From Pseudomonadota bacterium (GTDB lineage: Bacteria; Pseudomonadota; Alphaproteobacteria; GCA-2746255), in NCBI GenBank assembly GCA_040752895.1, contig JBFMHN010000003.1:62001-126000 (forward strand): a DNA stretch of 64,000 nucleotides, given 5' to 3'. The notes beneath the pieces are model-generated. The model did no database searches. It was not told the DNA's origin and saw nothing but the letters and a program-made list of their open reading frames with translations. Shown here in pieces: positions 1-64,000 of this stretch; the stretch's first letter is position 1; each line of letters begins with the position of its first letter. The position numbers and the translations under genes are program-made.

Positions 1-151
1 ACCCAAGCGTTGTGTAAGCCTTCAATAGCGCCGGAGATTCCGCCATGATGCCAAGCAGATTCGGAACGAAACCATAGGCCTTCTTGGCCGTCTCCAAAAC
101 CTCCCGCGCTTTCGCGGGGGCCGTTTCCGGTGTGTGCACCTTGTAGGCCAT
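1..151 (-). CDS. Carboxymuconolactone decarboxylase / AhpD-like family protein, 5' part only
   Basis: The gene reads right to left from an ATG at 151 and runs off the left edge, so only the first 50 residues are visible. They begin MAYKVHTPETAP and contain AYGFVPNLLGIMAESPALL, the usual N-terminus of carboxymuconolactone-decarboxylase-domain proteins (AhpD-like alkylhydroperoxidases). An AGGAG ribosome-binding site lies just upstream. The catalytic CxxC of peroxidase-active members would be in the missing part, so whether this protein is a peroxidase or a decarboxylase cannot be told. Family call is by N-terminal similarity only. Confidence 0.75.
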   Translation of the reverse strand, partial: MAYKVHTPETAPAKAREVLETAKKAYGFVPNLLGIMAESPALLKAYTTLG

Positions 152-357
152 CGTCCTCACTCCTTTGGGTTTATACGCGCCGGCCCTTTGCCGGGCTTCG
201 ATTGGATATTGGATGCCGGTCGGGAAGCAGCCGTTTCAGATAAACGAAATCCACGTTCGACGCCGCGGACAATTTGTGGGTTCATCCTGAGACGCAAACC
301 GAGCATGGGTGTGAAAAAAACAACCAGCCTCCATCGCGCCGGAAACTTGATGGGGGT

Positions 358-570
358 CTAGAGCGAAAAAGCAGGGCTTTCCATGGCCGCTTCCTCGGCG
401 GCCATCTCGTTCGCCTCGCAAGAGGCGCAAAGGTTGACCAGTCTTCCCCCGCAGGGGCAGTCCTCGATGTCGGGGTCTGGGTGGTGGGCCAGGATGCGCG
501 CGGTCGAGGCTGCGACCTCGATTCCGCTCTGAAGGCAGATCTCACAGAGATCCTTTTTCTCCGGTGACAT
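358..570 (-). CDS. Small Cys-rich protein (70 aa), possible zinc ribbon
   Basis: A 70-residue protein of unknown function. The ATG at 570 is chosen over an upstream in-frame start because GGAGGATCGC immediately precedes it. Cysteines sit in three close pairs: CEIC at residues 9-12, CPC at 38-40 and CASC at 48-51. That pattern suits a zinc-ribbon or small metal-binding fold. The last 20 residues are Ala/Glu rich. There is no signal peptide, so it is probably cytoplasmic. An inverted repeat lies just upstream at 588-606. It is a lone gene, and no family was recognised. Confidence 0.6.
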   Translation of the reverse strand: MSPEKKDLCEICLQSGIEVAASTARILAHHPDPDIEDCPCGGRLVNLCASCEANEMAAEEAAMESPAFSL

Positions 571-587
571 GCGATCCTCCAATGTTG

Positions 588-606
588 GTGTATCTTGTAA
601 ATACAC
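588..606. promoter_or_regulatory. Inverted repeat, candidate operator of the small Cys-rich gene
   Basis: GTGTAT and ATACAC form a perfect 6-bp inverted repeat with a 7-bp spacer, 18 bp upstream of the ATG at 570. The position fits an operator or promoter element for the minus-strand gene. No specific regulator family is recognised. Confidence 0.3.
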
Positions 607-780
607 GCTTATCAGAATAGCGTAAGAAAAGAAGACGGGGAAGGGCCGGGTTGATTGGTACGGATTTTCGCCAAATCCCGCCGCATTTAAAAAGCTTGGC
701 TAGCAACTCGGTTCGGGTTGCCATCTTTTGCTAGAGTAGGCTTCGGGAGCCTCGGTTTCCTGGAGGCGGCGAATGAAAGC

Positions 781-870
781 ATGAGAAGTTTAATGATTTC
801 CCGATTCAGATTTACGATTGTGGCGGCCATTTTCGCCATCCTGTGGTGGCTGGTGGCGAATTATTTTTAG
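781..870 (+). CDS. Possible small membrane peptide (29 aa)
   Basis: An ATG at 781 opens a 29-codon frame ending in TAG at 870. The translation starts MRSLMISRFRF and ends in a hydrophobic, Trp-rich segment (about residues 12-29) that could be a single membrane helix. A GGAGG at 762-766 is rather far upstream. A second in-frame ATG lies at 793. It precedes the membrane-anchored rhodanese gene and could be a leader or small partner, or chance. Low confidence. Confidence 0.3.
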   Translation: MRSLMISRFRFTIVAAIFAILWWLVANYF

Positions 871-902
871 AGTCCGTTTCAAGCGTTCTGGGAAGTAAGC
901 TT

Positions 903-1376
903 GTGCCCAAGCGAAGGAAGAGATTTCTAAAAAAGGGAATTTTTTTGGTTTCCCTTTTTTTCGCGGTTACGGGCCTTGCCGCTGTCTATGCGGTGAAGAA
1001 CGAAATCGCGGGCTGGAGCATTGTTCCGAACATATCCCCCCAATCGCTGGCGCGGGAACTCGCCATTCGGCAGAAAGACATCGTGCTTTTTGACGTCAGG
1101 ACAGAGGCTGAATTTTTGGGAGGCCATCTAGCGAATGCAATTCGGGTTGATCCCGCCATCAAAGACGAGGCATTCCTGCGAAGGTATGGCGATCGACTTG
1201 CGGGAAAGACGGTGGTCTTTTATTGCAGAACAGGGGTGCGTAGCACGCGGCTTGCCTACCGCATCGAGGAAAATCTGAAGCGCATGCGCCTTGCGGAATT
1301 TTATAACCTTGCGGGAGGCGCCTACCGGTGGAAGGCCGAAGGGAATCCAATCGTGAAGGCAGATGTCGATGAATAA
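903..1376 (+). CDS. Membrane-anchored rhodanese-domain sulfurtransferase
   Basis: From a GTG at 903 the protein is 157 aa; longer in-frame starts exist back to 843, so the start is uncertain. A basic N-terminus (KRRKRFLKK) is followed by one membrane helix at about residues 12-31, so the domain probably faces the periplasm. The single rhodanese domain keeps the active-site loop CRTGVRS at 108-114, with Cys108 as the expected persulfide carrier, and the FDVRTEAEF motif at 63-71. The 3' end overlaps the possible early starts of the ArsM-like gene, so the two are probably cotranscribed. The physiological sulfur donor or acceptor is unknown. Confidence 0.8.
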   Translation: MPKRRKRFLKKGIFLVSLFFAVTGLAAVYAVKNEIAGWSIVPNISPQSLARELAIRQKDIVLFDVRTEAEFLGGHLANAIRVDPAIKDEAFLRRYGDRLAGKTVVFYCRTGVRSTRLAYRIEENLKRMRLAEFYNLAGGAYRWKAEGNPIVKADVDE

Positions 1377-1386
1377 GGAAAATGCC

Positions 1387-2562
1387 ATGAACGCCATAAA
1401 CGCGAACACAATGACGTTGGATAAAGACCGCGAGGTCTTGAGGCGTTACGCCGCTGCCTCGAAAGCCCGTGAGGAGGCGCTTTGCTGTCCGACGCAATAC
1501 GACACTGCTTACCTGAAGGTGCTGCCTCGGGAAATTCTCGAACGCGACTATGGCTGCGGCGATCCCACGCCTTACGTCCGCGAGGGCGAAACGGTCCTCG
1601 ATCTCGGCAGCGGCAGCGGCAAGACCTGCTACATACTTTCCCAGGTCGTGGGACCGAAGGGTTGCGTGATCGGCGTCGACTTCAACCCGGACATGTTGGC
1701 CTTGGCGGAAGGGTACCGGGCGGGAATCGCCCGGCGGATCGGGTGGGACAACGTCACCTTCCGAAGGGCGCGGATTCAGGATCTGCGGACGGACATCCCC
1801 CGTCTTGAGGCAAGAATCGCCGAGCATCCGATCGCAACCTATGCGGATTACGATGCCTTCGAGGCCTTTCGTCACCAGGCGATGGAAACGCCGTTGGTTG
1901 CGGACGACAGCGTGGACGTCATCGTTTCGAACTGCGTCCTGAATCTCGTCCATCCTGACGAGAAGAAAGACCTCTTTCGGGAAATGTACCGGGTTCTGAA
2001 AGTGGGCGGCCGCGTTGCTATTTCCGATATCGTCTCCGACGAGGAAGTGCCCGCCCATCTGCGGGAGGATGCCGAACTTTGGTCCGGCTGCGTTTCGGGC
2101 GCCTTTCAGGAAAGCGCCTTCCTGCGCGCCTTCGAGGAGGCGGGTTTCCACGGGATCGCGATCGAAAAGCGCGACGCGCAACCGTGGCGGACGGTCGAAG
2201 GAATCGAATTCCGCGCCATGACCGTGACCGCCCACAAGGGGAAAGAGGGCGCCTGCTGGGAGCGCCATCAGGCGGTCATCTACAAGGGGCCGTGGCGGGA
2301 GGTTCGGGACGACGATGGACACGTCCTTCGCCGTGGCGTGTCGACCGCCGTTTGCGACAAGACTTACCGGATCTTCACGTCCGAGCCTTACCGGAACGAA
2401 ATTTTTCCGGTGTCGCCGCGGGTGGATATCCCGCTTGAAAAAGCCACCCCTTTCGATTGCGCCCGCGCCGCTCCGCGTCATCCCCGGGAAACGAAGGGCA
2501 TGGGCTACGCCGCCACGACGGACGCCGCACCGGTCTGTGGGCCGGGAGGAAATTGTTGCTGA
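1387..2562 (+). CDS. ArsM-like SAM-dependent methyltransferase
   Basis: 391 aa. The ATG at 1387 is preferred because AAGGAAA precedes it; in-frame ATGs at 1363 and 1369 overlap the rhodanese gene. The class I SAM-binding motif LDLGSGSGKTCY is at 71-82 and the acidic strand GVDFN at 96-100. The two ArsM-type thiol motifs are SNCVLNL (Cys183) and SGCVSGA (Cys235), with further cysteines at 33-34 and 57, matching the arsenic-binding cysteines of arsenite methyltransferases. Residues 134-165 look like an insertion. The 110-residue C-terminal extension ends in CGPGGNCC. Arsenite, or a related soft-metalloid substrate, is inferred. No arsR, arsB or arsC is nearby. Confidence 0.78.
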   Translation: MNAINANTMTLDKDREVLRRYAAASKAREEALCCPTQYDTAYLKVLPREILERDYGCGDPTPYVREGETVLDLGSGSGKTCYILSQVVGPKGCVIGVDFNPDMLALAEGYRAGIARRIGWDNVTFRRARIQDLRTDIPRLEARIAEHPIATYADYDAFEAFRHQAMETPLVADDSVDVIVSNCVLNLVHPDEKKDLFREMYRVLKVGGRVAISDIVSDEEVPAHLREDAELWSGCVSGAFQESAFLRAFEEAGFHGIAIEKRDAQPWRTVEGIEFRAMTVTAHKGKEGACWERHQAVIYKGPWREVRDDDGHVLRRGVSTAVCDKTYRIFTSEPYRNEIFPVSPRVDIPLEKATPFDCARAAPRHPRETKGMGYAATTDAAPVCGPGGNCC

Positions 2563-2578
2563 CGGCGTACCTTCGGCT

Positions 2579-3052
2579 TCAGGCCGGCTCGGCCAAAGCC
2601 TGAGCATGTGAGGTGATGGCGGCCAGGTCAGCCACCACGCCCTCGCACTGGCCGGCTTTCATCCGCTCGGCCAGCTTGGCTTGCGCCTTCGCCCAAAGAG
2701 GCAGCGCTTGCTTGATTCGCTTCATGCCCTTTGCCGTTACGGAAAGATGCTTCCGGCGCTCTTTCGATTTAGCCTTTACTTGGATCAAGCCTTCCCGTTC
2801 GAGGGGATGCAAGTTCCGGGAAAGGGTGGAAGGGTCCATGGCCATGTCCCGGGCAAGAGCGGAGATCGTCGGCCGGTCCGCGATCGCGATGCCAACCAGA
2901 ATAGCCATTTGGTTGGCGGGCAGGTGGGCTGGCGCCAGCGCCTCGTCGTAGAACCGGGTCACCGCCCGCGCCGAACGGCGGAGATTGTGGCAGACGCAAG
3001 CGGCCCGCGTTTGAATGAGCTGCTCGCGATCCCTGTGATTGAGCTTTTCCAT
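2579..3052 (-). CDS. MarR-family transcriptional regulator
   Basis: 157 aa winged-helix regulator. Residues about 30-130 hold the typical MarR layout: ISALARDMAMDPSTLSRNL as the recognition helix, EREGLIQVKAKSKERRKHL as the wing, then a C-terminal dimerisation helix. It is convergent with the ArsM-like gene (16 bp between stops) and divergent from the Cys-repeat P460 gene, with a 233-bp shared upstream region, so it may control itself and that gene. Two cysteines near residues 19-21 (ACVC) could sense oxidants or metals; that is speculation. Its ligand is unknown. Confidence 0.88.
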   Translation of the reverse strand: MEKLNHRDREQLIQTRAACVCHNLRRSARAVTRFYDEALAPAHLPANQMAILVGIAIADRPTISALARDMAMDPSTLSRNLHPLEREGLIQVKAKSKERRKHLSVTAKGMKRIKQALPLWAKAQAKLAERMKAGQCEGVVADLAAITSHAQALAEPA

Positions 3053-3285
3053 TCTCCGTTCCCCCGCCCATGAGTGGGTGAAAAATAAGGAAAGTCAATC
3101 GGTTCCGCAACGCCCTTACGTGACGCCACAGGCGGCGCGGGGGCATTTCTCACGAATCCGTGATGCGACGAAATTCGCCACGCAGGCATCTAAGGTAATA
3201 AGGCGGAACACGCTTGGCCAGGATGCAGGCTGGCGCTGGCTCCCATTCTTTTTCGGAAGAAACCCATTGGGATCAGGAGGATAGG

Positions 3286-4164
3286 ATGCACGAAAGTTCC
3301 CAGAAGTCTTTGAAATCCATGTTGCTTTCCGGCACCGTTCTTCCTCTGTTGGTGGGGGCCGGCGTCCTCGCCACCGGGATAACGGCCGGCGGCCTTTCGG
3401 CCCGGGCGGCGGATCAGCTCGCGGGCTATTACGACAGCAAGAAAAAGAACCCCTGCGCGGCGAAGAACCCCTGCGCGGCGAAGAACCCCTGCGCGGCGAA
3501 AAGCTGCAATCCGTGTGGTCCGTGTGGGGCCGCTGCCGCGGGGCCGAAGCTTTCGGACAAGGAAGCCGCCGCCCATTACGAGAAGAACCGCAAGGCGACG
3601 GCACAGGCCTATCAAAAATCCGGCCTTTCCTATACGTCGGAATACCAGAATTGGAAGCGCTACAACACGGTTCCTTATATCTCCGCCACCCATGGCGAGC
3701 GCTATGTAAACAACTACGCGAATGAAAAGGCTGCCGCGTATGGCAAGTTCGAAAAGGCGGGCAAGCTTCCCAAAGGTTCGATCCTTGTGAAGGACAGTTT
3801 CATGAGTACGGGGATGAAAGGCTGCCATCCCTGCAACCCGTGTGCGGCGAAGAACCCTTGCGCAGCGAGAAATCCCTGTGCCGCCAAGAACCCTTGCGCG
3901 GCAAAAAGTTGCAACCCATGCAACCCGTGCGGTGCCGCCTCGCAGTCCCCGATCGGGCCGCTTTTCGTCATGGAAAAGATGGGGGCCGGCTTCAACGCCG
4001 AAACCGGCGATTGGCGTTATACGATGGTGTTGCCGAACGGCCAAATCTTTGGAACGACAAACGGCAAGAATTCCGACAAAGTTGAATTTTGCGCGGCCTG
4101 CCACGCGGCGGCGGAAGACTATGATTATCTATTCTTCCTCCCTGAAGAGTATCGAAAAAGGTAA
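3286..4164 (+). CDS. Secreted cytochrome P460-type c-heme protein with two Cys-rich repeat tracts
   Basis: 292 aa, with AGGAGG before the ATG at 3286. A signal peptide (about residues 1-41, ending SARA) is followed by a Cys-rich tract at 55-80 with three tandem NPCAAK units. The P460-like domain starts near residue 88. A second tract at 180-215, with four NPCAAK-type units, is inserted in a loop of the domain. The domain resumes at GPLFVMEKM and ends with the c-heme motif CAACH at 269-273 and PEEYR. Lys169 in GSILVKDSF could be the heme cross-linking lysine of true P460 proteins. P460 cytochromes oxidise hydroxylamine and relatives bind NO; the substrate here is unknown. Fifteen tract cysteines suggest metal binding. 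DUF3179 follows 26 bp downstream. Confidence 0.8.
   Translation: MHESSQKSLKSMLLSGTVLPLLVGAGVLATGITAGGLSARAADQLAGYYDSKKKNPCAAKNPCAAKNPCAAKSCNPCGPCGAAAAGPKLSDKEAAAHYEKNRKATAQAYQKSGLSYTSEYQNWKRYNTVPYISATHGERYVNNYANEKAAAYGKFEKAGKLPKGSILVKDSFMSTGMKGCHPCNPCAAKNPCAARNPCAAKNPCAAKSCNPCNPCGAASQSPIGPLFVMEKMGAGFNAETGDWRYTMVLPNGQIFGTTNGKNSDKVEFCAACHAAAEDYDYLFFLPEEYRKR
3448..3501 (+). repeat. Three perfect tandem 18-bp repeats encoding NPCAAK
   Basis: Three in-frame copies of the unit aaccctgcgcggcgaag-type (18 bp each, AAC CCC TGC GCG GCG AAG), identical at the DNA level. They code for residues 55-72 of the P460-type protein. Identity at synonymous sites implies recent expansion or gene conversion. Confidence 0.9.
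3835..3906 (+). repeat. Four diverged 18-bp repeats encoding NPCAAK-type units
   Basis: Four in-frame 18-bp units code for residues 184-207 of the same protein. They match the first tract in protein sequence (one AAR variant) but differ at several synonymous positions between units, so this tract is older or under protein-level selection. Confidence 0.85.
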
Positions 4165-4190
4165 GGGTCAAACCGAACCAGGGGTACGCC

Positions 4191-5195
4191 ATGCGACGAA
4201 AAGGAGGGGTTCCGCGGTTAGTAGTGGGTGCTTGCCTTCTTGGCATATTGTTTGCCTGTGGGTTGGCGCAAGACGCCGTTGCTAGCGATGTGAGAAAGTG
4301 GCGGGCGGAATGGCCGCGCACGGATTTTGCGAAAACCGCGATCGATTTTGGGGAAATCGCTTCCGGCGGGCCTTCGAAGGACGGTATCCCGGCCATTGAT
4401 AATCCAAAATTTGAGCCCATCGCCGCGATCAAGACGCTGGGTGAAGAGGAACCGGTAATCAGCGTAACGATCGGCGGTGAAACGCGTGCCTACCCTCTCC
4501 AAATCCTGATATGGCACGAAATCGTCAACGACCAGATTGGAACGGTGCCAATCACCGTCACTTACTGCCCGCTCTGCAACTCGGCGGTCGTCTTCGATCG
4601 GAGGTTGAAGGGCAAGACTCTTTCCTTCGGCACGACGGGCAAGCTCCGCCGGTCGGACCTCGTGATGTACGATCGCCAGACGGAAAGCTGGTGGCAGCAA
4701 TTTACCGGCGAGGCGATTGTGGGCGAGCTTACCGGCGAAAAACTTGCTTTTCTTCCCTCCCGGATCGAATCCTTTGCGCGATTTCGCGAGCATGCTCCGA
4801 AGGGAAGCGTGCTGGTCCCGAATTCTCCCCGCATGCGGGCGTATGGCCGCAACCCTTACGCCGGGTACGACGGCAGCCAGTTTCCATTCCTCTACCGGGG
4901 CGATCTACCGGAAAAGGTGGCACCGTTGGAGCGTGTCGTTTCGGTCGGCAAGGAGGCGTGGAGTCTGAAACTGTTGCGGGAACGGCGAAAGGTCGTTGTC
5001 GGGGATTTGATCCTTACCTGGGAACCCGGTCAGAACTCGGCGCTGGACGCCGAGCGCATCCGTGACGGCCACGACGTCGGAAACGTCACCGTGCAGCGGA
5101 AAACCGCGACCGGCCTGGAGGATGTCGTTCACGACATCGGTTTTGCCTTTGCCTATCACGCATTCCATCCCGATGGCGTGATCCACGCCGATTGA
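4191..5195 (+). CDS. DUF3179-domain secreted protein
   Basis: 334 aa, starting at ATG 4191. The N-terminal signal sequence runs to about residue 30 (cleavage near AVASD). The rest matches the DUF3179 family: GGETRAYPLQILIWHEIVND, then TYCPLCNSAVVFDR with a CPLC pair, FGTTGKLRRSDLVMYDR and WWQQFTGEA. The family is widespread but has no assigned reaction. It lies 26 bp after the Cys-repeat P460 gene and is probably in the same transcript, so a shared periplasmic redox or metal role is possible. Confidence 0.85.
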   Translation: MRRKGGVPRLVVGACLLGILFACGLAQDAVASDVRKWRAEWPRTDFAKTAIDFGEIASGGPSKDGIPAIDNPKFEPIAAIKTLGEEEPVISVTIGGETRAYPLQILIWHEIVNDQIGTVPITVTYCPLCNSAVVFDRRLKGKTLSFGTTGKLRRSDLVMYDRQTESWWQQFTGEAIVGELTGEKLAFLPSRIESFARFREHAPKGSVLVPNSPRMRAYGRNPYAGYDGSQFPFLYRGDLPEKVAPLERVVSVGKEAWSLKLLRERRKVVVGDLILTWEPGQNSALDAERIRDGHDVGNVTVQRKTATGLEDVVHDIGFAFAYHAFHPDGVIHAD

Positions 5196-5392
5196 ACGGT
5201 GCGCGGCCTCTATACGGAGGTTCCTTGGGGGCCCGTCCCGGTAAGCCGTTCGCTGCGGGTTGAGGCCAAGGCTTATCGGGAAAGCCGCCCCGCCGAAACG
5301 GAAGCATGTCCAACGCCCCTCCCTGGCGCATCTAGCATTTTTCTGAACTCTTTGTATGCTAAAGGGTTCCAAGATTGATAAGGGGGGGACGG

Positions 5393-6664
5393 ATGTTGGC
5401 AGAAACAAGAGCGATTTGGGGGGTGGCCGTCCTTGCCGCGGGGATCCTGCTCGGTGCGCCGGCTCGCGCCGAGGAAGTGCCCGATGGAACGATCGTCAGT
5501 GCCGAAAGTCTCGATTCCCTGCTCGATAAAACCTTCGAGGGGGCAACTATCCAAAGCCTTATTTCCGAGCACTTTCAGTGGCAGATCCGCGAGAAGGGTC
5601 TGACCATGAAGCTCGCGCATTCAAAGCCCCATCCAAAGGACCCAAAATGGGTGGCGGCCACAAATCTTAACCGTGGGAAGGTAACGTTAGACGTTGCAAC
5701 CCGTCAGGTGGAAGGATGGGAAGCTGGCGTTCCTTTCCCCGACATCGATCTCAACGACCCGCAGGCCGGTCTCAAGATCATGTGGAACGTCTATTTGGGC
5801 AAGGCGCAGGGCGACAGCCAGGAATACCCGCACACGGTGGTTGCTCTCGTGAATGAAAAAACGGGGCTTGAGCGGCTCCAGAAGCAGTTCGTTAAACGCG
5901 TTTTCGTGCGGGGTGCGTTGCGCCGCGGCGAGGGGGTGGGAGAGGATAAACGAATCCTCGAAAAGACCCTGACCGTTCTGACCGCGCCTCAGGATCTCAA
6001 GGGGAACGGGTTGGTTCTTATCCGCTATGTGAACGGCGATCCGGACTGGCTATTGGCCTATGCCGTGGCTGCACGCAAGGTCCGACGCTTTTCCGGGGAC
6101 TTCTGGATGGATCAGCTGGGGTCCACGGATCTTTTGACGGATGATCTGATGATCATTGGCGCGCACCCGACCTGGTACCCGGAATTCAAGGTGATCGCGA
6201 AAAAGAAAATGCTGGTGATCGCCAATACCTCCAAGCCTTTCTGGAAAAAAGACGCCCACACCCCGCGGGAACAATTATCCCTTTTCGATCTGGCTAATCC
6301 GCCTCATTGGAACCCGGTCGATACGTGGGAACCTCGCGACGTCTATGTTGTTGAGGCAAAAACACCGGAACGGCATCCCTATAGCCGGAAATTGCTTTAT
6401 ATCGATGCGGAATTCTTCACCCCATATCTGGGGGAGTTCTTTACACCGAAGGGCAATCTCTGGAAAACGGCGATCCAAGGCTATCACGTCTTTCCGACGG
6501 AGAACGACCCGAATGGCGTGGTTCTATGGCCAGGTTGGTCGGCGACCTTCGATTTCCTCATCGGGCATGCGACCATCTTGATGACGGACGACGGCCTGCG
6601 GTTTAACACCGACATTGATCCCGAGCAGATCAATTTAAACGCCGTAAAAAAAGCGAAGTGGTAA
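5393..6664 (+). CDS. DUF1329-domain outer-membrane lipoprotein-sorting-like protein
   Basis: 423 aa. The ATG at 5393 is preceded by a very G-rich ribosome-binding site (AGGGGGGGAC). A signal peptide ends near residue 28 (ARAEE). The body has the DUF1329 layout, a LolB-like beta-rich periplasmic domain that ends with WNPVDTWEPRDVYVVEA and AFF/ATILMTDDGLRF segments. DUF1329 proteins are often paired with DUF1302 porin-like proteins, but no partner is present here. A strong intrinsic terminator follows at 6677. The exact function is unknown. Confidence 0.82.
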   Translation: MLAETRAIWGVAVLAAGILLGAPARAEEVPDGTIVSAESLDSLLDKTFEGATIQSLISEHFQWQIREKGLTMKLAHSKPHPKDPKWVAATNLNRGKVTLDVATRQVEGWEAGVPFPDIDLNDPQAGLKIMWNVYLGKAQGDSQEYPHTVVALVNEKTGLERLQKQFVKRVFVRGALRRGEGVGEDKRILEKTLTVLTAPQDLKGNGLVLIRYVNGDPDWLLAYAVAARKVRRFSGDFWMDQLGSTDLLTDDLMIIGAHPTWYPEFKVIAKKKMLVIANTSKPFWKKDAHTPREQLSLFDLANPPHWNPVDTWEPRDVYVVEAKTPERHPYSRKLLYIDAEFFTPYLGEFFTPKGNLWKTAIQGYHVFPTENDPNGVVLWPGWSATFDFLIGHATILMTDDGLRFNTDIDPEQINLNAVKKAKW

Positions 6665-6676
6665 ACAAAACAATGG

Positions 6677-6712
6677 CCGGGCAGCGCGTGTTGCGCTGCC
6701 CGGTTTTTCTTT
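6677..6712 (+). terminator. Rho-independent terminator after the DUF1329 gene
   Basis: An 11-bp perfect GC-rich stem (CCGGGCAGCGC / GCGCTGCCCGG), a 5-nt loop, then TTTTTCTTT. It begins 13 bp after the DUF1329 stop codon. Confidence 0.92.
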
Positions 6713-6744
6713 AGGATTCTCCGGCAATTGCTTCCCTGCGCCGG

Positions 6745-7383
6745 CTATTTTGGGCGGTATTCTTCCGGGGTGTAGAAGATGTGATCGTCTTTCTCGGCCA
6801 CTTCGTGGCAATTCATACAAAAATCTATGTTCTTTGCCCCCGGTCCTTTCGTCGTGCCAAACAAGGTTCCCCCTGGCCAGATCATCGTGAAGCGCCAATC
6901 GCCGCTTGCTTGGTTGAAACCTTTCTCCATTTTTTCCATGATGAAAAGCGGCCCTACGCAGGCGATAACGCCGGGGGGGGTCTTTTCACCAAACACGACG
7001 TCACCGGTCAGGCAGGCGTCCGACACCATGAAGCTGTCCCTCACCAGGATGGCGCCCTTCGGCAACGGTCCGCCCTTTTCGAACAGGCCATAGCCGCTCG
7101 CTTTCTCATTCCCATAGGTGTTCACATAGCGGGCACCGTGCGTTCCGGAAAGGAAGGGGGCGGAGTTGAACCGCTGCCAGCCCATGTAGGTGGCCGCAAT
7201 GGGATTGCCGCCGGCCTGGTAGCTATCCACCATGGCTCGACGGAGCGCGTCGTATGTTTTCTCGGCTTCCTCCGGGGTCGCCGGCTCTTCCGCGCGCGGA
7301 GAGCCGGGAGTGGTTATGAGGAGCGTAAGTAAGAAGCCGGCATAAAATAGGAATTTTGACGACTTCAGAAAAACGGTACCCAT
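6745..7383 (-). CDS. Secreted cytochrome P460-type c-heme protein (ordinary form)
   Basis: 212 aa, with AGGAGG upstream of the ATG at 7383. A signal peptide runs to about residue 31 (SPRAEE). The domain is a clear paralogue of the Cys-repeat protein at 3286: shared blocks include THGARYVNTYGNEKA, LPKGAILVRDSFM, GPLFIMEKMEKGFN, GDWRFTM and the C-terminal CMNCH heme motif at 189-193 followed by PEEYR. In place of the Cys-rich insert it has a short loop with Cys124 and Cys142. The position of the possible cross-linking lysine is Arg115. A consensus FNR/FixK site lies about 100 bp upstream. A c-type heme is expected; the substrate is unknown. Confidence 0.85.
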   Translation of the reverse strand: MGTVFLKSSKFLFYAGFLLTLLITTPGSPRAEEPATPEEAEKTYDALRRAMVDSYQAGGNPIAATYMGWQRFNSAPFLSGTHGARYVNTYGNEKASGYGLFEKGGPLPKGAILVRDSFMVSDACLTGDVVFGEKTPPGVIACVGPLFIMEKMEKGFNQASGDWRFTMIWPGGTLFGTTKGPGAKNIDFCMNCHEVAEKDDHIFYTPEEYRPK

Positions 7384-7449
7384 CGGACGCCTCCTTCTAT
7401 CTTCACCTTTGTCTTTTTTTGATGAAGATTCGAAAATCTAGAGATGGGT

Positions 7450-7455
7450 AGTATC
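7450..7455 (-). promoter_or_regulatory. Candidate -10 element for the P460-type gene
   Basis: On the minus strand GATACT lies 32 bp (centre to centre about 35) downstream of the FNR-type palindrome. It would give a start near 7443, about 44 bp from the palindrome centre, close to a class II FNR/CRP arrangement. This is an inference from spacing only. Confidence 0.3.
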
Positions 7456-7480
7456 TTGGATGAAACCGCCGCTTCCAGAG

Positions 7481-7494
7481 TTGATTTAAATCAA
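7481..7494 (-). promoter_or_regulatory. FNR/FixK-type binding site
   Basis: TTGATTTAAATCAA is a perfect match to the TTGATnnnnATCAA anaerobox and sits inside an 18-bp perfect palindrome (7479-7496). It is upstream of the minus-strand P460-type gene (ATG at 7383) and downstream of the terminator of the next gene, so it most likely controls the P460 gene in response to low oxygen or nitrogen oxides. Confidence 0.75.
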
Positions 7495-7528
7495 CTCACG
7501 GCTAGCGGCGCCCTCTCAAGGATGGGGC

Positions 7529-7557
7529 AAAAAAAGGGGAGCGCCGAAGCGCTCCCC
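7529..7557 (-). terminator. Rho-independent terminator after the Cys-free P460-like gene
   Basis: On the minus strand: GGGGAGCGC, a TTCG tetraloop, GCGCTCCCC, then seven T. It lies 34 bp after the stop codon of the gene at 7591-8712. Confidence 0.93.
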
Positions 7558-7590
7558 AATGCGTGATTCCGTGCGAACGTACAGACAGGA

Positions 7591-8712
7591 CTAGAAATAA
7601 ATCTTCTTCTTGTACTCATCGGGAATATTAACAAGGTAAGCAGACCTCACGCCTTTTTCTTTCGTGATATCCTGAGCCTTGCCCTTGTCGTCGATTCTCG
7701 TGAATTTCCAGTCGCCGGTCGCGGCGTTGAAGCCTTTCTCCATCTTCTCCATGATGATCAATTCGCCAGCTTTCCAATTAGCGGAGGAACCCGTGCGGTT
7801 CGCATCGCCATGGAAGCTATCCAGCACCAGAATCGTTCCAGCCGGCATTCGGTCGAAGTTACCCCACTCCTCCACCTTGTCGTTCGAATAGAGGTTGATG
7901 TAGTAATCGCCTACGAAGGCGTCGGTATGAAAGGGAACGACATTATAGCGTTTCCATTCGGTGTATTCGGAAACGACCTCGTTGCCGGAAGTTTCCCACT
8001 TCTCGATCATCTTGAAGAGAACAGCGTGGTAGAGCGCATTCGCTTCTTTCTTGGTGAGTTTGTTCTGCGCTTCGAGAGCGGCCTTTTCTTCCGCCGACAT
8101 CAGGTCTTCGCGGCCCACGACTTGACCGCGCACGACCGGTGATTCAATGGCGTTGACGACCAGCGCGTCTCCTTCGCGGTGGACGACGATTTCCCAGTAA
8201 AGTCCGGTCGCGAAAAGCGACGTCACGGCAAGAACGAACAAATCATAGTTGAACGGCTGGCCGGGCCGCACGCGTTGCGCATGGTCTTCGCCAAGGATAT
8301 AGCGTTTGGCGAAACCTTCCGCGAGAAGGTCAACGCCCTCGACCTGGACATCTTTAATGATCTCGCCGTCCTTGAAGGGCCAGCCCTTCGGCGCATAGAA
8401 CGTGCCGGGGTTATCCACCGGGTCCGGGTAGAAGCGGTATTGATTGGGCTCTAGCTTTATGAAGTTCTGACGTGCGGGATTCCCGTCGAACGTCGAATTG
8501 ACGACATTGTATTCATGTCCGCCCCGCATGAACGCCGGTGGCGCGTCCTTTCCTTCGGCAATTTGTTCGAAGGGAAAGAAGGGTACGTGAACGGTTTCCG
8601 CCCTGGCAGATGCGCTCATGGCGAATGCGGCGGTCATCATGACGCCGGTTCCAACCATCAATGGAAGGATCGCTCCGGACGACAGAAGGGACTTCACAAA
8701 ACTTGAACGCAT
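7591..8712 (-). CDS. P460-like secreted protein without any cysteine
   Basis: 373 aa from the ATG at 8712 (GAGGAAA upstream); a GTG at 8727 is an alternative. The signal peptide (about 1-38, ending ASARAE) resembles that of the protein at 3286. Residues about 40-215 form an N-terminal region not seen in the two paralogues. Residues about 220-373 align with the P460 domain (SEYTEWKRYNVVPF, AGTILVLDSF, IIMEKMEKGFNAATGDWKF, IPDEYKKK). The protein contains no cysteine, so the CxxCH heme motif is gone and covalent c-heme attachment is impossible. The possible cross-link position is Leu297. It is either a heme-free derivative or a non-covalent ligand binder. Confidence 0.75.
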   Translation of the reverse strand: MRSSFVKSLLSSGAILPLMVGTGVMMTAAFAMSASARAETVHVPFFPFEQIAEGKDAPPAFMRGGHEYNVVNSTFDGNPARQNFIKLEPNQYRFYPDPVDNPGTFYAPKGWPFKDGEIIKDVQVEGVDLLAEGFAKRYILGEDHAQRVRPGQPFNYDLFVLAVTSLFATGLYWEIVVHREGDALVVNAIESPVVRGQVVGREDLMSAEEKAALEAQNKLTKKEANALYHAVLFKMIEKWETSGNEVVSEYTEWKRYNVVPFHTDAFVGDYYINLYSNDKVEEWGNFDRMPAGTILVLDSFHGDANRTGSSANWKAGELIIMEKMEKGFNAATGDWKFTRIDDKGKAQDITKEKGVRSAYLVNIPDEYKKKIYF

Positions 8713-8895
8713 GGTGTGTTTCCTCACTGTCCTTAAATTTCGATTTGAATATTTTACGTTTTTTGTTGCTAGCGCCCCCTAGGCACCTTGAATTGCTTAA
8801 CATATTTTCAACTGAACGGAAAATCCAGTTATTATCATCTGCCTTCTGCCGCCGACGCCTTTGGACTTAAGGCGCGCCAGTTTTTTTATAACATA

Positions 8896-8909
8896 TTGAT
8901 TTTAATGAA
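8896..8909 (+). promoter_or_regulatory. Weak FNR-like half-matching site
   Basis: TTGATTTTAATGAA matches the FNR consensus at nine of ten informative positions. It lies in the AT-rich 249-bp region between the Cys-free P460-like gene and the divergent DUF6969-like gene, centred about 60 bp before the ATG at 8962. The rest of this intergenic stretch is promoter-like AT-rich sequence with no recognised element. Confidence 0.3.
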
Positions 8910-8961
8910 GAAATAATATTAACCTTTTCGTGCGCTTGGAGACCTAGGGCCCTCTTTTAGA

Positions 8962-9666
8962 ATGCAACGGAACGCCCGACATCCGATTTCCCGACCCCGG
9001 CTTAAGGCCATGCAAGCGGCCGGGCGGGAAGTCCTCGAATACCACCGCCTTCTCGACAAGACGGACGACAATATCGTCGGCGAATTGCTTCGCGGCCAGG
9101 GCACTTTCTATCAATGGAACCACTACCCCGAGGGGGACGCCTTCGATGCGGAAACCCATTCCCAGTACTACTACCATGCGCACCGAGGGGATCGGGAGGA
9201 ACACGGCCACTTTCACACTTTTCTACGGCCGCAAGGCATGCCGGCGGGCATCCGGCCGGCGCCTTTGTCCGATCTTGCACTGCCGGAGGGCGAGAACGCG
9301 GCCCTCAGTCACCTGGTTGCCATTGCCATGGACGACTATGGCTATCCGATCAGCCTTTTCACCACGAATCGCTGGGTGACGGGCGAGGTTTGGTACGCGG
9401 CGAAGGACGTTTGCCGGATGGTGAAAGTCTTCAAAATGGATCAGGCGCGCCCCTCCTTGCCGGTTAACCGCTGGATCACGGCCATGCTTCGATTCTTTGA
9501 GATGGAAATCTTCGATCTCGTTGCACGCCGAGACGTTTCCGTCCGCGCGTGGCAGGAAAAATATCCGGATCGAAACGTTTACGAGGATCGGGCGCTCGAG
9601 ATCACTTCCGAGATGCCGATTTCCGTGGAGGACAGGCTCCGCCAAATCGAAGAGATGCTCCGATAG
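8962..9666 (+). CDS. DUF6969-like conserved hypothetical protein
   Basis: 234 aa from ATG 8962, with no signal peptide. Recognisable conserved stretches are GTFYQWNHYPEGDAFD, THSQYYYHAHRGDREEHGHF and VAIAMDDYGYPISLFTTNRW. The His/Tyr-rich centre (residues about 50-85) could hold metal ligands. The call to DUF6969 rests on memory of the family pattern and no function is known. It stands alone on the plus strand, convergent with the cytochrome c gene. Confidence 0.6.
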   Translation: MQRNARHPISRPRLKAMQAAGREVLEYHRLLDKTDDNIVGELLRGQGTFYQWNHYPEGDAFDAETHSQYYYHAHRGDREEHGHFHTFLRPQGMPAGIRPAPLSDLALPEGENAALSHLVAIAMDDYGYPISLFTTNRWVTGEVWYAAKDVCRMVKVFKMDQARPSLPVNRWITAMLRFFEMEIFDLVARRDVSVRAWQEKYPDRNVYEDRALEITSEMPISVEDRLRQIEEMLR

Positions 9667-9703
9667 CCACTTTCTCTCCTTTTTAACGGGGGCTCTCACG
9701 AAA

Positions 9704-9736
9704 ACGGCGCCGCGTCCTTTTCGGGCGCGGCGCCGT
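9704..9736. terminator. GC-rich hairpin between convergent genes
   Basis: A perfect 11-bp stem (ACGGCGCCGCG / CGCGGCGCCGT) with an 11-nt loop lies between two convergent stops. On the minus strand it is followed by TTTTCG, so it best serves the cytochrome c gene. On the plus strand there is no U tract. Confidence 0.65.
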
Positions 9737-9758
9737 CAGGCAAGCATAGCGGGTAAGG

Positions 9759-10139
9759 CTACTTTGCCGCTTGTTTCAAATAGGCGATCAGATTCTCGCG
9801 GTCGTCTTCCTTCTTCAGGCCCGGGAAGGCCATCTTGTTGCCCGGAACGACTGCTTTCGAGTCGGCAAGATACTTCGAGAGGGTCTCCGCGTCCCAGGTG
9901 ATATCGGCTTTTTGCATCGCGTCCGAATAGCTAAAGCCTTCCGCCATTCCCGATTTGCGGCCAAAAATGCCGGCCAAGGACGGGCCCACCTTGTGCTTGC
10001 CCGCTTCCAGCGTGTGACAGGCCATGCATTTTTTGAAAACCTTCTCGCCCTTTGCCGCATCGCCGTCGGCCAGGGCAGACCCGCTGGCGAGGACGCCGAG
10101 GAAGGCAACGGCAAGACCTAGAAACTTCGATACTTTCAT
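9759..10139 (-). CDS. Class I cytochrome c (c550/c2-like)
   Basis: 126 aa with a signal peptide to about residue 24 (SALADG). The heme motif CMACH is at 38-42, and GNKMAFPG supplies the axial Met103, so this is a low-spin monoheme periplasmic electron carrier of the c2/c550 type. It lies 127 bp downstream of pqqE on the same strand. Because PQQ alcohol dehydrogenases need a soluble cytochrome c acceptor, it may serve one, but that is context only. It could equally serve general respiration. Confidence 0.9.
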
Positions 10140-10266
10140 CTATTTTCTCCAGAACGTTCGAGGCCCGTAAAACCGGCCGACAGTATCCAAAAGATATAAG
10201 CGCCTTGCAACCCATTCCCCGTCGCTTGTAGCCGGAATAGGCCATTTTTGGCCGCGCGCTAGCCGT

Positions 10267-11355
10267 CTAGCTGCCCATCCGGCGGTAGCGGAAGGGTGGG
10301 GGCTCGCGAAGGGTCTCGCTTGCCGCCAGCTCTTGCATGCGGTGGTGCTCCGGGGAAAGTTCGCAGACCGGGTCGGTGTTGGCGGCGTTGCCCGTCAGCA
10401 GCAGGGCTTGGCAGCGGCAACCGCCCCAGTCGACCTCGCGCCGGTCGCAGGACCGGCAGGGTTCCGGCATCCAGCCGGTGCCGCGGAAACGCCGGAAGGC
10501 TCCCGATTCTTCCCAGATGTCGGCAAGGCTCTTCTCCCGGACGCTCTCGAAACGAAGGTCCGGGATCGTCTCGGCGGCGTGGCAGGGGAGCGCCCTGCCC
10601 GAGGGGGTGACATTCAGGAATTGGTTGCCCCACCCGCCCATGCAGGCCTTCGGGTATTTTGCGTGATAGTCCGGCGGAACGTAATCGATGGCGAGCACGC
10701 CGGTCAGGCGTTCCTTGGCCTCGGCGGCGACGGCGTTTGCCGCTTCGAGCTGCTCGCGATCGGGCAGAAGTGCTGCTCGGTTGGCGATAGCCCAGCCATA
10801 GTATTGGGCATGGGCAATCTCCAGCCGGCCGGCGCCAAGCTCAAGAGCCAGGGCGATCACCTCGCTTAAGCGCTCCAGATTTTGGCGATGGAAGACGCAA
10901 TTGATTGTAAGCGCAAGGCCCGCCTCGCGCACGCGACGGGCGGCCTTGAGCTTCTTTTCATGCGCACCGGGAGACCCCGCGACGCGATCGGCGGGCCCGG
11001 CGGTTGCGTCCTGAAGGCTTAGCTGCACGTGTTCGAGGCCGGCTTCGGCAAGGGCCGTCACCTTTGCTTCGTCCAGGAGGATGCCGGAAGTGATCAGATT
11101 CGTATAAAGTCCAAGCGCGCTTGCATGTCGAACAAGGTCCGAAAGGTCCTTGCGAAGAAGTGGCTCGCCCCCGGAAAAATGGACCTGATAGACGCCAAGC
11201 GAAGCCGCTTCTTCCAGCACGCGGCGCCATTCCTCCGTCGCAAGCTCGGTTTTGGCGTCCTCGAGGGCAACCGGGTTCGAGCAATAGGGGCACCGCAGCG
11301 GGCAGCGATGCGTAAGTTCCGCCAACAAGGCAAGCGGTGGCGAAGGTGGCTTCAT
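10267..11355 (-). CDS. pqqE: PqqA peptide cyclase (radical SAM)
   Basis: 362 aa from the ATG at 11355, whose ATGA overlaps the pqqD stop. PqqE makes the Glu-Tyr carbon-carbon crosslink in PqqA, the first committed PQQ step. The radical-SAM motif CPLRCPYC is near residues 18-25, HFSGGEPLLRKDL follows, and the C-terminal SPASM cysteines include CMGGWGNQFLNVTPSGRALPC and CRSCDRREVDWGGCRCQ. Last gene of pqqABCDE. Confidence 0.97.
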   Translation of the reverse strand: MKPPSPPLALLAELTHRCPLRCPYCSNPVALEDAKTELATEEWRRVLEEAASLGVYQVHFSGGEPLLRKDLSDLVRHASALGLYTNLITSGILLDEAKVTALAEAGLEHVQLSLQDATAGPADRVAGSPGAHEKKLKAARRVREAGLALTINCVFHRQNLERLSEVIALALELGAGRLEIAHAQYYGWAIANRAALLPDREQLEAANAVAAEAKERLTGVLAIDYVPPDYHAKYPKACMGGWGNQFLNVTPSGRALPCHAAETIPDLRFESVREKSLADIWEESGAFRRFRGTGWMPEPCRSCDRREVDWGGCRCQALLLTGNAANTDPVCELSPEHHRMQELAASETLREPPPFRYRRMGS

Positions 11356-11639
11356 GGGACGAGGATCCCTTCGTCTGCGAGGCCTTGCAGAAGCTCCAGA
11401 ACGTCCTTTTCGATCGTCTTGCGCGAAGCTTGGTAGCGCTCGGCGAGTCCCTCGATCATCTCGCCCACCGAAACCTTTCCATCGCACAGCTTCAAGACTT
11501 CGATGGCGATCTCATCCGGCACGTAAAGCCGCTCGGGCGCCAGCACGACCCAGCGGTCGCGCTTTTCATCGAAACGAAGCCGGACGTGGGGGGTGAGCCG
11601 AGGCTTTGATTCGCCCTCCAGCAGGTGCCGCCCGTTCAT
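11352..11639 (-). CDS. pqqD: PQQ biosynthesis chaperone PqqD
   Basis: 95 aa, starting at the ATG at 11639 that overlaps the pqqC stop (ATGA). PqqD binds the PqqA peptide and presents it to PqqE. Typical features are PHVRLRFDEKRDRWVVLAPE near the start, LKLCDGKVSV in the middle, and a C-terminal DVLELLQGLADEGIL. The longer in-frame start at 11735 lies inside pqqC and is not used. Confidence 0.96.
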   Translation of the reverse strand: MNGRHLLEGESKPRLTPHVRLRFDEKRDRWVVLAPERLYVPDEIAIEVLKLCDGKVSVGEMIEGLAERYQASRKTIEKDVLELLQGLADEGILVP

Positions 11640-12376
11640 GGGTTCTCCTGCGGCCGGAAGGCGCCGGGGGGCACCTTGCCGGGTTCGACATAGGCGTGAT
11701 GCAGCGCGTCGAGCTGCGCCCATAGCATGTTGCACTTGAAGCGCAGCGCCTGCAAAACACCGGCTTGCGTTTCCGCCGTTCGCGCTTCCCGCTTGACGTA
11801 GTCGAGGGTGAAGTCGGCGTCCCGTGTCGCCTGGTCCAGACGCTTGCGGAAGTAGGCAAGCGTTGCCTCGCTGACGAAGTCATAATGTTCCAGCATCCCG
11901 GCGATACGCTCGCGGTGAATTTTCGGCGCGAAGAGTTCTGTAAGCGAAGAGGCGATTCCTTCCAGAAGCGGCCGTTCGCGAACGAAGTGGACGTACGCCT
12001 CGACGGCGAACTGCGTGGCCGGCAAGACCCCTTTCATGGCGACAACGTCCTCGCGGGCTAGGTCAAGCCCGTCCGTAAGTTTCAGCCAGCGCGCGATGCC
12101 GCCCTCGCGTTCCGGCGTGCCGTCGTGGTCCTCGATGCGTACGCGCCAGGTGCGCCGCAAGGCCGGGTCCGTCATCCGGGAAAGTAAGGTGGCGTCCTTG
12201 ATCGGGATATGCGCCTGGTAGCAGTAGCGGTTGAGGGCCCAAGCCTGCACCTGGCCTTTCCGCAGTTTTCCGCCGTGGAGAAGGGCGTGGAAGGGATGCT
12301 TGTCATGGTAACGCTCCTCCCCGATCGCGCGAAGCGCCGCTTCCAGCGCCTCCGGTGTCAAAGGGGGGCCGCTCAC
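11636..12376 (-). CDS. pqqC: Pyrroloquinoline-quinone synthase
   Basis: 246 aa, starting at a GTG at 12376 that overlaps the pqqB stop (GTGA). PqqC is the cofactor-free oxidase that closes the ring and performs the final oxidation to PQQ. Family hallmarks present are YHDKHPFHALLHGGKL at the N-terminus, NRYCYQAHIPIKDA, and the helical EHYDFVSEATLAYFRKRL region. The length is normal for PqqC (about 240-250 aa). Confidence 0.97.
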   Translation of the reverse strand: MSGPPLTPEALEAALRAIGEERYHDKHPFHALLHGGKLRKGQVQAWALNRYCYQAHIPIKDATLLSRMTDPALRRTWRVRIEDHDGTPEREGGIARWLKLTDGLDLAREDVVAMKGVLPATQFAVEAYVHFVRERPLLEGIASSLTELFAPKIHRERIAGMLEHYDFVSEATLAYFRKRLDQATRDADFTLDYVKREARTAETQAGVLQALRFKCNMLWAQLDALHHAYVEPGKVPPGAFRPQENP

Positions 12377-13308
12377 AGCCGGATCTCCATCCCGTCTTGG
12401 GCCACTTCCCAGCCTTCCCCCGTTGCGATCGCGCGTTCGGGCGAATCCTCTATCAGCACGGGGTTCGTGTTGTTGATATGCACGAAGACCTTCCGTTTCA
12501 CCCGTAGCGGTCGGAAGGCAGCAAGGGTTCCGTCTTCGCCCGAGATGCTCATATGACCCATCCGTTTGCCCGTCTTGGCGCCGACCCCGGTCGCGATCAT
12601 TTCATCGTCTTGCCAAAGCGTTCCGTCGAAGCAGACGAGCGGCGCTTCGCGCAAGCGTTCCGCCAGCCCCTCCGGGAAGGCGGCGCAGGCGGGGATGTAA
12701 TAAAAATAGCTGTCCTCGGCCGCGGATGCCACTCGCAGGGCGATCGTGTCTTCCGGCACGCTTCCGAAATTGGGTCCGGCTTTTGGGTTCTCCAGATAAA
12801 GTGCGACCTTGCCGGGGACGGTGAAGGCCTCGACCACGAGGCCGGAAGGCTCGCCCGCGGCATTCTCGAGCGGCATCGGCAAATCCAGGGTAAAGGTTTT
12901 CCGCTGGACGAACGCTGGGTTGAGCGCATGGAAAACGCGGTTCGCGGAAAGCGTCTCCTGCACGCGGTTCGTCGCGTAAAGGCTTAAAGGCTCGCTCTCG
13001 CGAAGGGTCAGAAGTCCTGCGATATGGTCAATGTCGGCGTTCGTCACGAGGACGCCGCCGATTGGGCTTCCCCGCTTTTTTTCGTCCGCCGGGTGCAGGG
13101 CAGGGTTGTCGGTTATCTGCTGGCGAAGGTCGGGCGAGGCGTTGAGAAGGAACCATGGGCCCTCATCCGCCCGCACCGCCAAGGAAGACTGCGTGCGCGC
13201 ACGCACCCTTTGATCGCCTAGGCGCGCACGCCGGCAGATCGCGCAATTGCAGTTCCACTGAGGGACGCCGCCGCCGGCCGCCGATCCCAGGACGAGAATC
13301 TGCAACAC
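12373..13308 (-). CDS. pqqB: PqqB, metallo-beta-lactamase-fold PQQ biosynthesis protein
   Basis: 311 aa. The start is a GTG at 13308 with an AGGAGG ribosome-binding site 7 bp upstream. The N-terminus LQILVLGSAAGGGVPQWNC with CNCAICRRA is diagnostic. TNADIDHIAGLL is the metal-binding loop, degenerate compared with HxHxDH as in other PqqB. PqqB is thought to hydroxylate the crosslinked tyrosine and to aid PQQ release. Second gene of the pqq operon. Confidence 0.97.
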   Translation of the reverse strand: MLQILVLGSAAGGGVPQWNCNCAICRRARLGDQRVRARTQSSLAVRADEGPWFLLNASPDLRQQITDNPALHPADEKKRGSPIGGVLVTNADIDHIAGLLTLRESEPLSLYATNRVQETLSANRVFHALNPAFVQRKTFTLDLPMPLENAAGEPSGLVVEAFTVPGKVALYLENPKAGPNFGSVPEDTIALRVASAAEDSYFYYIPACAAFPEGLAERLREAPLVCFDGTLWQDDEMIATGVGAKTGKRMGHMSISGEDGTLAAFRPLRVKRKVFVHINNTNPVLIEDSPERAIATGEGWEVAQDGMEIRL

Positions 13309-13367
13309 CCGACGCCTCCTATTTTGGGTGGTTCCTTGTGGATCGTGTAAAACTTAAAGGGGTGAGA

Positions 13368-13451
13368 TCAGCCTTCCGCGCAGGCGTACGCGTTGATCTC
13401 AAGGCCGATGCGGATCATTTGGATCCGAGGCTTTCTCCACCGCTTCCGCAT
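13368..13451 (-). CDS. pqqA: PQQ precursor peptide PqqA (27 aa)
   Basis: A 27-codon gene found by reading the minus strand upstream of pqqB: ATG at 13451, TGA at 13370-13368. The C-terminal part is IGLEINAYACAEG. Glu18 and Tyr22 have the required E-x-x-x-Y spacing and sit in the GLEINAYACAE motif typical of PqqA. The N-terminus MRKRWRKPRIQ is basic, with the usual early Trp and Lys-Pro. AAAGGAAA precedes the start. It lies 60 bp upstream of pqqB, the normal operon order. The peptide is cut and remodelled into PQQ itself. Confidence 0.93.
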   Translation of the reverse strand: MRKRWRKPRIQMIRIGLEINAYACAEG

Positions 13452-13564
13452 ATCCGTTTCCTTTGGCCGTGTTATCTTTTCGTTTCCGACAATTCCATGC
13501 AAAGTATGACCTTTCCACGCCGAGGGAGGCAAGGGCTTTGTCGAAGGCGAGAAAGGGCGTCGTA

Positions 13565-14566
13565 ATGCCGCTATGGCAAACCATTTGGAAACCGGCCGCG
13601 GCCTTTCTTGCCAGCGCGTTCGCGTTGCTTGCCGCCCATGCCGCCGCCGCGGAAAAGGCTTCGCCGATCCGCCTTGCCGTGCTCGAATATGGCTCCCTTG
13701 CCTGGGAACTTGAGGTGATCGCGCACCACGGGCTTGACCGGAAGCACGGATTCGCGCTTGAGCGTGTGGGCCTTGCCGGCACCCAGGCCTTGCAGGTGGC
13801 GCTTCAGGCGGGCCGGGTGGACGTCGTCCTTTCCGACTGGCTATGGGTTTCCAGGGTTCGTCAGGGAGGGTCCGACGTCACCTTTGCACCTTATGGCGCC
13901 TGGGCGGGCGGGCTTGTCGTACCGGCGGACTCTTCAATTGGGTCTTTCGCCAGCCTTCGCGGTCGCCGCCTGGGCGTGGCGGGTGGGGCGATCGACAAGA
14001 ACTGGCTTCTTTTGCAAGCCGTGGCCGCCAGGGAGGAAGGGATGCAACTTGCCGAGGCAGGGGACGTCGTCTTTGGTGCCCCGCCGCTTTTGCGATCGGA
14101 ACTGGAAGCCGGCCGTGTGGACGCCGTGCTTACCTATTGGCAGGACGTGGCGATGCTGGAAGCGAGCGGATTTCGTAAACTTACCGACACCGAGGCGGTT
14201 GCGAAGCGCTTGGGCATTGATCGCCGTGTCCCCTTTCTGGGTTACGTCTTTTCGGAAAGCTGGGCGGAGCGAAATTTCGAGGCGGTGCGGGGTTTCCTCG
14301 CCGCCTCCCGCGAGGCGAAGGCGATCCTTCGTGAATCGGATTCGGAATGGGACCGGATCGCCCCGCTTACCCGGGCGACAAATGCGACCCAGCTTCATGC
14401 CGTGCGGGATGCGTATCGACGGGGCCTTCTCGAACACTGGGGAAGCGAGGAACGCCGATCCGCCCATGCTCTCTTCCAAATTCTTTCGGAAATCGGCGGG
14501 AAGGCGGTGACGGGAGGGTACGACGCCCTTGCCGCGGGAACGTTCTGGGAAGGGGACCGTTTTTGA
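13565..14566 (+). CDS. ABC transporter substrate-binding protein, NitT/TauT (SsuA) type
   Basis: 333 aa. The ATG at 13565 begins a signal peptide (about 1-29, AAHAAAAEK). The body follows the NMT1/SsuA-like periplasmic binding fold: IAHHGLDRKHGFALERVGL, QALQVALQAGRVDVVLSDWL, LRGRRLGVAGG, and ELEAGRVDAVLTYW. It is the first gene of a three-gene importer (binding protein, permease, ATPase) divergent from pqqA. The ligand is unknown. Linkage to PQQ suggests an alcohol, organic acid or a PQQ-enzyme-related nutrient. Confidence 0.88.
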   Translation: MPLWQTIWKPAAAFLASAFALLAAHAAAAEKASPIRLAVLEYGSLAWELEVIAHHGLDRKHGFALERVGLAGTQALQVALQAGRVDVVLSDWLWVSRVRQGGSDVTFAPYGAWAGGLVVPADSSIGSFASLRGRRLGVAGGAIDKNWLLLQAVAAREEGMQLAEAGDVVFGAPPLLRSELEAGRVDAVLTYWQDVAMLEASGFRKLTDTEAVAKRLGIDRRVPFLGYVFSESWAERNFEAVRGFLAASREAKAILRESDSEWDRIAPLTRATNATQLHAVRDAYRRGLLEHWGSEERRSAHALFQILSEIGGKAVTGGYDALAAGTFWEGDRF

Positions 14567-15318
14567 ACAGGACCCGGTGGAAGGAAATTGGCCTACGACT
14601 TGCTTCCTTTCTCCTCTTGCTTCTGGCCTGGGAGCTGGGCGCGATGGCGCTCGGCAGCCGCCTCCTGCCGCCGCCGGGTGCCGTTCTTTTCGTCCTGATC
14701 GAGGGCACGCAGAGCGGCGAAATTCCCCACCACATCGCCATTACACTTGCCCGCGTGGCGGCAAGCTTCGTGCTGGCCATGGCGATCGGGTCCGCTATCG
14801 GCATTGCAATGGGGCGTTCTCCTCTGCTTGACCGCCTGTTCGACAGTTGGCTCGTTATTTTCCTTAACGTGCCGGCGCTGATCGTCATTCTGTTGGCCTA
14901 TGTTTGGTTCGGGCTGGTCGAGGCGTCGGCGATTCTGGCCGTGGCGGTGAACAAGATTCCGAACGTCGCGGTCACCTTGCGCGAGGGAGCCCGCGCCCTT
15001 GATCGCGACCTCCTCGAAATGGCGCGGAGTTTCCGTCTTGGTCCCTTCCGGATGCTTCGCCATGTCATCCTGCCGCAACTTTCACCCTATTTTCTGGCGT
15101 CCGCCCGATCGGGTTTGGCGTTGATCTGGAAGATTGTCCTCGTCGTCGAGCTGCTTGGGCGCAGCGACGGCGTCGGCTTCCAGCTGCACCTCTATTTTCA
15201 GTTGTTCGATGTCGCTTCGATCCTCGCCTACACGGTCGCTTTCATCGCCATCGTGCTGGTAATCGAAATGGTGGCGTTTCGCCCGCTTGATCGTCTGGCG
15301 TTCCGGTGGCGGCGATGA
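14563..15318 (+). CDS. ABC transporter permease, NitT/TauT type
   Basis: 251 aa. The best start is TTG 14563, which overlaps the preceding TGA; the next ATG falls inside the first membrane helix. There are about six membrane helices. The EAA loop EGARALDRDLLEMARSFRLG, followed by GPFRMLRHVILPQLSPYF, marks the binding-protein-dependent permease fold (BPD_transp_1, SsuC/TauC group). It is translationally coupled to both neighbours. Confidence 0.88.
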   Translation: MNRTRWKEIGLRLASFLLLLLAWELGAMALGSRLLPPPGAVLFVLIEGTQSGEIPHHIAITLARVAASFVLAMAIGSAIGIAMGRSPLLDRLFDSWLVIFLNVPALIVILLAYVWFGLVEASAILAVAVNKIPNVAVTLREGARALDRDLLEMARSFRLGPFRMLRHVILPQLSPYFLASARSGLALIWKIVLVVELLGRSDGVGFQLHLYFQLFDVASILAYTVAFIAIVLVIEMVAFRPLDRLAFRWRR

Positions 15319-16073
15319 GCGGGATCGAGGTTGCTGTTCGTACGAAACGGTTTCCCGACCCCGACGGCAAGGGGATGCGCGAGATCCTGGGCGGTCTTCG
15401 CTTCGCCGCCGGCGAAGGGGAATTCTTGGCGATTCTTGGCCCCTCCGGCTGCGGCAAGACAACGCTTCTCAATCTGATCGCCGGCCTCGATCCGGCTTAC
15501 GAGGGAAGCGTGCGGTTTTCCACCGCTTCCGGCAGGGCGTCCCCGGTCATTGGCTATGTCTTCCAGAGCCCGCGCCTGCTGCCGTGGCGGACGGCCCGCG
15601 AGAACGTGACGCTCGCGCTCGAACGGCCCGAAGCGAAGGCGGATCTTATCGACTCGCTGCTTGAGGACGCCGGCTTGACGGCGTTCCAGGATGCCTACCC
15701 GGAAAAACTTTCCCTCGGCCAATGTCGACGTGCGGCGATCGTGCGGGCCTTTGCCGTCGAGCCGGATTTGCTTTTGATGGACGAACCCTTCGTCTCTCTC
15801 GATGCGCCGACGGCCGGGCGGCTTCGCCGCCTTCTGCTGGAAATCTGGGGGGCAAGGCCAACCGCGGTGCTTTTTGTCACCCATGACACGGACGAAGCGA
15901 TCGCGCTTGCCGATCGCGTGCTTGTCCTCTCTGGATCGCCGGCTGCCGTGCTGGCGGACGTTGCGATTACCGCGCCGCGATCCGAGCGCGCCGACCCCAC
16001 CGTCCTTGCAACGTTCCGAAACCTGCTTCTCGAAGCCCGTAACGCGGGTTCCGAGGGCGGCGAAAGGGCTTAA
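15315..16073 (+). CDS. ABC transporter ATP-binding protein, NitT/TauT type
   Basis: 252 aa from the ATG at 15315, in an ATGA overlap with the permease stop; a GTG at 15306 is possible. Walker A is GPSGCGKTT, the Q loop is VFQSPRLLPWRTARENV, and Walker B is LLLMDEPFVSLDA. The signature is LSLGQCRRAAIVRA, with LGQCR in place of the usual SGGQ/SGGM start. The H loop is FVTHDTDEAI. It resembles SsuB/TauB. Its stop overlaps the convergent permease stop by four bases (TTAA). Confidence 0.9.
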   Translation: MSGIEVAVRTKRFPDPDGKGMREILGGLRFAAGEGEFLAILGPSGCGKTTLLNLIAGLDPAYEGSVRFSTASGRASPVIGYVFQSPRLLPWRTARENVTLALERPEAKADLIDSLLEDAGLTAFQDAYPEKLSLGQCRRAAIVRAFAVEPDLLLMDEPFVSLDAPTAGRLRRLLLEIWGARPTAVLFVTHDTDEAIALADRVLVLSGSPAAVLADVAITAPRSERADPTVLATFRNLLLEARNAGSEGGERA

Positions 16074-16873
16074 ATCCCCGTTTTCCTCTGCATCATGCCG
16101 CGCGCCGGGTTATAGCCGAGGACGGCAAGCGCCAGGAACGCGGCAAAGACGGCGGCGGTAACGCCAATTGCCGCCAGGTTGGCTTCACCGTAAAGGGCGA
16201 AGCGAATCATTTCGACGGCGTGGGTGAAGGGGTTGAAGCGACAGATCTCGTAAAGCAGGACGCTCGATTCGCGCATCTTCCAGAGTGGGTAAAGCGCGGA
16301 CGACAAAAAGAACATCGGAAAGATAACGAAGTTCATGACACCCGCGAAGTTTTCGAGCTGGCGGATGGCGGAGGAAAACAACAAGCCAAGCGCGCCAAGC
16401 ATGAGGCCCGACAGGACAAGGGCGGGCAATAGGGCAAGGTAGCCGAGGGCTTCCGCCTCGATCCCGAAGAACCAGGCGATGCCGAGGAAAGCATAGACCT
16501 GCAAAATAGATACGAAAGTCCCGGCCGCCAGCTTGCAGACCAGCAGGTACCAGCGGGGAAGCGGGCTGATGAGCAGCGTGCGCATGCTGCCCATTTCCCG
16601 GTCGTACACCATGGAAAGGGAGCTTTGCATCCCGTTGAAAAGCTGGATCATGCCGATGAGGCCGGGAACGATATAGACCTCGTAGGTGATATAGGTCTCA
16701 TAGGGAGGGAGGATGGCGAGCCCAAGTACGGCCCGAAACCCCGCCGCGAAGACGAGAAGCCAGATAAGGGGCCTGACCAGCGCGGCGAAGAAGCGTTCAC
16801 GCTGGTGTACGAAGCGCAGCGCCTCCCGGGTAAGGATGCCGAGGAAGCAGCGTAGGTAATGGCCACCGTTCAT
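16070..16873 (-). CDS. ABC-2 type permease of the PQQ alcohol-dehydrogenase-associated system (PedC-like)
   Basis: 267 aa with about six membrane helices. The protein starts at ATG 16873, overlapping the ATPase stop (ATGA). It resembles ABC-2 type permeases: REALRFVHQRERFFAALVRPLIWL at the N-terminus, MVYDREMGSMRTLLISPLP as the coupling region, and FFLSSALYPLWKMRE near the end. In gene context with the three genes upstream it matches the PedC/LutF-type permease of PQQ-linked ABC systems. In Pseudomonas putida and Methylorubrum these have been implicated in lanthanide uptake. The direction of transport and the substrate are not evident. Confidence 0.82.
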   Translation of the reverse strand: MNGGHYLRCFLGILTREALRFVHQRERFFAALVRPLIWLLVFAAGFRAVLGLAILPPYETYITYEVYIVPGLIGMIQLFNGMQSSLSMVYDREMGSMRTLLISPLPRWYLLVCKLAAGTFVSILQVYAFLGIAWFFGIEAEALGYLALLPALVLSGLMLGALGLLFSSAIRQLENFAGVMNFVIFPMFFLSSALYPLWKMRESSVLLYEICRFNPFTHAVEMIRFALYGEANLAAIGVTAAVFAAFLALAVLGYNPARGMMQRKTGI

Positions 16874-17628
16874 GCCGCCGTTTCCTTAGCTGTTAGTTTC
16901 GTGAACGCTTCCTCGATCGTACGACCACCCGCCGCTGCCGTTACTTCCGCGCCCGCGCCCTGCGCCCGGACCCGGCCTTCGTGCAGCAGAACGATCCGGT
17001 CGTTCGCCGCGATCTCGTCGATCAGGTGGGTTGCCCAGAGGACGGCGATGCCTTCTTTTTCGCTAAGCCGGTGCACGTGCTCGACGATGGCGCGGCGCGT
17101 CGGCACGTCAAGCCCGACCGTCGGTTCGTCCAGCAACAAAAGGCGCGGCTGATGAAGAAGGGCACGGGCGATCTCGACCCGTCGCCGGTGTCCGCCGTTC
17201 AGGGCGCGGACCTTTTCGTTCTGGCGGGCAGCCATGTCGAAGCGGCGAAGCTCGATTTCGATCCGCGCCAGCGCCTTCTTCTTTTGCATTCCGCGAAGGG
17301 CGGCATGGTAGAGAAGATTCTGGCGCACCGTCAGATCGAGGTCGAGCGTGGGTTGCTGAAAAACCACTCCCATGGCGGCAAGGGCCGGCAAGGGATCCTT
17401 GCGAAGGTTGAAGCCGTTCACCCAGATGGCGCCCTCTTGCGTGTCGTAAAGCCGCGTGATGAGGGAAAAAAGCGTCGTTTTCCCGGCGCCGTTCGGGCCC
17501 AAAAGCACGGTGAAGCTGCCCGGCGCGATGGCAAAATGGATTTTTTCGAGCGCCGGCCTTGCGCCGTAACGGAAGTCCACCCCTTCGACGTAAAGGGCGG
17601 CGTCTTTATTTGCGTTAAGGTCCGACAT
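16870..17628 (-). CDS. ABC transporter ATP-binding protein of the PQQ-associated system (PedB-like)
   Basis: 252 aa from ATG 17628, overlapping the beta-propeller gene by 14 bp. Walker A is GPNGAGKTTLFSLI, the Q loop VFQQPTLDLDLTVRQNL, the signature LNGGHRRRVEIARAL (an unusual NGGHRRR in place of SGGQ) and Walker B LLLDEPTVGLD. The NGGHRRR variant is what is seen in ATPases of PQQ-dependent alcohol-dehydrogenase systems. It pairs with the permease at 16070. Confidence 0.86.
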   Translation of the reverse strand: MSDLNANKDAALYVEGVDFRYGARPALEKIHFAIAPGSFTVLLGPNGAGKTTLFSLITRLYDTQEGAIWVNGFNLRKDPLPALAAMGVVFQQPTLDLDLTVRQNLLYHAALRGMQKKKALARIEIELRRFDMAARQNEKVRALNGGHRRRVEIARALLHQPRLLLLDEPTVGLDVPTRRAIVEHVHRLSEKEGIAVLWATHLIDEIAANDRIVLLHEGRVRAQGAGAEVTAAAGGRTIEEAFTKLTAKETAA

Positions 17629-18583
17629 CGACCCCCCAAGGGAAACGGCCCGTTGGAACGGATTTGCGCACCTTCAGCGTTGCGACATCGATGAAGGAAA
17701 CGTCGTTGCTGGCGCCGTTCGTCGTATAGAGCCACTTCTCGTCCGGCGAGAAGGCGAGATTCCAGACCCGGCTTCCGACCAGAAGATATTTCTCCACCTC
17801 GTAGGTTTTGCGGTTCACGACCGCGACGTGGTTCGCGGGGCCAAGGGCTATGAAAGACCTTTCCCCTTTCGCGCCATGGGCGATGCCGACCGGCTGGACT
17901 TTTGCGTTTTCGATTCCGGGAATCGCGAAGGTGATCCTTTGCGTAATCTTGCGGGAGGCGGCGTCAAGGACGCTCACGCTGCCGCCGATTTCGCTGGAAA
18001 CCCAGACTTCCCTCGAATCCGGCGTGAAGGCCGCCCGCCGCGGGCGGCTGTCCACCGGCACGTTGCCGATAACGGTGTTTGTTTTCGCATCGATCCAGTG
18101 GGCCATGTTCGTTGTCTCGGACGTGGCGACCACCCACCGTCCGTCCGGGCTTGCGCCAACGCCTTCGGGCTCGACGCCGACCGGTATCTCGGCCACCGTC
18201 TTGCGCTTCTCCACATCGACGACGGTGACCAGGTTGTCGTCTTCGTTCGAGACATAGAGAAGCCGGCCGTTCGGATGCAGGGCAAAGGTTTCCGGGTTTT
18301 TTCCGGAAGGCAAGCTATGCGTGACTTTCCCGGTCTTCAAATCCAGGGCCTGGATCGCGTGGTCGTCGCTGGCGCAGATATACAGCGTCTTCTTGTCATG
18401 GCTGAGGACGATCCCGCGCGGGCGATGGCCGACGGTGACCGTTTGCTTCAACACACCTGTCTCGCCATCGAGGATGGCAATCGTGTCGTCCTTTTCGTTC
18501 GAAACGTAAACGGTAATGGCCGCAGCGGGTGAAACGAAAAGCGCGAAGGCAAGGTTCGCCACGATGGCCGGAAGGTGTTTCAT
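17615..18583 (-). CDS. PQQ-associated YVTN beta-propeller periplasmic protein
   Basis: 322 aa with a signal peptide to about residue 22 (SPAAA). The rest is a seven-bladed YVTN-type propeller with repeating VYVSNEKDDTIAILDGETG, LYICASDDHAIQALDLKTGK and LYVSNEDDNLVTVVDVEKRK blades. Such propellers accompany the ABC genes of PQQ-dependent alcohol metabolism. The role is unknown; periplasmic scaffolding or ligand handling is a guess. Operon order is binding protein, propeller, ATPase, permease. Confidence 0.87.
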   Translation of the reverse strand: MKHLPAIVANLAFALFVSPAAAITVYVSNEKDDTIAILDGETGVLKQTVTVGHRPRGIVLSHDKKTLYICASDDHAIQALDLKTGKVTHSLPSGKNPETFALHPNGRLLYVSNEDDNLVTVVDVEKRKTVAEIPVGVEPEGVGASPDGRWVVATSETTNMAHWIDAKTNTVIGNVPVDSRPRRAAFTPDSREVWVSSEIGGSVSVLDAASRKITQRITFAIPGIENAKVQPVGIAHGAKGERSFIALGPANHVAVVNRKTYEVEKYLLVGSRVWNLAFSPDEKWLYTTNGASNDVSFIDVATLKVRKSVPTGRFPWGVDVGP

Positions 18584-18607
18584 GGCGATACGTTTCTCCT
18601 TTTCCTT

Positions 18608-19771
18608 TCAGTGGCCGGACAGGCGGCAGCCGCTTTCGGGCTCGTCATAGCCCAGCGTGTCCAGCGTCGTTTTGGGGTGCAGGAATCCTTCCTGGGGAGA
18701 GGCGGAAACAACGGCGTTCGGCGAGGCAAGCAGGATCGGCTGGCGAAGTTCGTGGTCCCACGGGCGAAAATTCAGTTTCCGGCCCTTGAACCCCTGCAGG
18801 GCAAAACCAGAACCCAGGAGATGGTCGCGGGTGACCTTCAACGATGCCGTCTGCTGCGTTTGAGTGGCCGCTTCGCCGATGGCCCGCACCGCAAGCCATG
18901 CGGCGTAGTCGAGAGGGCGCATAGCCCGCCCGGCGAGCGCCTGGAAACGCCGCTGCAGTTGCGCGGCACCCCACTGCTCATGGGCCCGATGCCAGGCAAG
19001 CGGTGTCAGGCCCTGGGTGCCGGCCACCGGCCGGGGCTCCCACGTCCGGTAGGCAAAGTGCTCGCCGAAATCGCCGCTTTCGTCGGCCACGATAAGCACA
19101 TCGTACGCGGGGCCTTGGGTGAACACCGGCACTTCGGATTCCGCCGTGCGCCTGGCGTCGTGGGTATAGGCCCAGTTCTTTTCCTCGACGATGCGCCCGC
19201 CGAAACGGCCGGCGGCGCGCCGGACGGCGTCGGCGAAACGCCGGTCGCCTTCCTGGGGTCCGACGACGAGAAACCACCGCGGCCAGCGTTTGCGAACGAG
19301 GTATTGGGCAAGCGCATCGGCCAGCATCGCCCGGCTTGGCAGCGTGTGCATGACGTTGCTTCGGCACGCCGCGTTGCGCAGCCGATCGTCTGGCGCGCCG
19401 GCGTTGAAAAGAAGCGTTTCCCGCGCCTCGGGAAGGTCCGCGATCTTGAGCAGGGCATCGGCGGGAAGGCGGGTGACGACGTAGCGCGCGCCTTTTGCCA
19501 CCAGGTCGCGGAAGGCAACCGTCGGATCGTCTTCGCGCGACAGGAGGCTTTCTTCGAGATGGAAGCTTTGCCCAAGAAATTGGCCGGTCGTGTTGTTATC
19601 CTGGATGGCAAGACGGGCGCCCTGAAGGCCGAGGTCCAGGGGCTCCGGTTCGAGATCGGAGAACGTCGCGCGCGGCGCTTCTGGCATACCCAGGAAGGCA
19701 ATCCGCAGCGAAGCCGTTTCCGGCGCCTCGGCGCGCGTGGGGCCGAGGGCGACGAACAAGCTGAACAGCAT
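18608..19771 (-). CDS. ABC substrate-binding protein of the PQQ-associated system
   Basis: 387 aa from ATG 19771, with a signal peptide ending near PTRAEA (residue 16). It has the branched-chain amino-acid-binding-protein (type I periplasmic) fold: LRIAFLGMPEAPRATF, GARLAIQDNNTTGQFLGQ, and WFLVVGPQEGDRRFADAVRR. The family is known from PQQ-dependent alcohol dehydrogenase loci. C-terminal HELRQPILLASPNAVV is typical. It is the first gene of the four-gene minus-strand operon. The ligand is unknown; lanthanide or alcohol-related compounds are candidates from work on homologous clusters. Confidence 0.84.
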   Translation of the reverse strand: MLFSLFVALGPTRAEAPETASLRIAFLGMPEAPRATFSDLEPEPLDLGLQGARLAIQDNNTTGQFLGQSFHLEESLLSREDDPTVAFRDLVAKGARYVVTRLPADALLKIADLPEARETLLFNAGAPDDRLRNAACRSNVMHTLPSRAMLADALAQYLVRKRWPRWFLVVGPQEGDRRFADAVRRAAGRFGGRIVEEKNWAYTHDARRTAESEVPVFTQGPAYDVLIVADESGDFGEHFAYRTWEPRPVAGTQGLTPLAWHRAHEQWGAAQLQRRFQALAGRAMRPLDYAAWLAVRAIGEAATQTQQTASLKVTRDHLLGSGFALQGFKGRKLNFRPWDHELRQPILLASPNAVVSASPQEGFLHPKTTLDTLGYDEPESGCRLSGH

Positions 19772-20001
19772 CGCCGCAGCGAAGCCGGCGCGCCGACGGC
19801 AAACGAATAACGCAGTGATTTTTTTACCTTTTATCAGGAATTCCCCCGGACAATCGAATGGTTGGTAAAGAAGCCCCCGCCGTCAAGGCCTAACCCGTCG
19901 CCGATTCGATGTCGACAGGCGACTGCCCCGGTCCTTTGGAATGGCTAGGAAATAGGCTAGCCTGTTCGCCCGCAACTCACCACCGTTCTAGACGAATACA
20001 T

Positions 20002-23000
20002 ATGCCCGCAAAACAACCCCGATCCAAACCCGCAAGCCTGGTCGGCCAGATCGTCGGCGGTGCGGCGAAGGGAAAAAAGGGGGCTGCGCAGGCTTCCCTC
20101 GAACGGTTTATCCGCCTCTATTACTCGGACATATCCAGCAAATACCTGGCGGATTGTTCCGTTGAAGATCTCCGCGGAGCGGTGCTTTCGATTTGGGATT
20201 TTTGCCGGCAGCGCATACCCGGAAAAGAGAAAATCCGGATTTTCAATCCCCGGCCGGAGAAGGACGGCTGGCAGTCGTCGCACACCATTATAGAAATCAT
20301 CAATGACGATATGCCCTTTCTCGTCGATTCGGTGACGGCTGAGCTGAATCGCCACGATCTGACGGTTCATCACATTATTCACCCCGTCTTTGACGTTGAG
20401 CGCACGAAAGACGGCCGGCTTCTCCATATCAACGCGCGTGAAGGCGGCAAGAATTCGGTGCTCCGCGAATCCTTCATGCATATCGAAATCGACCAGCAGA
20501 CGTCGCCGGATTTCCTTAAGCATGTCCAGAAGTGTCTCCAGAACATTCTGGAAGACGCTCGCCTGACGGTGAAGGACTGGCTGCCGATGCGGAACAAGAT
20601 GGGCGAGATCGCCGATCGTCTGAATAAAAAGCTGCCTCTTTTACCGGCGTCGGAGGTTTCCGAAGGCATCGCTTTCCTTCGCTGGCTTCTCGACAACCAT
20701 TTCACTTTTCTTGGCTATCGCGAGTACCGCTTGGTGGAGGAGAAGGGGAAGGAATACCTTCGCCCCGTTCCAAAATCCGGTCTTGGCATTTTGCGCAAGA
20801 TGACGCCGGAGGCCAAAGCCCACAGCCAGCAGCCCCTTTCGCCCAACGTGCGGCGCTTCGCTCATAAAAAGCTGTTGCTGACCATTACCAAGACGAATGC
20901 GCGCGCCACCGTCCACCGCCGGGCCCATATGGAATACATCGGCATCCGGGTTTTCGACGCGAAGGGCAACGTCATCGGCGAACAGCGCTTCCATGGCTTG
21001 TACACTTCGACCGCCTATAGCCGAAGCCCGAGGGAAATTCCGATCCTTCGCCACAAGGTCGCCGCGACCCTTGAGCGCGCCGGGTTCCTTCCCGGAAGCC
21101 ACGACGGAAAGGCGCTTCTCCATATTCTGGAGACCTATCCGCGGGACGAATTGTTTCAGGTTTCGGAGCCCGAGCTTCATCGGATCAGTATGGGCATACT
21201 CGCGCTTCAGGAGCGCCGGCGCGTCGCCTTTTTCGCCCGCCGCGACGTGTTCGAACGATTCGTCTCTTGTCTCGTTTATCTTCCGCGGGACATCTATGAC
21301 ACGGAGATGCGCGAACGCATTCAGGAAGAACTTGAACGGGCGTATGGCGGGGAAATGACCGACTACTACACCCAGGTTGGCGATTCGGTGCTGGCGCGTC
21401 TCCTTTTCATCGTTCATGGAACGTCCGGCAAAATCAGGAAAGTTGACGAAGGCAAGGTTCAACAGCGTCTGGTGGAAGTGGTAAGGTCTTGGGAAGAAGA
21501 CCTCCGGGAAGCGCTGATCCTAGGCAAAGGCGAAGAGCAAGGGCTGGCACTCTTTCGGGAATACGCGAAAGCCTTCCCTTCTTCCTATCGCGAATATTTC
21601 GACGCCGAAGCGGCCATTGGCGACCTTGCGAAGGTCTCCGACGTCCTGACAAGTAGAAAGCTTGGGCTAAATCTCTATCGGCTGCGTGACTCGGCCAGTA
21701 ACGAACTGCGTTTCAAGATTTATAATTATAAAGACCCAGTGCCGCTTTCGGATGTGCTGCCGATGCTCGAGAACATGGGGCTTCGCGTCATCGGCGAAGT
21801 GCCGTTCAAGATCACACCAAAGGGGGCGGAAGGCGTCTTCATCCACGATTTTCGGGCGGTCGTACAGCGTGGCAATGAAGTCAAGCTGGAGGACGTGAAG
21901 GCGAATTTCGAGGAAGCGTTCCGGAATATCTGGAACGGTGATGTCGAAAACGATCTCTTCAACAGCCTCGTTGTTGCCGCGGGTCTGACGTCCAGGGAGA
22001 TCGTGATTTTGCGGGCTTTCCGGAAATACCTTCGCCAGATCGGCATCCCGTTCAGCCAGGCCTATATGAGCGAGACTTTGGTCCGCAACGCGCCTATTTC
22101 CCGAATGATTGTCGAATTGTTCGCGACCCTTTTCGATCCGAAGAACCGTCACCGCGCAGAACTTCGCGCCGCCAAGCTTCGCAACGCAATCGAGGAGGCG
22201 CTGGAGAAGGTGCCAAATCTCGATCAAGATCGGATCCTTCGGCGCTACGGTAACCTCGTTGAAGCGACTCAGCGCACGAATTACTTTCAGCAGGACGCGG
22301 AAGCAAGGCCGAAGCCTTACCTTTCTTTCAAATTCGCGGCCCAGCTTATCGAGGGGCTTCCGCTGCCGCGGCCGATGTTCGAAATCTTCGTTTACTCGCC
22401 CCGAATGGAGGGCGTTCACCTGCGCGGCGGCCGGGTTGCCCGCGGCGGCATTCGCTGGTCGGACCGGCGCGAGGATTTCCGAACAGAGATTCTCGGCCTG
22501 ATGAAGGCTCAAACAGTGAAAAACGCGGTCATCGTGCCGGTCGGCGCGAAGGGCGGGTTCGTCATTAAAAACCCACCGGCCGGGGGTGGGCGCGAGGCGC
22601 TCATGGCTGAGGTCGTCGCCTGCTACAAGACGCTCATCTGCGGCATGCTGGATTTGACCGACAACCTCGATGGCGACCAGCCGATCCGTCCACTCGACAC
22701 CATCTGCCGGGACGATCCGGACCCCTATCTGGTGGTTGCCGCCGATAAGGGCACGGCGGCCTTTTCCGACATCGCGAATGCGCTTTCGAAGGCATACGGT
22801 TTCTGGCTGGGGGATGCCTTCGCCTCCGGCGGCTCGCACGGTTACGATCATAAAAAAATGGGCATCACGGCGCGGGGCGCATGGGAATCCGTCAAGCGTC
22901 ATTTCCGGGAAACCGGCGTTGATATACACGCGACGGATTTCACGGTCGTTGGCGTCGGCGACATGTCCGGTGACGTCTTCGGAAACGGCATGCTGCTTTC

Positions 23001-24846
23001 CCAGCACGCCCGTCTGCTCGCCGCCTTCAACCATCAGCATATCTTCATCGATCCAGATCCGGACGCTTTGAAAAGCCTTGCCGAGCGCGAAAGGCTTTTC
23101 AAAATCCCGCGTTCGGCGTGGAGCGATTACAACCCCCGGCTGATTTCAAAGGGGGGTGGCGTCTTTGATCGTTCGGCGAAATCGATCAAACTTTCTCCTG
23201 AAATTCAGGCGCGATTCGGAATCACGGCAGCGACCGCTACGCCGAATGACTTGATTCGGTTCCTCCTGCGGGCGGACGTTGACCTTCTTTGGCTTGGGGG
23301 TATCGGAACCTATGTAAAGGCAACGGAGGAAACCGATGCCGCCGTCGGCGACCGGGCCAATGACGCGATCCGGGTGAACGGTAGGGATCTTCGCTGCAGG
23401 GTGGTGGGTGAAGGGGCAAATCTGGGCTTCACGCAACTCGGCCGTGTCGAGTATGCGTTGGTGGGCGGACGTTTGAATACGGATTCGATTGATAATTCCG
23501 GAGGCGTCAACTGTTCCGACCATGAGGTCAACATCAAGATTCTTCTCAATGAGATCGTTGCGAGCGGCAAACTTACGGAACATGAACGCAACCGCCTGCT
23601 GGCCCGAATGACAAGGGAGGTGGCGAATCTCGTTCTCAAGGACAGCTACCTGCATACCCAGGCCATCACATACGTGGCGTTGCACGCGGCCGACCTTCTT
23701 GACCGGCAGGCGGCCTTGATGCGGCTTCTGGAGCGGAAGGGGAAGCTTGACCGTACTATTGAATTTCTCCCAACCAACGAAACGATTGAAGAGCGACTCC
23801 TGGCCGGGCAGGGTCTCACGCGACCGGAAATCGCCATTCTCGCGTCCTATGCGAAAATCTGGGTGTACGGCGAACTGCTTGAGAGCGACCTTCCCGACGA
23901 CCCCCTTCTTGTTGCCGACCTAAAACGCTACTTTCCGGCGCCATTGCAAAAAACCCACGGTGCCGCGATCGAGCGCCACCGCTTGCGGCGCGAAATCGTC
24001 GCGACCCAGATCGCGAATGGCTTCGTAAATCGTATGAGCGGCGCCATGATCGGCCAGATGGTCGAGAATACCGGCATGCCGCTTTCCGATATCGCGCGCG
24101 CCTATCTGATTACGCGCGAGGTTTTTAATCTGCTCGACATATGGGAGCGCATTCAGACTCTCGATAACAAAGTCGCGGCTGGCGTTCAAACGGAAATGTT
24201 CTGGGACATCGCCCGTCTGGTCGAGCGTGGCACGCTTTGGTGCCTGCGGAACGCGACTCGTCCATTGGATATAGCGACGCATCTTAAAAAGTTTGGCAAC
24301 GGTGTGCATGCATTCCGAATCTCCCTCGGTAAAATTTTACCGGAGGAAGACAAAGCCGATGTCCGCCGCCACAAGGAGCGCTATGTCTCGGCGGGGGTGC
24401 CGGAAAAGCTGGCCGGGGAAGTGGCGGAAATGGACTTTCTTGTGCCCGCCTTCGACGTCGTTGCGGCGGCGCAGGATTCCGGGCGCAGCGTAGGGGAGAT
24501 TGGCAAATTCTACTTCAAGCTCGGCGTCACCTTTGGGCTTGATTGGCTGCGCAGCGAGGGGCGGCGCATCCTCTCCAAAAGCCACTGGCAGAAAACGGCG
24601 ATCGAAGCAATCGTGGACGATTTGTTCGGTCAGCAGGCGGCGCTCACGCGTCGGATCGTCCGGGTCGGGGAGGGGAAGCCGCTTTCGGACGACGTTTTCG
24701 ATTCTTGGGTATTGGAAAACAAACTCTCCGTCGAGCGCACCCGCCAGCTCTTCAACGACATCCGTTCGGCCAGCGCGACGGGCAATTTCGACTTGGCGAT
24801 GCTGACGGTCGCGAACCGCCAGGTGCGTTCCCTCATTCAGGAATAG
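20002..24846 (+). CDS. gdhB: NAD-specific glutamate dehydrogenase, large (180 kDa) type
   Basis: 1614 aa, starting at ATG 20002; an in-frame upstream start at 19909 is less likely. It catalyses glutamate to 2-oxoglutarate plus ammonium with NAD, mainly in glutamate breakdown. N-terminal ACT-like regions (about 1-700) precede the catalytic core. GGRVARGGIRWSDRREDF, with a lysine-containing KAQTVKNAVIVPVGAKGGF, lies near residues 809-856, and the NAD site VGVGDMSGDVFGNGML near 983-998. A long C-terminal helical domain follows. This enzyme class is common in alphaproteobacteria. The 230-bp gap upstream (19772-20001) holds no gene. Confidence 0.96.
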   Translation: MPAKQPRSKPASLVGQIVGGAAKGKKGAAQASLERFIRLYYSDISSKYLADCSVEDLRGAVLSIWDFCRQRIPGKEKIRIFNPRPEKDGWQSSHTIIEIINDDMPFLVDSVTAELNRHDLTVHHIIHPVFDVERTKDGRLLHINAREGGKNSVLRESFMHIEIDQQTSPDFLKHVQKCLQNILEDARLTVKDWLPMRNKMGEIADRLNKKLPLLPASEVSEGIAFLRWLLDNHFTFLGYREYRLVEEKGKEYLRPVPKSGLGILRKMTPEAKAHSQQPLSPNVRRFAHKKLLLTITKTNARATVHRRAHMEYIGIRVFDAKGNVIGEQRFHGLYTSTAYSRSPREIPILRHKVAATLERAGFLPGSHDGKALLHILETYPRDELFQVSEPELHRISMGILALQERRRVAFFARRDVFERFVSCLVYLPRDIYDTEMRERIQEELERAYGGEMTDYYTQVGDSVLARLLFIVHGTSGKIRKVDEGKVQQRLVEVVRSWEEDLREALILGKGEEQGLALFREYAKAFPSSYREYFDAEAAIGDLAKVSDVLTSRKLGLNLYRLRDSASNELRFKIYNYKDPVPLSDVLPMLENMGLRVIGEVPFKITPKGAEGVFIHDFRAVVQRGNEVKLEDVKANFEEAFRNIWNGDVENDLFNSLVVAAGLTSREIVILRAFRKYLRQIGIPFSQAYMSETLVRNAPISRMIVELFATLFDPKNRHRAELRAAKLRNAIEEALEKVPNLDQDRILRRYGNLVEATQRTNYFQQDAEARPKPYLSFKFAAQLIEGLPLPRPMFEIFVYSPRMEGVHLRGGRVARGGIRWSDRREDFRTEILGLMKAQTVKNAVIVPVGAKGGFVIKNPPAGGGREALMAEVVACYKTLICGMLDLTDNLDGDQPIRPLDTICRDDPDPYLVVAADKGTAAFSDIANALSKAYGFWLGDAFASGGSHGYDHKKMGITARGAWESVKRHFRETGVDIHATDFTVVGVGDMSGDVFGNGMLLSQHARLLAAFNHQHIFIDPDPDALKSLAERERLFKIPRSAWSDYNPRLISKGGGVFDRSAKSIKLSPEIQARFGITAATATPNDLIRFLLRADVDLLWLGGIGTYVKATEETDAAVGDRANDAIRVNGRDLRCRVVGEGANLGFTQLGRVEYALVGGRLNTDSIDNSGGVNCSDHEVNIKILLNEIVASGKLTEHERNRLLARMTREVANLVLKDSYLHTQAITYVALHAADLLDRQAALMRLLERKGKLDRTIEFLPTNETIEERLLAGQGLTRPEIAILASYAKIWVYGELLESDLPDDPLLVADLKRYFPAPLQKTHGAAIERHRLRREIVATQIANGFVNRMSGAMIGQMVENTGMPLSDIARAYLITREVFNLLDIWERIQTLDNKVAAGVQTEMFWDIARLVERGTLWCLRNATRPLDIATHLKKFGNGVHAFRISLGKILPEEDKADVRRHKERYVSAGVPEKLAGEVAEMDFLVPAFDVVAAAQDSGRSVGEIGKFYFKLGVTFGLDWLRSEGRRILSKSHWQKTAIEAIVDDLFGQQAALTRRIVRVGEGKPLSDDVFDSWVLENKLSVERTRQLFNDIRSASATGNFDLAMLTVANRQVRSLIQE

Positions 24847-24876
24847 GCAAAAACGGCAAGCCGCTTCCGCCTTCGT

Positions 24877-26463
24877 TCAGTGACGGAAGTGGCGCATACC
24901 GGTGAACACCATCGCAAGGCCTTTTTCGTCCGCCGCCGCGACGACTTCCGCATCCCGTATCGAGCCGCCCGGCTGGATGATGGCCCTTGCCCCGGCCGCC
25001 GCCGCCGCCAGCAGGCCATCCGCAAAGGGAAAGAAGGCGTCGGAGGCGACGACGGAGTCTTGCGCCAGACTCGCGCTTTGGCCGGCCTGCTTGGCCGCGT
25101 CGGCCGCCTTGTGAGCGGCGATGCGCGAAGAATCTACCCGGCTCATCTGGCCGGCGCCGATGCCAACGGTCGCCAGATCCTTCGCATAGACGATCGCGTT
25201 CGATTTGACATGCTTGGCTACGGTGAAGGCGAACAGGAGATCGGCGATCTCTTTTTCCGTAGGCTTGCGTTTTGTCACGACCTGAAGATCGCTCGCCTTT
25301 ACCTGGCCGTTATCGCGGCTTTGCAGCAGGTACCCTCCGGAAAGGTCGCGGAAAACCATGCCCCCCTCGGACGGGTCCGGCATGCCGCCGGTCAAGAGAA
25401 CACGAAGATTCTTTTTTGCGCCGAATATTTTCTTCGCTTCCTCGTCCAGGCCCGGTGCGATGACGACTTCGGCGAAAAGTTTGACAATTTCTTCCGCCGT
25501 CGCCGCGTCCAGATCCCGGTTCACGGCGATGACGCCGCCGAAGGCGCTCACCGGGTCGCAGCGCAAAGCTTTTTCCCAGGCGGCGCGCAAGCTTTCGGCT
25601 TCCGCGACACCGCAAGGGTTGGCGTGCTTGATGATGGCGATAGCGGGGGGGCCGAACTCGGCAACGAGTTCGAAGGCGGCGTCCGTGTCGTTCAGATTGT
25701 TGTAGCTGAGATCCTTCCCCTGGATCTGGGTTGCCGTTGCCACACCGGGACGGTGGCTGCCGTCCACATAGAAGGCCGCCTTCTGATGGGGGTTCTCGCC
25801 GTAGCGAAGGATTTCGCGACGCTCGCCGGCAAGGATGATCCGCCTGGGGAAGCTGTCCGACAGAACGCCGGCGAACCAGTTTCCGATCGCGGCGTCGTAA
25901 GCCGCGGTTCGTTGATAGGCGTTTGCGGCCAGGCGGCGGCGCAAGTCAAGCGTTGTCGAACCCTTCGTCTTCTCCATTGCTTCCATGACCGACGCGTAGT
26001 CCATCGTGTCCGCGACGACGGTGACGAAGGCATGGTTCTTCGAGGCCGCGCGCAGCAGCGCGGGTCCTCCGATGTCGATGTTCTCGATGCAGTCTTCGAA
26101 GGGCGCTCTTTTCGCGATGGTCGATTCAAACGGGTATAGGTTAACAACGAGAAGGTCGATTGGCGAAATGCCGTGACGCTCCAGCGCCTCCATATGGGTG
26201 GGATCGTCGCGCCGGGCGAGTAATCCGCCATGGATATGCGGGTGCAGCGTCTTGACCCGGCCATCGAGAATCTCCGGAAAACCCGTGTGATCGGAAACTT
26301 CGGTGACGGCGATGCCGGCGTCCCGCAGCGTTTTCGCCGAACCGCCGGTGGAAAGAATCTCCACCCCGAATTCCGCCAGAAAACGGGCGAATTTCTCGAG
26401 CCCCGTCTTGTCGGAAACGGAAATCAAGGCCCGACGAACGGGAACGAGGTCAGGATCCGGCAT
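24877..26463 (-). CDS. purH: Bifunctional AICAR transformylase / IMP cyclohydrolase
   Basis: 528 aa from ATG 26463. It carries out the last two steps of de novo IMP synthesis. The N-terminal cyclohydrolase domain has [27 protein letters not shown] and [15 protein letters not shown]. The C-terminal transformylase domain has [12 protein letters not shown] and the C-terminal [22 protein letters not shown] region. It closes the minus-strand run that starts at rsmB. In relatives it often directly follows the heparinase gene; here polysaccharide genes intervene. Confidence 0.98.
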
Positions 26464-26558
26464 GCGTGCCCTCCACTCCAAGAAGGTTGAAAACGGGATG
26501 AGAAAACCGGGGGCGAGTGTGCATGACCGGCTTACCTACGGCAACCACGGGCTTAAGA

Positions 26559-28496
26559 TCAAGATACGGATTCGCGCCGGTCGCTGCTCGCGGCCGCGGC
26601 CGCGCTCTTGAACTCGGGCACGAGCTTGGCGAGCAGCGCCTTCGCCTCGTCCGTCTTGCGAGCTTTGCACAGCTCCAAAAGCTCGTCGAAGGCGCGGGTG
26701 AGAATTGCATGGTTCGCCGTGCGCGGCGCGGCAAGCAGGATGCTCTTGTGCGCCGTCTTCATCAGCTCTTCCGAGGCGTGAAAAAGTTCCTCGCTCAGTT
26801 TTTCGCCCGGCCGGAGGCCTGTGAATTCGATCTGGATGTCTTTTCCCGGCTGTAAGCCGGCCAGGCGAATCATCTGTTTGGCCAGGTCCTGGATGCGGAT
26901 AGGCTCGCCCATATCGAGAACGAAGATGCCCCCCCGTTCTTTTTCATGTTCATGGGTGCCCAGAACGGACGCCTGCAGGACCAGTTCGACCGCCTCGCGG
27001 ACGGTCATGAAATAGCGGCTCACCTCGGGGTGCGTGACGGTCAACGGGCCACCCTGGCGAAGCTGTTTCTGGAAAAGCGGCACGACGGAACCGGTTGAGC
27101 CGAGCACGTTGCCAAAACGGACAGTCACGAAGCGGGTGCCGTTCCCGTTCGCCGTGGGGGCGAGGTCGAGCGACTGGCAATAGCTTTCCGCCAAACGCTT
27201 CGTTGCTCCCATCACGTTCGCCGGGTTCACCGCCTTGTCGGTGGAAATCATGACCATTGTCGCCACATTTGCCTTCTGGCAGGCGTTGGCGACGTTCCGG
27301 GTGCCGATGGCGTTCGTCAGCACGCCCTCGATCGGGTTTTGTTCCACCATCGGCACGTGCTTGAGAGCCGCGGCGTGGAAAACAAGATCCGGTTTCTCAC
27401 GAGAGAAAACGACGGCAAGTCGTCCCGTATCCCGCACGTCGCCTAAAAGCGCGCTTCGTGAAAGCTCGGCATGACGTTGGTCAAGCTCCTCGTCAATTTG
27501 GTAGAGGTTGAATTCGGAATTGTCGAACAGCGCAAGATGCGCCGGCGCGTAATCGGAAATCTGGCGGACGAGCTCGGAGCCGATGGTGCCGCCGGCGCCG
27601 GTGACCAGAATCCGTCGGCCGATGATCAGCGCCCGCATGGCAGCCCGGTCCAGCACCGCCTGCGGCCGGCCGAGCAAATCCTCGAGCGCAATCGGCTGTA
27701 CCTCAAGGCCTTCGGTTTCCCCGCTCCGGAAGTCCGTGATTTTCGGCAGGCGGGAAAGTGTGACGCCAAGCCCGTCGGCGATTTCAAGCAGCTTCCTTAC
27801 CCGGGCGCCGTCCAGGTCCTGCCGGGTGAGAATCAGGCGCTGAGGGCGCTCGTCCCTTCGTTCCAGTTTTGCGACGATCTCGGGTAGGTTTTCCGGCGTG
27901 CCAAGAACCGGGATGCCGCGAATTTGACGCCCGACCCGATTTCCCTTCTCGTCGATGACGCCGACCACCCGATAGGCCGCTCCGGCTTCTTGGCTGGTTG
28001 CCCGGATGAACATCTCCGTCCCTTCGTCGGTGCCGATAAGCAGCACCGGTACTCGCCGTTGGGAGCCGCGCGTCAGCAGGTTGTCGAACCTGCGGTCCTT
28101 GAGGAGCCGGTACAGGAAGCGTGGCCCGCCCAGCAGCGCCATCAGCACAAACCAGTTGATGACCAGAAGCGACCGCGGCAGGCTTTCGAGACGAGAAACC
28201 ATGAACATAAGCGGTGTAAAGACCAAGATCACGAGGGTCACGGCGCGTGTAATCGCGATGAGATCGTCGAGAGAGGCGTACCGCCAAATTCCGCGGTAAA
28301 GCCGCATCGAGAGAAAAACGCCCGCCGCAACGGCGGTGAAAATGAGCGTCGCCGGCACCAGGAAGCCCTGGGCGTATTCGAACATCTGATCGCCCAGCCG
28401 CAGGTAGAGCGATACCAGGAAAGCTGCCGCCGCCATGACGATGTCGTGGCCGAAGGCGATCCATGGGTGGCTAACGCGGCGGAAGAAATCGGCCAT
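26559..28496 (-). CDS. Polysaccharide NDP-sugar epimerase/dehydratase (CapD/WbpM family)
   Basis: 645 aa from ATG 28496; the upstream in-frame extension to 28661 is not coding. Four N-terminal membrane helices (about 12-130) precede a Rossmann regulatory region (RRVPVLLIGTDEG) and the catalytic SDR domain with GAGGTIGSELVRQI (residue about 297 onward) and MISTDKAVNPANVMGATKR. The family makes UDP-4-keto-6-deoxy sugars such as those leading to QuiNAc or FucNAc for surface polysaccharide. It is last in the polysaccharide cassette. The C-terminal Ala/Glu tail is variable. Confidence 0.93.
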   Translation of the reverse strand: MADFFRRVSHPWIAFGHDIVMAAAAFLVSLYLRLGDQMFEYAQGFLVPATLIFTAVAAGVFLSMRLYRGIWRYASLDDLIAITRAVTLVILVFTPLMFMVSRLESLPRSLLVINWFVLMALLGGPRFLYRLLKDRRFDNLLTRGSQRRVPVLLIGTDEGTEMFIRATSQEAGAAYRVVGVIDEKGNRVGRQIRGIPVLGTPENLPEIVAKLERRDERPQRLILTRQDLDGARVRKLLEIADGLGVTLSRLPKITDFRSGETEGLEVQPIALEDLLGRPQAVLDRAAMRALIIGRRILVTGAGGTIGSELVRQISDYAPAHLALFDNSEFNLYQIDEELDQRHAELSRSALLGDVRDTGRLAVVFSREKPDLVFHAAALKHVPMVEQNPIEGVLTNAIGTRNVANACQKANVATMVMISTDKAVNPANVMGATKRLAESYCQSLDLAPTANGNGTRFVTVRFGNVLGSTGSVVPLFQKQLRQGGPLTVTHPEVSRYFMTVREAVELVLQASVLGTHEHEKERGGIFVLDMGEPIRIQDLAKQMIRLAGLQPGKDIQIEFTGLRPGEKLSEELFHASEELMKTAHKSILLAAPRTANHAILTRAFDELLELCKARKTDEAKALLAKLVPEFKSAAAAASSDRRESVS

Positions 28497-28554
28497 GATG
28501 CTCAATGCCTTGCAGGATATCCGCAGCAGTATAGCGGCGGCCGTGCGCGGACGC

Positions 28555-29526
28555 CTAGGGGCTTCCTGCCGCCCGCCCGCTTCTCTTGCGGGTGTGGTAC
28601 CAGTCGGCGGTCTTTCGCAAGCCCGCGTCCAGCTTTTCCGGCGGCCGCCAGCCGAGAGCATCGCGAATATGGCTGCAATCCAAGGTCAGGGAACCGAGAA
28701 GCCGGTGCGCGATGGCTTCCTTGCCGGCAAGCCGGAGTACGTTCCGCAGAAGTGCCGGTGGAAATGGCGGCAGGTAGATTCGCTTGCCCATCGCGCGCGC
28801 GATCCGGCGAATAAGCTCGGGTGTCGAAACGTCCTCGCCGTCGCTGACGAGAAAAGTTTCACCGCTGGCCTTCGGGTGGGTCAGACAATGGCGGATGGCG
28901 TCCACCAGGTTATCGACGCCGATCAGACTCCGCCGGTTGTGGACGCTGCCGAAGGGAAGGGGGACGCCAATCTCGCAAAGACGGAGAAGGGTCAGAAAAT
29001 TACCCCTTACGCAGGGCCCGTAGACCAAAGGCGGCCGCAGGACGACGGCTTCCGTGGCGCTGCCTTTCAGTGTCTTCCAGAGGGTTTGTTCCGCCTCCCA
29101 TTTCGAGGCGGCGTAAGGGTCTTGCGGCGTCGGCGGGTCGGTCTCGCTATAGGGCTGCGGCCGATCCTCGCCATGCACCTTGACGCTGCTCAGGAAAATC
29201 AGCCGCTTCACGCCGGCGTCTCGCGCTTTTTCCGCGAGCAGGCGGGTTCCTTCGACGTTCACGCGCCGGTAGGCCGTCAGGGGGTCTTCGGCCTCCTCCT
29301 GCAAGATATGGACTCGCGCCGCGAGATGGACGATCGCATCTATCTTTTCCAGGGAAGGCACCCATGCGATTTCGGAGACGATGTCGGGGACTTCCTGAAC
29401 GGCGATGTGCGTCGCGAAGGTCGCCGGGCGGCGGACAGCGGCCGTGACGGCGTGGCCGGCCGCGGCGAGCGCCGGACAGAGAGCTTGGCCGATGAAGCCA
29501 TTCGCGCCGGTGATCAGGATTCGCAT
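28555..29526 (-). CDS. NAD-dependent sugar epimerase/dehydratase
   Basis: 323 aa extended SDR enzyme: MRILITGANGFIGQAL as the NAD-binding motif, HLAARVHILQEEAEDP, and the catalytic YAASKWEAE (YxxxK). It resembles the 4-epimerases that act on UDP-4-keto-QuiNAc-type sugars next to WbpM/WbpL pairs, for example WbpV-like. It overlaps the preceding transferase stop by one base (TGATG), and its end lies 58 bp before the CapD-type gene. The sugar substrate is inferred from neighbours. Confidence 0.9.
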   Translation of the reverse strand: MRILITGANGFIGQALCPALAAAGHAVTAAVRRPATFATHIAVQEVPDIVSEIAWVPSLEKIDAIVHLAARVHILQEEAEDPLTAYRRVNVEGTRLLAEKARDAGVKRLIFLSSVKVHGEDRPQPYSETDPPTPQDPYAASKWEAEQTLWKTLKGSATEAVVLRPPLVYGPCVRGNFLTLLRLCEIGVPLPFGSVHNRRSLIGVDNLVDAIRHCLTHPKASGETFLVSDGEDVSTPELIRRIARAMGKRIYLPPFPPALLRNVLRLAGKEAIAHRLLGSLTLDCSHIRDALGWRPPEKLDAGLRKTADWYHTRKRSGRAAGSP

Positions 29527-30530
29527 CAGCTTTTTTCCCGGAAAGGGTTCCGGAGAATCCCCAGCACCATGCCGACCAGAAGCAGGGACACGAACAGCGA
29601 AGACCAGGCGACCCCGGAGGCGGCGAGCAGGGCCAACCCGATCAGGCCCAGGTTTCCAGCCAGCACGATCCGGACGACGCTCCCATGGCTAAGTCCCCGG
29701 CGGGTCGCCAGCTGATAGAAATGGCTGGCGTGCGCCTCCCAGATACGTTCGCCTCTAAGCAGCCGCCGGACCAATGTCGTCGTTGAATCCATCAGGTAGT
29801 AAAGGGGCAGGATCACCGCCGCCGCCCAATGGCCGGCCGCCGCGAGAGAAAGCAAGAGCCAGCCGAGCAGGAAGCCGAGCGTAACGCTGCCGACGTCGCC
29901 AAGAAAAATCTTGGCCGGCGGCCAATTCCAGACCAGAAAACCAAGCGCTGCACCTGCCGCGGCGATCCCGTAATAGGCAAAGTCGGGGGCCAGGTTCGCA
30001 AGCGACGCCACCAGCGCGACGCCAAGTCCGAGGCTCGCCGTTTCGATGCCCGTCATGCCGTCGATCCCATCCATGAAATTGAAGAGGTTCAAGAACCAGA
30101 TCCAGAGAAGCCCCGCCACGATACGGTCAACGAGCGGCGGCAGGACACCCTGAAAAATCCGAAATTCTTCGGGCAGCGTAATCAGCACGAAGGCGACGGC
30201 GGCCCCTTGAAACAGGAGACGGATCGCCGGCGAAAGCCCGCGGAGGTCGTCTACCCAGGAAATGGCGGCGAGAAGAAGGGCGGCGGCGAAAAGTAGCCAC
30301 CCGCCAGCCACCGCGGACGGGAAAAAATACGCTCCCACACCCCAAACCGGCAGCAAGGCCGCCAGGACGCCGACACCGCCACCGGTGGGGGTCGGCCGGC
30401 TATGGCTGCTGCGCGGGTTTGGATGATCTAGGATGGCGTGTCGAAGAAAGAAATGGCGGGCGAGACCGGTGCCCAGCCAGGCGACCAGGAACGCCGCTCC
30501 CCCGGCAAGCAAAAAGAGGACCCATCCCAT
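29526..30530 (-). CDS. WecA/WbpL-like undecaprenyl-phosphate sugar-1-phosphate transferase (glycosyltransferase 4 family)
   Basis: 334 aa with about ten membrane helices. MraY/WecA-family motifs are RSSHSRPTPTGGGVGVL, ISWVDDLRGLSP, NLFNFMDGIDGMTG and KIFLGDVGSVTLG. This enzyme loads the first amino-sugar onto undecaprenyl phosphate at the inner membrane to start an O-antigen or capsule unit. With the CapD-type and epimerase genes it makes a WbpL-WbpV-WbpM-like set. Confidence 0.93.
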   Translation of the reverse strand: MGWVLFLLAGGAAFLVAWLGTGLARHFFLRHAILDHPNPRSSHSRPTPTGGGVGVLAALLPVWGVGAYFFPSAVAGGWLLFAAALLLAAISWVDDLRGLSPAIRLLFQGAAVAFVLITLPEEFRIFQGVLPPLVDRIVAGLLWIWFLNLFNFMDGIDGMTGIETASLGLGVALVASLANLAPDFAYYGIAAAGAALGFLVWNWPPAKIFLGDVGSVTLGFLLGWLLLSLAAAGHWAAAVILPLYYLMDSTTTLVRRLLRGERIWEAHASHFYQLATRRGLSHGSVVRIVLAGNLGLIGLALLAASGVAWSSLFVSLLLVGMVLGILRNPFREKS

Positions 30531-30585
30531 GACGCGGGTTATAACTCGCCGGATCGGCCCTCTGCAAAAGCAAGTTGCTGAAAAA

Positions 30586-31806
30586 TTATTTTAGTGTTCG
30601 GCAAGGGGTGGGGCCTTGGCGGGTTTCTTTTTCCGCGATTCCAAGCAGAAGGACAGCCGTGAGGAAAAGCGTGGCCAGCCACCAGGTCTGCCATATGCCG
30701 TATCCAAACAAGGCAACCGTAACAGCGGATGCGAGACACCCTGTGAATACCGCATGCGGATAGGGCGCCATCCGTCTTCGCAAGATCATCACGAAAAGCC
30801 AGACGATAAAAAGGCCGCCGATCACGGCGCCTGGAAGGCCGATTTCCATCCACCATTGCAGGACGGCATTGTGGGGGTGGAGCGGCAGGCTCTCGCCGCC
30901 ATCGCCAACCGCCCAGATCATGTGTCCCTTGTTCGGGATGTTGCGGGCCGTATCGAGCCCCCATCCCTGGAAAGGGCGTTCTTCGATGCGTTCGGCGACG
31001 AACTTCCAGATATAGATTCGATGAATGGCGGATCCGGGCAGGCTCGGCGCGGCCGCCCAGATCGCCCTCGGGTCCGGCAGGTGCTTTGGCAGGATCGGCG
31101 CCAGGACCACCCCCGCCATCGTCAGGCAAATCAGCGCGATGATCGCCCGCTTTGGGAAGTGGAACGCCAGGAAGAAGGCAATGGCGCCGAGAACAAGGGC
31201 GATTAGTGACGCGATACTTTCCATTTGGACCAGGACGAGAAACGCCGGGATAAGCACAGCGGCTATCCGCCATGGCTTTGGGTTTTGCCCGACCCACAAG
31301 AGAACCGGCCAGATAAGCAGCGTCGCGATTGTCGTCCATCGGTTGAAGAGATCAAGCGTCGGAGGACGCGAAGAGGTGTGGGTGTAAAACGGAAACCCGG
31401 CCCATATCTCGACGGCCATGAAAAGAGAGGCGACACCAAGCCCCGTCAGCAGGCCCATACCGATCCGGCGGCGGTCTGCCGGCCCAAGCGTGCGGACGCC
31501 GGCCAACAGCACAAGCCCGCACGCGGCGATGCCGACAAGGCTGAGGGCCTGACTCACGCTGCGCTCCGGCGCCACGGACCATAAGGCCGTCATGGCGCCC
31601 CAAAGGGCGAGAACGGCGAAGAAGGCGACCGCGATCCACGAAATTTTCAGCCTCTCTTCCTGTCGCCGGAAGGCAAGCCCGAGGACGAGGAGCGCCATCA
31701 GGATAAGAAGCGGCATCAGCATGCCGGAGAGATAGACCGCCAGCGTCGGCACGAGAAAGCCGCACGCCGCGAAAAGATGCCCGCGATGCAGTTTGGGAAG
31801 GCTCAT
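30586..31806 (-). CDS. O-antigen ligase / Wzy-like membrane protein (WaaL family)
   Basis: 406 aa from ATG 31806 (ATGA overlap with the FkbM gene stop). About ten to twelve helices and a large periplasmic loop. The C-terminal half has the O-antigen ligase pattern with RIEERPFQGWGLDTARNIP and LPLHPHNAVLQWWMEIGLPG (the HNxxLQ motif). It joins O-antigen or similar polymer to its acceptor, or polymerises units; ligase and polymerase cannot be told apart from sequence. Confidence 0.9.
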   Translation of the reverse strand: MSLPKLHRGHLFAACGFLVPTLAVYLSGMLMPLLILMALLVLGLAFRRQEERLKISWIAVAFFAVLALWGAMTALWSVAPERSVSQALSLVGIAACGLVLLAGVRTLGPADRRRIGMGLLTGLGVASLFMAVEIWAGFPFYTHTSSRPPTLDLFNRWTTIATLLIWPVLLWVGQNPKPWRIAAVLIPAFLVLVQMESIASLIALVLGAIAFFLAFHFPKRAIIALICLTMAGVVLAPILPKHLPDPRAIWAAAPSLPGSAIHRIYIWKFVAERIEERPFQGWGLDTARNIPNKGHMIWAVGDGGESLPLHPHNAVLQWWMEIGLPGAVIGGLFIVWLFVMILRRRMAPYPHAVFTGCLASAVTVALFGYGIWQTWWLATLFLTAVLLLGIAEKETRQGPTPCRTLK

Positions 31807-32579
31807 GGAAAGGATACCCGTCGGGCAGGGTGGAGGAAGAAATAATCCCGCCACGGTTCATCCGCGATTGCGTCGACCGATGCGGGCTTCCCGTTCTTCA
31901 AGCAATACGCCGCGTAGCCGCGGGACCGGAAGAAATCGAAGACGTCGTCTTTCGAGGCTTGAAAGTTTTTTTCGAGCGCGTGGGGATGAATTTCTATGAG
32001 GGCGTTCGGCAGGTGACGGTCGATGGTTCGCACGCCGCCCATGAGAAGCCTGTATTCGGCCCCTTCCACGTCGCACCGCAGAAAATCGACCTTCTCGATG
32101 TCGTTCCGATCGCAAAAGGCGTCCAGCGTGACGGCGCGTGCGGGCTCGGTGACAACGCGATCCGCTTGGATATCCGGAAAAGAGGCGAGGCTTTCTTTCT
32201 CCGCGGACGTTACGTGACCAAAGGAATGGCCGAGGCGGCCGCTCGTCTTCACGGGAATGGCCAGATTAATCTCCCCCTCGAAATCCATGAGGGCAACGTT
32301 GAAGCATTGGACATTCCGAAGGCGATGAACAGCCATCGCTCGCCTTAGAATTTCGAAGCTGTAACTTGAAGGCTCGAAACAATAGACGCTGCCTCGCTTT
32401 GCCAGGTTGGCCATGACCAGCGTGTGCCTTCCATCGCTGGCACCGGCGTGCACGCAAACATCGTCCGGCCGGATGATATCCTTCAGGTACGCGACTTCGG
32501 GTTCGAACTTGTGACGGCGGATATTTCTGGAAACGACACGGGCCGTCGCCATCCAAGACCGTATCGAGCTGCTTAGCAT
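31803..32579 (-). CDS. FkbM-family methyltransferase
   Basis: 258 aa. SAM-binding region VCVHAGASDGRHTLVMANL, acidic GSVYCFEPSSYSFEIL, and the FkbM-type VTLDAFCDRNDIEKVDFLRCDVEGAE. FkbM methyltransferases O-methylate sugars or secondary metabolites; next to polysaccharide genes it probably caps or decorates a glycan. It heads the polysaccharide cassette and overlaps the ligase gene by four bases. Confidence 0.9.
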   Translation of the reverse strand: MLSSSIRSWMATARVVSRNIRRHKFEPEVAYLKDIIRPDDVCVHAGASDGRHTLVMANLAKRGSVYCFEPSSYSFEILRRAMAVHRLRNVQCFNVALMDFEGEINLAIPVKTSGRLGHSFGHVTSAEKESLASFPDIQADRVVTEPARAVTLDAFCDRNDIEKVDFLRCDVEGAEYRLLMGGVRTIDRHLPNALIEIHPHALEKNFQASKDDVFDFFRSRGYAAYCLKNGKPASVDAIADEPWRDYFFLHPARRVSFP

Positions 32580-32622
32580 CGTCCAGTGGTTCCTGTTTCG
32601 AAGTAAAGGATACCCGGTCCGA

Positions 32623-34350
32623 TCAGGCCGGCTTCTGTGTGGGAAGACGCCGGAATGCCCACTTCACGCAGGCCGCACTTTCCGCCAGCATGCCGCTGAC
32701 GACGATCTGTTCGCTGCGCTGCATCTTGCCCCGCTCCCCTAGATAGACGCTTTTTTCCAAGTGGATATCACCACCGATGGCGTGAAATTTCCAGCCTTCG
32801 CCTTTCGGAAGGCGAAGCAGAACGGTAAAGCCGTCCTGCGCAAGGGAGGCGGAAACCCCGGGGTGGAGATGAAAGCGGACGTCGAAACGGGATCCCCCTA
32901 AGCCCTCCAGCCGGTCCTCTCCGCGCAGGTCCTCGCCGTTCGCCGCGAGATAAAGCCGCCGGCGATGGATAAGGCCGAGAGGCGCGCGATAACCGTCGTG
33001 ACCGCCTTCGACCCAGACATTGCCATCCCGTTCGTCCCGACGGCAGAGAACCTGGCTGGGCCGTCGTCTTACCTTGCCATCGGAAGCAATCTGGCTTGAG
33101 TTTTTATCATCCACCGTAACGGTCGAATGGGCGGCGGTGGATCGTATGATCTCGCGCCATTCCTCCTGGCCTCCGACATAGGCGCCGCAATTGACGACCA
33201 GACGTTCCTTGCCGCTGCTCATCTCGAAGGAAAGGGTGCCGGCATGGGGCTGTTGGTTGCCGGGCGGGACGGAGGCGGGCACGCCGGTATCGAAAAGCAC
33301 GAGCGTCCGTCCGGCGCGCAAACGCTCAAATCCGCTATAGGGGGCGCTGCGCGGCGGGTTGCCAAGCACCTCCGCCCGAGTCAGCACCATGTCGATCAGC
33401 CAGCCTTCTTCTTCGCAGGCGCCGTTGAAAAGGGCCAGCCTGCCGTCGCCATGCCGGAAGAAACGCAGCAAAACGCCCAGGCGGTCCATCGCCGTCTGCA
33501 AGGCGTTGGGTACTTCCCGGTGCATGGCATGAAGAAGCAGGCGAATCTCCGCAAGGTCCCGGAGCATGGTGAGCTGAACCGCCGGGCTTCGCGATACATG
33601 TCCGCCGTCCGGGTGCACCTGGCGGGGCAATTCCCGTTCCAGCAAATGCAGCCCGGCTTGCAGGGCGCGCTCTTGCGTGGGCAAGGCCGCGCCGGCATAG
33701 ATCAGCCCCTTGGCAACGGCGATGCGCGCCGGTCCGGGCAGGATGCCGGGCGCCGTTCGCAGAAGATGTCGGACCTGCCGTCCCAGGGCGGCAAGGAAGC
33801 TTTTCCGGAAGCGGTCTTCGGCGCTCGCGCATAAAAACTCGCCGTGGCTGACCCAGGAGGCAAGGCGAGTTCCAAGCACGTCCGCCCGCCAGCCGATCGG
33901 ATGCCAGGCGCGGTTTGCCTCGACCCAGCCGACGACGAGTTCGCGGGCGCGCCTTCGCGCCGCGTCGCTTCCGATTGCGCGCAGGTCGCGGAGCCAGGCA
34001 AAACCATGCAGCTCGGCAAGCCAGCGCGGATCCGCCTCCACCTGCCACGGCGACGGATCGGCGCGGACCGTCACGCCCAGAAACGGGAAGGCGCGGTCGA
34101 GAATGGCCTCTCCCCGCTTGCGATCCCCCGGCCATGGATCCGCCGGGGTGGCTTCAAGCCGTCTCGGCGTTTTGCCGACGAGGAAGAAAGGGTAAAGCGG
34201 GTTGCCGTAAAGCGCAGCTTCGATGCGGGCGCGAAATTTCCACAAGGAACGCTCGACCGCCGCGCTAAACGCCGATCCTGCCGACCCCGTGTGCGTATAC
34301 AGGTCGGACGGTTCGAAGCCGTTTCCTTCAGCCCCGTCGAGTGGCGACAT
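32623..34350 (-). CDS. Heparinase II/III-family protein
   Basis: 575 aa from the ATG at 34350, favoured by CGGAG just upstream and a 23-bp overlap with rpe; an ATG at 34386 is an alternative. The N-terminal helical region includes [18 protein letters not shown], followed by the all-alpha toroid and the C-terminal heparinase beta domain with [29 protein letters not shown] and [20 protein letters not shown]. In alphaproteobacteria this protein is typically encoded between rsmB/rpe and purH. The polysaccharide substrate is unknown. Confidence 0.92.
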
Positions 34351-35014
34351 CGGCTCCGTTTCGTAGGCGCAGGATGTTTTTGGCATAATAGTCCGGCCCG
34401 CCTTCAAAGGTGGCGGTGCCGGCGACCAGGATGTCGGCCCCTGCCGCAACGGCATCGGCCGCGGTTTTCGCGTTGATGCCGCCGTCAACCTCGAGATCGA
34501 TGGTTCGGCCGCTGGCGTCGATCTTTTTCCGAAGGGCGTGGATTTTCGCCAATTGCGAGCGCAAGAAGCTTTGCCCCCCGAAGCCCGGATTCACGGTCAT
34601 GACGAGGATAAGCTCGATGCCGTCGAAGACGTTTTCAATGGCCGCGATCGGCGTGCCTGGGTTCAGCGAAACGCCGGCCTTTTTGCCGTGCGATTTGATC
34701 AACTGAAGCGTGCGGTGCAGGTGCGGACCTGCCTCGGGGTGGACGGTGAGGATGTCTGCGCCCGCTTCCGCGAAGGGCGCGATGTAGGGGTCCACCGGGC
34801 TTACCATCAGGTGAACGTCGAAGGGAAGGGCGCTGTATGGCCGGAGTGCCGCCACCACCGCTGGCCCAATGGTGAGATTCGGGACGAAATGGCCGTCCAT
34901 GATGTCGATGTGGATGTAGTCGGCGCCGGCCTTCTCGATTGCCCGGATTTCCTCGCCTAGCTTCGCGAAGTCGGCGGAAAGGATAGAAGGCGCGATCCGC
35001 GTCGGCTGCTGCAT
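34328..35014 (-). CDS. rpe: Ribulose-phosphate 3-epimerase
   Basis: 228 aa TIM-barrel enzyme that interconverts ribulose-5-phosphate and xylulose-5-phosphate. It starts at ATG 35014. Family motifs: [43 protein letters not shown] and [12 protein letters not shown]. It lies 92 bp after rsmB and overlaps the start of the heparinase gene. Confidence 0.98.
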
Positions 35015-35106
35015 GGGGCTTTCCTAACAGCTTCCCGAGAGGCCCGCAAGGCGGCGCATGTCCGCGCAACGGCAAGCGATTCGGGGTCTTCGATACGGCG
35101 TCACCC

Positions 35107-36399
35107 TCAGCAGAGCTTTCGCAAGCGCGCGGCAAAGAAACCGTCGAGCCCGCCAAGCGATTCGAGATGCAGGGGAAGCGTGCGAAGCTCGCCCTGCCGC
35201 GTGAGAAGCGCCTCGACCCCGCCGACCTCGGCCGGCGCGATGGGAAAGCGTTCAAGCGGGGCGCCCTTGGCGAGCAGCGCCTCGATCCGTTCTTTGCCTT
35301 CTTCCGGTTCCAGCGAGCAGACCGAATAGACGAGGACGCCGCCAGGCGCCGTCATCGCCACCGCCGCGTTCAGCAGGGCGTCCTGCAAGGCCGTCAGTTT
35401 CCGCAGATCGGCCGGCGTCTTCTGCCAGAGGATATCCGGGTGGCGACGGATGGTGCCGGTCGCGCTGCAGGGCGCGTCCAGAAGGACAAAAGGGACAGGC
35501 GTCTCCGGCCGCCATTGCGTGGCGTCCGCCTCGACAACTTCCGCTTCGAGGCGAAGCCGGGAGAGATTCTGACGCAGCCGTAAAAGCCGGGCGTGCGAGC
35601 GGTCAATCGCCCGCACGCGCCCTCCGCGATCGGCAAGCTGGGCCGTCTTGCCGCCCGGCGCGGCGCAAAGGTCGAGCACGCAAGTCCCGCCGACGTCGCC
35701 GAGGAACATCGCGGGAAGTGCGGCGGCGGCGTCCTGCACCCACCACGCCCCTTCCCCATAGCCGGGCAGTTCGTCCACGCGGCCGCTGCCAGGCAGACGG
35801 AAGCTTCCCCATGGCAGCCGTGTGGCGCCCAGCTTTTCGGCCAAGCCTTCCTTTCCTTTGCGGAAGGTGAGGTCGAGGGGGGCCTCCCGAAGATGCGCCG
35901 CGGCGATTTTTCGGCAGGTCGCCTCGCCGTAAGCCCGTGTCCACGACTGCCAGAGCCAGTCCGGCGTGTTCAGGCGCTCCGTATCGAACGATCCGAGCAG
36001 GGTCTTTCCCTCGGCGGCGAGGCGGCGCAGCACGGCGTTGGCAAGTCCCTTGTAAGCGGCAAGCACCGTGCCGTCGAGAAGCTCGACGCTGCTGTGGACG
36101 GCGGCGTGGGGCGGGGTGTTAAGAAAGCAAAGCTGCGCGATCCCGATCCGCAGCAGGTGCCGCACCGTCGCCGCCTTCGCGGGCAGGGGTTTTTCGAGAA
36201 CGTGATCGATCAGGGCGTCGATCTCCCCCAGGCGGCGCAGGGTTGTTGCGACGAGGTTGCGGACGAAGGCGCGGTCTCTTGACTCGAAACGTTCGATCTC
36301 GCCGTCCTTCGCAAAAGCCTCCTCGAAGGAGGCCTTGCCTGAAAGGGTCGCCGCAAGAAATTTCAGGGCGGCTTGACGCGGGCTTGAAAAAGGGTTCAT
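35107..36399 (-). CDS. rsmB: 16S rRNA m5C967 methyltransferase RsmB
   Basis: 430 aa from ATG 36399. An N-terminal NusB-like helical domain (about 1-130) is followed by the Rossmann methyltransferase domain: VLDLCAAPGGKTAQL for SAM, LLDAPCSATGTIRRHPDI and VYSVCSLEPEEG with the two catalytic-cycle cysteines. The N-terminal extension before 36399 overlaps the divergent small gene and is not used. Confidence 0.96.
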   Translation of the reverse strand: MNPFSSPRQAALKFLAATLSGKASFEEAFAKDGEIERFESRDRAFVRNLVATTLRRLGEIDALIDHVLEKPLPAKAATVRHLLRIGIAQLCFLNTPPHAAVHSSVELLDGTVLAAYKGLANAVLRRLAAEGKTLLGSFDTERLNTPDWLWQSWTRAYGEATCRKIAAAHLREAPLDLTFRKGKEGLAEKLGATRLPWGSFRLPGSGRVDELPGYGEGAWWVQDAAAALPAMFLGDVGGTCVLDLCAAPGGKTAQLADRGGRVRAIDRSHARLLRLRQNLSRLRLEAEVVEADATQWRPETPVPFVLLDAPCSATGTIRRHPDILWQKTPADLRKLTALQDALLNAAVAMTAPGGVLVYSVCSLEPEEGKERIEALLAKGAPLERFPIAPAEVGGVEALLTRQGELRTLPLHLESLGGLDGFFAARLRKLC

Positions 36400-36455
36400 G
36401 GAAAAAGAGGGCAATGTTAAACTTTCAACTTCCTTCTCTTCCCACGAGGTTTCGG

Positions 36456-36653
36456 ATGGCCGCAAGCTCCGATAAGCCGCGCTCCTCGCCGTTCCCTTCT
36501 CCGGCCGGTGCCGGACGTGTCAAAAAAGCCGGGCCGGTCAAGAAAGCGAAGGGCAAGTTCGCCCCGCCGCTGCAGGAGATCGGCGGGCCGAAAGGACCGG
36601 AGCCGACCCGGTATGGGGACTGGGAACAGAAGGGCCGCTGCTCGGATTTTTAG
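36456..36653 (+). CDS. DUF1674 / SDHAF4-like small protein
   Basis: 65 aa from ATG 36456 (GAGG 6 bp upstream); ATG 36414 would add 14 residues. The C-terminus carries the DUF1674 hallmark EIGGPKGPEPTRYGDWEQKGRCSDF (positions 43-65 of the protein, shown in two overlapping parts: GGPKGPEPTRYGDW and KGRCSDF). The mitochondrial homologue SDHAF4 helps assemble succinate dehydrogenase by binding the flavinylated subunit. It is divergent from rsmB, a common place for it in alphaproteobacteria. Confidence 0.9.
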   Translation: MAASSDKPRSSPFPSPAGAGRVKKAGPVKKAKGKFAPPLQEIGGPKGPEPTRYGDWEQKGRCSDF

Positions 36654-36664
36654 GCCATAATTCC

Positions 36665-36679
36665 TTAATTATGAATTAA
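36665..36679. promoter_or_regulatory. Short AT-rich dyad after the DUF1674 gene
   Basis: TTAATTATGAATTAA is an inverted repeat with 6-bp arms and a 3-bp centre, in an AT-rich patch 11 bp after the DUF1674 stop. It could be an operator for the downstream nuclease gene; no function is assigned. Confidence 0.25.
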
Positions 36680-36831
36680 AACCTAAAAACTCTTGCCTTG
36701 AGGCGGGAGACGCGCCACACTTTGGAAAAAGCGGCGCGCTAGAAGGCGCTTTCATGCCATCGCGTGCCGGGCGGTGACGGGCTTTGTGGAATACTTCCAC
36801 CGCCCAAGGTCCCGCGAGACGGACGGCAGAG

Positions 36832-37305
36832 ATGGTTGGCTACTTCCGGCGATTCTTGATGTTTTTTCCATTCTTCCCGCTGGCCTGCGGTCTGACGGCG
36901 GGCGCGCTTGCCGGCGAGACGTTGCCCGGGCCGGTGTTGGCGGAAGTGCTGCGCGTGGTGGATGGCGACACGCTTGTCGTGCGGGCGCAGGTCTGGCTCG
37001 GCCACCGGGTGGAAACGCTCGTTCGTGTTTCCGGTGTTGACGCGCCGGAACGGAAAGCGCGCTGCGCGGAAGAGCGCGTCCTTGCCGATCGGGCGCGCGT
37101 CTTCGTGGAAGAGAAGGCGGCCGAAGGCCATATCTGGCTTTCCGACATTCGCTTCGGAAAATACGCCGGCCGCGTCCTGGCGCGGGTTAGGCTGGCGACC
37201 GGCGCGGACTTGAGCGAGGCGCTGCTGGCGGCCGGGCTTGCGCGGACCTACGCGGGTGGCAAGCGCCAGTCTTGGTGCAAAATGCTTGTCGAAGGAAGCC
37301 GCTAG
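36832..37305 (+). CDS. Secreted thermonuclease (SNase-like) protein
   Basis: 157 aa from ATG 36832. A signal sequence (about 1-27, GALAGE) precedes one staphylococcal-nuclease-like OB domain: [37 protein letters not shown] and [26 protein letters not shown]. Calcium and catalytic residues (Asp in DGDT, Arg in [10 protein letters not shown]) are in place. It ends convergently with acs, sharing the four bases CTAG. Confidence 0.9.
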
Positions 37306-39239
37306 CGGTTCATGCGATTCTCGACCAGCTCGTTCACGACGTCGGGATCGGCAAGTGTCGAGGTATCACCCAAGTCTTTGTATTCGTTTCCGGCGATCTT
37401 GCGCAGGATCCGGCGCATGATTTTTCCGGAACGCGTTTTCGGCAGGCCTGGCGCCCATTGGATCAAATCCGGCACCGCGATCGGGCCGATTTCCTTCCGC
37501 ACCCACTGGGCGAGTTCCTTCCTTAAGCCTTCGGATGGCTTTTCGTCCGCCATCAGGGTGACGTAGGCGTAGATGCCCTGGCCCTTGATGGCGTGCGGAT
37601 AGCCGACGACGGCTGCCTCGGACACTTTCGGGTGGGCGACCAGTGCGCTCTCGACTTCGGCCGTCCCCATCCGGTGGCCGGACACGTTGATCACGTCGTC
37701 GACCCGGCCGCTGATCCAGTAATAGCCGTCCTCGTCCCGGCGGCAGCCGTCGCCGGTGAAATAATAGCCCGGATAGGTTGCGAAATAGGTCTCAACGAAA
37801 CGCTTGTGATCGCCATAGACGGTCCGCATCTGGCCGGGCCAGGAATCGGCGATGCAAAGCCCCCCTTCACAGGCGCCTTGCAGCGGGGTTCCCTTCGCGT
37901 CGACGATTTCCAGCTTCACGCCGAAGAAGGGGTGCGCGGCGGACCCCGGCTTCAGCGCCGTTGCCCCCGGCAGCGGCGTGATCAGGATGCCGCCCGTTTC
38001 GGTCTGCCACCAGGTGTCCACGATCGGGCAACGTTCCTCGCCGACGACGCGGTGGTACCAGAGCCAGGCTTCCGGATTGATCGGCTCGCCGACCGAGCCA
38101 AGGAGGCGCAGCGACTTCCGGCTTGTTTTCTTCACCGGGTCGTCGCCTTCGTGCATGAGGGCGCGGATCGCCGTCGGCGCCGTGTAAAAAATATTGACGC
38201 CGTGCTTGTCCACGACCCGCCAGAAGCGGGAATAGTCCGGGTAGTTCGGAACGCCCTCGAACATCAAGGTCGTCGCCCCGTTCGCCAGCGGGCCGTAGAC
38301 AATATAGCTGTGCCCGGTGACCCAGCCGACATCCGCCGTGCACCAGTAAACGTCGCCCTCGTGGTAATCGAAGACGTATTGGTGCGTCATCGCGGCAAAG
38401 ACAAGGTAGCCGCCGCTCGTATGCAGGACGCCCTTCGGTTTGCCGGTCGAGCCCGAGGTGTAGAGGATGAAGAGCGGGTCCTCGGCGCCCATTTCCTCCG
38501 GCGGGCAGTCGGCCGAAGCGGCCGCTACCGCCTCTTCGTAAGCCACGTCGCGGCCTTTCACCCAGTTGACGTCGGCGCCGGTCCGCCGGACGACGAGGAC
38601 GGTGTGAACGCCCGAATAGTTCTTGAGCGCCTCGTCCGTGTTCGCCTTGAGGGGGATTTTTTTTCCGCCGCGAATGCCTTCGTCCGCCGTGACCACGACC
38701 GTGCTTTGGCAATCCGCGACGCGGCCATGCAGCGACGCGGGGGAAAAACCGCCGAATACGACGGAGTGGATTGCCCCGATCCGCGCGCAGGCGAGCATCG
38801 CGTAGGTCGCTTCGGGGATCATCGGCAAGTAGATGGTCACCCGGTCGCCTTTCTTGACGCCGCGGTCTTTCAAGGCGTTTGCCAGTCGCGAAACCTGCGC
38901 GTGAAGCTCGCGATAGGTGATCTTCTTGTCCTCCTTCGGGTCATCCCCTTCCCAGAGGATCGCGACCTGATCGGCGCGCTCGGGAAGGTGGCGGTCGATG
39001 CAGTTGGCAGAGACATTCAGCGTCCCGTCATAGAACCAGCGGATGCGCGCATCGCCCGTGAAGGAAGTGTCCTTGATCTTCGTGTAGGGCTTGATCCAGT
39101 CGATCCGCTTGCCTTCCTTCCGCCAGAACCCTTCGGGGTCTTCGATCGAGCGCCGGTACATTTCCGCATAGGTTTTTTCATCCGCCCAGGCGGCCTTTGC
39201 CACCGCCTCGGGCACCGGGATCACGAGATGTTCGGACAT
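37302..39239 (-). CDS. acs: Acetyl-CoA synthetase (AMP-forming)
   Basis: 645 aa, the usual length. It activates acetate with ATP and CoA. Motifs: [14 protein letters not shown] near 259-270, [39 protein letters not shown], and the acetylation-site region [14 protein letters not shown] near residue 604, so activity could be controlled by lysine acetylation. It is last in a minus-strand run after EVE and Rieske genes. Confidence 0.98.
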
Positions 39240-39323
39240 GCGATGGCTTCCTTTCGGATTTTTTCTTTTGCTTCCCGCCAGTTTAGGACATTGGCGAGGC
39301 CAGACAAGGCCGGGGCGCCCTCT

Positions 39324-39674
39324 CTAGCTATCCAGGTAAATTCTTTCGTTTTTCACGCGAAGCACCACCGGTTCGAGCGCCTTTCCCTTGCAAGGCCCCG
39401 CCACGCAAAAGCCGTCGTCTGGCCGGAACCGGGCGGCGTGGGTGGCGCATTGCAGATGCGTCTTCTCAAAGTCGAAAAACTGGTTTGGCGTCCAGTCGAG
39501 CGGTGTTCCCTGATGGGGGCAGCGGTTCCAATAGCCGTACACTTTGCGTCCCAAGCGAACGACGAAAATCGCCCGCGGGTAAGGCGCTTGCGGCATCGGA
39601 AAGCCGCGGGCCGTGCCTTCCGGAATGTCGGCAAGGCGGCAGAGGAATCGCGGCGCCTTTCTGGCGGCGATCAT
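39324..39674 (-). CDS. Rieske [2Fe-2S] domain protein
   Basis: 116 aa from ATG 39674, just after the EVE-gene stop; the longer start at 39716 would overlap EVE. It is a small stand-alone Rieske ferredoxin: the cluster motifs are RCPHQGTPLDW (C-x-H) and QCATHAARF (C-x-x-H), with ligands Cys-His and Cys-His. No signal peptide, so cytoplasmic. The electron partner is not evident; such proteins serve oxygenases or are of unknown use. Confidence 0.93.
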   Translation of the reverse strand: MIAARKAPRFLCRLADIPEGTARGFPMPQAPYPRAIFVVRLGRKVYGYWNRCPHQGTPLDWTPNQFFDFEKTHLQCATHAARFRPDDGFCVAGPCKGKALEPVVLRVKNERIYLDS

Positions 39675-39676
39675 TG

Positions 39677-40090
39677 CTATGGCCCGGTCTCGCCCATCTT
39701 GCAGATCCGCACCCATGCGTCCCGGTCAACCGGCAGGACGGAAAGCCTGGATTGGCGAACCAGAGCAAGATGATGAAGCGCGGGTTCCCGCTTGATCTCG
39801 GCCAGCGTCACCGGTCGCTTCAAAGGGCGGACGGCCTTCACGGCGACCATGCCGAAGCGTGCGGAAAGGTCCGTTGGGTCCAGGTAATATTCCCGGACGA
39901 CTTCCACGATGCCGACGACCCGCTTTTCGTTGACGGAATGGTAGAAGAAAGCGCGGTCCCCTTTCTTCATGGCCTTCAGGTTGTTGCTTGCCTGATGGTT
40001 GCGAACGCCGTCCCAGGGCTCGGTGCCTTTCCGCACCTGGTCTTCCCACGACCAGGTGCCGGGCTCCGATTTCATAAGCCAGTATTTCAT
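39677..40090 (-). CDS. EVE-domain protein
   Basis: 137 aa. The whole protein is one EVE (PUA-like) domain: MKYWLMKSEPGTWSWED, WDGVRNHQASNNLKAMKKGD, AFFYHSVNEKRVVGIVEVV. EVE domains bind modified bases in DNA or RNA. It is usually found near gpsA in alphaproteobacteria, as here. Confidence 0.95.
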   Translation of the reverse strand: MKYWLMKSEPGTWSWEDQVRKGTEPWDGVRNHQASNNLKAMKKGDRAFFYHSVNEKRVVGIVEVVREYYLDPTDLSARFGMVAVKAVRPLKRPVTLAEIKREPALHHLALVRQSRLSVLPVDRDAWVRICKMGETGP

Positions 40091-40183
40091 CGGATGTCTG
40101 CGTAGCCTCCCTTCGGCAGGACGATTTTATAAAGCGCGACCGTTACGGTTTTTGGAATTCCATCGGGTCGTACGCCGGCAGGG

Positions 40184-41194
40184 TTAGACGTCCCTCGCTT
40201 CTTCCGGTAATTCTTCTCCGATCGGTCGGGCAAGCAGGCCTTCGATGGCTTCTTCGATCCTTGCGCCGCGATGCAGCACGTCGCGAACCGCCATCACGAT
40301 CGGGATTTCGAGGCCAAGGCGAGAAGCCAGTTCCGACACGGCATGTGCCGTGAACACCCCTTCCGCAACCGACTTGCGGCCCGCCGTCGCTTCCGCAAGC
40401 GTCTTGCCTTCGCCAAGGGCGATGCCGAGGGAGAGATTCCGCGACTGGCGGCTGCTGCAGGTAAGCGTCAAGTCGCCAAGGCCGGACAGCCCCATGAAAG
40501 TTCTGAACTGGCCGCCCAGGACGACGCCAAGGCGTGCGATCTCGGCCAGCCCCCGCGTGATCAAGGCGGCTCGGGCGTTGCTGCCGAGGCCGCGGCCCTC
40601 GACGATCCCGCAGGCGATTGCAAGCACGTTCTTTACCGCGCCCCCGACCTGAACCCCGATGATGTCGTCGGAAAGGTAGAGACGAAAACGCGGGCTTCCG
40701 ATCAGGACCTGCAGGTGCTCGCCGAGCGTCTCGTCTTCGCAGGCCAGGGTTGCCGCCGTCGGCAGGCCGCGCGCCACCTCGTCCGCGAAGGTCGGCCCCG
40801 ACAACACGGCAAGCGGGGTCTGCGGCAGTGTCTCGCGAACGACCTCGCTCATCAGACTGCCGCTCGCCTGCTCGATTCCCTTCGCGCAGAGGACGACCGG
40901 CGTTCCCTTCTTCAAATGCGAGGCAAGATTCTCGCAGGCCTTTCGCACGTGCTGCGCCGGCGTGACGAGGAGAAGGGTGTCCGCCTTGGCGACGTCCTCG
41001 AAGGCGTTCGTCAGGCGAATCGAAGGGTCGAGCCTGACCCCCGGCAGGAAGGGCGTGTTTTCGCCGGTTTTTCGGATAGCCTCGACGACCTCCGGCTCGC
41101 GCGCATAGAGGACGGTCTCGCCCCCTTGCCGGCGGACGGCGCTCGCCAGCGCCGTTCCCCAAGCCCCCGCACCGACAACCCCGATCCGTGCCAT
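40184..41194 (-). CDS. gpsA: Glycerol-3-phosphate dehydrogenase [NAD(P)+]
   Basis: 336 aa. It reduces dihydroxyacetone phosphate to sn-glycerol-3-phosphate for phospholipid synthesis. N-terminal MARIGVVGAGAWGTALASAV binds the nucleotide; VVLCAKGIEQASG, SGPTFADEVARG, GGAVKNVLAIACGIVEG and GLGDLTLTCSSRQSRN are characteristic. It lies 30 bp downstream of tsaD on the same strand. The 93-bp gap to the EVE gene holds no gene. Confidence 0.98.
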   Translation of the reverse strand: MARIGVVGAGAWGTALASAVRRQGGETVLYAREPEVVEAIRKTGENTPFLPGVRLDPSIRLTNAFEDVAKADTLLLVTPAQHVRKACENLASHLKKGTPVVLCAKGIEQASGSLMSEVVRETLPQTPLAVLSGPTFADEVARGLPTAATLACEDETLGEHLQVLIGSPRFRLYLSDDIIGVQVGGAVKNVLAIACGIVEGRGLGSNARAALITRGLAEIARLGVVLGGQFRTFMGLSGLGDLTLTCSSRQSRNLSLGIALGEGKTLAEATAGRKSVAEGVFTAHAVSELASRLGLEIPIVMAVRDVLHRGARIEEAIEGLLARPIGEELPEEARDV

Positions 41195-41224
41195 GGCGTT
41201 TACTCTAGCACGAAAGGGGCCGGA

Positions 41225-42280
41225 TCAAGACGGGGTCTCCGGGTGCCGGGCAGCAGCCGGGTCCAGCGGCCAGCGGGGTTTTGGAGCGAAATCGAAGGCG
41301 TCTGTCAGCCCCAGACGAAGCCGCTCGATACCGGCCCAGGCGATCATCGCGCCGTTGTCCGTGCAAAGTTCCGGCGGCGGCACGTGCAGCCGCATGCCTT
41401 CGCTTTCGACGAGTTGCCGCAACCTCGTCTTCAGATAAGCGTTCGCGGCAACCCCGCCGGCGACGACGAACGCCTTGCCGTCGGGATGGCGCGCATGAAA
41501 AAGGCGGATCGCGTTTTTTGAGCGGTCGGCCAGCACGTCTCCGACGGCGGCCTGGAAGCTGGCGGCCATGTCCGCGACGAGGCCGGCATCTCCCTTCAGG
41601 CCGGCGACGGTTTGGCGGACCGCCGTCTTCAGGCCGGAAAGGGAAAGGTCGCAACCTTCCCGCCGTATCATCGGGCGGGGAAGTTCGAAGCGCTTTGCAT
41701 TTCCATGCCTTGCCGCCTTCTCGATTTGCGGTCCGCCGGGATAGGGCAGGCCCAGAAGCTTCGCCACCTTGTCGAAGGCTTCCCCGACGGCGTCGTCCAG
41801 CGTCGTGCCAAGCCGAACATAACGGCCCACTCCCTCGACGACGACGAACTGCGAATGCCCGCCGGACACCAGAAGCAGGAGATAGGGAAAATCGAGTTTT
41901 TCGAGCAGACGGAAGGAAAGCGCGTGCCCCTCCAAGTGGTTGATGGCGAGGAAGGGTAGCCCTTGGAACGCGGCGATCGCCTTCGCCGTCATGACGCCGA
42001 CGATAAGCCCGCCGATCAACCCCGGCCCGGCCGTCGCCGCCACCCCGTCGAGGGCGTCGAAGCCAAGCCCGGCCCGCTTCATCACCCCGGCCACGATTTC
42101 ATTCAGGCGTTCGAGATGGGCGCGGGCGGCGATTTCCGGCACGATTCCGCCATAGGGCTCATGGGCCGCGATCTGGGAAAAAAGGCCTTCCGCCAAGATT
42201 TTCCCGCGGTCATTGACCAGCGCGGCGGCGGTTTCGTCGCAACTGCTCTCCAACCCAAGCACAACCATCGGTTTTTCCAT
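41225..42280 (-). CDS. tsaD: tRNA N6-threonylcarbamoyladenosine transferase TsaD
   Basis: 351 aa from ATG 42280. It transfers the threonylcarbamoyl group to A37 of ANN-decoding tRNAs. [18 protein letters not shown] opens the ASKHA fold; [10 protein letters not shown] is the metal motif; [14 protein letters not shown] and [14 protein letters not shown] are also present. The frame continues upstream inside hemC on the other strand and that part is not coding. Divergent from hemC. Confidence 0.98.
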
Positions 42281-42373
42281 TCCGCTCGGCTTTTCAAGGT
42301 TCCTTGTGGAAGGGTTTTTCCTTTCCGTAATAACCACTTTACCTTGCGGGTCGGCAAGCACTACACACAGGAA

Positions 42374-43315
42374 ATGACGGCGGGGAAAGCCATTCGCATA
42401 GGCACGAGAGGCAGCAAGCTGGCGCGCTTTCAGGCGGAGGAAGTGCGAAACCGCCTGGTCGCCGCCCACCCCGCGCTTGGCCTGCCGCAGGCGATCGAGA
42501 TTCACATCATTCGAACGACCGGCGACAAGGTGCTGGACCGCCCGCTCAGTGAGTTGGGGGGCAAGGGCCTTTTCACGAAGGAAATCGAAGAGGCCTTGCT
42601 GCGCGGCGACCTCGACCTTGCCGTCCACTCGATGAAGGACGTGCCGACCTGGCTGCCCGACGGGCTTTGCATCGCGGGTTGTCTTCCCCGGGAGGATCCG
42701 CGGGACGGCTTCGTCTCGCGGAATTATGCCGGCTTCGCCGATCTGCCGAAAGGGGCGTCGCTCGCGACGTCCTCGTTGCGCAGGCAAGCGCAGGCGAAAC
42801 ACCTTCGGCCCGACTTGCGAATCGTGCCCATGCGCGGGAACGTGGGAACCCGGCTTCGCAAGCTTTCGGAAGGCGAGGCGGACGCCATTCTGCTTGCCGT
42901 AGCCGGGTTGAAGCGACTTAACCTTTCCGACCACATCACGGCGACGCTCGAACCGGACGCTTTTCTGCCCGCCGCCGCCCAAGGCGCGATCGGGGTCGAA
43001 TGCCGGGTCGGAGATTCGGCCTTGCGAGACTTTCTCGAACCTATCTTCGACCCCCTCACCAACCGTTGCGTCGCGGCCGAGCGGGCGGCCCTTGCCGTCC
43101 TGGATGGTTCCTGCCGCACGCCAATCGCCGCCCTGGCCGAGGCCGTTGACCGGGGCACGCTTCTTCTCCGCGCCATGGTGGCGCTGCCCGACGGCTCGCT
43201 TCGCTACGACGCGGAACGCCGGGGAAGCACCGACGACGCCGAAACAATCGGCCGCGAGGTGGGAGGGGAATTGAGGAAAAAGGCGGGGCCCGAATTCTTC
43301 GCGAGCCTCGGTTGA
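42374..43315 (+). CDS. hemC: Porphobilinogen deaminase (hydroxymethylbilane synthase)
   Basis: 313 aa from ATG 42374. It polymerises four porphobilinogens in heme synthesis. [44 protein letters not shown] and [12 protein letters not shown], whose cysteine carries the dipyrromethane cofactor, are present. First of the hemC-hemD-mitofilin-like-hemY set. Confidence 0.98.
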
Positions 43316-43320
43316 CGAAG

Positions 43321-44061
43321 ATGTACGTTCTGTTGACGCGCCCGAGGGAAGATTCGGCGGCTTTGGCGGTTCTTCTTCAGGCGCGCGGCATCACGAGTCT
43401 GATTGAGCCTATGCTCGATATCCAACAGATTCCCGGCGTTCCGCTTGCGACGGAAGGCGTGCAGGCTTTCTTGCTGACGAGCGCGAACGGTGCGCGGGCG
43501 CTCGCTCAAGCAACGGCCAAACGGGATCTTCCGGTTTACGCGGTCGGTGAGGCGACGGCAAAGCTTGCGCGCGCCCTTGGCTTTCGGATGGTTCAAAGTG
43601 CGAAGGGCGATGTGGCAAGCCTGGCCAACCTGGTGGCCGAGTGCGCGGACCCAAAGGCGGGCGTGCTTCTGCACGCCGCCGGCAAAAACGTCGCCGGCGA
43701 TCTGGCCGGCGCGCTTGCCAAGCGCGGGTTGACGGTGCGGTGCGAGGCGTTTTACGAGGCGCGGCCGGCCCAGGGGCTTTCGCCAAGGCTGGCCGGCGCG
43801 CTCGAAAAAGAGGCGATCGACGCGGTCCTTTTTTTCTCTCCCCGGACGGCAGGCGTCTTTGTTAGGCTGGTGAACGAGGCGGGACTTGCCGCTTCCTGCG
43901 AGCGGGTTCTGGCGTTTTGCTTGAGCCCCGCGGTGGCCGAGGCGGCCAAGGCCATTCACTGGCGAGGACTTCGCGTGGCACCGTCCCCGAACGTCGAATC
44001 CCTTCTCCGCGAGCTCGAAGACGCCTCGGCCGTCGGCCGCGGCGACAACCCCGAAGGATAG
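43321..44061 (+). CDS. hemD: Uroporphyrinogen-III synthase
   Basis: 246 aa from ATG 43321; a TTG at 43312 overlapping the hemC stop is an alternative. It cyclises hydroxymethylbilane with D-ring inversion. HemD sequences are weakly conserved, but [44 protein letters not shown] and [17 protein letters not shown] fit, and the place right after hemC supports it. Confidence 0.93.
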
Positions 44062-44067
44062 ATTCCC

Positions 44068-45096
44068 ATGAGCGACCAGGAAGAACCAAAGACGGAAACC
44101 GAGCAAGCCCCTCCAACCCGGAAAGCGCGTCGTCTCTGGTTGCCTCTCGCCCTTCTTATCCTGCTCCTGCTGGCGGGTGGTCTCGCCGCCCTTTATGCCT
44201 TTCCCTTGCCCAAGGAGTGGACGGGCTGGCTCGCGTTTCCCGAAACGCAGCCTGAAACGCAGAAGGAAACGCAGAAGGAAACGGACGTCCTTTCCGCACG
44301 CGTAGCCGCCCTTGAAGAGGCCTTCGAAATCCTGCCGCAAACCTCCCAAGGCACGACCGCGCAACTGAACGCGATCGAAACCGATCTGGCTTCCCTCGAT
44401 GGCCGGCTTGCCGCTCTCGAGAGCCAGATTTTCGAAGGTGCTGGCGGTGGCGAGGCGGCCTCGCAGGCGGAAATCGAAGCGCTTCGAACCGCCGTCGAAG
44501 GCCTTGCCGCTCAACTTGCCGATCTTGTCCGCGTGACGAAAGCCGACCCGGTCGATCCTGTCGCCAACCGCCGCTTCCTGGCTGTCGAAGGCCTGTGCGA
44601 GGGCCTTTGGGAATATGGCCCGTTCCGCGAGCGGTTGATGGACCTGCTGGCGGTGGCGGGCGAGGACCCGATCATGAAGGAGGCCGTTGCTCCCATCGCG
44701 GCCTACGCGGATCGGGGCATTGCGACCTTGCCGATGCTGCGGGCACGCTACGATGCGATGGCGTCGGCGGCCTTGAAAGCTGACCGGTTGAAGCCCGATG
44801 CGAACTGGACGGAAAAGCTGCTCGCCAACCTCTCCTCCGTGTTGACCATCCGGCGGACCGGGGATTTTGAGGGCGATGGCCTCGAAGCGGTGCTGGCCCG
44901 GGCGGAACTGGCGCTTGAGGCCGGCGATCTTGAACGTGGTGTCGCGCTGCTCAGGGGAATCGAAGGCCCGGCCGGGGGGGCGATGGAATCATGGCTCCGC
45001 GACGCCGAGGCGCGTCTTGCGGCGGAAGCCGCGATCCGGCGTCTCCGGCAACTTGCCTTCCCAGGCGGAGCGAAGCCGTCGGCGGCGCAGCCATGA
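44068..45096 (+). CDS. Mitofilin-like inner-membrane protein (COG4223 type)
   Basis: 342 aa. One membrane helix at about residues 24-44, then a periplasmic part: a TQPETQKETQKE low-complexity linker, a coiled coil (about 72-150, LSARVAALEEAFEILPQ and similar) and a C-terminal helical domain. This fits the alphaproteobacterial mitofilin/Mic60-like protein usually placed between hemD and hemY, proposed to shape membranes and contact outer-membrane proteins. Its stop overlaps the hemY start (ATGA). Confidence 0.83.
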   Translation: MSDQEEPKTETEQAPPTRKARRLWLPLALLILLLLAGGLAALYAFPLPKEWTGWLAFPETQPETQKETQKETDVLSARVAALEEAFEILPQTSQGTTAQLNAIETDLASLDGRLAALESQIFEGAGGGEAASQAEIEALRTAVEGLAAQLADLVRVTKADPVDPVANRRFLAVEGLCEGLWEYGPFRERLMDLLAVAGEDPIMKEAVAPIAAYADRGIATLPMLRARYDAMASAALKADRLKPDANWTEKLLANLSSVLTIRRTGDFEGDGLEAVLARAELALEAGDLERGVALLRGIEGPAGGAMESWLRDAEARLAAEAAIRRLRQLAFPGGAKPSAAQP

Positions 45097-46475
45097 TCCG
45101 CACTTTCGTTTTTTTTCTGATCCTCGCCGTTTTGGTCATCGTCACGGCGTGGGTGGCCGGGCATCCCGGCACCGTGCTGATTACCTTCGGCGACTACCGC
45201 GTTCGCTCCTCGGCGGGCTTCCTGCTCGTTGCGGTGGCGGTGGGCGCGGTTGCCGCGATCTTGCTTGACCGGGTGTGGCGGCTCCTTGCCACAGCCCCGC
45301 GCCGGATCGCCGCGGCCTTTCGGGAGAAACGGCGGCGGCGGGGCGAGCGCGCGTTGACCCAGGGCCTGGTGGCCGTGGCGGCGGGCGATGCGGAAGAGGC
45401 GAGCCGCTTGGCCAAGCGGGCGGAAGGGCTCCTGCGCGATCCGCCGCTCGTTCTGCTGCTTGCCGCCCAGGCCGCCCAGCTCCGGGGGGATGAACGGGCG
45501 GCGGCCGGCTATTTCGAATCGATGCTCGATCAACCGGAGATGGCCTTTCTCGGCATCCGCGGTCTTTTCGTGCAAGCCCTTCGCGAAGGCAACGATAAAG
45601 AGGCGTTGAGGCTCGCCGATCGCGCCTACGCGCTGCATCCGAAAACGCCTTGGGTCGTTCAGGCGCTTTTCAGCCTTCTCCGGCGCGCCGGAGACTGGCG
45701 GGAAGCCGAGGCGACGCTGACGCTGGCGATAAAACGCAGGGTCATCCCGGCGGCGGAAGGAAACCGGCAGATCGCAGCGCTGAAGCTTCAGCAGAGCGCA
45801 TTGGCGGAGGACGAGGGGCGGGCAAACGACGCGCGCGATTATGCGAAGGCGGCCTGGAAAAGTGCGCCGGACTTTGCGCCGGCGGCGATACGTTACGCAC
45901 GCCTTTCCATGAAGGACGGGAAAGCCCGCCGGGCCAGAAAGGCGATTGAAAAGGCGTGGTCGAAAACGCCGCACCCCAATCTTGCCATGGCTTATCTGGA
46001 AATCTTCCCGCCCTCGGACGCGCTTCGGCGGTTTCGCCAAATCGAGAAACTGGCCGTCCGTCGCCCGGATCACCCGGAAAGCCATCTTACCATCGCGGAA
46101 GCCGCCCTTGCGGCGCATATCTGGGGTGTGGCTCGGGATCATTTGGCGAAGGTGGTTGCTGCGGCGCCATCGGCGCGCGCCTTCCGTTGCATGGCGGAAC
46201 TCGAAGAAGCCGAAACCGGCAACGCGGCGGCGGCCGAACCCTGGCGGCGGCGCGTCCTCGAAGCGCCGTCAGACGCCGCGTGGGTTTGCGGGAATTGCGG
46301 CACGGTCGCCGAATCGTGGTCGCCGGTCTGCGCGAATTGCGGCACCTTCGACGGCTTCGCCTGGGCCTTGCCCGGCGCGGTTTTGGGCAAGGGAAGACCC
46401 GAACTCCGCCGCGACGGCGCCGCTCAGACCATCTGGTTTCCCCAAGGCAACGGTGCGGCGCGCCCGTTGACGTGA
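45093..46475 (+). CDS. hemY: HemY-type TPR membrane protein
   Basis: 460 aa from ATG 45093. Two N-terminal membrane helices (about 2-20 and 40-62) match the HemY_N domain, then TPR repeats (about 85-400). Near the C-terminus CGNCGTVAESWSPVCANCG is a double CxxC zinc ribbon, common in alphaproteobacterial members. The role in late heme synthesis is suggested by gene context in many genomes; the biochemical activity is unclear. Confidence 0.9.
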   Translation: MIRTFVFFLILAVLVIVTAWVAGHPGTVLITFGDYRVRSSAGFLLVAVAVGAVAAILLDRVWRLLATAPRRIAAAFREKRRRRGERALTQGLVAVAAGDAEEASRLAKRAEGLLRDPPLVLLLAAQAAQLRGDERAAAGYFESMLDQPEMAFLGIRGLFVQALREGNDKEALRLADRAYALHPKTPWVVQALFSLLRRAGDWREAEATLTLAIKRRVIPAAEGNRQIAALKLQQSALAEDEGRANDARDYAKAAWKSAPDFAPAAIRYARLSMKDGKARRARKAIEKAWSKTPHPNLAMAYLEIFPPSDALRRFRQIEKLAVRRPDHPESHLTIAEAALAAHIWGVARDHLAKVVAAAPSARAFRCMAELEEAETGNAAAAEPWRRRVLEAPSDAAWVCGNCGTVAESWSPVCANCGTFDGFAWALPGAVLGKGRPELRRDGAAQTIWFPQGNGAARPLT

Positions 46476-46508
46476 AGGGTCTCCGGTCGTACTTTGCCAG
46501 CGCCCTGC

Positions 46509-46584
46509 GCCGCCTTAGCTCAGTTGGTAGAGCACCGCATTCGTAATGCGGGGGTCGCGTGTTCGAGTCACGCAGGCGGCACCA
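46509..46584 (+). tRNA. tRNA-Thr(CGT), CCA encoded
   Basis: A 76-nt cloverleaf. The acceptor GCCGCCT pairs with AGGCGGC. The D arm has GCTCAGTTGGTAGAGC. The anticodon stem CCGCA/TGCGG holds TTCGTAA with anticodon CGT (Thr). The T arm is GCGTG TTCGAGT CACGC. Discriminator A and the CCA end are encoded. Confidence 0.97.
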
Positions 46585-46736
46585 TTCTCTTCTCTATCTT
46601 TTCTTTCCAGGCACTTTTCGAGCCGATTTGGCCACGGTAGAATACGCTTCCTCCTGTGTGTGGCGTCATCCCGTTCGGGCGGGCGGATGCCGGCGACGGG
46701 GGGTGTTTTTGGTTTGATATCAGGAGTGCATAGCTT

Positions 46737-46946
46737 GTGTCTGTTGGAACGGTGAAGTGGTTTAACTCGGTCAAGGGGTATGGGTTTATTCAGCCGGAGG
46801 ACGGCTCGAAGGATGTGTTCGTGCATATCTCGGCCGTGCAGCGTGCCGGCTTGAACACGTTGACCGAAGGACAGCGCGTTGAGTATGAGCTTTCGCCCGG
46901 CAAGAACGGTCGCTTCTCAGCCGAGAATTTGGTTGTCGGCGAATAG
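46737..46946 (+). CDS. Cold-shock (CspA-family) protein
   Basis: 69 aa, starting with GTG 46737 (AGGAG 10 bp upstream). The single cold-shock domain has RNP1 KGYGFIQP and RNP2 VFVHISAV, so it binds single-stranded RNA or DNA. Stands alone after the tRNA; the 152-bp upstream region is probably a structured leader but no element is assigned. Confidence 0.96.
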
Positions 46947-47008
46947 CTGGGCCACGCGCTTTTAACCGCCCCCAACCCTTCTCTCGAAGGCCCCCACCGT
47001 CAAATTCC

Positions 47009-47037
47009 TTGACAGGCCGGGGGAGCGCCCCTATTTT
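47009..47037 (+). promoter_or_regulatory. Sigma-70-type promoter of the cupredoxin-FTR1 operon
   Basis: A perfect -35 TTGACA (47009-47014), 17-bp spacer, and -10 TATTTT (47032-47037). The start would fall near 47044, right at the Fur-like element. Confidence 0.7.
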
Positions 47038-47044
47038 TCCATGT

Positions 47045-47065
47045 TAAGAATGATTTGCAATCTCA
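47045..47065 (+). promoter_or_regulatory. Fur-like operator of the cupredoxin-FTR1 operon
   Basis: TAAGAATGATTTGCA matches the Fur 7-1-7 consensus (TGATAATnATTATCA) at 10 of 14 positions. An overlapping minus-strand frame (TGAGATTGCAAATCA) matches at 9. It overlaps the predicted transcription start, so iron-Fur would block the promoter. An Irr or RirA site is an alternative in alphaproteobacteria. Confidence 0.5.
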
Positions 47066-47108
47066 CTTTTAGGGGCAACCCCCATCAAGGGCCCGGGTGA
47101 AACAAACG

Positions 47109-47459
47109 ATGAAACAAAAACTTGCGCAAAAAATCGGGTTCGCGCTCGCCGGGCTTCTTCTCGCCCTGGGCTTTCTGGCTGCGCCTGGCCGGGCGGAGGA
47201 GACCTACACGATCACCATCCAAAACCACCAATTTTCGCCCGCCGATCTTGAAGTGCCGGCCGGCAAGAAGATCAAGCTGCTCGTGAAGAATCTCGATCCG
47301 ACCCCGGAAGAGTTCGAAAGCTACGCTCTAAACCGCGAGAAGATCATCCTCGGCGGCAAGGAGGGGGTCGTCTATATCGGCCCGCTCGATCCCGGAATCT
47401 ACGAATATTTCGGCGAGTTCCACCCTAAAACGGCGAAGGGCCGCATCCTCGCAAAATAG
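47109..47459 (+). CDS. Periplasmic cupredoxin-domain protein (FtrB/EfeO-N type)
   Basis: 116 aa from ATG 47109; a GTG at 47097 is possible. Signal peptide to about residue 29 (PGRAEE). The domain YTITIQNHQFSPADLEVPAG with LLVKNLDPTPEEFES fits the iron-handling cupredoxin_1 type. There is no cysteine, so a blue-copper site is not present. The HQFSP and EEFES segments are typical of FtrB/EfeO-N, where acidic residues may bind iron or copper. It lies 14 bp before the FTR1 permease. Confidence 0.86.
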   Translation: MKQKLAQKIGFALAGLLLALGFLAAPGRAEETYTITIQNHQFSPADLEVPAGKKIKLLVKNLDPTPEEFESYALNREKIILGGKEGVVYIGPLDPGIYEYFGEFHPKTAKGRILAK

Positions 47460-47473
47460 GAATCGAAAGCGTC

Positions 47474-48604
47474 ATGCTGGCAAGCGCACTCATTCTGTTC
47501 CGTGAAATTTTTGAAGCGGCGCTGATCGTTGGCATCGTGATGGCCGGGACGAAGGGTGTCGCCGGACGTGGTCGGTGGGTCCTCTACGGTATCCTGAGCG
47601 GGCTCGCGGGCTCTTCGCTGGTTGCCGCCTTCGCCCAGACGATCGGCGGCGTGGCGGCAGGAATGGGGCAGGAATTTTTCAACGCCGGCGTGCTGTTTCT
47701 GGCCGTTTTCATGCTTGGCTGGCACAACGTCTGGATGAGCCGCCACGGCCGCGAGATCGCAAGGCAGATGACCGCGGTGGGCCATGCGGTCAGTCTGGGC
47801 GCGCGCCCGCTTTACGTGCTTGCCGTCGTCGTCGGCCTCGCCACCTTGCGGGAGGGCTCCGAAGTCGTTCTTTTCCTTTACGGCATCGCGCTAAGCGGCA
47901 GCGCGGCGGCCGACATGCTGGTAGGAAGCCTGGGCGGTATTGCCGGCGGGTTTGCCATCGGGTTTGCCCTTTATTTCGGCTTGCTGCGTATCCCGACGAA
48001 GCACCTTTTCACCGTCACCAGCTGGATGATCCTGTTCCTGGCGGCGGGTCTTGCTTCCCAAGGCGCGCATTACCTCGTGCAGGCCGGTGCGCTTCCCGCC
48101 CTCGGGCAGGCGGTTTGGGACACCTCCCATCTCCTTTCCGAGCGCAGCGTGATCGGCCAGCTGCTGCATACGCTGATCGGCTATAGCGCGCGGCCTGATG
48201 GCGTTCAACTCGTCTTCTACGGGGCGACCCTGCTCGGCATCGGTCTCCTGATGCGGCTATATGGGGGGCCGGCCGCACCGCTGGCGAAGACGGGTGCCCA
48301 CAAGCTTGTGGCGTTACTGGCGGCTCCGCTCCTGGCGTGGGGGGTGACCTCGAGCGCCGCCCGCGCCGCGGAAAAATCTTGCTGGCTGAGCTACGAAGAA
48401 TTCGAGAAGCAGATACCCCACATGGACCTTCAGCGTTGCCCTGAGGACCATCCCGAGAACGGTTTTTGCCGCCTCGTGATCGCCGGGGACAAGGCGCACG
48501 TCTATTATTTTTCCTTTGAGGGGAATATCTGCCTCTACGACCAGCGAACCTATGCGCTGACGGACTTTCTCAAGCGTTTCGGCCCGACCTATTCAACCGA
48601 CTGA
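47474..48604 (+). CDS. FTR1-family iron permease with Cys-containing C-terminal domain
   Basis: 376 aa. The permease part (about 1-265) has seven helices and two REXXE iron motifs: REIFE (10-14) and REGSE (126-130). Residues about 276-300 look like a signal or anchor segment (LVALLAAPLLAWGV ... ARAAEK). After it comes a 75-residue domain with four cysteines (303, 322, 332, 353) that is not part of usual FTR1. The core imports iron across the inner membrane in an EfeU/FtrC-like way. Its end overlaps the convergent apbE gene by 16 bp. Confidence 0.9.
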   Translation: MLASALILFREIFEAALIVGIVMAGTKGVAGRGRWVLYGILSGLAGSSLVAAFAQTIGGVAAGMGQEFFNAGVLFLAVFMLGWHNVWMSRHGREIARQMTAVGHAVSLGARPLYVLAVVVGLATLREGSEVVLFLYGIALSGSAAADMLVGSLGGIAGGFAIGFALYFGLLRIPTKHLFTVTSWMILFLAAGLASQGAHYLVQAGALPALGQAVWDTSHLLSERSVIGQLLHTLIGYSARPDGVQLVFYGATLLGIGLLMRLYGGPAAPLAKTGAHKLVALLAAPLLAWGVTSSAARAAEKSCWLSYEEFEKQIPHMDLQRCPEDHPENGFCRLVIAGDKAHVYYFSFEGNICLYDQRTYALTDFLKRFGPTYSTD

Positions 48605-49632
48605 ACGTTGACGAAAACCGCGCCCTGAGCATTGAGAAAAACCGCGCCGACCTCGTCAAGCTCGGCAAGCAATCTTTCTCCATCCGCCTGCGGCAGGATG
48701 GCCAACGCGGTCGAAAGGGCATCCGCCGTTGTTGCCTCCGGCGCCAGCACGGTCACGCTTCGGTGGTGGTTGGCGCTTCGTCCGGTGAATGGGTCAAACA
48801 AATGATGATGGCGAACGGTGGGTTCAAAGGGCATGCCATAGCTGCCGGAAGTGGCAATGGCACCCTCCCGCAGGGGCAGCGTCCGGATCGCTCGCCAGGG
48901 TCGGTCCGGGTTGGCGATGCCGATCCGCCATGGCCTGCCATCGGGCCGTGCAGCTATTGCCCGGAACTCACCCAATTCGACGAGGACATGCCGCATGCCT
49001 TGGGTCTTCAGGAATTCCGCCACCCGGTCCGTGATGTACCCTTGGGCAATCCCGTTAAGTGTTAAAGCCATGCCGGCTTTTTTCAGAAAGATTTCTTCGC
49101 GCGTTATGCAAACGCCCTCGATATCCGCCAGTCCCCGAGCATGGGCGATAGCCGAAGGCGCTGGCCCGGTCGGGTCGGCGGTCGGCATTGCGAAATGACG
49201 TGCGTAAAGCTCCCATAGCGGTTGGACGCCGATATTAAAAGCGCCTGCCGTCCGTTGATGCCATTCCTTGGCGGTGATCAGCAGTCGGCGAAAATCTTCG
49301 GGCGGTGCCGCAAGCCTGCCGGTGCGATTCAGTCGGCAAAGCACAGAGTCTGGGCGGTAGAGGCTAAACAGCGATTCGAGGCGTTCAATTTCCCGCACAC
49401 AACCGTCCAGTAACGTGCGCGCATAGGTGGCATCCGGGTGGTAGAGAAGGATAGTCCCTTCCGCGCCGAGGGCCTTTCCCTCCCAGCGATGCAAGGGCGG
49501 GGATGCAACGGCCGGCTTGCCGAATGCCGCTCGGGGAAGCGTGGCTATCCCGATCGAACCAGCAACGATACGCAAGGCCCGTCGGCGGGAGCAAACGAAC
49601 CCGGGCGCAGGAGAATCCGATGGCTTCGTCAT
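48589..49632 (-). CDS. apbE: FAD:protein FMN transferase ApbE
   Basis: 347 aa from ATG 49632 (ATGA overlap with the PepSY gene stop). An SRRRALRIVAGSIG twin-arginine-like signal suggests export. ApbE moves FMN from FAD to a Thr/Ser in target proteins: LESLFSLYRPDSVLCRLNR, LTLNGIAQGYITDRVAEFL, LVELGEFRAIAARPDGRPW and HHHLFDPFTGRS/TADALSTAL are present. The family usually has LGGN/LGGE; here it is ELGEF. Its likely target is the FMN-binding protein two genes upstream. Confidence 0.95.
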   Translation of the reverse strand: MTKPSDSPAPGFVCSRRRALRIVAGSIGIATLPRAAFGKPAVASPPLHRWEGKALGAEGTILLYHPDATYARTLLDGCVREIERLESLFSLYRPDSVLCRLNRTGRLAAPPEDFRRLLITAKEWHQRTAGAFNIGVQPLWELYARHFAMPTADPTGPAPSAIAHARGLADIEGVCITREEIFLKKAGMALTLNGIAQGYITDRVAEFLKTQGMRHVLVELGEFRAIAARPDGRPWRIGIANPDRPWRAIRTLPLREGAIATSGSYGMPFEPTVRHHHLFDPFTGRSANHHRSVTVLAPEATTADALSTALAILPQADGERLLAELDEVGAVFLNAQGAVFVNVQSVE

Positions 49633-50378
49633 CGGCCGCGTTTCGTAAAGCTCATATAGAGGCCCGTCACGACGAGAACGAGAAGCAAGACCGCAATGCC
49701 ATCCATAAAGTAGGGGCCCCAACTCCCAAACAGATGGCCGCTGTGCAGGTCAAGAAGAACGCGCTCCCAACTGAGGATGTGCCCCCTCTCGATTTTTCCC
49801 ACTTCCTCGAGCAGGTGTTTCGGTGCGGCAGCCGGCTTCGACCAGGCGGCGGTTGCTTGAGACGGTTTCCACTCCAGCAGATCCTTATCCGCAAGAAATT
49901 TCCCCGCCGGGGTTTCGGCGACAATCAGTCCCTCCGCGCTTACGCCGAATCTTTCGATGCGGCCGGGAGCGATGTCGAGAACGCTGCGTTCGAGGAGTTT
50001 GCCGTCTGGCGTCAAGAAAAGGATTTCGTTCTTGGTTGCGATGGCGAGCATGCCGTCGGCTTCGGCGATGCTGGTGGGCTTTTCGCTTGTCGCGGCGACA
50101 GGCTTGCCGTCGAGGTAAAGCCAGGCCGTCGTGCCGGTAAGCCAGCGCCCGCCGGCGAGGGCGAAGCTCACGCTGTCCACCTGCGGTTCAATCCCGTACC
50201 AGTCGAGCAGCCATTCGTTTGCGAGGTGTTGCCGGCCCAGTTTCAGCGTTTCGGCATGGTTGAGCGCAACTCCCGTCACGGCGAGAAATACAAAAAAGAT
50301 TGCCGCCAGAATTCCGATATGACGATGCCATTTATAGGCCGGCTTTTTCCGGGCTTCCCGCACGATTCGCTTGATCAT
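49629..50378 (-). CDS. PepSY-domain membrane protein
   Basis: 249 aa. N-terminal KWHRHIGILAAIFFVFLAVTG and C-terminal YFMDGIAVLLLVLVVTGLYM are the two PepSY-associated membrane helices, with a periplasmic PepSY region between (residues about 45-215). PepSY_TM proteins next to flavin proteins act in transmembrane electron flow or ferric-reductase-like systems. Its start overlaps the fmn-binding gene stop (ATGA), and its stop overlaps apbE. Confidence 0.88.
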   Translation of the reverse strand: MIKRIVREARKKPAYKWHRHIGILAAIFFVFLAVTGVALNHAETLKLGRQHLANEWLLDWYGIEPQVDSVSFALAGGRWLTGTTAWLYLDGKPVAATSEKPTSIAEADGMLAIATKNEILFLTPDGKLLERSVLDIAPGRIERFGVSAEGLIVAETPAGKFLADKDLLEWKPSQATAAWSKPAAAPKHLLEEVGKIERGHILSWERVLLDLHSGHLFGSWGPYFMDGIAVLLLVLVVTGLYMSFTKRGR

Positions 50379-50938
50379 GGCGCGCCAGTCGCTTCGCCGT
50401 GAAAATAAAGGGCAAGACGGGCCAGGCGCGTCAACGCCCGTACGGAAAGCGTTGCACCGGAGATGCCGTCGATATGGCGGTCGAGTTCCAGGTCACTCGT
50501 CAACGTTGCGCCGTCAAACTGGTTGGTGAAGAACGGGTAGCGCACTTCCCAGCCGCGGCTTTCCCGATAGACGAGAACGCGAATCCGTTTGATCGCCCGT
50601 TTTTCCACAAGTAAGCCGGTGGTGATTGGGTGTTCCTTCCCAATTTCATCAAGGATCCAGGCGGTTTGATCGCCATTCCGCCAATAGCGCTGGCGGAGGG
50701 CGCCAAAAGCATGACCCAGGATACGGCGCGCGGTTTCCTCGCGTTCTTTTGTGATCCATAGGACTTCCGCCTTCGGTGGGGCTTCCGGAAAGGCTTCAGT
50801 GAGGAAAGCCTCCGGTTCTAGGTAAACATCTGCGGCGGCAGCCGGGTACCCCAGAGCGCAGGCGCTTATGACAGCGGCCACCAGGGCACCCGGCCAGGCA
50901 ATGGGCCTTAAGCGAATGGAGATAAGCGGAGGGATCAT
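50375..50938 (-). CDS. Periplasmic FMN-binding-domain protein with covalent flavin site
   Basis: 187 aa with a signal/anchor to about residue 36. The C-terminal FMN_bind domain ends with DGISGATLSVRAL (157-169), the ApbE recognition motif, so Thr163 should carry FMN through a phosphoester bond. Overlaps the porin stop by one base (TGATG) and the PepSY gene by four. Together with PepSY and ApbE it forms a small flavin redox set. Confidence 0.92.
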   Translation of the reverse strand: MIPPLISIRLRPIAWPGALVAAVISACALGYPAAAADVYLEPEAFLTEAFPEAPPKAEVLWITKEREETARRILGHAFGALRQRYWRNGDQTAWILDEIGKEHPITTGLLVEKRAIKRIRVLVYRESRGWEVRYPFFTNQFDGATLTSDLELDRHIDGISGATLSVRALTRLARLALYFHGEATGAP

Positions 50939-52188
50939 CAGAACTGATAACCAAGCCCCAGATTCACTCGGTCGTCCTCCGTCTGGCCGGCGGGTGAATC
51001 CTGAACCTGGAAATCCATCTTGATGACGACATTTTCATGGGGCCAATAGTTTAGACCAACGTCGATCTGCTGGAATTTTGTATCCAGGCTGCTGCCGGCA
51101 TTGTTATCCCATTCGTTATAACGCGCAAAGATTCCAACCTCACCGATTCGCATGCGAAAACGGTAAGAAGGTTCTATATACCAGCCTTGCTGCACGTCCC
51201 GGCCCAGAACCTCCGGTTCGGGACCGTTGAGGTCCCACCGGGCGTATAGGGCGCGCAAGCCCCATGGCCCTTGGCGAAGGTTCGTATGCGCTTCGAAAAG
51301 TGTCGCGTCGGTATCGGAAACGTCTTGGGTGACGTCCATTTGATACTGTCCCGTAACACCAATTTCAACTCCCGGCAAACCGGTCCAACGGAGCCGTCCC
51401 GTAACGGCGCCGTCTTTGGCGGGTGCCTCCGAAACTTTCTGGCGCCCGTTCCGAATCTTGAAAGCGTTGGCGCCGGTGGTTGGCGTCGCAAGGCCAGAAT
51501 GGAAGAGAACGTCGTAGCCGATTCCTTCCTGGATTTCACCGTTGAGTCCGGCGCCCGCTTCCCACCATGTCGTCGGCAGGATATTCGTTTCGATCGGGTT
51601 GCGTTCAACCCCGAAAAAAGTTGTTGGTTCGTGCGTTTCGTTAAGGATGCCGACCGGAATCAATTGAAGCCCAAGGTTCGCACGGTGACGGTCACTAAGG
51701 TCGAACTGTAGATAGGCCTGTTCGAGTTCGACCTCGCCATTCTGGCCTTCCCCGGCGACGCCGTGCTCAATTTCCATTTCCGAGAAGAAGCGAATGCGAT
51801 CCGTAAAGTCGTGGTTCAAGAACATAACGAAACGATGTAAGTCGATTTCGTCTTTTTTGCCCCCGTTGTAATGCAGTTCGCCGTAGGCGCCGACTCGCGT
51901 GCGTTGCCACCAGCCCGGCGTGTCGCTGCGCGTTTCGCGTACTTTTTCGACCATGGCGCCGGTTGCTTCGACGCGCTCCTCGGTCGCCTCTATCTTCTTT
52001 TCGGTGGTTTCGACCTTCCGCGTCGTTTGGTCGAGCCGCTCCTGGAGTACTCGTATTTGCTCCCGTTGTTCCTGGAGAATTTGCCACATTTCTTTCTGGC
52101 TGGGCGGTTCCTGGGCCAAAGTTGGCGTCGCAAGGGTGGCGAGCGCCAGCCCTACGGAAGGGAGCAAAGCGCGATGATTTTTAGGCAT
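50938..52188 (-). CDS. Outer-membrane porin-like protein
   Basis: 416 aa. A signal peptide (to about residue 25, TLAQE) is followed by a coiled coil at about 34-85 (EQREQIRVLQERLDQ...), then a beta-barrel: RVGAYGELHYNGGKKD and the final NLGLGYQF ending in Phe, as in outer-membrane proteins. It resembles the porins that carry an N-terminal coiled coil. It is first in the operon with the FMN, PepSY and ApbE genes and sits behind the Fur boxes, so it may serve iron or another metal complex. Confidence 0.87.
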   Translation of the reverse strand: MPKNHRALLPSVGLALATLATPTLAQEPPSQKEMWQILQEQREQIRVLQERLDQTTRKVETTEKKIEATEERVEATGAMVEKVRETRSDTPGWWQRTRVGAYGELHYNGGKKDEIDLHRFVMFLNHDFTDRIRFFSEMEIEHGVAGEGQNGEVELEQAYLQFDLSDRHRANLGLQLIPVGILNETHEPTTFFGVERNPIETNILPTTWWEAGAGLNGEIQEGIGYDVLFHSGLATPTTGANAFKIRNGRQKVSEAPAKDGAVTGRLRWTGLPGVEIGVTGQYQMDVTQDVSDTDATLFEAHTNLRQGPWGLRALYARWDLNGPEPEVLGRDVQQGWYIEPSYRFRMRIGEVGIFARYNEWDNNAGSSLDTKFQQIDVGLNYWPHENVVIKMDFQVQDSPAGQTEDDRVNLGLGYQF

Positions 52189-52253
52189 GGGCTTCCTATG
52201 ATTTATATTGATAATTCAAGAAGTTAATAAAAGATAAGCGGCAAAGCTTTTTA

Positions 52254-52274
52254 TGATAGTGATTATCAATCTCA
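52254..52274. promoter_or_regulatory. Fur box array 1 (divergent iron promoter)
   Basis: TGATAGTGATTATCA matches the Fur 7-1-7 consensus at 13 of 14 positions. A second 15-mer offset by 6 bp (TGATTATCAATCTCA) matches at 11. This overlapping pattern is typical of a functional Fur site. It lies 66 bp upstream of the porin start and 148 bp from the plus-strand start. Confidence 0.88.
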
Positions 52275-52296
52275 TAGTGCGGAGGCAAAAGCAAGG

Positions 52297-52317
52297 TGAA
52301 AATAACAATCATTCTCA
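52297..52317. promoter_or_regulatory. Fur box array 2 (divergent iron promoter)
   Basis: On the minus strand TGAGAATGATTGTTA and TGATTGTTATTTTCA overlap by the same 6-bp offset, each matching the Fur consensus at 11 of 14 positions. With array 1 it could control the two divergent transcripts. Confidence 0.75.
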
Positions 52318-52421
52318 AATCTTTGGAGCCATCCCCCTTCGACAAAGGAACGATTTGCCATTGGGCCGTATCTCCTGAAGGTTGGTAGGCTAGGTGCGGT
52401 CCATTGGAGGCGAGGACGAAC

Positions 52422-53168
52422 GTGCGAACGGCTTCGATTTTTTTGGCGGCGGTTTTTCTTTTGGGGGGCCTTTCCCCGAAAGCGCACGCGACGCACAAGG
52501 TCTATTCCCCCCACGTTGAAGAAGGCGAGGCGGAAATCGAATACCGTGGCCATGTGGATGCCGACGACGATTCCTTGAAGAACAAGAAAAACAAGCACAA
52601 GCTCGACCTCGGCTACGGCTTCACGGATTTCTGGTGGGGGGAAGTCGTCTTCGAATACGAGAAGGCACCGGGAGAGAATTTTAATTTCGAGGCGGTCGAA
52701 TTCGAAAGCGTCTTTCACCTGACGCCTCAAGGCGCCTACTTCCTCGATCTCGGCCTCTACGCCGAATACTCCCTGGCGGACGATCCGGGCAAGGCGGACA
52801 AGATAAAATTCGGGCCGATCTTCCTGAAGGAATTTGGCCGGACAGAGGTTACCTTCAACACCCTTTTCCGGAAGGAAATCGGCGCCAATCAGGAGAAGGA
52901 GTTCGAGTTCGAATACGCCGCCCAGGCGAAATACCGCTTCATGCCGATGTTCGAGATCGGGTTGGAGGCGTTCGGAAAACCCGGCGAAATAAACGGCTTC
53001 CTGGCGACCTCCGAGCAGGAACACCAAGTGGGGCCGGTCATGTACGGGAAATTTCCCGTGACCGAGACGTCCGCTTTCAAATACGAGACGGGCGTACTCT
53101 TCGGCCTTACCAGCGGTTCGCCGGACGCCACCTTCAAATGGCTCCTGGAATACGAGTTCCGTTTCTGA
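52422..53168 (+). CDS. Outer-membrane beta-barrel protein of unknown function
   Basis: 248 aa from GTG 52422 (GGAGG at 52406). Signal peptide to about residue 22 (KAHATH). The mature part alternates polar and aromatic residues: DLGYGFTDFWWGEVVFEYEK, FHLTPQGAYFLDLGLYAEYS and a final YEFRF, as in 8-12-stranded barrels that end in Phe. The His-containing start THKVYSPHVEEGEAEIE is acidic. No family name is recognised. It lies between the Fur boxes and the TonB receptor, so it is probably induced in iron starvation. Confidence 0.75.
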   Translation: MRTASIFLAAVFLLGGLSPKAHATHKVYSPHVEEGEAEIEYRGHVDADDDSLKNKKNKHKLDLGYGFTDFWWGEVVFEYEKAPGENFNFEAVEFESVFHLTPQGAYFLDLGLYAEYSLADDPGKADKIKFGPIFLKEFGRTEVTFNTLFRKEIGANQEKEFEFEYAAQAKYRFMPMFEIGLEAFGKPGEINGFLATSEQEHQVGPVMYGKFPVTETSAFKYETGVLFGLTSGSPDATFKWLLEYEFRF

Positions 53169-53296
53169 TCCACACGCCGCGGACACCCCGCGCACCATGC
53201 GCCTTGGAGGCAGCCGACGCTTGGTTGCCAATCCTTCCAGCCGCCTATACAAAAGGCGCGTATTTTCGCGAGTGTTCTGGATTGAGCAGTGGGTCG

Positions 53297-55651
53297 ATGC
53301 GCCGATTCGCAGGTTTTCTTTGCGCTCAGATCTTGCTGTGGCCAGCGCTGGCGGTGGGCGGGGAGAAGGCGGCGCAAGACGCAACCGGCCTTCGGGTCGT
53401 CATCTTTCCAACCTCGCCGGTGCCCGGCGTGGGCCTCCCCAAGGAAAAAATCCCCGCCAACGTGCGGGTGGTCGCCATGGACGACCCCGATCCCGCCCAA
53501 ATCCCGTCGGTAAGCGAGCAGCTCTCGAAACAGATCGGTAGCGTCACCCTCAACGAAGCGCAAGGCAACCCCTTGCAGCCGAACTTGAATTTCCGCGGCT
53601 TTACGGCATCCCCCTTGCTTGGTCTGCCGCAGGGCCTCGCCATTTACCAAAACGGCGTTCGCATCAACGAGCCGTTCGGCGATGTCGTGCAGTGGGACCT
53701 GGTGCCCGAATTCGCGATCGATTCCATCCACGTTATCCCGGGCTCCAGCCCGGTCTTCGGCTTGAACGCCCTGGGTGGCGCCATCGTGCTGCAGATGAAG
53801 AACGGCTTTCGTCACCCGGGGTTTAGGACAGAACTTTCCGGCGGTTCGTTCGGCCGCGTCCACGGGACCGCGGAATATGGGGAGCATTGGCAGAACACCG
53901 CCCTTTACTTCGGCATGACCGGCTTCGACGAAGACGGGTGGCGGGACAATTCGCCTTCCGATCTTGCCCAGTTCTATGGTGACTTCGCCTTTCGCGGGGT
54001 CAATCTCGAGGGCAATCTGAGCCTTCTGTATGCCGACACCGACCTTAACGGAAATGGCGCCGCGCCGCGCGAGCTTCTCGATGTCGACCGGGCCGCCGTC
54101 TTCACGCATCCAGACAACACGCGAAACGAACTTTTCTTTTTGCAGGGCCAGATTCACCGGGGGCTTACGGAACAGCTTTCCGCGCAGTCGAATTTTTATT
54201 TTCGGTTGGCGCGACGGAATACGCTGAACGGTGACGCGGCTGAGTTCGGGGCGTGTGCGGCCGACCCCGACGGCGACGCGGAAGAGGAGCTCTGCCTCGA
54301 CGATGGCGCGGGCGCGCCACTCGTCAACCTGAAACAGGGAGGGTTCATCGAAGAAGACGAAGCGAATGGCGGCGATGGCGTTTTCAATCGCTCCGTGACC
54401 TCTTCCACGGGCTACGGGACGTCCTTGCAGGGCAACCTTCGCAGCAGTCTTTTTGGCCTCGACAACACATTCACGCTTGGCACGGGCGTGGATTTTGCAA
54501 CAGTCGATTTCGGCAACAACACCGAGATCGGTGGGCTGACGCCGGACCGGACGATTGCGGGAAGCGACGTCTTTGTCGGGGTCTTGGGTGCGGCGCCGAA
54601 CGACGCGTTCAACACGAGCCTCCGTTCCCATACGGAATATTGCGGCCTTTATTTCAACGAGACGCTGTCTCTGACCCCTCGTCTTACGGTGACGGCGGCG
54701 GGCCGGTACAATTACGCCCGTCTTCGTATCGAGGATAAGTTTGGGGGGGATCTGGCCGGCGTCCATACGTTCGGACGATTCAACCCGGCGGTCGGGGTGA
54801 ACATCGCGGTCAGCGATTCGATCGGGGCCTACGCGTCCTATGGCGAATCCAACCGGGCGCCCACCGCAATCGAGCTTTCCTGCGCCGACCCGGCCAAGCC
54901 TTGCCGCGTTCCCAACGCCTTCGTGTCGGACCCGCCGCTTGCGGACGTTGTGGCGCGAACGGTCGAGGCCGGATTCCGGGGCCGCCTGAACGGGTTGCCC
55001 GGGAACGCCCCGGTCAACTGGTCGGTCGCGGGGTTCGCGGCGCGGAATTTCGACGACATCGTTTTCGTGAGCGCCGGCCCCACTCTCGGCAGCGGATTCT
55101 TTCAAAACGCAGGTATCACCCAACGGGTGGGCATCGAACTCGACCTGAATGGCCGTTATGGAGATTTCGATTGGTATGCGAGCTACGCCTATGTCGAGGC
55201 TACCTTCGAATCCCATCTTCAGATGGCCAGCCCGAACAACCCGGCCGCCGTGAACGACGAGGTAACGGTCCGTCCCGGCGATCGGATTCCGGGGATCCCG
55301 CTTCACTCCGCCAAGCTGGGTCTGGCCTATCGCGTCACCCCGGCGTGGACATTGACGTTCGAGTCTGTCCTGGCCTCCAATCAATTCTTGCGGGGCGATG
55401 AAGGGAACGACCAGCCGACGATCGACGGCTACGGCATCCTCAACGTGCGCAGCGAATACCGCTTGCGGGATTCGCTCGTCGCGTATCTTCGGATCGGCAA
55501 CCTGTTTAATGCCGACTACGAAACCTTCGGTGTCTTCGGTGAAGCGAACGAGGTCTTCTTGAGCGAACTTGGCCGTCCCGGCGCGGACAACCGTTTCTTG
55601 GGCCCCGGCGCGCCCGCTGCCGTGTGGGCGGGTCTTCGCTACACCTTTTGA
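53297..55651 (+). CDS. TonB-dependent outer-membrane receptor
   Basis: 784 aa from ATG 53297; the long in-frame upstream extension is not coding. Signal peptide to about residue 23. Plug domain: LNEAQGNPLQPNLNFRGFTA, NGVRINEPFGDVVQW and NALGGAIVLQMKNG; then a 22-stranded barrel ending LRYTF. The extracellular segment with FGACAADP and ELCLDDG has paired cysteines. Ligand unknown; the Fur-type region suggests a ferric chelate. It lies 128 bp after the small outer-membrane protein gene. Confidence 0.95.
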   Translation: MRRFAGFLCAQILLWPALAVGGEKAAQDATGLRVVIFPTSPVPGVGLPKEKIPANVRVVAMDDPDPAQIPSVSEQLSKQIGSVTLNEAQGNPLQPNLNFRGFTASPLLGLPQGLAIYQNGVRINEPFGDVVQWDLVPEFAIDSIHVIPGSSPVFGLNALGGAIVLQMKNGFRHPGFRTELSGGSFGRVHGTAEYGEHWQNTALYFGMTGFDEDGWRDNSPSDLAQFYGDFAFRGVNLEGNLSLLYADTDLNGNGAAPRELLDVDRAAVFTHPDNTRNELFFLQGQIHRGLTEQLSAQSNFYFRLARRNTLNGDAAEFGACAADPDGDAEEELCLDDGAGAPLVNLKQGGFIEEDEANGGDGVFNRSVTSSTGYGTSLQGNLRSSLFGLDNTFTLGTGVDFATVDFGNNTEIGGLTPDRTIAGSDVFVGVLGAAPNDAFNTSLRSHTEYCGLYFNETLSLTPRLTVTAAGRYNYARLRIEDKFGGDLAGVHTFGRFNPAVGVNIAVSDSIGAYASYGESNRAPTAIELSCADPAKPCRVPNAFVSDPPLADVVARTVEAGFRGRLNGLPGNAPVNWSVAGFAARNFDDIVFVSAGPTLGSGFFQNAGITQRVGIELDLNGRYGDFDWYASYAYVEATFESHLQMASPNNPAAVNDEVTVRPGDRIPGIPLHSAKLGLAYRVTPAWTLTFESVLASNQFLRGDEGNDQPTIDGYGILNVRSEYRLRDSLVAYLRIGNLFNADYETFGVFGEANEVFLSELGRPGADNRFLGPGAPAAVWAGLRYTF

Positions 55652-55654
55652 CTT

Positions 55655-56917
55655 CTATCGCAGCCAGTCGGGGATCGGTTCGCGGGCGAGTATCGCCTCG
55701 ACGGTCGGCCGCGTCCGCACGATGGCGAAACGGTCGCCGGTTACCAGCACTTCGGGCACCAGGGGTCGCGTGTTGTATTCGGACGCCATCACCGCGCCAT
55801 AGGCGCCGGCGGTTCGAATGGCGAGCAGGTCCCCCGCCGCGATCGGGGGCAGCGGCCGTTCGCTTGCGAAACGGTCACCACTTTCGCAAACCGGGCCGAC
55901 GATATCCACCGGCGCTTCCTTGCTTCCCGTCGCCGGTTCCACCACGGGTTCGATGCGATGGAAGGCGTCGTAAAGGGCGGACCTCAACAGGTCGTTCATG
56001 GCCGCGTCCACGATCACGAAATGCCGGCCCGTGCTTTCTTTCAGGTAGAGGGCCTTGGTGACGAGGATGCCGGCGTTGCCGGCGATCAGTCGGCCGGGTT
56101 CGAGGATTACCTTGCAACCAAGCGGTTGCGTCGTCTCGCGGACGATCGCGGCGTACGCCATCGGATCGGGCGGGTTTTCCCGGTTGTAGGGAACGCCAAG
56201 CCCGCCGCCAAGGTCGCACCGTTCGATCGGGTGGCCTTTGGCGCGCAAGGTGCCTACGAGGCCGGCCACTTTCGCGAAGGCAGCCTGGAACGGGGCAAGG
56301 TCGAGAAGCTGCGAACCTATGTGGACGGCGATACCCACGATCTCGATGCCGGGCAAGGCCGCCGCCTGGTCATAAACCCCCTCAACCCGTTCCCACGCAA
56401 TGCCGAACTTGTCCGTGCGACGCCCGGTTGCGATCTTTGCATGGGAACCGGAATCAATGTCGGGGTTGATGCGGATGGCCACCGGCGCCCGTTCCCCGCG
56501 CTCGGCGGCAACGGCGCTCAAAGCTTCGAGTTCCGCCTCCGATTCGACGTTGAATTGCAGAATCTTTGCATCCAGGGCAAGGGCCATTTCCTCGCGCGTC
56601 TTGCCGACGCCGGAAAAGACGATTCGCCTTCCCGGAATCTTCGCCGCCAGCGCCCGGCGAAGCTCGCCGCCGGAAACAACGTCGGCGCCGGCGCCCAGAT
56701 CGGCCAGCGTGCGAAGGACAGCTTGATTCGAATTTGCCTTCACGGCATAGCAGATCATAGCGTCGCACCCGGCGAACGCTTCGGCGAAAACCCGGTAGTG
56801 ACGGGTAAGCGTCGCCGTCGAATAACAATAGAATGGCGTGCCGACCGCCTCGGCGATGCGAGGAATCGGGACCTCCTCGGCGGCGAGGATCCCGTCACGA
56901 TAGCAAAAATGATTCAT
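55655..56917 (-). CDS. lysA: Diaminopimelate decarboxylase
   Basis: 420 aa from ATG 56917. It is the last step of lysine synthesis, PLP-dependent. ICYAVKANSNQAVLR carries the PLP lysine; DLGGGLGVPY and VGPVCESGDRFA are the other active-site motifs. Its ATG overlaps the lptM stop (ATGA), so lptM and lysA are translationally coupled. Confidence 0.98.
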   Translation of the reverse strand: MNHFCYRDGILAAEEVPIPRIAEAVGTPFYCYSTATLTRHYRVFAEAFAGCDAMICYAVKANSNQAVLRTLADLGAGADVVSGGELRRALAAKIPGRRIVFSGVGKTREEMALALDAKILQFNVESEAELEALSAVAAERGERAPVAIRINPDIDSGSHAKIATGRRTDKFGIAWERVEGVYDQAAALPGIEIVGIAVHIGSQLLDLAPFQAAFAKVAGLVGTLRAKGHPIERCDLGGGLGVPYNRENPPDPMAYAAIVRETTQPLGCKVILEPGRLIAGNAGILVTKALYLKESTGRHFVIVDAAMNDLLRSALYDAFHRIEPVVEPATGSKEAPVDIVGPVCESGDRFASERPLPPIAAGDLLAIRTAGAYGAVMASEYNTRPLVPEVLVTGDRFAIVRTRPTVEAILAREPIPDWLR

Positions 56918-57045
56918 CGCGGGTATTGCCTTGGGTAGGTGTCTTCCGTATCCCGGGGCGGCTCGAGCCCCCCTTTCTTGCCGCACGCCGTCAGCGTCCC
57001 GGCCAGACAAAAGGCCAGCAGCAGCCAAAGAAGCGCCCGCCTCAT
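56914..57045 (-). CDS. lptM: LptM-like small lipoprotein (43 aa)
   Basis: 43 aa. ATG at 57045 overlaps the argH stop (ATGA), TGA at 56916-56914 overlaps the lysA start. The sequence is [17 protein letters not shown], then lipobox LTAC with the lipidated Cys21, then GKKGGLEPP, the hallmark of LptM/YifL. LptM helps mature the LptD outer-membrane translocon in Enterobacteria. It is a common neighbour of lysA and argH. Confidence 0.93.
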
Positions 57046-58451
57046 AGGAAGCGGCTCCGCGCCTGGCGCACGGCTTCCCGTACCCTTGCCGGCGCCGTGC
57101 CGCCGGCGCTCGTCCGGCTTTCGACGGAACGCGTAACGCCAAGCACATCGAAAACGGCGTTCGTGATCCGAGCCTCGATGCGTTGCATTTCCTTGAGGGG
57201 AAGTTCTTCCAGGCCAACGCCCTTCTTCTCGGCAAGTTTCACGATTTCGCCGGTGATTCGGTGCGCATCCCGGAAGGCAAGCCCGCTCGTCCGGACCAGC
57301 CAGTCGGAAAGGTCCGTCGCCGTCGTGTAGCCTGCCCCCGCCACCGCGAGCATGCGTTCGCGGTCAACCGCGAGGTCGCGGACCATACCGGTCATCACGG
57401 CGAGGCAGAGAAGGAGGGTGTCCGTCGTATCGAACACGGGCTCCTTATCCTCCTGCATGTCCTTGCTGTAGGTAAGCGGCAACCCTTTCATCACAACGAG
57501 TAGGGTGGTCAGTGCGCCGAGTACGCGCCCCGCCTTGCCGCGGACCAGCTCGGCGGCGTCCGGGTTCCGTTTTTGCGGCATGATCGAACTGCCGGTCGAG
57601 AAAGCGTCCGACAGGCGTATGAAACCGAACGGCGTGCTCGACCAAAGAATGATCTCTTCGGCCAACCGCGAAAGATGCGTCGCGGTAATTGCCGCCGCGC
57701 TCAGATATTCCAGCGCGAAGTCCCGGTCGCTTACGGCATCCATCGAATTCGCCATCGGCCGGTCGAAACCAAGCGTGGCGGCCGTCATTTCCCGGTCTAT
57801 GGGAAAGGACGTTCCGGCCAGCGCCGCCGCCCCGAGCGGACTTTCGTTGAGCCGCCGCCGGCAGTCTTCGAGCCTGCTCCGATCGCGGCCGAACATCTCG
57901 ACATAGGCCAGCAGATGATGCCCGAGGGAGACCGGTTGTGCCGCCTGCAGATGGGTGAACCCGGGCAGCAGGGTCTCCGCGTGCTCTTCCGCGCGGTCGA
58001 GCAGAGCCGCCTGCAATTCCCGAAGCGCGATGGTCGCGATATCGACGGCCTCTCGCACCCAAAGCCGGAAGTCCGTCGCCACTTGATCGTTCCGCGACCT
58101 GGCCGTATGCAGCTTGCCGGCGGTCTCGCCGATGAGTTTCCGAAGCCGCGCTTCGATATGCATGTGAATGTCTTCAAGCTCTGCCTTGAACTCGAACTCG
58201 CCTTTTTGGATTTCGGCATCGATTCGCTCAAGTCCCTTGAGGATCGCCTCGCCATCCGGATGGGCGAGGATGCCGGTTGCCACCAGCATGGCGCAATGCG
58301 CCTTCGAACCGGCTATATCCTGCGCATAAAGCCGCTTGTCAAAACCGATCGAGGCATTGATTGTTTCGAGGGTAATGTCCGGAGCCTGGTCGAAGCGGCC
58401 CTGCCGAAGGGGCGGGGCGCTGTCCGTAACGGGGGGGGATTTTGTCTTCAT
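57042..58451 (-). CDS. argH: Argininosuccinate lyase
   Basis: 469 aa from ATG 58451. It splits argininosuccinate into arginine and fumarate. The fumarase-superfamily signature [20 protein letters not shown] and [17 protein letters not shown] are present. First of argH-lptM-lysA. Only 18 bp separate its start from the divergent tlpA start, so promoters must overlap coding sequence or the tlpA start is further in. Confidence 0.97.
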
Positions 58452-58469
58452 GTCGAACTGCCGGTTGCC

Positions 58470-59051
58470 ATGTCCAGCCGATTGCGTTTGATCCTTGTTC
58501 TCGGGGCGGTTGCCATTGGCGCCGGGCTGGCGGCGTGGTGGTGGCAATTTGCCCGCCCGCCGGCCGACTTTCCTCCGCCAGCGGCCCTGCACTTTACGCC
58601 GCTTTCCAAGCCCCGGCCAGTGCCGGATGCGGTCTTCTACGACGAAGAATATCGGGAACGGCGCTTTGCCGATTGGCGAGGGAAGGGCATCGTTCTCAAT
58701 CTCTGGGCGACGTGGTGCGGGCCTTGCGTGCGCGAGCTGCCGACCCTGGATCGCCTGGCGGGGCTGCTTGCCGGCGAGGACATCGTCGTTCTTGCGCTTG
58801 CGCTCGATCGTGGCGGTCTTGCGGTCGTGAAGCCCTTCTACGAAGAGCTCGGCATCAACCGCTTGGCGATTTATCTCGACCCAAAAGGCAGGGTGGCGAA
58901 GGCGTTTGGCCTTGTGGGGGTGCCGGTGACCGCCTTCATCGATCACGAAGGCCGGGTGCTTGGCAGCCACGCCGGCCTCGCCGACTGGGATACGCCGGAA
59001 GCGCTCGCCCTCGTCCGCTCCTATCTTGGAAAACCCGTCGCCGGGGACTAG
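58470..59051 (+). CDS. TlpA-like membrane-anchored thioredoxin
   Basis: 193 aa. One N-terminal anchor (about 5-25), then a periplasmic thioredoxin fold: [21 protein letters not shown] with the WCGPC active site, and [15 protein letters not shown] with the cis-Pro. TlpA/ResA types reduce apocytochromes or cytochrome oxidase assembly factors. There is no clear ribosome-binding site at ATG 58470. It shares the four bases CTAG with the convergent hbd stop. Confidence 0.92.
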
Positions 59052-59920
59052 CGGGTCGGTACCGGTTGTTCGCCCGTATAGTCATAGAACCCGCGCTTTG
59101 TCTTTCGGCCCAGCCAGCCGGCCTCGACGTATTTAACCAGAAGCGGGCAGGGGCGGTACTTCGTGTCGGCCAGGCCTTCGTTCAAGACCTGCATGATGGC
59201 GAGACAAACGTCGAGGCCGATGAAATCGGCAAGCTCCAGCGGTCCCATCGGGTGGTTGGCGCCCAAGCGAATGGCGCGATCGATTTCCTCAACCGAGCCC
59301 ACCCCTTCGTATAGCGTATAGACCGCCTCGTTGATCATGGGGAGCAAGATGCGGTTCACGATGAAGGCGGGAAAATCCTCGGCCACGGATGCTTTTTTTC
59401 CGATCCTTTCCGTAAGCTCGCGAACCGCATGAAAGGTCTCTTCATTGGTCGCGATGCCGCGGATCAATTCGACCAGTTCCATCACCGGAACCGGGTTCAT
59501 GAAATGCATGCCCATGAATTTTTCCGGCCGATCCGTGACGGAGGCGAGTTTCGTCACCGAGATGGAGGACGTGTTCGTGGCGATAATGGCGTCCGGCTTC
59601 AGATGTGGAACAAGTTCCAGCAGAATCTTCTTTTTGACATCCTCGTTCTCGGTGGCAGCCTCGATCACAAGGTCGCATTCCTTGAAAGAGGCATAATCCG
59701 TTGTCGATTTAATCCGACCTAGCGCCGCCTTTTGATCCGCCTCCGTGATCTTTCCTTTGCTGACTTGGCGGTTCATATTGTACTGGATCGTTTCGATCGC
59801 CTTCTTCAGCCGCTCTTCGCTGACATCCTTTAGCACAACGTCTATACCGGCAAGTGCGAGCACGTGGGTGATGCCGCTTCCCATTTGCCCCGCGCCGATG
59901 ACACCAGCTTTTTCGATCAT
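59048..59920 (-). CDS. hbd: 3-hydroxybutyryl-CoA dehydrogenase
   Basis: 290 aa. NAD-binding [17 protein letters not shown], then [30 protein letters not shown] and [14 protein letters not shown], all typical of the 3-hydroxyacyl-CoA dehydrogenase family of short length. It serves beta-oxidation or PHB-like metabolism. It follows etfA by 32 bp in an operon with etfB and etfA. Confidence 0.96.
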
Positions 59921-59952
59921 GAGTTGTTTTTCCGACTGAGTTGCAGGCTTGG

Positions 59953-60885
59953 TTATAGCAGTTTGTCGAGTTCTTCCATCAGCGCCGGCAAGGCCTTGAA
60001 CAAATCCTCGACAAGCCCGTAATCGGCTACCTGAAAAATCGGGGCCTCCTCGTCCTTGTTGATGGCGACGATCACCTTGCTGTCTTTCATCCCCGCCAGA
60101 TGCTGGATGGCTCCGGAGATGCCGACCGCAATATAAAGTTCGGGCGCAACGATTTTGCCGGTCTGGCCAACCTGATAATCGTTGGGCACAAAACCGGCGT
60201 CTACGGCTGCCCGCGAGGCGCCGACGGCGGCACCCAAACGGTCGGCAATGGCTTCCAGCAGCTTGAAATTTTCACCGCTTTGCATGCCGCGTCCACCGGA
60301 AACGATGACCCGGGCGCTGGTGAGCTCCGGCCGCTCGGATTTGCTCAATGCTTGCCCGATAAAGCTCGAAAGACCGCTTTCCTCGGCTGCCTCGACGTAT
60401 TCGATGGCGGCCGCGCCACCTTCCGCCGCCGCGGCCTTGAAGGCGGTCGTACGCACGGTGATGACCTTGATCGGGTCCGAGGACTGGACGGTCGCCAGCG
60501 CGTTGCCGGCGTAGATAGGATGCACGAAGGTGTCCGGCGAGACGATCTGCACGACGTCGGAGACTTGTGCGACGTCGAGAAGGGCCGCGATGCGCGGAAG
60601 GCAGTTCTTTCCAAACGTCGTCGAGGGGGCAAGCAGGTGGCTGTATGTCTTGGCCAGCCTCACGACAAGCGCTGCCAGATTTTCCGGAAGGCCATGGTTG
60701 TAGTGCGCGCCCTTGGCGACAAGCACCTTCCGGACGCTTTCGATCTTGGCGGCGGCCTCCGCGTCGCCGTCGCCTGCCAGCAGAAGATGAACGTCTTCTC
60801 CCAGCTCGCGGGCCGCCGTGACCGTACGATGGGTGGCGGGATTGATCGCGGAGGCGTCGTGTTCGGCGATGATCAGAACGCTCAT
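59953..60885 (-). CDS. etfA: Electron transfer flavoprotein alpha subunit
   Basis: 310 aa. The C-terminal FAD domain has [37 protein letters not shown] and [16 protein letters not shown]. With EtfB it carries electrons from acyl-CoA dehydrogenases to ETF-ubiquinone oxidoreductase. Its ATG at 60885 overlaps the etfB stop. Confidence 0.98.
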
Positions 60886-61634
60886 CCGAGCACCCCGGCC
60901 TCGTTCTTCAGCTTGTCCACAAGCTCGGCGACGCTTGTCACCTTGACGCCGGCCTCGCGTTTCGACGGCTCCCTGACTTCCAGAAGCTTAAGCCTGGGGC
61001 GCACATCGATGCCAAGCGCTTCCGCCTTCAGGACGTCGAGTTTTTTCTGCTTTGCCTTCATGATGTTGGGCAACGAGGCATAGCGGGGTTCGTTCAGGCG
61101 AAGGTCGGTCGTAACGACAGCCGGAAGCTTCAGGGAAAGCGTCTCGAGGCCTCCGTCAATCTCCCGGACAACTTCGGCCTTGCCGTCGGCGATCGTGATT
61201 TTTGAGGCGAAGGTGCCTTGCGGCCAGCCCAGCAGGGCGGCCAGCATCTGGCCGGTTTGGTTGCTGTCATCGTCGATGGCTTGTTTGCCGGCAAGCACGA
61301 GACCGCCACCTTCCTTCTCGACGACCGCCTTCAGGATCTTCGCAACGGCAAGCGGCTCTGGTTCAAGGTCCGTCTCGACGAGGATGGCGCGGTCCGCCCC
61401 CATGGCAAGCGCCGTGCGCAGGGTTTCTTGGCATTTGGCCCCCCCGATCGAGGTCACGATGACCTCGGTGGCGGCTCCCTTTTCCTTCAGGCGTACCGCC
61501 TCTTCGACGGCAATCTCGTCGAAAGGGTTCATGGACATCTTCACGTTTGCGGTTTCAACGCCGGTATGGTCGGCCTTCACTCGCACGCGAACGTTGAAAT
61601 CGATGACCCGTTTGACAGCGACGAGTACTTTCAT
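60882..61634 (-). CDS. etfB: Electron transfer flavoprotein beta subunit
   Basis: 250 aa: [36 protein letters not shown], and [19 protein letters not shown] are characteristic; the protein binds AMP and forms the ETF dimer with the gene product that follows it. First of etfB-etfA-hbd. Confidence 0.98.
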
Positions 61635-61802
61635 CGGTGAACCGTATCTTGCAATCGTTTGGCGGTTGGCTGGTCTTGGGATTTAAGAAACCGGTGCCGG
61701 CAACGCGGCCCGATCCGGGCATTTCGCAGTCGCACAATACGGGTGTGCGGGGGAGGTGTCAATTCCGGGGGAGATGGGAGTTTCAGGAGGTTCAGAAAGA
61801 GA

Positions 61803-62357
61803 TTAACGGTTGACGCCGGGGCGCCACAGTACGTCCTTTTTGCCGGCGTCGTTCAAGTGTCGGGCCAGCACGAACAGAAGGTCGGAGAGACGGTTCACGT
61901 AGCGGATGGCGAGGGGATTGACGGATTCCTTGCCGGCAAGTTCCGTCATCTTCCGTTCGGCGCGGCGAACGACGGTGCGGGCAAGGTGGAGATGGGCGGC
62001 GGCCGGTGTGCCGCCCGGCAACACGAAGGAATTGAGAGGTTCCAGTTCGGCGTTGATGGTGTCGATCTCTTTTTCCAGGCGCGTGACCTGGGCATCGACG
62101 ATGCGAAGGGCGTCCTTGCCGCTCTCTGGCGTGCAAAGATCGGCGCCAAGGTCGAAAAGATCGTCCTGGATACGGCGGAGGATGGCGTCCGTCTCCCCGC
62201 TTGTATGGAGGCGCGCGATGCCGATGGTGGCGTTGGCTTCATCGACCGTCCCATAGGCGGCGACGCGCAGGTCGTGCTTTGGAACGCGTTTGCCTCCGCC
62301 AAGCGAGGTTTTTCCCTTGTCGCCGCCGCGCGTGTAGATTTTCGTAAGCCGCACCAT
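61803..62357 (-). CDS. Cob(I)alamin adenosyltransferase, PduO type
   Basis: 184 aa, transferring adenosyl from ATP to cob(I)alamin. Conserved: KIYTRGGDKGKTSLGGG (ATP-binding N-terminus), YGTVDEANATIGIA, FVLPGGTPAAAHLHLARTVVRRAER and NRLSDLLFVLAR. It supplies adenosylcobalamin to mutases; none is in the window. The 168-bp gap to etfB holds no gene. Confidence 0.96.
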   Translation of the reverse strand: MVRLTKIYTRGGDKGKTSLGGGKRVPKHDLRVAAYGTVDEANATIGIARLHTSGETDAILRRIQDDLFDLGADLCTPESGKDALRIVDAQVTRLEKEIDTINAELEPLNSFVLPGGTPAAAHLHLARTVVRRAERKMTELAGKESVNPLAIRYVNRLSDLLFVLARHLNDAGKKDVLWRPGVNR

Positions 62358-62363
62358 GCGCGC

Positions 62364-62573
62364 TCAACCTCGCGTCGAGAAGTAGAACATGAGCCCCAGC
62401 AGGGCAATGGCAACTCCCTGCAGGATGACGCGCCACCGCATGAGCTTGTTCGAGTATTTTGCGTTGAACGCGCCGCCGCGAAACATGGCGACAACGCCGG
62501 TCGCCAGCACGGCGAGGGTGGCAAGCAACGCAAGGCCGACAAAGTAGGGAAGAATATGGGCCAGTGTCTCCAT
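62364..62573 (-). CDS. HIG1-domain (twin transmembrane) small protein
   Basis: 69 aa with two membrane helices (about 9-31 and 50-66). The MRWRVILQGVAIALLGLM pattern and position upstream of the cobalamin adenosyltransferase gene fit the alphaproteobacterial HIG1-domain proteins, whose mitochondrial relatives act in respiratory supercomplexes. Its end is 6 bp before the adenosyltransferase start. Confidence 0.85.
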   Translation of the reverse strand: METLAHILPYFVGLALLATLAVLATGVVAMFRGGAFNAKYSNKLMRWRVILQGVAIALLGLMFYFSTRG

Positions 62574-62653
62574 ACCGCAAAGATTAGCGCGACGCAGGGC
62601 TAAGACCCAGCGAAAAGAACCCGCTTTGCCCGGCCCATCGGCCGCAAACCTTT

Positions 62654-62932
62654 CTACGCCTCTTCCGCCGGGAAAAACCCGGCGACGGCTTCCGGCGTTT
62701 TCAGCGCCGCAAGCTCTGCCTCGACAAGAAAAGGTTCGGCGTCCGCGCTGACGGCGCAGATTGCCCGCCCGTCCGAAGGGTGCTCGGTTGGCTCCGTGTA
62801 GCGGTAGGTTTTTGTTGCAACGGCCTTCGCCGTCGGCTCGCCGTTTGCGTCACAAAGCCCGAGAGCCTGCCCCATCTTTTCTGCAAAGGCTTTTGCCGTC
62901 GCCGCGCTTGGAAATTCCATATATTTTGTCAT
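62654..62932 (-). CDS. Small hypothetical protein, possible phage-module gene
   Basis: 92 aa, starting MTKYMEFPSAATAKAFAEKMG. No membrane segment or known domain; Ala-rich and acidic. Its ATG overlaps the stop of the preceding LamG-like gene (ATGA), so it belongs with that module. A role in a phage tail or virion is guessed from context only. Confidence 0.65.
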   Translation of the reverse strand: MTKYMEFPSAATAKAFAEKMGQALGLCDANGEPTAKAVATKTYRYTEPTEHPSDGRAICAVSADAEPFLVEAELAALKTPEAVAGFFPAEEA

Positions 62933-63729
62933 GTAAGCGTGATCCCGTATTTCGCCGCCAAATGATTCCGTAAAGTCATCCGTTCAGCCGCGCTTGGAAC
63001 GGAGGAATAAATCGCCACCTCCGCGACTTTGCCATCCAGGTCGCGGCCACCGGACCAATCCCTGCCGATTCGCAGGACATTCGCGCTGTCGTTCAAGGCG
63101 GCGCCAACCGGGGTTGCAACCTCCGCCAGTGAAATCAGCGCCCCATTTACCCGGATTGCCGGGTCGTTCGCTACGCTGCCGGAGTCATAGCTAACCTCCA
63201 GCAAATTAGCCTGACCGGCGACGATCGGCCTTCGTGGCGTCGTGGTTTCCCACTGGCCGCCAGTCGTGCTGAATGTCTGAAAGAAGGTAAGCATCCCCGC
63301 CCCAGACAACGCGTTGCTGAGATAAATATCCCAGCCATCGTTTGTGGAATTGTTCTTCGTAAGCAGGCGCTCCCAATCGTCCGGGCTCTTGATCTGGTCC
63401 GGGTTGAAGACCACGGCCAAATACCCGCCGCCGGCCCACAGGTTGTTGACCGTAGCGGCGGCGGCCACGTTCAGACCGTCCAGGTTGTCCCCGGCGAAGT
63501 CGGCTCCGGGCAAGCCGCCAACCGCATTCGCCAAATAGGCCGGTTGCTGGGTCGCCGTCCCTTGGATGGCATGGTTGCCGTTTCCGGAAACATCGTTCCA
63601 CTGGGAGATATTGCCGGCGTTTAGGGTTAGGGCCGAGCGGTTTCCCGCCAGCCACAGCTTCAGGCCCGGAAGGCCCAAGGGGGAAAAGGCCGCCTTTGGC
63701 TTGAGGAGCGCCCCCACTTGACCGTGCAT
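62929..63729 (-). CDS. LamG/concanavalin-A-like domain protein, likely phage or surface protein
   Basis: 266 aa. Residues about 18-266 look like a LamG/ConA-like jelly roll: LPGLKLWLAGNRSALTL, ISQWNDVSGNGNHAIQGT, and the end VAEVAIYSSVPSAAERM with RNHLAAKYGI, typical of LamG domains in phage and surface proteins. No signal peptide, which argues for a virion rather than an exported protein. Overlaps both neighbours by one to four bases. Confidence 0.75.
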   Translation of the reverse strand: MHGQVGALLKPKAAFSPLGLPGLKLWLAGNRSALTLNAGNISQWNDVSGNGNHAIQGTATQQPAYLANAVGGLPGADFAGDNLDGLNVAAAATVNNLWAGGGYLAVVFNPDQIKSPDDWERLLTKNNSTNDGWDIYLSNALSGAGMLTFFQTFSTTGGQWETTTPRRPIVAGQANLLEVSYDSGSVANDPAIRVNGALISLAEVATPVGAALNDSANVLRIGRDWSGGRDLDGKVAEVAIYSSVPSAAERMTLRNHLAAKYGITLT

Positions 63730-64000
63730 TACTCCAGCTCCGAGATGTAGAGGGTGACGTCCGCGCTTGCGCGGATCGCGGCGATATGGGTGTCCCGCCC
63801 GGCCTTTCCTTGGCCGAGGGACAAGTAAAGATAGGTGCCGCCCGGCAGGTAATGGTCCGTCGCGACCGCGACGACGGTTGCGCCGCCGCTGCGCATGAAG
63901 CAGGGGCCCGTCGCATAAACGGCGATCGCGCGGGTGTTCGCATCGAAGGCGGTCGTGTTGCGAGCGCTCGTCGCCGTCACGCTGATAGCGTGGGCTTTTC
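63729..64000 (-). CDS. Hypothetical protein of the phage-like module (5' end beyond the window)
   Basis: At least 90 residues; the frame is open to the right edge and stops at 63729, so the start lies outside or is GTG 63980. The visible part includes TRAIAVYATGPCFMRSGGA and YLPGGTYLYLSLGQG and resembles short phage structural proteins with beta-rich repeats. Overlaps the start of the LamG-like gene by one base. Function unknown. Confidence 0.6.
   Translation of the reverse strand, partial: KAHAISVTATSARNTTAFDANTRAIAVYATGPCFMRSGGATVVAVATDHYLPGGTYLYLSLGQGKAGRDTHIAAIRASADVTLYISELE

Follow-up and report, generated by a model that had tools for sequence, protein, structure and literature searches.

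Work on P460 proteins has chiefly concerned their role in hydroxylamine oxidation by nitrifiers and methanotrophs. With the described cytochromes P460 (NeP460, McP460 and NsP460; PF16694), the protein reported here shares the fold, the CXXCH motif, the lysine that cross-links the haem and a conserved Trp and Gly, but it differs in carrying two tracts of NPC repeats and, apparently, a Phe at the position of the distal carboxylate. In this it appears to resemble NsP460, which possesses the Lys without the distal carboxylate, and which does not oxidise hydroxylamine (PMC11928373). The cytochromes c'-beta (McCP-beta and NeCP-beta) also have this fold and an uncharged residue at the carboxylate position, and NeCP-beta has a VMEK strand motif in common with our protein; in contrast, they contain Phe or Met at the cross-link position where our protein has Lys. 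The bufferins and other copper peptides made by MNIO enzymes resemble the present system in being Cys-rich, exported and encoded beside a candidate modifying enzyme, although the Cys motif of bufferins differs from the NPC repeats. A bufferin/MNIO system was rejected for this organism, as no MNIO (DUF692, PF05114) was found in the genome by a search that was positive in a Caulobacter control.

The gene lies at 3286–4164 of the window, by which we mean the whole 64 000 nt stretch of DNA that was analysed. The features relevant to this report are as follows.

3286..4164, plus strand: exported c-type haem protein of the P460 fold, 292 aa, with two NPC-repeat tracts
3286..3408, plus strand: likely signal peptide, residues 1–41 (...LSARA/ADQ), assigned by eye from the sequence
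3448..3525, plus strand: N-terminal NPC tract, residues 55–80, six Cys
3790..3792, plus strand: Lys169, the equivalent of McP460 Lys78 by alignment
3823..3930, plus strand: loop NPC tract within the P460 domain, residues 180–215, nine Cys
3964..3966, plus strand: Phe227, likely distal carboxylate position, from alignment of the VMEK motif to NeCP-beta
4090..4104, plus strand: CAACH haem c attachment motif, residues 269–273
4191..5195, plus strand: DUF3179 protein with a CPLC motif, a recurrent neighbour at NPC loci
6745..7383, minus strand: P460 paralogue without a tract, Arg at the Lys position, 26-residue loop with two Cys (124 and 142)
7591..8727, minus strand: P460 paralogue, CXXCH lost, Lys replaced by Leu, no Cys
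8962..9666, plus strand: DUF6969 protein

The ORF is preceded by a good ribosome site (ggatcaggaggatagg-ATG) and specifies 17 Cys, of which six lie in the N-terminal tract (57, 63, 69, 74, 77 and 80), nine in the loop tract and two in CAACH (269 and 272); our count thus agrees with the preliminary description, which had placed 15 Cys outside the haem motif in two tracts. Seven NPCAA[KR] units are present, compared with at most one in any of 20 000 shuffles of the protein, and this result, together with the presence of the repeats in congeners, rules out an origin by chance or artefact. The earlier assignment to a P460-type c-haem protein was borne out by a Pfam match to Cytochrome_P460 (1e-9), by the CAACH motif, whose CXXCH form is also found in other haem-bearing relatives, and by a Foldseek search in which the core of the AlphaFold model matched McP460 and the cytochromes c'-beta (best 8e-7, probability 1.00). 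The top structures (9hrk, 6hiu, 7ead and 7s5o) scored about 1e-6, and identity to solved members was ∼14–20 %. The core is modelled with confidence (142 residues at pLDDT ≥ 90) and both NPC tracts are disordered (pLDDT < 50). No metal-binding family was matched by the Cys tracts amongst Pfam and NCBIfam profiles, and a plasmid search with the protein returned no match.

As the preliminary description had stated, the second tract breaks the P460 domain at a loop, residues 180–215 being flanked by two domain strands, GSILVKDSF, which holds Lys169, and GPLFVMEKM, which holds Phe227. Lys169 aligns with the haem cross-linking Lys78 of McP460, and Lys occupies this position in 88 of 96 relatives. 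The second strand matches the AVMEK of NeCP-beta, whose Ala is residue 109; this residue is in turn the equivalent of the distal carboxylates Glu96 of NeP460 and Asp102 of McP460. As such, Phe227 likely represents the carboxylate position, an assignment that comes from the short VMEK motif, free MAFFT alignment being ambiguous here; the conserved Glu230, three residues further on, is an alternative. By the same motif match, Phe is found at the equivalent position in 90 of the 96 relatives. In McP460, residues 78 and 102, the equivalents of Lys169 and Phe227, are both in the haem pocket; as the loop joins these two positions, the tract sits between them and would come close to the haem on its open distal side. 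With Lys retained and Phe likely at the carboxylate position, the protein is predicted to form a P460 chromophore but not to act as a hydroxylamine oxidase. Of the proposed 'c-haem enzyme', therefore, the c-haem part stands, whilst the Phe at the catalytic carboxylate position makes the enzyme part doubtful.

Two P460 paralogues, which cluster together in the tree, are encoded 2.6–5.5 kb downstream. The first (6745–7383) retains CXXCH and, in keeping with the preliminary description, has just two Cys at the corresponding loop; it bears Arg at the Lys position, and a Lys-to-Arg change inactivates NeP460 (PMC6427953). The second (7591–8727, minus strand) has an N-terminal extension of ∼220 residues and is kept in congeners. 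Neither the Arg of the first nor the loss of the haem motif from the second featured in the preliminary description. Elsewhere in the window, an ArsM-like methyltransferase is encoded at 1363–2562 (plus strand; NF040538, 380 bits, below the cut-off) that ends in GPGGNCC, and in three or more of the four genomes of the genus such a gene is found close to that for the P460 protein. The region 10267–18583 is suggestive of PQQ-dependent alcohol oxidation, as it contains PQQ biosynthesis genes together with those for an ABC transporter and a beta-propeller protein associated with PQQ.

The prevalence of the tracts was assessed amongst 96 distinct P460 domains, mostly from Alphaproteobacteria, collected by a DNA-pattern scan and from a class-wide sample of 385 genomes; as the pattern scan enriches for tract carriers, the fractions given here describe this collection and not nature. 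An N-terminal tract (≥ 3 NPC) was present in 59 of the 96, whilst the loop was short (10–12 residues) and free of Cys in 85. NPC repeats in the loop were limited to five domains, namely those of all four genomes examined from the genus together with L236 (genome G509), which comes from a different family. Thus, armed P460 proteins are common within their group, whereas insertion in the loop is rare: homologues do not usually have repeats at this site (five of 96). The N-terminal tract is normal for these alphaproteobacterial P460 proteins, and repeats of this kind are found on many exported proteins, so that the fusion is not an isolated one. Because most relatives do without the loop arm, it cannot be required for basic haem function. 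A literature search that lay largely outside subscription journals found no papers on NPCAAK, DUF6969 or P460 proteins with Cys-rich repeats; within the literature searched the armed fusion is undescribed, and no function for it was found, as had been supposed.

The insertion in L236 overturns the idea that loop repeats are confined to the genus. Its loop repeat (NPCATENPCVANPCATNPC) is like its own N-terminal tract and unlike the loop tract of 3286–4164. In the tree of P460 domains the five carriers require two origins; a topology test did not reject a single origin (p-AU 0.264). Within the 3286–4164 protein, the arrangement NPCAAK-SCNPC-PCGA occurs in both tracts, and this resemblance makes copying within the gene likely. 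The units of the N-terminal tract are nearly identical at the DNA level, so that this tract looks recently expanded or copied. Across three congeners, comparison of the loop-tract units with one another gave 52 synonymous and five nonsynonymous changes (the unit pairs not being independent), whereas random single changes in a loop unit are expected at ∼12 synonymous to 42 nonsynonymous; this excess argues that the protein repeat is selected and is not mere expansion of a DNA repeat. The number of loop Cys varies between congeners (9, 8, 7 and 6), as does their spacing, and ranges from nine to four over the five loop-tract proteins; such variation is easier to reconcile with a loose multi-thiol arm than with a single fixed metal cluster.

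The P460 proteins are one of several carriers of these repeats. The DNA-pattern scan found NPCAAK tracts in at least 119 stretches from Pseudomonadota, Rokubacteria, Nitrospinota, Acidobacteria and others. Small exported proteins (e.g. L006, L156 and L121) carry the same units after the signal peptide and have no haem domain, one such stand-alone protein being encoded in the genome that holds 3286–4164. SoxA/TsdA-like cytochromes (PF21342) combine the same tracts with a c-haem and often lie beside DUF6969, but they belong to an unrelated family and their tracts are terminal rather than in a loop; in L095 (2917–3549), L090 (6256–7152) and many others the tracts stand at both ends. The slot adjoining DUF6969 that P460 proteins fill in Alphaproteobacteria is taken by these cytochromes in Beta- and Gammaproteobacteria. 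DUF6969 is the commonest neighbour, found at 53 of 118 NPCAAK loci at a median of 220 bp and within 1.5 kb at 45 loci, both amongst the matches listed. In an independent phylum sample, the NPCAAK pattern occurred in 11 of 20 genomes with DUF6969 compared with 18 of 379 without (Fisher 4e-9, a P value that serves only as a guide, relatives not being independent). The family has invariant His/Tyr-rich residues (HYP-D-D-Q-YYH-H-E-GHFH, as in HYP..YYYHAH..EHGHFH) and is modelled very confidently (pLDDT 94); the model found no fold match in the PDB better than E 0.5, and comparison of DUF6969 with MNIO gave no match by Pfam or fold search. Further recurrent neighbours are DUF3179 (whose family includes selenoprotein members with UxxC), a YeeE-like transporter, an FGE-like protein, an ECF sigma factor and DUF302. 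In addition, an exported and perhaps cupredoxin-like family (ELTQTPCQFLE ... YSCPLNPTPDY) recurs beside NPC genes (L117 4609–5091, L066 6258–6722 and L079 4194–4739), for which no Pfam or NCBIfam match and nothing convincing in a PDB search was found. An unlikely but more sweeping proposal is that NPC-repeat exported proteins and DUF6969 together make up a two-part system, so far undescribed and present in several phyla; DUF6969 would mature or load the Cys repeats, P460 proteins in Alphaproteobacteria and SoxA/TsdA-like cytochromes in Beta- and Gammaproteobacteria would each have taken the repeat as an arm, and the genus would have put that arm in the haem-pocket loop.

The reading that we prefer, at a probability of about 0.42, is that 3286–4164 specifies a P460-type haem protein with soft-metal-binding thiol arms that is not a hydroxylamine oxidase. 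It would be a periplasmic c-type protein with the P460/cytochrome c'-beta fold, from which two flexible arms bearing multiple thiols extend; the arms belong to the widespread NPC-repeat class that also exists as separate small exported proteins. Lys169 would cross-link the haem to give a P460 chromophore, and, given Phe at the carboxylate position, the haem may bind NO or another small ligand, or else pass single electrons. The thiols may hold soft metal ions of the periplasm, with Cu(I) as first choice and As(III), Hg(II) and Zn(II) as further candidates, and the loop arm would deliver them to the haem at its open distal side; the identity of the metal and any coupling between metal and haem are guesses. 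The metal-binding arm suggested in the preliminary description is plausible, and in favour of this reading some loci have neighbours that deal with thiols or soft elements, namely DUF3179 with CxxC, the ArsM-like methyltransferase (in this genus), DsbD, thioredoxin and MerA-like reductases. Counting against it, the number of loop Cys is variable, no copper transporter or chaperone was found as a recurrent neighbour of NPC loci, and the tract thiols could be present as disulfides in the oxidising periplasm. A specific link to arsenic, suggested by the ArsM-like gene of the genus and by arsenosugar glycosyltransferases at one further locus (L108), was set aside as involving too few loci.

Many of the same neighbours would also suit a relay of thiol redox or sulfane sulfur, in which Cys would alternate between the thiol, disulfide or persulfide states and exchange electrons with the haem. 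That the same tracts flank SoxA/TsdA-like cytochromes, a sulfur redox family, is consistent with such a role, as are the YeeE/TsuA-like sulfur transporters, DUF3179 with CxxC, DsbD and thioredoxin amongst the neighbours and a rhodanese gene upstream in the window. Nevertheless, sulfur and thiol neighbours occur at a minority of loci only, no Sox operon partners were seen, and many tracts have a regular CxxxxxC spacing and no CxxC pairs, and we regard this relay as possible though rather unlikely.

A more doubtful alternative makes the tracts substrates of DUF6969, with Cys modified in the cytosol before export, much as in the MNIO/bufferin systems, and the modified residues then binding metal. 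The linkage and genome co-occurrence of DUF6969 and NPCAAK described above favour it, the invariant residues suggest a metal-dependent active site, and signal peptides are present on NPC proteins whilst none is apparent by eye on the DUF6969 protein. An enzyme role for a family whose fold matches nothing in the PDB is, however, only putative; in Azospirillum lipoferum, for example, DUF6969 is present with no NPC gene beside it, its gene here is 5 kb from 3286–4164 with opposed genes intervening, and the genome is without MNIO. Least probable amongst these readings is that the tracts are passive spacers, that is, low-complexity linkers produced by slippage of DNA repeats and tolerated at the protein surface. 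The nearly identical DNA of the N-terminal units, the varying tract length amongst relatives and the disorder of both tracts in the AlphaFold model would all be expected of a spacer, but synonymous change far exceeds nonsynonymous change in the loop tract, the NPC repeat is maintained across phyla, and Cys is a costly residue for such a purpose.

Taken with the preferred reading of soft-metal thiol arms, these findings bring forward a large alphaproteobacterial branch of P460 proteins in which the Lys is kept, the carboxylate is apparently absent and thiol arms are usual, a combination that makes hydroxylamine oxidation probably not the function of the branch. The loop variant places many thiols beside the haem pocket within one chain, so that coupling of metal or thiol to haem is directly testable, and the linkage to DUF6969 offers a starting point for the study of a conserved family that has no assigned function.
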